Positions 1 to 21,064 of a stretch of 21,064 bases of DNA are shown in pieces. Below the pieces are notes generated by a model. The model was not told the origin of the DNA and made no database searches. It saw only the letters and a list, made by a program, of their open reading frames with translations. A program made the translations under genes and the position numbers. The stretch is from a virus. Position 1 is the stretch's first letter. The number at the start of each line of letters is the position of its first letter. The stretch spans positions 1 to 21,064 of the IMG/VR virus record IMGVR_UViG_3300042387_002516; one strand, 5' to 3'.

Positions 1-26
1 TTGATAACACAATTAAATAATTAAAT

Positions 27-239
27 ATGAACGTAAACGAATTAATGAACATGAACGACATGTACTATGTAGGAAACATATACGATGTAGACGGTGATGG
101 TTGGGTATCAAAAGCTGAGGCGCAAGCCATATTGAATGAATTGGGTATGGGTGATAATAATGGGAACTCAGGCGGATACGGTGACGAAACGCCAGCCGAG
201 TACAATAACATGAAGGTGCGTGTGGGAATGCGCGTGTAA
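27..239 (+). CDS. Small single EF-hand protein
   Basis: This 70-aa protein contains one canonical EF-hand calcium loop at residues 20-31, DVDGDGWVSKAE. Asp20, Asp22 and Asp24 occupy loop positions 1, 3 and 5, Ser28 is position 9, and Glu31 is the bidentate position 12; Gly25 sits at position 6 and Val27 at position 8. The loop is followed by a short helix (AEAQAILNELG) and a Gly/Asn-rich tail, and is preceded by a Met/Asn-rich helix. There is no signal peptide or membrane segment. Family knowledge says such loops bind Ca2+; that this one does is inference. A lone EF-hand usually dimerises or is structural. The ATG follows an A/T-rich leader with no Shine-Dalgarno, like other genes here. The downstream neighbour is a long non-coding stretch, so it is probably the last gene of its unit. 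The role is unknown. Confidence 0.7.
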   Translation: MNVNELMNMNDMYYVGNIYDVDGDGWVSKAEAQAILNELGMGDNNGNSGGYGDETPAEYNNMKVRVGMRV

Positions 240-256
240 AAAAAGAATCGCGGGCA

Positions 257-272
257 TCGGGCATACGCCCGA
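257..272 (+). other. Perfect GC-rich hairpin
   Basis: TCGGGC-ATAC-GCCCGA forms a 6-bp perfect stem with a 4-nt loop, 18 nt after the stop codon of the EF-hand gene. No T-run follows on either strand, so it is not a standard intrinsic terminator. It could stabilise the 3' end of the upstream mRNA or be part of a larger structured element. Confidence 0.5.
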
Positions 273-283
273 GCCTTCGAAAG

Positions 284-354
284 TATCGGGACGATATCGG
301 TTGATAGCGATCCGATAGCGGTTTGATTGCGGAGTGCTCCCATGCTAATTGCGG
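284..354. repeat. Helically phased 10-11-bp degenerate repeat array
   Basis: Successive units are TATCGGGACGA (284-294), TATCGGTTGA (295-304), TAGCGATCCGA (305-315), TAGCGGTTTGA (316-326) and TTGCGGAGTGC (327-337). After one degenerate unit, TTGCGG recurs at 349-354. The consensus is TA(T/G)CGGnnnGA. The period of 10-11 bp equals one DNA helical turn and is not a multiple of three, so this is not a coding repeat. Internal complementarity also exists: TATCGG at 295-300 pairs with CCGATA at 312-317. A protein-binding array or a structured RNA are the two natural readings; neither is shown by the sequence alone. Confidence 0.5.
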
Positions 355-448
355 TCCATCGACGGCGCGTGGTTGTGGCAAAAAAAAGACGGGTATGTTC
401 AACAGAAACACGATCTCTACGCCCCGACAGTATATACGCATATACCCC

Positions 449-456
449 ATATTTAT
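449..456 (+). promoter_or_regulatory. ATATTTAT motif copy, candidate late promoter element
   Basis: This is the same 8-mer found immediately upstream of seven start codons in the window. Here it lies 149 nt before the nearest supported start (606), so it would give a long leader containing the 463-488 hairpin and the 544-561 dyad, or it may be a chance copy. Confidence 0.25.
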
Positions 457-543
457 TCGCGAAGTTCCATTTAACCCATTTTGGAACTACTTTATAAAAC
501 CGCAAAACTACCTCTAATACACTTTTTTACGTCGACAAAAGGA

Positions 544-561
544 TATATGTATTCACATATA
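544..561. promoter_or_regulatory. Dyad-symmetric element upstream of small-gene cluster
   Basis: TATATGT-ATTC-ACATATA is a perfect 7-bp inverted repeat around a 4-nt centre, ending 44 nt before the ATG at 606. It could be an operator or an mRNA hairpin in the leader of the 606-1438 cluster. The arms are A/T-rich, so chance occurrence in this AT-rich DNA is not excluded. Confidence 0.3.
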
Positions 562-605
562 AAACACACAAACGTACCCATATCATACGTAACAACATAT
601 AATCT

Positions 606-785
606 ATGCAAAAGTATATACAAGACAGCATGATGCTAACAAAAGAAGCATTTATCGAAGCAGCATTACGCCAACACCAACAACAAGCAACACAATATGG
701 ATTAACACTCGACGAATGGCAACACGCTATAATAAGTGGATCGGTTGTTGAGGCAAAATCCCCATCCGATCTTCCACCTAAATAA
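606..785 (+). CDS. Hypothetical 59-aa protein
   Basis: ATG (606) to TAA (783-785) gives 59 aa, beginning MQKYIQDSMMLTKEAF and ending SPSDLPPK. It is hydrophilic and predicted largely helical in the first two thirds (LTKEAFIEAALRQHQQQ), with a Gln-rich stretch and a LTLDEWQHAI segment, then a flexible Pro/Ser tail. There is no signal peptide, membrane segment or recognisable motif. The codon pattern and the 7-nt gap to the nuclease-like gene at 793 support a real gene in the same unit. An internal start at residue 9 or 10 (MMLTKEAF) is possible. I do not recognise the family. Confidence 0.6.
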   Translation: MQKYIQDSMMLTKEAFIEAALRQHQQQATQYGLTLDEWQHAIISGSVVEAKSPSDLPPK

Positions 786-792
786 TTAGGTT

Positions 793-1281
793 ATGAAACT
801 CCTTACACACGATGAAGCTAAGCTATATCGCCCATTAGACAGTAGCGACATACGTTACAATATGCGCCGCGCTATTGCTTACACCCTTACCCCCATCCAT
901 GATACTCCAGGTTGGGAAGAAATTACATATTATGGCGCAGCCTGGATAGATCCAACTGATATACCACAGCACCCCCATTATATTTACATTCTCGTTAACC
1001 CATCTATTCCAGGTATATGTAAGATTGGCTTTACTACCACGACAGTATACGATAGGGTTAAGCAGATTAATTCAGCTACGGGTGTAATTACACCTTGGTA
1101 CGCGGTATTCACATATAAGTGTCCAGATGGTCGTTCGCTTGAGCAAGATATACACACACATCTTGAAGATATTGGTGTACGTGTTAATCCTAAGCGTGAA
1201 GGATTTCAAATATCATCTGATGATGCGCGCGTTGTTATTGAAAATATAGGTAAAAAATATAAATCAAATGAAATCAATTAA
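793..1281 (+). CDS. T5orf172 / GIY-YIG superfamily nuclease-like protein
   Basis: This 162-aa protein has an N-terminal extension (residues 1-60) and a C-terminal domain (about 62-155) matching the T5orf172/MUG113 branch of the GIY-YIG fold. The first strand HYIYILVN (62-69) replaces GIY. KIGFTTTTVYDRVKQIN (77-93) holds the second motif and the conserved Arg88. A helix with Glu117 (SLEQDIHTHL) is where GIY-YIG enzymes place the metal-binding Glu, followed by the family's REGF (135-138). GIY-YIG proteins cut or bind DNA with one metal ion; family members in phages include homing endonucleases and uncharacterised proteins. Activity here is inference. The gene lies 7 nt after the 59-aa ORF and overlaps the next small membrane-protein gene by 14 nt, so the three are probably co-transcribed. 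Confidence 0.75.
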   Translation: MKLLTHDEAKLYRPLDSSDIRYNMRRAIAYTLTPIHDTPGWEEITYYGAAWIDPTDIPQHPHYIYILVNPSIPGICKIGFTTTTVYDRVKQINSATGVITPWYAVFTYKCPDGRSLEQDIHTHLEDIGVRVNPKREGFQISSDDARVVIENIGKKYKSNEIN

Positions 1282-1438
1282 TATTTTAATAGGATTATTA
1301 GGTCATTTAATCTTAATTCATCTCCACCGTTATAGTATGAATATCGTTGGTATTAATTTACTACAATTTATTGGATTTATGATGTTACACGCGATATGGC
1401 ATTTTTTAGTTGCTAAACGATTGTATATACGTATCTAG
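1268..1438 (+). CDS. Small two-helix membrane protein (56 aa)
   Basis: The ATG lies inside the end of the nuclease-like gene (14-nt overlap, different frame) and the ORF ends at TAG 1436-1438. It encodes 56 aa with two hydrophobic segments, residues 4-19 (INILIGLLGHLILIHL) and about 30-48 (NLLQFIGFMMLHAIWHFLV), and a basic C-terminus (AKRLYIRI). This predicts a hairpin inner-membrane protein. The overlap implies translational coupling. Small phage membrane proteins of this shape can be holins, superinfection-exclusion proteins or membrane anchors. The nearest lytic enzyme is about 7.5 kb away, so a holin assignment is only a possibility. Confidence 0.55.
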   Translation: MKSINILIGLLGHLILIHLHRYSMNIVGINLLQFIGFMMLHAIWHFLVAKRLYIRI

Positions 1439-1495
1439 GTAGTTGGAGTGGTAGCCACAAAACTATAATGGGGTCTATGTTTTGTTCAATTTCAT

Positions 1496-1503
1496 ATATT
1501 TAT
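1496..1503 (+). promoter_or_regulatory. Candidate late promoter element (ATATTTAT) for 1512
   Basis: ATATTTAT ends 8 nt before ATG 1512. TTTG (1481-1484) lies upstream, with the two motifs starting 15 nt apart; similar TTTG spacing (13 and 14 nt) occurs before the 9618 and 15612 genes. It starts a new unit after the 606-1438 cluster. Confidence 0.5.
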
Positions 1504-1511
1504 TACTGACA

Positions 1512-2018
1512 ATGGCTACATTTAAAATTAAACTCGAAGATAAAGCTGCTTTCCTTAACCGTGTGGAAAAGGCTGGTGTTGGTTTAGATACTGACCAAGT
1601 TGTAGATAATAAATTAGAGGGATATTTTGAGGTAACTGTTGACGAACCAAAACAATTAGAAGTAGTTAATACTATTTTAAAACAATCTCCAAAAATAAAT
1701 CAAATGGAATCCAAAAAGAAAAAATTGACTAAAGACGAATTAAAAGAAATGGTTCGTCAAGAATTACAAGCCGTTTTAGCTGAAAAGAAAAAAGTTAAAG
1801 ACGAAGAAAAAAAAGAAAAACTAGATGAGCAAACTTTAGAAGAATCTCCAGTAATGGATATTTTAGGTATCTTAGCTGGTGTTGGTGGTTTAGGTTTAAG
1901 CAGTGCTGCTATTTTAAAAGCACAAGATATGCTTAAAACTAAAAATCCAGAATTGTATCAAAAGTTACAAAGCATGAGCAGCGCTATTACTAAAGCTGAT
2001 CCATCTAAGAAATTATAA
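1512..2018 (+). CDS. Conserved-type small phage protein, helical with hydrophobic C-terminal segment
   Basis: I chose ATG 1512 (MATFKIKLED), giving 168 aa, over the in-frame TTG at 1482, because the TTG would place the ATATTTAT motif inside the gene and add an unrelated hydrophobic leader. The N-terminal 60 residues form an alpha/beta unit (FKIKLEDKAAFLNRVEKAG, then YFEVTVDEPKQLEVVNTIL). Next is a highly charged Lys/Glu helix (about 65-110), including KLTKDELKEMVRQEL, and then a hydrophobic Gly-rich stretch (about 113-133) that could insert in a membrane. The gene is followed by a strong intrinsic terminator, so it is probably monocistronic or last in its unit. I do not know its function; resemblance to small proteins of other large phages is from memory only. 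Confidence 0.65.
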   Translation: MATFKIKLEDKAAFLNRVEKAGVGLDTDQVVDNKLEGYFEVTVDEPKQLEVVNTILKQSPKINQMESKKKKLTKDELKEMVRQELQAVLAEKKKVKDEEKKEKLDEQTLEESPVMDILGILAGVGGLGLSSAAILKAQDMLKTKNPELYQKLQSMSSAITKADPSKKL

Positions 2019-2044
2019 TATTTTTTGGTAAGTTGGAATTAATT

Positions 2045-2071
2045 GGGTAACTCGAAAGAGTTGCCCTTTTT
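2045..2071 (+). terminator. Rho-independent terminator
   Basis: GGGTAACTC-GAAA-GAGTTGCCC forms a 9-bp stem (one T-G wobble) closed by a GAAA tetraloop, followed directly by TTTTTCTTT. It lies 26 nt after the stop codon of the 1512 gene and ends that transcription unit on the + strand. It is the only textbook intrinsic terminator I found in the window. Confidence 0.85.
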
Positions 2072-2112
2072 CTTTGGAGGTATAAAATATCTTTCGTAAC
2101 TTCCACCTACGC

Positions 2113-2169
2113 GGGTTGGGAAAAAGGAAATGGGGGAATGGAAAAAACGGCGAGGGGTTGGGGAACGGG
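2113..2169 (+). other. G-tract-rich spacer, possible G-quadruplex
   Basis: Six runs of three or more G occur in 57 nt (2113-2115, 2118-2120, 2132-2136, 2154-2157, 2160-2163, 2167-2169) in otherwise AT-rich DNA. It lies between the terminator and the ATATTTAT motif, so it is upstream of the predicted start of the next transcript. The loops are uneven (2-17 nt), so a canonical short-loop quadruplex is not guaranteed. Confidence 0.35.
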
Positions 2170-2178
2170 AAAGCACGT

Positions 2179-2186
2179 ATATTTAT
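2179..2186 (+). promoter_or_regulatory. Candidate late promoter element (ATATTTAT) for 2202
   Basis: ATATTTAT ends 15 nt before ATG 2202. It lies just downstream of the intrinsic terminator and the G-rich spacer, exactly where a new unit (2202-2671, possibly on to 3495) must start. Confidence 0.5.
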
Positions 2187-2201
2187 ATATAAACATATAT
2201 T

Positions 2202-2399
2202 ATGAAATTTAAAGACAACGTATTAGATAAATTAGTACAACTAGAAGCTAGTGTAAATAAAGTACAGTTTCAAGTAAATAGAGGAATGGGTCAAGATCAA
2301 ACATTAGAATCTATTGATCAAGTAAAAGAACAAATTGAAAAAATCCGTGAAATTGTATCTTTAGAACAAGATAATTTTGCACAACAATTCGCTAGATAA
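2202..2399 (+). CDS. Small coiled-coil protein (65 aa)
   Basis: This 65-aa protein is almost entirely helical, with heptad-like spacing of hydrophobics (VLDKLVQLEASVNKVQFQV, then SIDQVKEQIEKIREIVSLE) broken by a GMGQ turn near residue 29. It looks like a helical hairpin or a short oligomeric coiled coil. No membrane segment or catalytic motif is visible. Its TAA overlaps the next ATG by one base (TAATG), indicating translational coupling with the membrane-anchored partner at 2399. Function is unknown; the pairing suggests the two small proteins work together. Confidence 0.65.
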   Translation: MKFKDNVLDKLVQLEASVNKVQFQVNRGMGQDQTLESIDQVKEQIEKIREIVSLEQDNFAQQFAR

Positions 2400-2671
2400 T
2401 GTGGTTAACAATATTAATTATACATGTTATTGAATTAGCTGTGGTTGGAGCGGTTTTACTTATTAGACGTAATAATGCTCTAGAGAAAGCAGTTGTTCAA
2501 CAACGTGAATTTATCGATGCAATTGGTATTATAATTGCTAATTCTGATGCTAAATTAAAAGAACTAGATACATTAGGTGCTTTTCAAGCTGATGATGAGG
2601 TAGGTACTTTCTTTACTAACTTAAGAGATATCCAAAACATCATAAACGACTTTAACACTTCTCAAAAGTAG
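2399..2671 (+). CDS. Small membrane-anchored helical protein (90 aa)
   Basis: The N-terminus is a single strong transmembrane helix (about residues 2-23, WLTILIIHVIELAVVGAVLL) followed by RR, predicting an N-out/C-in anchor. The remaining 65 residues are acidic and helical, with probable coiled coil (ALEKAVVQQREFIDAIG and DAKLKELDTLG). It is coupled by a 1-nt overlap to the 65-aa coiled-coil gene. A topology with one N-terminal helix and a cytoplasmic coiled coil resembles some phage spanin-, Rz- or membrane-tether-type proteins, but there is no lipobox or partner signature, so no function is assigned. Confidence 0.6.
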   Translation: MWLTILIIHVIELAVVGAVLLIRRNNALEKAVVQQREFIDAIGIIIANSDAKLKELDTLGAFQADDEVGTFFTNLRDIQNIINDFNTSQK

Positions 2672-2724
2672 TTTGGTTATGTAATTTCCCTTCCATATAT
2701 TGGGAGTAAAACTAGGAAATCACT

Positions 2725-3495
2725 ATGTCTTATTACGATAATTATGATATATTTGCTGACGACGATAAGTTAGCACTTACTAAACGAGGTAAACCGCGTA
2801 AGCGTAAACCAAAAGAACCTCGTATCTATTTTACTCAAGATACCGAAGATGCTATTGTTGAGTATCTTATTACAGTTGATACTGCTGAGCGTAATCGCAT
2901 TTACAATGAGCGTATTGAATATGGCTTTTATAAATTAGCCGAGAATATTATTCATACGTTTAAATTTTATTATACCGATACTGATACTATTGAAGAACTC
3001 AAGCACGAGGTAATTACATTTCTGCTTGAGAAACTTCATTTATATAAGCCTGAGAAGGGTAAAGCATTTAGTTATTTTGGTACTATTGCTAAACGTTACT
3101 TAATCGTTTATAACGAAAACAACTATAAGAAACTTCAAGAAAAAGTTGATGTGGATGAATCTGATGAGGATCAAATGCACTTATATGAGAACGATCGTAA
3201 CATAGAAAATATGTTAGACGGAAATGGATTTATGGATCAATATATTAAGTATATAGATACTCATTTATTTAAGTTATTCCCAAAGAAACAAGACGCTCAA
3301 ACAGCAGACGCCATAGTTGAATTATTTCGCAAACGTGAAACATTAGAAATATTTAATAAAAAGGCATTATACATTTACATACGCGAAATTACCGACGTAT
3401 CTACTCCTCAGATTACTAAAATTATTAAGAAACTTAAAATCATCTATGTCCAGCTGTATAATGAATATTATAAGCACGGCCATATAAAGATTTAA
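2725..3495 (+). CDS. gp55-like sigma factor for late transcription
   Basis: The protein has 256 aa. A basic N-terminal patch (RGKPRKRKPK, 21-30) precedes a helical sigma region 2-like domain (about 60-130) containing LHLYKPEKGKAFSYFGTIAK (104-123), the F-x-P-x-x-G-x-x-F-x-Y-F pattern shared by phage late sigma factors and sigma-70 region 2. An acidic linker follows (VDVDESDEDQ, 141-150). The C-terminus has a helix-turn-helix-like stretch (214-238, with EITDVSTPQITKIIKKLK) resembling region 4. T4 gp55 is 185 aa and lacks a true region 4, so this protein is longer. Its expected role is to redirect host RNA polymerase to late promoters, in T4 together with gp33 and the sliding clamp; I see no gp33 here. 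An AGGA sequence precedes the ATG, a rare Shine-Dalgarno-like start in this window. The gene lies directly before the baseplate block. Confidence 0.75.
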   Translation: MSYYDNYDIFADDDKLALTKRGKPRKRKPKEPRIYFTQDTEDAIVEYLITVDTAERNRIYNERIEYGFYKLAENIIHTFKFYYTDTDTIEELKHEVITFLLEKLHLYKPEKGKAFSYFGTIAKRYLIVYNENNYKKLQEKVDVDESDEDQMHLYENDRNIENMLDGNGFMDQYIKYIDTHLFKLFPKKQDAQTADAIVELFRKRETLEIFNKKALYIYIREITDVSTPQITKIIKKLKIIYVQLYNEYYKHGHIKI

Positions 3496-3501
3496 TTATT
3501 C

Positions 3502-3509
3502 ATATTTAT
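3502..3509 (+). promoter_or_regulatory. Candidate late promoter element (ATATTTAT) for the baseplate block
   Basis: ATATTTAT ends 14 nt before ATG 3524 and begins 7 nt after the sigma-factor stop. The longer string ATATTTATTGATA is identical to the copy at 18762. It heads an apparently continuous run of coupled genes from 3524 to 6351. Confidence 0.5.
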
Positions 3510-3523
3510 TGATAAACGCAATT

Positions 3524-3901
3524 ATGGCTAATTTTAATGATGTAGAAGTATTTGATGGTATGTCCTTATCGGACCTGTTTAAGAAAATACACAAGAATAA
3601 TAAGGATATTGATAAAAAGATTGAGGATTTTATTGATACAATGAAACCAATGGCGACAGCTAACGTGGGGAATGCCACAAATTTAATGCCTGTTGTTAAG
3701 GATTTAATTGATGTTAACGTAAAAAATAACGAACAATTAGTTAAGATGGCAGCTATTGCACAACGTGCAGCTACTTCAAGCAATAATAATGGTGAAGAAT
3801 TAATTAATATGGATGAAATCCATGCTTTATTAGAAGAACAAAAACAAGTAGAAGATAATAGTAAGAAATTATTACAACAAGCCCCACAATATCAAGCTTA
3901 A
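3524..3901 (+). CDS. Helical structural or assembly protein (125 aa)
   Basis: I chose ATG 3524 (MANFNDVEVF) over the upstream in-frame TTG at 3509, which overlaps the ATATTTAT motif. The 125-aa protein is helical throughout (SLSDLFKKIHKNNKDIDKKI, then LMPVVKDLIDVNVKNNEQLV), with a second helix near the C-terminus (DEIHALLEEQKQVEDNSKKL) and a Gln-rich end. There is no signal or membrane segment. The stop codon abuts the next ATG (TAAATG) of the gp5-like gene, so the two are co-translated. The position suggests a baseplate or tail assembly component, perhaps a chaperone or a small hub protein. I do not recognise the family firmly. Confidence 0.65.
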   Translation: MANFNDVEVFDGMSLSDLFKKIHKNNKDIDKKIEDFIDTMKPMATANVGNATNLMPVVKDLIDVNVKNNEQLVKMAAIAQRAATSSNNNGEELINMDEIHALLEEQKQVEDNSKKLLQQAPQYQA

Positions 3902-5074
3902 ATGAGAGTAAGAGAAAATTTATCGTCTGTTGTCTCATCAATAGGAAAAAATAACTTTACCCCCGCTGTTAAAGCTTCGGTAGGAAGAGTTTATGGTGTT
4001 GTTACAACTGAAAATACTCCTACTAAAGCTATGTTTGAAAAAGCAGGAGGATATAGTGGTATAGGAACTATATTTTACCTTGATTACGATCAAGCTAAAA
4101 ATATTGCTGGAGAAAATAATGATAATTTTTTTAATACTTGCAAAACAGCTAAACCATTATACCCCCAATTCCAGTACTACCCTATATTAGGGGAATTAGT
4201 TTATTTAGAAGAATTACCTTCAGCTGCTTCTCAAATTACTTCTACCTCAACTCAAAAGTATTATATTAGTACTATTAATTTATGGGGTAATAACCAACAA
4301 AACTCACAACCATCTTCAGATAAAGCTAATTTAGGGATTACATTTATTGAAAATCCTAATATTAAACCTTTATTATCTTTTGAAGGTGATCATATTATAC
4401 AAGGTAGACAAGGTGCTGGGTTGAGATTTAGTTCAACAACTAAACTATATAGTGATTTAAATGAATGGAGCAATATAGGGAACGATGATAGTCCTATTAC
4501 TATTTTAACAAATGGATTTAATTATAATCCAAATGAAATATATCATGTTGAACAAATAAACAACGATAATTCTTCTATTTATTTATCTTCAACACAACAA
4601 ATTCCTTTACAGACAGACAGAACAGGAACTTTAAATCCATTAACTAAACCTATAGAGGTATCTAAATACTTTAATTCTCAAGTTGTTATTAATAGTGATA
4701 GGGTAGTATTAAATTCTAAACGAGATGAAGTAATGATTTTTGCTAAATCAAATATTGAGTTAAATACTAAAAATATTATTAATTTAAATGCTAGTGAACG
4801 TGTTCATCTTAATAGTAATACGGTTTTTTTAGGTACTGTAAATAATAACTTACCAACAGAACCATTAGTATTGGGTGATAGATTAAATACTTTATTAGAA
4901 AATTTACTTGATAGTTTATATACTTTTGGTAGTACATTATCGTCTGTTGTTGGTTCACCTGAAGGAGCTCCTGCTATAGACATTAATATGGCTGCTGAAG
5001 GTTTATTAAATGATCTTGATAGAATTAACAATAATCTAGAAGGAATTTTATCACAACAAAACTTTACAGCTTAA
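3902..5074 (+). CDS. gp5-like baseplate central spike / hub protein
   Basis: In this 390-aa protein the N-terminal part (about 20-125) is a beta domain of the OB-fold type seen in gp5/VgrG spikes (ASVGRVYGVVTTENTP, then IGTIFYLDY, and YPILGELVYLEELP). A conserved turn-rich section follows (EGDHIIQGRQGAGLRFSS, 161-178), typical of spike proteins in large marine and freshwater phages. Residues 258-312 have short alternating-hydrophobic repeats (VVINSDRVVL, then IFAKSNIELN, INLNASERVHL, NTVFLG) that fit the triangular beta-helix of a membrane-piercing spike. The C-terminus (323-390) is helical. Unlike T4 gp5, no lysozyme domain is present; the GH19 enzyme at 8974 might supply that activity. The stop overlaps the next start by one base. 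Family placement is by pattern and gene order. Confidence 0.65.
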   Translation: MRVRENLSSVVSSIGKNNFTPAVKASVGRVYGVVTTENTPTKAMFEKAGGYSGIGTIFYLDYDQAKNIAGENNDNFFNTCKTAKPLYPQFQYYPILGELVYLEELPSAASQITSTSTQKYYISTINLWGNNQQNSQPSSDKANLGITFIENPNIKPLLSFEGDHIIQGRQGAGLRFSSTTKLYSDLNEWSNIGNDDSPITILTNGFNYNPNEIYHVEQINNDNSSIYLSSTQQIPLQTDRTGTLNPLTKPIEVSKYFNSQVVINSDRVVLNSKRDEVMIFAKSNIELNTKNIINLNASERVHLNSNTVFLGTVNNNLPTEPLVLGDRLNTLLENLLDSLYTFGSTLSSVVGSPEGAPAIDINMAAEGLLNDLDRINNNLEGILSQQNFTA

Positions 5075-6351
5075 TGGCAAATAATATCAATGTAGGAGCT
5101 GTAGTTTCTCCTGATGTTCTTAAAACAATATCATCATCAGCTGCTATTAAGACTTTTGGAGATCAATTAATTAATAAAGCTAAAGAAAAAATAATATCTG
5201 CTGCTTTAGGTAAAGTTCAAGAATTAAAAAATCAAATACAGGAAATAGTAGAACTAAAAATAAAAATATGGTCTGATCATGGTACTGAAATGAAAAGACT
5301 AGAAATATTACTTAAGGAAAAACAAATAACTCAAGAACAATATGATTTAGCTGTTCAAAAAGAAAATATAGCTTATCAAACTAAACTAAGAGAATTAGAA
5401 CAATTAGATGCTAAGCTTAAAGAAGATTTAGCTAATATAATTGCTGATCCTTATAGAAGAATAAAGGAAAAGCTAAATAGACGTAAATTAAGAAGACAAA
5501 AAAGAAAAAATAGAAATAGAGCTGAACGAGCTAAAGCAAGAAGAGATTTAGCTAAAAAAGTAGCTAAAAACGCTGCTAAAACATTAGCACCTATTCTTGC
5601 ATTACAATTAGCTAATAAATTTGCTTCTGTTTTATCTCAAAGAGCAAAATTAGAAGAGTTAGTAGACCAAGTAAATGTTTACATTGAACAAGCAAATACA
5701 CCTGAAACTATTGCTATTGCAACTAATTTAAGAAATAACGCTATTACTTTAATTAATAGTAGTATTAGAAAATTAGACAATTTACAAAAAACAATATCAC
5801 AAATATCAACATATATAGCTATATTTACAGCAATAGTAGCTGTATTATCTGCTATTCCTATTCCAACTGCTGTGCCTCCTGGTATTGGTATTCCTGTAAG
5901 TTTAATTACAAGAATTGTTAAATCTTTAAATAGAGCAGCTTTATTAATTGCATCTATAAGTGTTGTAGCAGTTATTGCTGTTAGTATATTGGAAAATGAA
6001 ATTGCTAAATTAAATGATTTAATTGAAAGACTAAAACAAGTTAATGCATTATTGGATACACAATCAGCAACAAACTTAAATGAACAACAACTTGCTGATT
6101 TATCTAATACTTTTCTTCCGACTGGTGGGGATTTCGATTCATATAAAGGATTTAAATTTGCTATTAAAGAAGAACAAACATTAGGAGTACAACAAGCCAT
6201 TGTTGTAAAAGGTAATAAACGCCGTTATGCAGTTGCGATTGATCGTGATGGAGTTGAAGTATTAAAAAGCGACTTTTCATTTACCTTAGATCCTAACGAT
6301 CTGGTAGACCAATTAAAACTAATTATCGATCAACGAAATTTACAAGGATAA
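5074..6351 (+). CDS. Coiled-coil, basic, hydrophobic-segment tail/baseplate protein
   Basis: In this 425-aa protein residues 30-125 are a long amphipathic coiled coil. Residues 128-165 are extremely basic (RRIKEKLNRRKLRRQKRKNR and on). Two hydrophobic segments follow, about 245-280 (split by a Pro/Gly-rich turn, IPIPTAVPPGIGIPV) and about 288-306 (AALLIASISVVAVIAVSI). Then come another helix and a compact C-terminal domain (356-425, including YKGFKFAIKEE, KRRYAVAIDRDGVEVL and LVDQLKLIIDQ). It is translationally coupled (1-nt overlap) to the gp5-like spike gene. The mix of coiled coil, positive patch and membrane-competent segments could suit a hub, tape-measure-like or ejected protein that contacts DNA and membrane. 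That is inference; I know no function for the family. Confidence 0.6.
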   Translation: MANNINVGAVVSPDVLKTISSSAAIKTFGDQLINKAKEKIISAALGKVQELKNQIQEIVELKIKIWSDHGTEMKRLEILLKEKQITQEQYDLAVQKENIAYQTKLRELEQLDAKLKEDLANIIADPYRRIKEKLNRRKLRRQKRKNRNRAERAKARRDLAKKVAKNAAKTLAPILALQLANKFASVLSQRAKLEELVDQVNVYIEQANTPETIAIATNLRNNAITLINSSIRKLDNLQKTISQISTYIAIFTAIVAVLSAIPIPTAVPPGIGIPVSLITRIVKSLNRAALLIASISVVAVIAVSILENEIAKLNDLIERLKQVNALLDTQSATNLNEQQLADLSNTFLPTGGDFDSYKGFKFAIKEEQTLGVQQAIVVKGNKRRYAVAIDRDGVEVLKSDFSFTLDPNDLVDQLKLIIDQRNLQG

Positions 6352-6352
6352 A

Positions 6353-6360
6353 ATATTTAT
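6353..6360 (+). promoter_or_regulatory. ATATTTAT motif 4 nt before ATG 6365
   Basis: The motif overlaps the end of the intergenic gap and leaves only 4 nt (AATT) before the start codon. If it is a -10-type element, the 6365 transcript would be leaderless or nearly so. This short spacing is the strongest hint that the motif might instead act in translation. Confidence 0.4.
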
Positions 6361-6364
6361 AATT

Positions 6365-6724
6365 ATGAACATCAAAGTATTTAAAAAATTAATTAAAGAA
6401 GCCGTAATTGATGCTATTCATGAAGAGTTACCATACATTCTTGAAGAGCATATGGTTAAACAAGAGAAAAAAGCATTGCGTGAAGGTAAAGTAATAAGCT
6501 ACACTAGTGCAGACGTAATGCCTGGTAATCCAGACGTTAAAGCGTCATTACGTAGTAAAATGGGTGAAGCTTTTGGTTTTCAACAACCTCAACCTCAACT
6601 AAAAGTAATCGATGCCGTTGATGAGATTACTGGTGAAAAAGTAAATCCGTTTGCAGCTTTTATTGCTGATGCTGCTGCTAATATGTCACCAATGGATAAA
6701 CAAGGATTAAGAAATTTAGAATAA
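6365..6724 (+). CDS. Small structural/assembly protein (119 aa)
   Basis: The protein has 119 aa. The N-terminal helix (VFKKLIKEAVIDAIHEELPY, 5-24) matches a recurrent amphipathic pattern in small virion proteins of large phages. A central loop (SYTSADVMPGNPDVK), a Gln/Pro stretch (QQPQPQ) and a C-terminal Ala-rich helix (FAAFIADAAANMSP) follow. There is no membrane or enzyme motif. It lies 1 nt before the gp25 gene, so it is probably co-translated with the wedge proteins and may join the baseplate. Function is not recognised. Confidence 0.6.
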   Translation: MNIKVFKKLIKEAVIDAIHEELPYILEEHMVKQEKKALREGKVISYTSADVMPGNPDVKASLRSKMGEAFGFQQPQPQLKVIDAVDEITGEKVNPFAAFIADAAANMSPMDKQGLRNLE

Positions 6725-6725
6725 T

Positions 6726-7136
6726 ATGCCAATACCTCAAACGATACGAGTAAATCCACTAGATTTACAGAAGAATATTGCAATTGGGGTATCACTACCT
6801 TTTAATGGTCCCGGCGTATTTAATAAAACTTATACTACTAAGGATCAAATTAAATCTAACTTAGTTAATTTATTATTAACTGATGTAGGTGAAAGAGTAA
6901 TGAATCCTAACTTTGGATGTAATTTAAAAAGATTTATATTTGAAGGAATTACCAATAATAATATAGAATCATTAGTTATTAGTTTAGGAAATAGCATATC
7001 AATTTTTATTCCTGAAATAACAGTGACTAATATTGAATTAGTTCCAACACCAGATAGTAATTTAATAGATTTAACTATAGATTATTATCTTAATATATCA
7101 CAAACCCCAGACCAAGTAACAGTACAATTTCAATAA
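6726..7136 (+). CDS. gp25-like baseplate wedge protein (GPW/gp25 family)
   Basis: This 136-aa protein is the usual length for the family (T4 gp25 is 132 aa). Residues 17-27 (NIAIGVSLPFN) and 34-48 (KTYTTKDQIKSNLVN) give the N-terminal strand and helix. LLLTDVGERVMNPNFG (49-64) holds the family's diagnostic T-x-x-G-E-R...P-x-F-G motif, followed by LKRFIFEG. The C-terminus is a beta-alpha-beta unit (ISIFIPEITVTNIELVP). gp25 caps the tail sheath at the baseplate wedge and, with gp6 and gp53, nucleates sheath assembly. It lies 2 nt before the gp6 gene, the same pairing seen in many contractile injection systems. This is one of the safest calls in the window. Confidence 0.93.
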   Translation: MPIPQTIRVNPLDLQKNIAIGVSLPFNGPGVFNKTYTTKDQIKSNLVNLLLTDVGERVMNPNFGCNLKRFIFEGITNNNIESLVISLGNSISIFIPEITVTNIELVPTPDSNLIDLTIDYYLNISQTPDQVTVQFQ

Positions 7137-7138
7137 TA

Positions 7139-8962
7139 ATGGCTAACGAAGATAAAAATATATCGTATTTAAATAAAGATTTTGGAGATTTTAAAGCATC
7201 ATTACAACAGTATGCTAAAACATACTTTCCAGAAACGTATAATGATTTTTCTGAAGCTACACCAGGTAATATGTTTATTGAAATGGCATCTTATGTTGGT
7301 GATGTTATGTCATTTTATTTAGATACTCAAGTACAAGAAAATTTCTTATTATACGCTAAAGAAAAAGAAAACCTATATGCTCAAGCATATGTAATGGGTT
7401 ATCGTCCTAAAGCGTCATATGCTTCAAATACTACTGTTGATGTATACCAAATAGTTCCTTCTATTAATAACGGAGGAGTTACTACTCCTGATTATAGTAC
7501 TTATGGTCTTATAATTCCGGCTAATACTGTTTTAACTTCAAATACAAACGGTACTAAATTTATAACGACACAACAAATAGATTTTACTGATACAGGAAGT
7601 ACAGAAATAACATTTATAGATTCTAATAACTATTTATTTAAAAAATCATCCCCAGCAATATCTGCAGAAATTAAATCAACTACTATTAATGTAGGATCTA
7701 ATCAAAAGTTTGCTACTACTACAATTACTGATTCTAACATACTACAAATATTAAATGTTACTAGTAGTGATAGTAACCAATGGTATGAAGTCCCTTATTT
7801 AGCCCAGTCTTCAGTATTTAAAAAAGCTACTAATCCTACTTCAGGAAGTGATGGTGTTTCTTATTTATTAGAATTACAAAGAGTTCCTAGAAGATTTGTT
7901 TCTAGAATATTATCTGATAATACATTACAATTAGAATTTGGAGCTGGTTTATCTACAGATAAAACGGATAGTCAAATCATACCAACTGCTGGAAATATAG
8001 AATCAGGTTCAGTACCTGGTATTTCGTTATTAACTAATAATTATAATGAAGCATCTACTTTCTTTACCCAAGAGTATGGATTGGTACCTTCAGGATCTTT
8101 AACAGTAAATTACTTAGTTGGTGGTGGTATTACATCAAATATAAATGCTAATGACTTAACAAATATAGATACAACAGGTATTTATTTTAAAAACACCCCA
8201 GGGCCCTTATCAGCTTCTGTTTTAAGTAGTGTTATCTCTTCAAATCCAAACCCTTCAGTAGGAGGTAGAAACGGAGATACTGTTGAAGAAATTAGACAAA
8301 ACGCTTTATATGCTTATTCAACTCAATTAAGAGCTGTAACTAAAGATGATTATATAGTAAGAGCTTTGTCAATGCCTTCTGAATATGGTGTTGTTTCTAA
8401 GGCTTATATTTCTCAAGATTTATATAATAATCCTCAACAAACCGTATCTTATAACCAACAAAATAATCCATTAGCATTGGATTTATATGTTTTATCTTAT
8501 AATAGTAATAAGCAAATAACAACAGCTTCCGATACATTGAAAAATAATTTAGTAACATACATTAACCAATATAGAATGGTTACGGACGCTATTAACATTA
8601 AAAACGCTTATTATATTAACATAGGTATTAATTTTGATATAACTGTATTAAGTGGATATTCTAATAAAGATGTTTTAACATCTTGTATATCTACTTTACA
8701 AGACTATTTTAATATAGATAATTGGCAAATAAACCAACCAATAACACTATCAGAAATTTCTTCTAAATTATTACAAATTAAAGGTGTACAATCTATAATT
8801 AAATTAGAAGTAGTAAATAAACAAGGAGGAGATTATTCACAATATGGATATGATATTGCAGGTGCAACTAAAAATGGTAATATTTATCCCTCGTTAGACC
8901 CAGCTATATTTGAAGTTAGATTTCCTAACACAGATATTCAAGGTAGAGTAGTAGTAAGTTAA
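7139..8962 (+). CDS. gp6-like baseplate wedge protein (baseplate J family)
   Basis: This 607-aa protein compares with 660 aa for T4 gp6. The N-terminus (ISYLNKDFGDFKASLQQYAK, then YNDFSEATPGNMFIEMASYV and DVMSFYLDTQVQENFL) is the characteristic start of phage baseplate J/gp6 proteins. The middle is an insert-rich beta region (about 90-310). The C-terminal J-like domain runs from about 370 (GGRNGDTVEEIRQNALYAYS, then RAVTKDDYIVRALSMP, about 400-415) to the winged end (ISSKLLQIKGVQSIIKLEVV). gp6 forms the core ring of the baseplate wedge that opens on contraction. It sits directly after gp25, as expected. It has no membrane segment or signal. Confidence 0.9.
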   Translation: MANEDKNISYLNKDFGDFKASLQQYAKTYFPETYNDFSEATPGNMFIEMASYVGDVMSFYLDTQVQENFLLYAKEKENLYAQAYVMGYRPKASYASNTTVDVYQIVPSINNGGVTTPDYSTYGLIIPANTVLTSNTNGTKFITTQQIDFTDTGSTEITFIDSNNYLFKKSSPAISAEIKSTTINVGSNQKFATTTITDSNILQILNVTSSDSNQWYEVPYLAQSSVFKKATNPTSGSDGVSYLLELQRVPRRFVSRILSDNTLQLEFGAGLSTDKTDSQIIPTAGNIESGSVPGISLLTNNYNEASTFFTQEYGLVPSGSLTVNYLVGGGITSNINANDLTNIDTTGIYFKNTPGPLSASVLSSVISSNPNPSVGGRNGDTVEEIRQNALYAYSTQLRAVTKDDYIVRALSMPSEYGVVSKAYISQDLYNNPQQTVSYNQQNNPLALDLYVLSYNSNKQITTASDTLKNNLVTYINQYRMVTDAINIKNAYYINIGINFDITVLSGYSNKDVLTSCISTLQDYFNIDNWQINQPITLSEISSKLLQIKGVQSIIKLEVVNKQGGDYSQYGYDIAGATKNGNIYPSLDPAIFEVRFPNTDIQGRVVVS

Positions 8963-8973
8963 AAATTAAAAAT

Positions 8974-9573
8974 ATGAATTTAGAAAAATTAAAAGGACAT
9001 GTTCCTGATGCTGTAATAGCTCAAATTCCTGCTGTAATGGATAAATTTCAAATCAACACCCCATTACGTTTAGCTCACTTTTTAGCCCAATGTGGTCATG
9101 AATCTGGTGGGTTCCGTTTAACAAAAGAAAATTTAAATTATAGTGCTAAAGGTTTAATGGGTATATTTAAAAAATATTTCCCAACTGAAGCCCTAGCTAA
9201 ACAATACGAGCGCAAACCAGAAAAAATTGCTAACAAAGTATATGGTAACAGAATGGGTAATGGCGCTGAAGCAACGGGTGATGGTGCTAAGTATTGTGGT
9301 CGTGGTTATATCCAATTAACTGGTAAAGATAATTACACTGCATTTGGTAAATCTATTAATGAAGACTTAACTAAAGATCCGACAGTAGTAGCAGGAAAAT
9401 ATGCATTATTATCAGCTGCATGGTTTTTCAATAAAAACGGTTTGCATAAATTAGCAGATGGCGGTGCAACTGACGCAGTTGTTACACAAATCACTAAGCG
9501 TGTTAATGGTGGTACTATTGGTTTAGCTGATCGCATTAAGCATTTTAAAGAATATCACACGTTATTAGCGTAA
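8974..9573 (+). CDS. GH19 chitinase/endolysin-type muramidase
   Basis: This 199-aa protein is a single glycoside hydrolase family 19 domain. RLAHFLAQCGHESGGF (32-47) carries the likely catalytic acid Glu43, and KENLNYS has Glu52 as the candidate second acid. GDGAKYCGRGYIQLTGKDNY is the family signature for the substrate cleft, and AAWFFNKNGL and QITKRVNGG complete the fold. Family members cleave chitin or, in phages, the peptidoglycan glycan strand. No signal peptide or transmembrane helix is present, so it would need a holin or a place in the virion. It lies 11 nt after gp6 and ends just before a candidate promoter. This suggests co-expression with baseplate genes and possibly a tail-associated role, since the gp5-like spike lacks a lysozyme domain. 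A conventional endolysin is equally compatible. Confidence 0.88.
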   Translation: MNLEKLKGHVPDAVIAQIPAVMDKFQINTPLRLAHFLAQCGHESGGFRLTKENLNYSAKGLMGIFKKYFPTEALAKQYERKPEKIANKVYGNRMGNGAEATGDGAKYCGRGYIQLTGKDNYTAFGKSINEDLTKDPTVVAGKYALLSAAWFFNKNGLHKLADGGATDAVVTQITKRVNGGTIGLADRIKHFKEYHTLLA

Positions 9574-9578
9574 AATAG

Positions 9579-9599
9579 TTTGGTATTTAACATATTTAT
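9579..9599 (+). promoter_or_regulatory. Bipartite candidate late promoter for 9618
   Basis: TTTGGTA (9579-9585) and ATATTTAT (9592-9599, preceded by TTTAAC) lie 18 nt before ATG 9618. Nearly the same arrangement, with one extra base in the spacer, occurs before 15612. It separates the baseplate block from the next operon. Confidence 0.55.
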
Positions 9600-9617
9600 A
9601 TGTAGTAATTACTAACT

Positions 9618-10712
9618 ATGGCAGTTTATAAAATATTCCCCGAAAAGAGTGCTACAATTTACTCACTTTACCCAACACTAAACACGGGTAATGATGAAAT
9701 ATTAGAAATAAGTACACTTGAATCTATTAATAATAGTAACGAGGTGTCTCGTGCTTTAATTAAATTTCCTCTTTCTTCGATTAATACTGCTATGAATTTA
9801 GTTTCAAGCAGTAATTTTTCAGCTTCTCTAAAATTGTATCTAACTAATGGAAGTTCAGTACCAACCAATTTTACATTAGAAAGTCACCCCTTGTCTCAAG
9901 ACTGGAGTCATGGTACTGGTAGATTAGGAAATGTTCCTGCTACTACAGACGGTGTTAGTTGGGAGTATAGATCTGAAGATGGCATTAATCCGTGGCCTAC
10001 AAGTAGTTTTCCTACAGGTACAACATCATCTTATTCTACTAATCCTGGAGGTGGTGTTTGGTGGACTTCATCTTTATGGTATGGTTCACAACAATTTTTG
10101 CCCCAAATTCTCCCTCTAGATACAGATATTAACGTAACACAGGTAGTAAATGCATGGCATAATAATACTATAATTAACTATGGTTTTATAGTTAAACACC
10201 AATCATCTTATGAATTTTCAACAGCTTCTAAATACGAACTAAAATATTTTTCAGGAAATACACATACAATATATCCACCTTCATTAGACATATATTGGGA
10301 TGATAGCTCATATTCTACAGGATCATTAAGTACAGTTACATCTAGCTATTATGCAGCTGTAATAAATAATAATAAAGCTGAATATCAACAAGATTCAGTT
10401 CAAAGATTTAGAATATCTGTTAGAGATTTATACCCACCAGTTGCTTTTAGAACATCATTAAGTTTTACACCTACAAAATGTTTACCTTCTTCTTCATATT
10501 GGTCAATAAAGGACTTGGATACCGAAGAAATTGTCGTAGATTATAGTACTATAGGTACTAAAATTAGCTGTAATTCAACTGGTAATTTCTTTACAGTATA
10601 TATGAATGGATTAGAACCAGAACGTTACTATAAAATTTTAATTAAATCTGTTTTATCAAATGGTGAGACAGTAGTAATGGATAAAGATTACATTTTTAAA
10701 GTTATAAGATAA
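9618..10712 (+). CDS. Structural protein with DNRLRE-type beta-sandwich domain
   Basis: In this 364-aa protein residues 9-30 (EKSATIYSLYPTLNTGNDEI and on), 44-53 (SRALIKFPLS), 68-75 (SASLKLYL) and 170-193 (DINVTQVVNAWHNN then NYGFIVK) follow the DNRLRE-domain pattern. That pattern is A-T-I...N-x-G, a strand with R-x-x-I/L-x-F, a D-V-T...W segment and a closing N-x-G-F strand. The central insert is rich in Trp, Ser, Thr and Gly. The C-terminal 120 residues (RFRISVRDLYPP, then EPERYYKILIKS) look like a second beta domain. DNRLRE domains are known from cell-surface and secreted proteins and are thought to bind polysaccharide or support adhesion. In this setting it is likely a tail or baseplate component that may contact the host surface. 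Its stop overlaps the next ATG by one base. Confidence 0.65.
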   Translation: MAVYKIFPEKSATIYSLYPTLNTGNDEILEISTLESINNSNEVSRALIKFPLSSINTAMNLVSSSNFSASLKLYLTNGSSVPTNFTLESHPLSQDWSHGTGRLGNVPATTDGVSWEYRSEDGINPWPTSSFPTGTTSSYSTNPGGGVWWTSSLWYGSQQFLPQILPLDTDINVTQVVNAWHNNTIINYGFIVKHQSSYEFSTASKYELKYFSGNTHTIYPPSLDIYWDDSSYSTGSLSTVTSSYYAAVINNNKAEYQQDSVQRFRISVRDLYPPVAFRTSLSFTPTKCLPSSSYWSIKDLDTEEIVVDYSTIGTKISCNSTGNFFTVYMNGLEPERYYKILIKSVLSNGETVVMDKDYIFKVIR

Positions 10713-11047
10713 TGTCTCAAATACCAGTACAAAAAACTGTATTTAATAAAGATACCTATAGTAGAGTAATTGATACTCAATTTAGCCAATTAATAAATCA
10801 AGGGGCTACTGAAGATACTTTATCTTTTACTATAGATGATTTTTTTCAATTATATGATGAATTATTTTATCAAATTCCAAAAGAAGGAGATATTAATTCA
10901 CATCAATATATTTTACAACGTGAAGCTGATTACTTAGGTGTTAGTATTAGTCAAGATGATATTCAAGCATTATTAAATGAAATTACATCATTAAGACAAC
11001 AAGTACTTGAAGCACAACAAACAATAAACGACTTGACTAAAAAATAA
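10712..11047 (+). CDS. Small protein with C-terminal coiled coil (111 aa)
   Basis: This 111-aa acidic protein opens with a short basic, extended region (QIPVQKTVFNKDTYSR). A helical domain follows (TIDDFFQLYDELFYQIPKEG, then SHQYILQREADYLGVSIS), and it ends in a coiled coil (IQALLNEITSLRQQVLEAQQ). It is joined by 1-nt TAATG overlaps to both neighbours (9618 and 11047 genes). That strongly suggests all three are translated together and may form one complex. The coiled coil would suit trimer formation or attachment of the large neighbour. Function is not recognised. Confidence 0.65.
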   Translation: MSQIPVQKTVFNKDTYSRVIDTQFSQLINQGATEDTLSFTIDDFFQLYDELFYQIPKEGDINSHQYILQREADYLGVSISQDDIQALLNEITSLRQQVLEAQQTINDLTKK

Positions 11048-14000
11048 TGGCGAACAATATACAAATAGTAGGTTCAATTTTAAATACAGAAGAATTATCT
11101 CGCTACAATAGTGAGGATACTAGTTTATTATCTTCTAGATTAATACAAGAAAATTTTGGTCAACAGAATGATTATATAGAATATTTTATATATGATGCGG
11201 GTGGTAATCTTTTAAATATAAATTATAACTATAAAAATTTTAAATTACCTCCTACATATGGATTAAACCCAGCCCCCTATGAAGATGCTGTTGGTGTTGT
11301 TTCTAATTATACTCAGTCTATTTCAACTTTACCAATAATTGAAATTGATCCTGTTAGTGATTTACAAGCCTTAGGATATTCATCAGGCGAATTTAAAGTT
11401 CAATATAATTTCTTTTCTAATCAAGTTTCAGATCCAAGTGCAGGTTTATTTTTAAAAGAAATATCTGCAGATAGAACTGAATTAAGAGTAGGATCAACTA
11501 TCCTCACTAATGAACAAATTGAAAGTGGCTCTTTAACCCTTATGAACCAGATGTCTGGTTCTTCTTATTTTGTTGATTTTTTAATTAATTTTGGTAATAA
11601 CGTTCAAGTATTAGCTGTTAATGTTGCTTTAAATAAAGTAGAAACAGGATACGAAATATTATTTAAATTATATCAACCACTACCAGACAATATTCAAGAA
11701 AAAATAAGTTTATGGGTTGTTGAAGAAAAAGTAAATCCATATTCTTTTGACATTAATTTAGATAAGTTAATTTTACCACCTCCAATCCCACAATTAAGAG
11801 GACCTAATTTTGGTATTAATATACCAAATCAAAATAATGTAGCTACTTCATACCAAACATATACTAGTTTAATTAATAGTGTACAAAATGTATCTACTTC
11901 ATCTTATCAACAACTTTTAAGTTTAATTACTTCACAAAGTATTGATATTAATGTTGATTATACTGACTATAATAATTTTATATTCTTTAGTTCAGCAAAA
12001 CAAAGATTGGTTAATTTTTATGGTAAAATAAAACAAATTGAAGATTATAATAGTCTTATATCTACTTATACACCTAACGTTTCTACCACTAGTAGTTTAT
12101 CTTTTGAAATAACATCTTCTAAAAACGCAATTAATACTATCATATCTCAATTTGATGGATATGAATATTATTTATATTTTGAATCAAGTTCATATACTTG
12201 GCCTAAAACTAATTCATCATTACCATACATCCAAGCTAGTACGTCATCTGCTAATAGTTGGTATGAAGCTGCTACGGGAAGTGCAGAGTCATATGATAAC
12301 GATAATTCAAACTATATAGTTAATACACTACCATCTTTTATTAAAGATGATACCAATAATGAGCAATATATTACTTTTGTAGATATGGTTGGTCATTATT
12401 TTGATAATGTTTGGATTTTCTTACAAGCTGTAACTGATATAAATTTAGCAAATAATAATCTAGAACAGGGTATTTCTAAAGATTTAGTATATTATCAATT
12501 GCAATCATTAGGAACCAAACTATATAACCAATATGGAGACTCAGATAATGTTACTTTCTTAGTTGGACAAAGTGGAAGTGCTACTTGGGATAATAATTTT
12601 ACTTCTACAGGTTCTTACTTAAATACAATTCCACGTAAAGATTTACTTGCTGAATCATATAAAAGAATTTACCATAATCTACCTTTACTATTAAAAACTA
12701 AAGGTACAACTTATGGTTTACAAACATTAGTATCAACTTTTGGTATTACTGGTAGTACACTACAAGTTAAAGAATATGGTGGTGATACTAAAGCAGGATT
12801 ACTAGATGAATTCAATAACGATAAAGTAAGAATTGTATCTAATACTATTACAGGAAGCGTATTATCTCCATTTATTAGTTTACAATCATATCCGACATCA
12901 TCTACTCAGTTTAGAACAAATGATCTTCATTATGTTGATATTTCGTTTTCACCACAAGAAAAAATTGATATATTTGCTTCTGCTTCAATTGCAGCTTCAG
13001 CAAGTGCTACTTGGAGTTTAGATGATTTTATTGGTGATCCTAGAACCCAATATAGTAGTTCATATCCAACTTTAGAAGTTGAGCGTCAAAAATATTATTC
13101 TCCATTAACAGCATCTATAGTTCCTTTTAGTAGCTCTGTAGGTACAGAATATATCAATGCAACTGATTATAACAGTTTTATTAGACTAATTCAGTTTTTT
13201 GATAATTCATTATTTAAGATGCTACAGGATTTTGTTCCTGCAAGAGCAAATTTATCAACAGGTATTACTATTGCTTCCCCTGTATTAGAAAGAAATAAAT
13301 GGTCTTATGCTAACCCTTCTTCTACATCTGAAATAGAAACAAATGAAGGTACAATTGATGGAGTTGGTATATCAACTGAATATACTACTTTATATAACGA
13401 ATTATCAGGTAGTAAAGTAGCTTATTATGATGGTAACTTAACAGGTAGTTATGTAAATGTTTATAAGTATTTTGAAAGCTCAAGTATAAATCCTTACTTA
13501 ATAGGTTCAACAGGGTCTTGGAATGCTCAACATACTGTAAGTGAAAGTGCTAATTTAAATAAATTTTTACATTCTGATTTTAACGTATTATTCAATAACG
13601 TCTCTAGTAGTTTAATATCATCTACTAGACAAGATATACAATATGTTTTTGGTACAACACAAAGTATATTATCACCAGCTGAATTGCAGGATTCATATGA
13701 ATCTTTAAGAACACATCAATTATCAAGATATGAAGGTGTTAAATTATCTAGCTTAACATATAATACTTATACTAGTGCTTCATCAACATATAATGGTGAC
13801 ACCTCGTTTGGTAAAACAGCAACTATAGACCATAATTCACGTAAATTAGGTTTATTTACAGATATAGTTTCATCATCCTATTTACCAGGACGTAATAACG
13901 TTAGATTATTATATTTAGTAGATGAGTTTGGTGGTTTAACTGAATTAAATTTACGTAATAAACATTGGCAAGAAGTTCAAAATACTTTTATACAAAGTAC

Positions 14001-15564
14001 TACTTTAGATGTATCTCAATTTGATAACCAGAAATTCAGTAATCAAAAGACAACAGACGGTACTAAAGATATTTTTGATAGTGGATATACTTACTCTCCA
14101 ATATTATATTTTCCTACTTGTAGTGCTAACAATAAAATTTACTTCCAGTTTAATGGATCATCTAATAGTTATTTAGCTTTAGCTAATACATCAGGAACTG
14201 GTTCTAGAACAATTAGTGGATTTTCTACTAACAATTATCCTTTATCTGCAAGTGAAGTTTACAATATATTTGATAGTATAAATTTAGGAGGAAGTTACCT
14301 TAAACCAGGTACATTGTCTCAATATCCAACGTATTCAGTTCAAGAAGGAGGTAACCATAAAGTTAGTGGTTCATTAACTATGACTATCAATATGCCTGAG
14401 GGGGGTAATTCAGTTTGGTCATTGGGGGTATATAAAAATGCATCTAATACCCCATTAGTTTCAACTCAACAAACTATTAATATATTAAATGAAGCTACTG
14501 CTTCTGCGGGCCAATATACTTTATACAGCTACCAATCAGCATTATTTCCAACTACCGTAATTAGTAATAAATCTATTCTTGCAGGCGGTATAAACTACCC
14601 AGCTGGAACTACATTTACAAAATGGAATTCATATTTTTTAACGGGTAGTGGATCCCCTTCTTGTACTTTTGGTGGTGGTAGTGGTGATTGGTATAGTTTG
14701 TATAATTTTAGTGGTATAATAATAACACCGGTAGATTGTCCTTTTGCTAGTGTTACTACTAGATTTGAATTTGATTGGGAGATGTATAGAATAGATGATT
14801 TTGACACCCCTGCAGGATCACAAACTGTAACATTTCCACTAGATTCTAGCACTATAAGTGTAGATAAAAATGATAAATTAAACATAAGATTTAAAAAAGA
14901 TTCTTCTACAACTAATAACATAACAGCATCTTTTGATAATATTGGTAGCTTATTCATAAGCTCACTTTCAGTATCAACAGGATATGCAGATACAGAATGT
15001 CCGTATTTTAATTCATCCTCAATGGCTATTTCTTCTTCTATTACTGGATCAGATAGTGTAATTATATTTGATGATGCTTTATCAAGTTTTTATGGAGGTG
15101 GTTACACTTTTGTACCTAATCCACTTACTGGATCTGTAAATACTTTATATGGTACTTATGGAGATGTAGATTATCCGTTTATAATTAAACCACAAGATAT
15201 ACTAGTTGTTTATCTATCAGACGGTACTTATATAGAATCTAGAATATTAGAAGTAACAGGAGGCGGAACTAGCTCACTACGAATAAAATTAGATGCCCCT
15301 TTATCAACACTTTTAAGAAATGATTTAACCGTAGGTAGTGGTGCTTATAGATCTTTCTTAATACTATCACGTCTAGAAGATGAAACAAGTGCTTATTTAA
15401 CATTTAAAAAACGTGATGGAAAAACATCGTATGGTTTTTTAATACCAAATGATATATCACCTGAAGTTTTAGCTAATATAGACACGATAACTAAAGAGGT
15501 AAAACAAAAATTAATTAACGAACAATCAGCAATAGATAATATTAGTGGTGGAACCTTTGGATAA
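11047..15564 (+). CDS. Giant tail/baseplate structural protein (gp7 position, 1505 aa)
   Basis: This is the largest gene in the window. Residues about 528-578 contain RKDLLAESYKRIYHNLPLLL followed by KTKGTTYGLQTLVSTFGITG and LQVKEYGG. This resembles the 'K-G-T...L...F-G' hinge of baseplate/tail protein I-type proteins and is shared by large structural proteins of Bacteroidota and marine phages. Residues about 729-752 (FVPARANLSTGITIASPVLE then RNKW) are a second conserved-looking block. The rest is Ser/Thr/Asn-rich beta structure with helical breaks. The C-terminal third (about 1050-1430) has several beta-sandwich-like repeats, and the end (about 1480-1500) is helical. Its place after gp6 mirrors T4 gp7, a peripheral wedge protein, but I cannot show homology to gp7. 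Alternatives are a tail-fibre connector or adhesin scaffold. Confidence 0.6.
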   Translation: MANNIQIVGSILNTEELSRYNSEDTSLLSSRLIQENFGQQNDYIEYFIYDAGGNLLNINYNYKNFKLPPTYGLNPAPYEDAVGVVSNYTQSISTLPIIEIDPVSDLQALGYSSGEFKVQYNFFSNQVSDPSAGLFLKEISADRTELRVGSTILTNEQIESGSLTLMNQMSGSSYFVDFLINFGNNVQVLAVNVALNKVETGYEILFKLYQPLPDNIQEKISLWVVEEKVNPYSFDINLDKLILPPPIPQLRGPNFGINIPNQNNVATSYQTYTSLINSVQNVSTSSYQQLLSLITSQSIDINVDYTDYNNFIFFSSAKQRLVNFYGKIKQIEDYNSLISTYTPNVSTTSSLSFEITSSKNAINTIISQFDGYEYYLYFESSSYTWPKTNSSLPYIQASTSSANSWYEAATGSAESYDNDNSNYIVNTLPSFIKDDTNNEQYITFVDMVGHYFDNVWIFLQAVTDINLANNNLEQGISKDLVYYQLQSLGTKLYNQYGDSDNVTFLVGQSGSATWDNNFTSTGSYLNTIPRKDLLAESYKRIYHNLPLLLKTKGTTYGLQTLVSTFGITGSTLQVKEYGGDTKAGLLDEFNNDKVRIVSNTITGSVLSPFISLQSYPTSSTQFRTNDLHYVDISFSPQEKIDIFASASIAASASATWSLDDFIGDPRTQYSSSYPTLEVERQKYYSPLTASIVPFSSSVGTEYINATDYNSFIRLIQFFDNSLFKMLQDFVPARANLSTGITIASPVLERNKWSYANPSSTSEIETNEGTIDGVGISTEYTTLYNELSGSKVAYYDGNLTGSYVNVYKYFESSSINPYLIGSTGSWNAQHTVSESANLNKFLHSDFNVLFNNVSSSLISSTRQDIQYVFGTTQSILSPAELQDSYESLRTHQLSRYEGVKLSSLTYNTYTSASSTYNGDTSFGKTATIDHNSRKLGLFTDIVSSSYLPGRNNVRLLYLVDEFGGLTELNLRNKHWQEVQNTFIQSTTLDVSQFDNQKFSNQKTTDGTKDIFDSGYTYSPILYFPTCSANNKIYFQFNGSSNSYLALANTSGTGSRTISGFSTNNYPLSASEVYNIFDSINLGGSYLKPGTLSQYPTYSVQEGGNHKVSGSLTMTINMPEGGNSVWSLGVYKNASNTPLVSTQQTINILNEATASAGQYTLYSYQSALFPTTVISNKSILAGGINYPAGTTFTKWNSYFLTGSGSPSCTFGGGSGDWYSLYNFSGIIITPVDCPFASVTTRFEFDWEMYRIDDFDTPAGSQTVTFPLDSSTISVDKNDKLNIRFKKDSSTTNNITASFDNIGSLFISSLSVSTGYADTECPYFNSSSMAISSSITGSDSVIIFDDALSSFYGGGYTFVPNPLTGSVNTLYGTYGDVDYPFIIKPQDILVVYLSDGTYIESRILEVTGGGTSSLRIKLDAPLSTLLRNDLTVGSGAYRSFLILSRLEDETSAYLTFKKRDGKTSYGFLIPNDISPEVLANIDTITKEVKQKLINEQSAIDNISGGTFG

Positions 15565-15566
15565 TA

Positions 15567-15588
15567 TTTGGTAATTTAACATATTTAT
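15567..15588 (+). promoter_or_regulatory. Bipartite candidate late promoter for 15612
   Basis: TTTGGTAA (15567-15574) and ATATTTAT (15581-15588, preceded by TTTAAC) lie 23 nt before ATG 15612. It is near-identical to the 9579-9599 element. It begins just after the stop of the 1505-aa gene and would drive the appendage genes. Confidence 0.55.
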
Positions 15589-15611
15589 TAGTATATACAA
15601 CATAAAGAATT

Positions 15612-16274
15612 ATGGCAATTTTAAATCCTACAACAGTAACTGTAGATGCAATATTAACTACGAAGGGCCGCGAATTATTGGCTCGTAACGATGGTTCATT
15701 TCAAATTACTCAATTCGCATTGGCTGATGACGAGATTGATTATACTTTGTATAATCCTAATCACCCATCTGGATCTGCGTTCTACGGTGAAGCAATTGAA
15801 AATGTACCTGTATTAGAAGCGATTCCAAATGAATCACAAATCATGAGATATAAGTTAGTAACTTTACCTCGTGGTACTTCAAAATTACCAGTCATTAATA
15901 TTGGATATAATAATATCGCATTACGTCAAGGTGCTTCATTAACAATTACTCCACAAACATTGAACTACTTAGGTTCAACAAGTACATTTGAAGCAAACGG
16001 ATATACAGCTACAATTGCTGATTCTCGTTTAGTATCTTCATTCTCAGGAACAGGTATCACTACAACAACACCAGTTCAAGGTTTAAATACAACTACAGGA
16101 GCTGTATTATCAGTAACTCAAATTGGTACTTCATTTACATTAACAGGTACAACAATTAATACATTATTTGGTTCTACATTAACACAATTAACTACAACAA
16201 TTACAGTAATTGGTAGAGATAGTGGTGCTAGAATTACAATTCCTTTGAATATTCAAAAAGTATCAACAATCTAA
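15612..16274 (+). CDS. Virion structural protein (220 aa), appendage block
   Basis: In this 220-aa protein the N-terminus (VDAILTTKGRELLARNDGSF, then QITQFALADDEIDYTLY, residues 11-47) is a pattern I associate with tail or fibre-attachment proteins of large phages. A short link (EAIPNESQIMRYKLVTLPRG) leads to a C-terminal beta-sandwich-like region of Thr/Ser-rich strands (about 100-220, ending ITVIGRDSGARITIPLNIQK). There is no signal peptide, membrane segment or catalytic motif. It leads its own transcription unit behind the strong bipartite element, which fits a protein needed in many copies. Exact role is unknown. Confidence 0.6.
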   Translation: MAILNPTTVTVDAILTTKGRELLARNDGSFQITQFALADDEIDYTLYNPNHPSGSAFYGEAIENVPVLEAIPNESQIMRYKLVTLPRGTSKLPVINIGYNNIALRQGASLTITPQTLNYLGSTSTFEANGYTATIADSRLVSSFSGTGITTTTPVQGLNTTTGAVLSVTQIGTSFTLTGTTINTLFGSTLTQLTTTITVIGRDSGARITIPLNIQKVSTI

Positions 16275-16282
16275 TTTAACAT

Positions 16283-17269
16283 ATGTCATTTTCAAGATAT
16301 AACCCAGAAGATTCAGTAATTAGCTCCGAAACCGTAGTACGTGGTTTGTGGAGTGGAGATAACAACACTATAGGTAACTTCTTTACAGCTAGTACTTATA
16401 CAGAATATTACTTAGATGTTTACAATAACTGTGAATTGTGTTCTGGTTCTTCAGTACAATTTTCAATCCAATATGGTAACATTAGTGGCAGAGGCTCTAA
16501 ATTGATTAACTCTGCTGTAACTGGTGCTTCACCTTCTCGTATCGTATATGGTGAGTATAGAAATCTAGTTTATGGTACTGAAGATGCTTATTTTTCTTTT
16601 GATAATGGTGCTACAACAGGAAGTGATATTTTTGTTATTAATGTAGCTCGTAATCGCTACAAAGAATCTTTACTACCAGGTTCATTTAATTTAACTTTAA
16701 CTAGTGGTAGTAGTACAATTAGATTAACAGATGATAGTGGTACTACAAATTTAACTCGTTATATTGGTGAAAATAGAGTATTTTACATTATTAGTGGTAG
16801 TAACGGTACTGGTTGGAATGCAGCAGCATCATCTTCTTATTATGGAATGATGTTCCCTGATTTAGATATTATTGTTTTAAATGCTACTTCTTCAACAACA
16901 GTAAATTTATTACCTTATTTTGCTCCATTAGGAACAGCTACTGGTTCTGCTCAAAACAATCATATTAAACTTTACAATTCAATAGTAGCAGGTTCTTCAT
17001 TCCAATTAAGATCTCAAGAAACTGTTTCTTCACGTTATTTCTTTACAAGAGTAAAGAATAGTGATTTTAACTATACAACAAACCCATCTGTTATAGATGC
17101 AAATGGTAACTTATTATACACAACTTTAATTAACAATCCACAAACATACGTTACAACAGTAGGTATGTACAATGATAATAATGAGTTATTGGCAGTTGCT
17201 AAATTAAGTAGACCATTAACAAAAGATTTTACCAAGGAAGCCTTAATTAGAATTAAATTAGACTATTAA
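16283..17269 (+). CDS. Conserved tail/baseplate appendage protein (328 aa)
   Basis: In this 328-aa protein residues 60-100 (VQFSIQYGNISGRGS, then SPSRIVYGEYRNLVYGTED) and the C-terminal block (SRYFFTRVKNSDFNY, TYVTTVGMYNDNNELLAVAK and LSRPLTKDFTKEALIRIKLD, about 250-327) are strongly patterned. They resemble a structural protein common to T4-like phages of marine and freshwater bacteria. The middle (120-250) is beta-rich. No enzyme motif is present. The position after the 15612 gene, with an 8-nt gap, and before the Thr-Pro proteins suggests it links the baseplate to fibres or adhesins. Homology to a specific T4 protein (gp8 or gp10) is possible but not shown. Confidence 0.6.
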   Translation: MSFSRYNPEDSVISSETVVRGLWSGDNNTIGNFFTASTYTEYYLDVYNNCELCSGSSVQFSIQYGNISGRGSKLINSAVTGASPSRIVYGEYRNLVYGTEDAYFSFDNGATTGSDIFVINVARNRYKESLLPGSFNLTLTSGSSTIRLTDDSGTTNLTRYIGENRVFYIISGSNGTGWNAAASSSYYGMMFPDLDIIVLNATSSTTVNLLPYFAPLGTATGSAQNNHIKLYNSIVAGSSFQLRSQETVSSRYFFTRVKNSDFNYTTNPSVIDANGNLLYTTLINNPQTYVTTVGMYNDNNELLAVAKLSRPLTKDFTKEALIRIKLDY

Positions 17270-17272
17270 TGC

Positions 17273-18715
17273 ATGTCGGCGTTCAAAAAACTAAGCAAAT
17301 CAGACGTTACGGTCGTACCGTATGCCGCTAACAAGCAGTGGAATTTAAACCAGTGCTCGTATCCGACATCTTCAGAGTATTTTACAATTTATAAAGGAAC
17401 TAATTTAACAAGTAGTTTTGATGCTAATACTGACCCTATTACTGAAGGTCAATATGAAAGATTGGTTTATGCTCAAATAAATGAGTTATTTTACCAATCA
17501 TATTCTTCCTCTTTAGATACATCTTCATTAGCAAATTCATTATTTTATGAATCTGCTTCTCAACAACGCCCTACATCATCGTATTTTATATACAATGATA
17601 ATCCTAAATTAATTAAGAATTTTCCAACAGGAACTAACTCTAGTATTAGAGTACTTGCAATTAACCAAGATATATACGGTAGTAAAGTATTACCAAATAC
17701 TTTTGTTTTAACCTCATCTATATACAATATTACAGATGATGGTTTTGGTAATCTTTATTATTATGGTTATTATCATGTAGGAAATATATTTTATGCTCAT
17801 GGTTTAGCAATAATTACAGATCCTCTTTTTCAAGGAATATTCCCACTTCCAACACTAACTAAACCAGCTACTTTTACTTTTTATAATAATACTATAAATT
17901 CTAGCAGTATTGCTAGTTATATAGATAGCAGAGATACAACTGTTGATTACTCAACATTAATATTATCTGGAAGTCCTTATATTGTTCAGAGTGGAAGTAC
18001 AAATAATATTATTTTAAATACAACTACCCCAGGAACTTACGAAACATATTATAGTATATATGGTACAATAACAGGTAGTTGTGGAAATGTACTTAGTAAT
18101 AAAGCTAAAATAACAATTAATTTACTTAAAGTTACTAATTGTAATTTTGCTGCTTCTGCAACTTCTATAAACGTTGGATGTAATTTTACTTTAATTGCTT
18201 CTTCAACACCATTTACACCAACTCCTACTCCTACACCAACCCCAGTAGCAACTCCAACGCCAACCCCAACACCAACTCCTACGCCAACCCCAACTCCATC
18301 ACCAACTCCAACCCCAACACCAATAACAACCCCAACCCCTACACCTACCCCAACTCCTACATCATTACCACCAATACCAACCCCTACACCAACACCAACA
18401 CCAACTCCTACACCAACGCCTACACCAACGCCTACACCAACGCCTACACCAACGCCTACACCAACCCCAACACCTACCCCAACTCCAACTCCAACTCCTA
18501 CTCCAACTCCAACACCTATATGTACTTTAGCAGGTGAAATTACTTTACTAAATTGTAATTTAGCGGGTAATGTTTCTTTAATTCCTCCAACTCCGACTCC
18601 TACGCCAACGCCTACACCTACACCGACACCAACCCCAACACCTACACCAACACCAACCCCCACTGCAGTTCCTAACTGCGATTTAAACGGCAATATTAAC
18701 TTAATACCATCCTAA
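17273..18715 (+). CDS. Appendage protein with Thr-Pro tracts and Cys-motif cassettes
   Basis: In this 480-aa protein residues 1-190 form a compact domain ([18 protein letters not shown], then [20 protein letters not shown], and [20 protein letters not shown]) that probably attaches it to the virion. Residues about 200-290 look like an Ig-like beta domain ([20 protein letters not shown]). Residues 315-415 and 438-464 are Thr-Pro repeat linkers. Between and after them sit short cassettes built on C-(N/T/D)-(F/L)-x-(G/A): [39 protein letters not shown] and [13 protein letters not shown]. Thr-Pro linkers are extended and stiff in other systems, so this reads as a stalked adhesin-like protein with small knobs. 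Whether the Cys pair up is unknown. It starts 3 nt after the upstream stop. Confidence 0.6.
18215..18517 (+). repeat. Thr-Pro hexanucleotide repeat tract 1
   Basis: This coding tract of (ACN CCN) units has almost no G on the + strand. It is interrupted by VA, SP, ITT and SLPPI breaks, so it is a chain of sub-tracts. Synonymous third positions vary freely, which shows selection on the Thr-Pro protein rather than on exact DNA. Reverse-strand Gly-Val ORFs across it are shadows. Confidence 0.9.
18407..18466 (+). repeat. Perfect 12-bp tandem repeat inside Thr-Pro tract
   Basis: CCTACACCAACG repeats four times exactly (18407-18454), and a fifth copy (18455-18466) differs only in the last base (C for G). 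The surrounding tract is not homogeneous, so this block looks like a recent slippage or unequal-recombination expansion. Confidence 0.85.
18584..18664 (+). repeat. Thr-Pro hexanucleotide repeat tract 2
   Basis: This is the second (ACN CCN) coding tract of the same gene. It lies between the CTLAGEI...[10 protein letters not shown] cassette and the terminal [10 protein letters not shown] cassette. It is cleaner than tract 1, with no interruption until TAVPN. Confidence 0.9.
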
Positions 18716-18725
18716 TTAACTTCAA

Positions 18726-18769
18726 ATATTTATAGATATAATAAAATTTAATTCAATCACAATATTTAT
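18726..18769 (+). promoter_or_regulatory. Tandem ATATTTAT elements upstream of 18776
   Basis: Two copies occur, 18726-18733 and 18762-18769, starting 36 bp apart in the 60-nt gap after the 17273 gene. The second ends 6 nt before ATG 18776 and shares the 13-mer ATATTTATTGATA with the 3502 element. This is the only start with two copies, which could mean stronger or staggered initiation. Confidence 0.5.
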
Positions 18770-18775
18770 TGATAC

Positions 18776-19582
18776 ATGGCACTTCCTATAATAATAACTT
18801 TAACAACAGCCGGATCTGATACAGGCCCTTTTGATTTATATACTTGTACATCTAGTAACTGTACATCATGTAGTGGGTCTGCTTTTGCAACAAATGTACC
18901 TAGATCATCTATTACAGGAAGCGGTTATTCTACAACAGTACCTGATGGTACTGCTGCTATAAAAGTTGTATCAACTGGAGCTTGTACAAATAATGTTTGT
19001 CTTGTAATTCCAACACCAACTCCTACTCCAACGCCAACACCAACACCAACTCCTACACCTACTCCAACTCCTACACCAACTCCAACCCCGACACCTACCC
19101 CAACACCAATCCCAACTTCTTATTTATTCTATGCTGCCCCATCTAGTACAAATGCTACTAATGACTTTATTGCTTATAACCCAGCTGGAACTGGATCGAT
19201 TACATTTAGATATAGTGGAAGTAGTGAACAATTTGGTACATATATCGCAAGAAGAGTATCACAAAGTGATAGAATTACAGCTTATACACATAATGTATGT
19301 GCTGATAAAGCCTCTGTTACATACAATATGAATTGGGCACAAGGATCAACCCAATCAGCACCAGAACTTGCTGCTTACTTCATCCATCCAGTATCGATGG
19401 GTACTATAACTGATGTAATAGACACAGTAACATCTGCTACTTATGCAGTAGAACCTGTTGGAGGTCTTACTTCAAATGCTCAAAGTACATTTACTTATAA
19501 TGGAACCTCATACAGAATGTATAGATGGTTAGGTTTACAAACACCAGGAACAACAGCAACAATTAAAGTTAATACATGTTAA
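18776..19582 (+). CDS. Appendage protein with Cys-rich N-domain, Thr-Pro linker and C-domain
   Basis: In this 268-aa protein the N-terminal domain (1-78) is small and beta-rich (IIITLTTAGSDTGPFDLYTC, then GSGYSTTVPDGTAAIKVVST) with six Cys at 24, 29, 32, 70, 75 and the pattern CTSSNCTSC. A Thr-Pro linker follows (79-114). The C-terminal domain (115-268) is beta-rich (SYLFYAAPSSTNATNDFIAY, then YIARRVSQSDRITAYTHNVC, and STFTYNGTSYRMYRWLGLQT) and ends in NTC. The layout of a small attachment domain, stiff linker and distal domain suggests an adhesin or decoration fibre. The N-terminal 'TAGSDTGPFDLYT...GYxxxVPDGT' pattern looks like a recurrent phage module. It is followed 20 nt later by the S74 fibre gene. 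Confidence 0.6.
   Translation: MALPIIITLTTAGSDTGPFDLYTCTSSNCTSCSGSAFATNVPRSSITGSGYSTTVPDGTAAIKVVSTGACTNNVCLVIPTPTPTPTPTPTPTPTPTPTPTPTPTPTPTPTPIPTSYLFYAAPSSTNATNDFIAYNPAGTGSITFRYSGSSEQFGTYIARRVSQSDRITAYTHNVCADKASVTYNMNWAQGSTQSAPELAAYFIHPVSMGTITDVIDTVTSATYAVEPVGGLTSNAQSTFTYNGTSYRMYRWLGLQTPGTTATIKVNTC
19010..19117 (+). repeat. Thr-Pro hexanucleotide repeat tract 3
   Basis: This (CCN ACN) coding tract links the two domains of the 18776 protein. It ends with an Ile-for-Thr break (PTPIPT) before SYLFYAAP. It is the second gene in a row to carry this low-complexity DNA. Confidence 0.9.
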
Positions 19583-19602
19583 AAAATAATTAATAAAAAG
19601 AT

Positions 19603-20451
19603 ATGGCACTTTTCCCAATACAAGGAGGAGGATTTAAATTATTTAATCCCATCACCACTCAAACATCTGCGTCTTTTTATGGTACGCATCTTTCTCATCA
19701 GGGTATAGGGGGATTTCAAGAATTTCCTTCTAGTAGTTATATATATAGCATACCAATTGGTTCAGTAATGAATACTGATGGTTGGTCATCAGGTAGAAGA
19801 AAGTTTGGTATGATTGTATATGATATTACTGGTAAAAAGTTCTATCAATTAAAACCAAAAATATCAGGTTCAAATACAGAAGTAAGTGCTTCTCAATTTA
19901 TAAATGGTGGTGCTGCACAACAAATGGTTTGGTTGGATCCAACACAAACTAGAGAAAATGATGATTTTGTTCCAATTACTGGTTCAGGTAATCCTGCTGA
20001 AGCTTGGAGTGAACTTTATTTAAATGGTGTTACTATTAATAATAACTCAAATAATTATCTTTTAACAGCAACAGGTACTACAAATACAATTAACGGTGAA
20101 CAAAATTTTACATTTGATGGTACTACTTTAGTTCTTACAGGCTCTTTAAGTGTTTCTGGTTCAATAAATGCACAATCATTCTTCCAAAATTCAAGTCGCA
20201 CATTAAAAACAAATATTATTCCATTTGAAAAATCAGCTATAAATTTACTAGATAGTATAAGTGTAGTTGAATTTAATTATTTAAATGACTTAACTAATAA
20301 ACATATTGGATTTATTGCTGAAGACACACCTGTTGAATTATCTACATTAAATCAAAATGTAATGGATACTAACTCAACTGTTGGTGTTTTAATTAAAGCA
20401 GTGCAAGAATTAACCCAAAAAGTTAATGAATTAGAGTCAAAACTTAAATAA
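19603..20451 (+). CDS. Tail-fibre protein with C-terminal S74 auto-processing chaperone
   Basis: In this 282-aa protein the C-terminal 86 residues are a peptidase S74 / intramolecular chaperone domain. FFQNSSRTLKTNIIPFEKSA (193-212) holds the Ser197-Lys202 pair expected for the self-cleaving dyad. VVEFNYLND and HIGFIAEDTP (234-243) are the conserved core, and the tail (VQELTQKVNELESKLK) is a trimeric coiled coil. Just before it, short beta repeats (NFTFDGTTLVLTGSLSVSGS, 168-187) resemble a fibre shaft. The N-terminus (1-150) is Gly/Ser/Thr-rich with a YGTHLSHQGIGGF stretch and probably attaches to the virion. In known family members the chaperone folds the trimeric fibre, then cuts itself off before the catalytic Ser. 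Here the usual S-D-x-R-x-K reads S-S-R-T-L-K, so cleavage activity needs confirmation. Confidence 0.8.
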   Translation: MALFPIQGGGFKLFNPITTQTSASFYGTHLSHQGIGGFQEFPSSSYIYSIPIGSVMNTDGWSSGRRKFGMIVYDITGKKFYQLKPKISGSNTEVSASQFINGGAAQQMVWLDPTQTRENDDFVPITGSGNPAEAWSELYLNGVTINNNSNNYLLTATGTTNTINGEQNFTFDGTTLVLTGSLSVSGSINAQSFFQNSSRTLKTNIIPFEKSAINLLDSISVVEFNYLNDLTNKHIGFIAEDTPVELSTLNQNVMDTNSTVGVLIKAVQELTQKVNELESKLK

Positions 20452-20458
20452 TTAAATA

Positions 20459-21064
20459 GTGAGAATAAACGGTTATTTAGTAACATGGGATGATTTAGCC
20501 ATAATGGGCACCTTGATTAATCCATCTAATCCAGCACCCACTGGTGATAAAATTGTTACTAAAGAAGAAGGTTTAACTTATTACCAATTTCAAACAACTC
20601 CTTTAGAATCATATACTTCTAACCAATGTCCTCCTTATGAGGCTTGGGTAGCTATAGTAGCAACCCCAACACCAACACCTACTCCAACACCTACTCCAAC
20701 CCCAACAGGTACCCCAACACCAACCCCTACACCGAGTCCAACTGAAACACCTACACCCACACCAACTCCTACTGTTGCAACTCCAACTCCAACAGCAACT
20801 CCGACGCCAACTCCAACACCTACTGAGGCAACTCCGACGCCAACGGCAACCCCTACACCAACACCAACACCTACTGAAGCAACTCCAACGCCAACTCCAA
20901 CTCCAACCCCTACACCAACACCAACTCCAACCCCGACACCAACTCCAACTCCTACTGCAGCGACTCCAACACCCACACCAACTTCTACTGTAGCAACACC
21001 CACACCAACCCCAACACCAACACCAACAGCAATAACACCAACTCCAACTCCTACACCTACTCCT
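20459..21064 (+). CDS. Partial appendage protein with very long Thr-Pro tract
   Basis: The ORF is open to the right edge (202 codons, no stop). I favour GTG 20459 ([16 protein letters not shown]), which follows an in-frame TAA by 3 nt and lies 7 nt after the S74 gene; ATG 20504 is the alternative. Residues 1-68 form a small domain ([20 protein letters not shown], then [13 protein letters not shown]). From residue 69 to the edge the sequence is Thr-Pro repeats interrupted at intervals by short Ala/Glu/Gly breaks (TG, SPTE, TVA, TA, TEA, TAA, STVA, TAI). The short attachment domain plus stalk resembles the 17273 and 18776 proteins, so the distal domain should lie beyond the window. Confidence 0.65.
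20663..21064 (+). repeat. Thr-Pro repeat tract 4, interrupted and with higher-order repeats
   Basis: This tract has at least 402 nt of (ACN CCN) units with periodic non-Pro breaks. Longer DNA repeats are present: GCAACTCCGACGCCAAC occurs at 20795-20811 and 20828-20844, with a one-mismatch copy at 20879-20895. These show duplications larger than the hexamer. Confidence 0.85.

Follow-up and report, generated by a model that had tools for sequence, protein, structure and literature searches.

Origins of replication in plasmids and phages commonly couple phased iterons, ~18–20 bp long in lambda and P1, with an AT-rich opening region. The PhoB/OmpR family recognises tandem 11-bp sites, with two to four units per operator, and activators typically use arrays placed a fixed distance ahead of a start site. 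The parC site of plasmid R1 is made of 11-bp iterons in series, in two sets that flank a promoter, and the recognition sites of terminases commonly lie near the terminase genes. An intergenic pac site has a precedent in the large myovirus ICP1, for which a late replication origin near the pac region has been proposed, and an iteron-bearing origin has been shown in a phage satellite (PMC7145576). The viral element described here shares with iteron origins of the lambda, P1 and RepA_N type its serial in-register direct repeats, a strand-biased neighbour that may count as AT-rich and its single copy, but its 11-bp units are shorter, their sequence differs completely between genera and no adjacent initiator gene was recognised. 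With PhoB/OmpR-type operators it has in common 11-bp direct repeats whose short conserved cores precede a promoter-like box, but it comprises five to six units with another core sequence and no adjacent response regulator. R1 parC is similar in its serial 11-bp direct repeats, whereas a single array is present here and no parM/parR partner was noted. Like ICP1 pac, the element occupies an extensive gap between genes of a large myovirus, but the terminase genes are distant from it.

The window, that is, the whole stretch of DNA analysed (21,064 nt), is a linear 21-kb virus fragment that carries genes for tail and baseplate. Three different tail-region genes contain long Pro-Thr (PTPTPT) repeat tracts (18215–18660, 19009–19117 and 20661–21063). 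Positions below refer to the plus strand unless a feature is marked as unstranded. The preliminary description of this DNA had placed six repeat units between 284 and 354, and the letters bear out all of its positions: TATCGGGACGA at 284, TATCGGTTGA at 295, TAGCGATCCGA at 305, TAGCGGTTTGA at 316, TTGCGGAGTGC at 327 and TTGCGG at 349, with spacings of 11, 10, 11, 11 and 22 between unit starts. Its consensus with a CGG core applies to most units, the core of the third (305) being CGA. The hairpin reported beside the repeats (257–272) is indeed perfect (TCGGGC-ATAC-GCCCGA) and stands right after the last early-type gene; its sequence is not conserved in relatives. The reported GC-enriched island is also present, with a GC content of 0.52–0.55 around the repeats that comes down to ~0.31 at 475–600.

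Identity at lag 11 across 284–354 was 0.47, compared with a mean of 0.25 in dinucleotide shuffles, none of which (0/5000) reached the observed value; P was 0.007 when the best of lags 6–22 was taken. Periodicity of the segment 303–365, tested alone, gave P = 0.0005. Tandem Repeats Finder made no call on the 284–354 array, a consequence of its degenerate units. When out-of-frame periodic windows with GC ≥0.40 were ranked genome by genome, the array came first or second in three genomes and eighth in another (G001).

Related loci were fetched by means of the conserved gene at 2725–3495, the EF-hand-like gene at 27–239 and the DNA core AATTGCGGTCNATCGACGG, of which 53 viral contig stretches have a single copy each. 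Bacterial contigs totalling 257 Gb match the same core pattern exactly at six places, roughly as often as chance predicts, and an occurrence of the element in host DNA was rejected on this ground. A search of plasmids for the element gave no match, and a direct search of phage records yielded short chance matches only. Profile searches produced 107 placements, which were reduced to 70 distinct alignable sequences, and 85 loci were used for gene context; the searches thus located ~85 related elements in viral contigs. The element is single-copy, with one convincing copy in every large contig. Three of the large relatives have circular maps of 169–179 kb (end overlaps of 87 or 127 nt) and one more measures 155 kb. 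Element-lacking relatives, in which gene 2725 is ~60% identical, showed no convincing 11-bp array, several of these contigs being incomplete, and no comparable array was found in Mel-JY01. The nearest isolate suggests a host in the Bacteroidota.

Alignment of the relatives, the check that the preliminary description had proposed, revealed repeats that are kept, spacing that is fixed, linker bases that drift and no compensatory changes, which supports its reading of an array for protein binding that is phased to the helix and either iteron-like or cooperative. The repeats it described are real, but its extent of the array was not that of the conserved part, which spans 303–365. The upstream units at 284 and 295 (284–302), present in the window, are variable or absent in relatives: positions 295–302 carry 6–21 substitutions per site, in columns that are gapped in several relatives. 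The conserved 11-bp phased core (GATAGCGATCC GATAGCGGTTT GATTGCGGAG TGCTCCCATGCTAATTGCGGTCCATCGACGG, 303–365) forms a 63-bp block that is essentially gap-free in the 70 aligned elements, apart from L073 and L079, which diverge most. Conserved triplets recur within it at 307 (GCG), 318 (GCG), 329 (GCG), 340 (CCA), 351 (GCG) and 362 (ACG), several of them preceded at four bases by a conserved G (303, 314 and 336); this series includes two in-phase slots that had been overlooked, the invariant CCCA at 339–342 and the core ACGG at 362–365. Substitutions counted on the tree number 0–4 at the triplets and 5–22 at linker positions. The strongest period of the conservation profile is 11.0 bp, with P = 0.001 by permutation and 0.02 by block permutation; when all periods from 6 to 20 were scanned, P was 0.30, which is not significant.

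The element is non-coding. A conserved reading frame, one of two results that the preliminary description had named as refuting its interpretation (the other being relatives without the repeats), was not found over the block: each frame is closed in at least some of the relatives, and the substitutions have no codon-phase bias. Coding on either strand was rejected; the minus-strand open reading frames over the island (up to 146 aa) are not kept in relatives.

A spacer of near-constant length (366–429) separates the core from a palindromic box. The start-to-start distance from GTCCAT to TATATA is 77–81 nt in 68/68 elements measured, and box 1 begins ~64 bp past the core. Box 1 (GTATATACGCATATAC, 430–445, unstranded) is near-invariant in its conserved form GTATATACNNATAT (430–443), which is found once in six of nine large relative contigs and twice in one, the exact form being absent from the other two; it is near-unique per genome and almost specific to the element. 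Further downstream lies a conserved G-poor module rich in C and in A/T tracts (461–540), with a G content of 9.6% over 52 distinct relatives and a GC skew within the lowest 0.1–0.2% of genome windows in three of four genomes (5.5% in the fourth). The G-poor, T-tract-rich module is conserved, but downstream GC is ~0.30–0.37, near the genome average. Phasing of A-tracts is modest (95th–97th percentile in three genomes). At 541–552 (unstranded) the window carries GGATATATGTAT, a variant of box 2, which reads GTATATAC or GTATATAT at this place in most relatives, and an extra copy of GTATATAC (614–621, unstranded) lies at the 5′ end of a small downstream open reading frame (606–785). The whole conserved element extends to about 540–620.

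In all four large genomes the element comes directly after the last of the small genes, at the junction of a small-gene zone and a late module; the labels 'early' and 'late' derive from what the genes encode and from the promoter cassettes. That last gene in the window (27–239) encodes an EF-hand-like 70-aa protein whose match to EF-hand_6 is weak (E 2e-4, under the Pfam cut-off), and its relatives are found upstream of the element elsewhere. The tiny genes of the upstream zone each come with a promoter-like cassette, near-identical from gene to gene: TTTGTCAAAATTTTTTTATTATATTTAATTAATAAAATTAAAA..ATG in G005 (−3000 to −400) and CGTATATTCACGGTATAAAATTAAAT..ATG in G001 (−3200 to −600). These cassettes resemble Bacteroidota promoters. 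A generic promoter-like motif, TATATTTAT, is scattered genome-wide and ~15–55-fold enriched in gaps; ATATTTAT/TATATTTA, ~14–55-fold enriched in the intergenic gaps of G001, G002, G003 and G005, is likely a general promoter motif of the phage group. The generic motif TATATTTAT differs from box 1, and a copy of ATATTTAT just past box 1 in the window (about 449–456) is absent there in most relatives. GC-rich GGGCGTCT/CGGGC repeats and hairpins were seen 50–200 bp upstream of the element in L094, L101, L105 and others, and differ among close relatives.

Downstream of the element stands a dense module with baseplate, primase, terminase and capsid genes. The genes directly after the element differ between relatives (85 loci). 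A gene for a T5orf172/MUG113 (GIY-YIG-type) protein (793–1281 in the window) adjoins it in 76/85 loci, and this nuclease was ruled out as an obligate partner because the element occurs without the gene in L063, L079 and L081. The product of gene 2725–3495 matched no Pfam or PHROGs family; we presume that it resembles late sigma factors. In all four genomes the detrended cumulative GC skew has its maximum at +44 to +2200 bp relative to the element. By bacterial convention such a maximum denotes the terminus rather than the origin. Furthermore, nearly all genes in the large relatives share one orientation, so the skew may simply follow transcription; the maximum thus marks a boundary and was rejected as proof of an origin.

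Flavobacterium phage immuto (MW353175.1), a cultured relative, is without the element by sequence. Directly after a small gene that ends at 74,128, however, it has an 11-bp array of other sequence, GAGGTCAAGGT GACGTCACGGT GAGGTCAAGTT GAGAGAAGTTT GATAGTTAAGTT (five 11-bp units, 74,146–74,212), with a lag-11 identity of 0.55 that was as high in 0/5000 shuffles. When only windows with GC >0.30 are compared, it ranks first among the out-of-frame arrays of the genome, but by a narrow margin, so position and layout outweigh rank as the argument for it. The order is a hairpin with a T-run, the array, ~70 bp, a palindrome, a C-rich G-poor stretch, T-tracts, a second box and a gene. The hairpin with its T9 is terminator-like and stands at the place matching 257–272, the palindrome GTATATATTTATATATAC is the analogue of box 1 with the form GTATAT..ATATAC, and the skew maximum of the genome is at 74,325. 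The region is conserved in 14 loci that share the next gene (immuto and 13 immuto-like contigs), and the array, fully covered in ten of them, has no indels in those ten. The layout of immuto recurs in a relative further removed (L226), and a possible third clade (L248) gave P = 0.0015 from a single sequence. Because immuto combines the same layout with other units, period and layout persist where the unit sequence changes. The 12-bp ACCCG arrays of immuto were also considered as the analogue and were dropped for the 11-bp array at the matching junction. Besides the 11-bp array, two non-coding arrays of ~12-bp ACCCGTTnnnnn units lie within 66317–66900 of the immuto record (L203:16317–16425 and 16765–16900), with lag-12 identities of 0.49–0.57; the ~310 bp between them are C-poor and contain GTATATACGATGTG.

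Together, the fixed helical phase, the free linkers, the near-unique palindrome at an unvarying distance and the turnover of units between genera fit a protein-binding DNA array. The prediction that the element is cis-acting DNA, a helically phased array of protein-binding sites, is well supported. We favour a role as a candidate replication origin, to which we assign a probability of roughly 0.4. A phage-encoded or host protein would bind successive 11-bp units on one helix face over ~six turns (303–365), and the bound units would build a single nucleoprotein complex whose targets, at a set distance, would be the palindromic AT box (430–445) and the G-poor T-tract stretch behind it. The array would thereby provide initiator-binding iterons, and the box with the strand-asymmetric AT stretch would be the opening region; protein binding, cooperativity and replication start as the outcome are what we infer. 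Direct repeats in helical phase with conserved spacing, as in iteron origins, are present, and the single copy, the place at the junction, the nearby (if ambiguous) skew maximum and the matching layout in immuto also speak for this role. Against an origin, the replication genes lie 85–112 kb downstream, there is no exceptional AT-rich island except for the G-poor bias, and no initiator gene was recognised among the searched neighbours.

It is possible, if rather unlikely, that the element is a transcription switch, in which a phage activator or repressor on the array would control a promoter located at one of the two boxes (box 1 or box 2) for the change from early to late genes or the opening of the late module. 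Its place between early-type genes with their own promoter-like cassettes and the late module would fit such a switch, as would boxes 1 and 2, which look like −10 elements, box 2 being just upstream of the next small open reading frame. Box 1 is nearly unique, however, unlike the generic promoter-like motif, and the variable genes directly after the element would be odd for a dedicated promoter. We consider it improbable that the element is a packaging start, at which the terminase small subunit would bind the array and cut nearby to begin headful packaging: a single-copy, non-coding site with short-repeat arrays, the circular maps of the three complete relatives and the intergenic pac site of ICP1 (PMC7145576) are consistent with this, but the gene for the terminase large subunit is 39–50 kb downstream. 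A centromere-like or DNA-organising site, for example a ParR/parC-type iteron array that anchors replicated phage DNA, would match the plan of R1 parC with its serial 11-bp iterons, and is very improbable given that no ParM-, ParR- or TubZ-like gene was recognised among the searched neighbours and the phages look lytic. Least credible of all is a structured non-coding RNA or transcript leader whose hairpins yield the period as a by-product, a reading largely refuted by the comparisons, since the GC-rich island folds as RNA at −58 kcal/mol but only to an ordinary degree (z −1.3, and −1.1 for the other strand), Rfam and tRNA scans gave no match, RNAalifold on 53 sequences returned a consensus of −0.59 kcal/mol with zero compensatory pairs, no pair covaried significantly against a tree-based null (invariant positions carrying no covariation power), and the 11-bp spacing is rigid and indel-free.

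Returning to the candidate origin, we tentatively propose that across a broad group of large phages of Bacteroidota type one nucleoprotein control site at the early/late junction may govern the start of replication, or else the early/late change. Its 11-bp helical register and layout would be preserved while the unit sequence is replaced by genus, a pattern that co-evolution of protein and site would produce. The search rule that follows from the layout, an 11-bp array, ~65–70 bp and a palindromic GTATAT..ATATAC box at an early/late junction, has already worked across genera, and the phage group has a cultured member in Flavobacterium phage immuto (record position 74,146–74,580). For nearly all large uncultured phages the origin, the packaging site and any master switch are still unmapped, and the element offers a precise, testable candidate for such a site.
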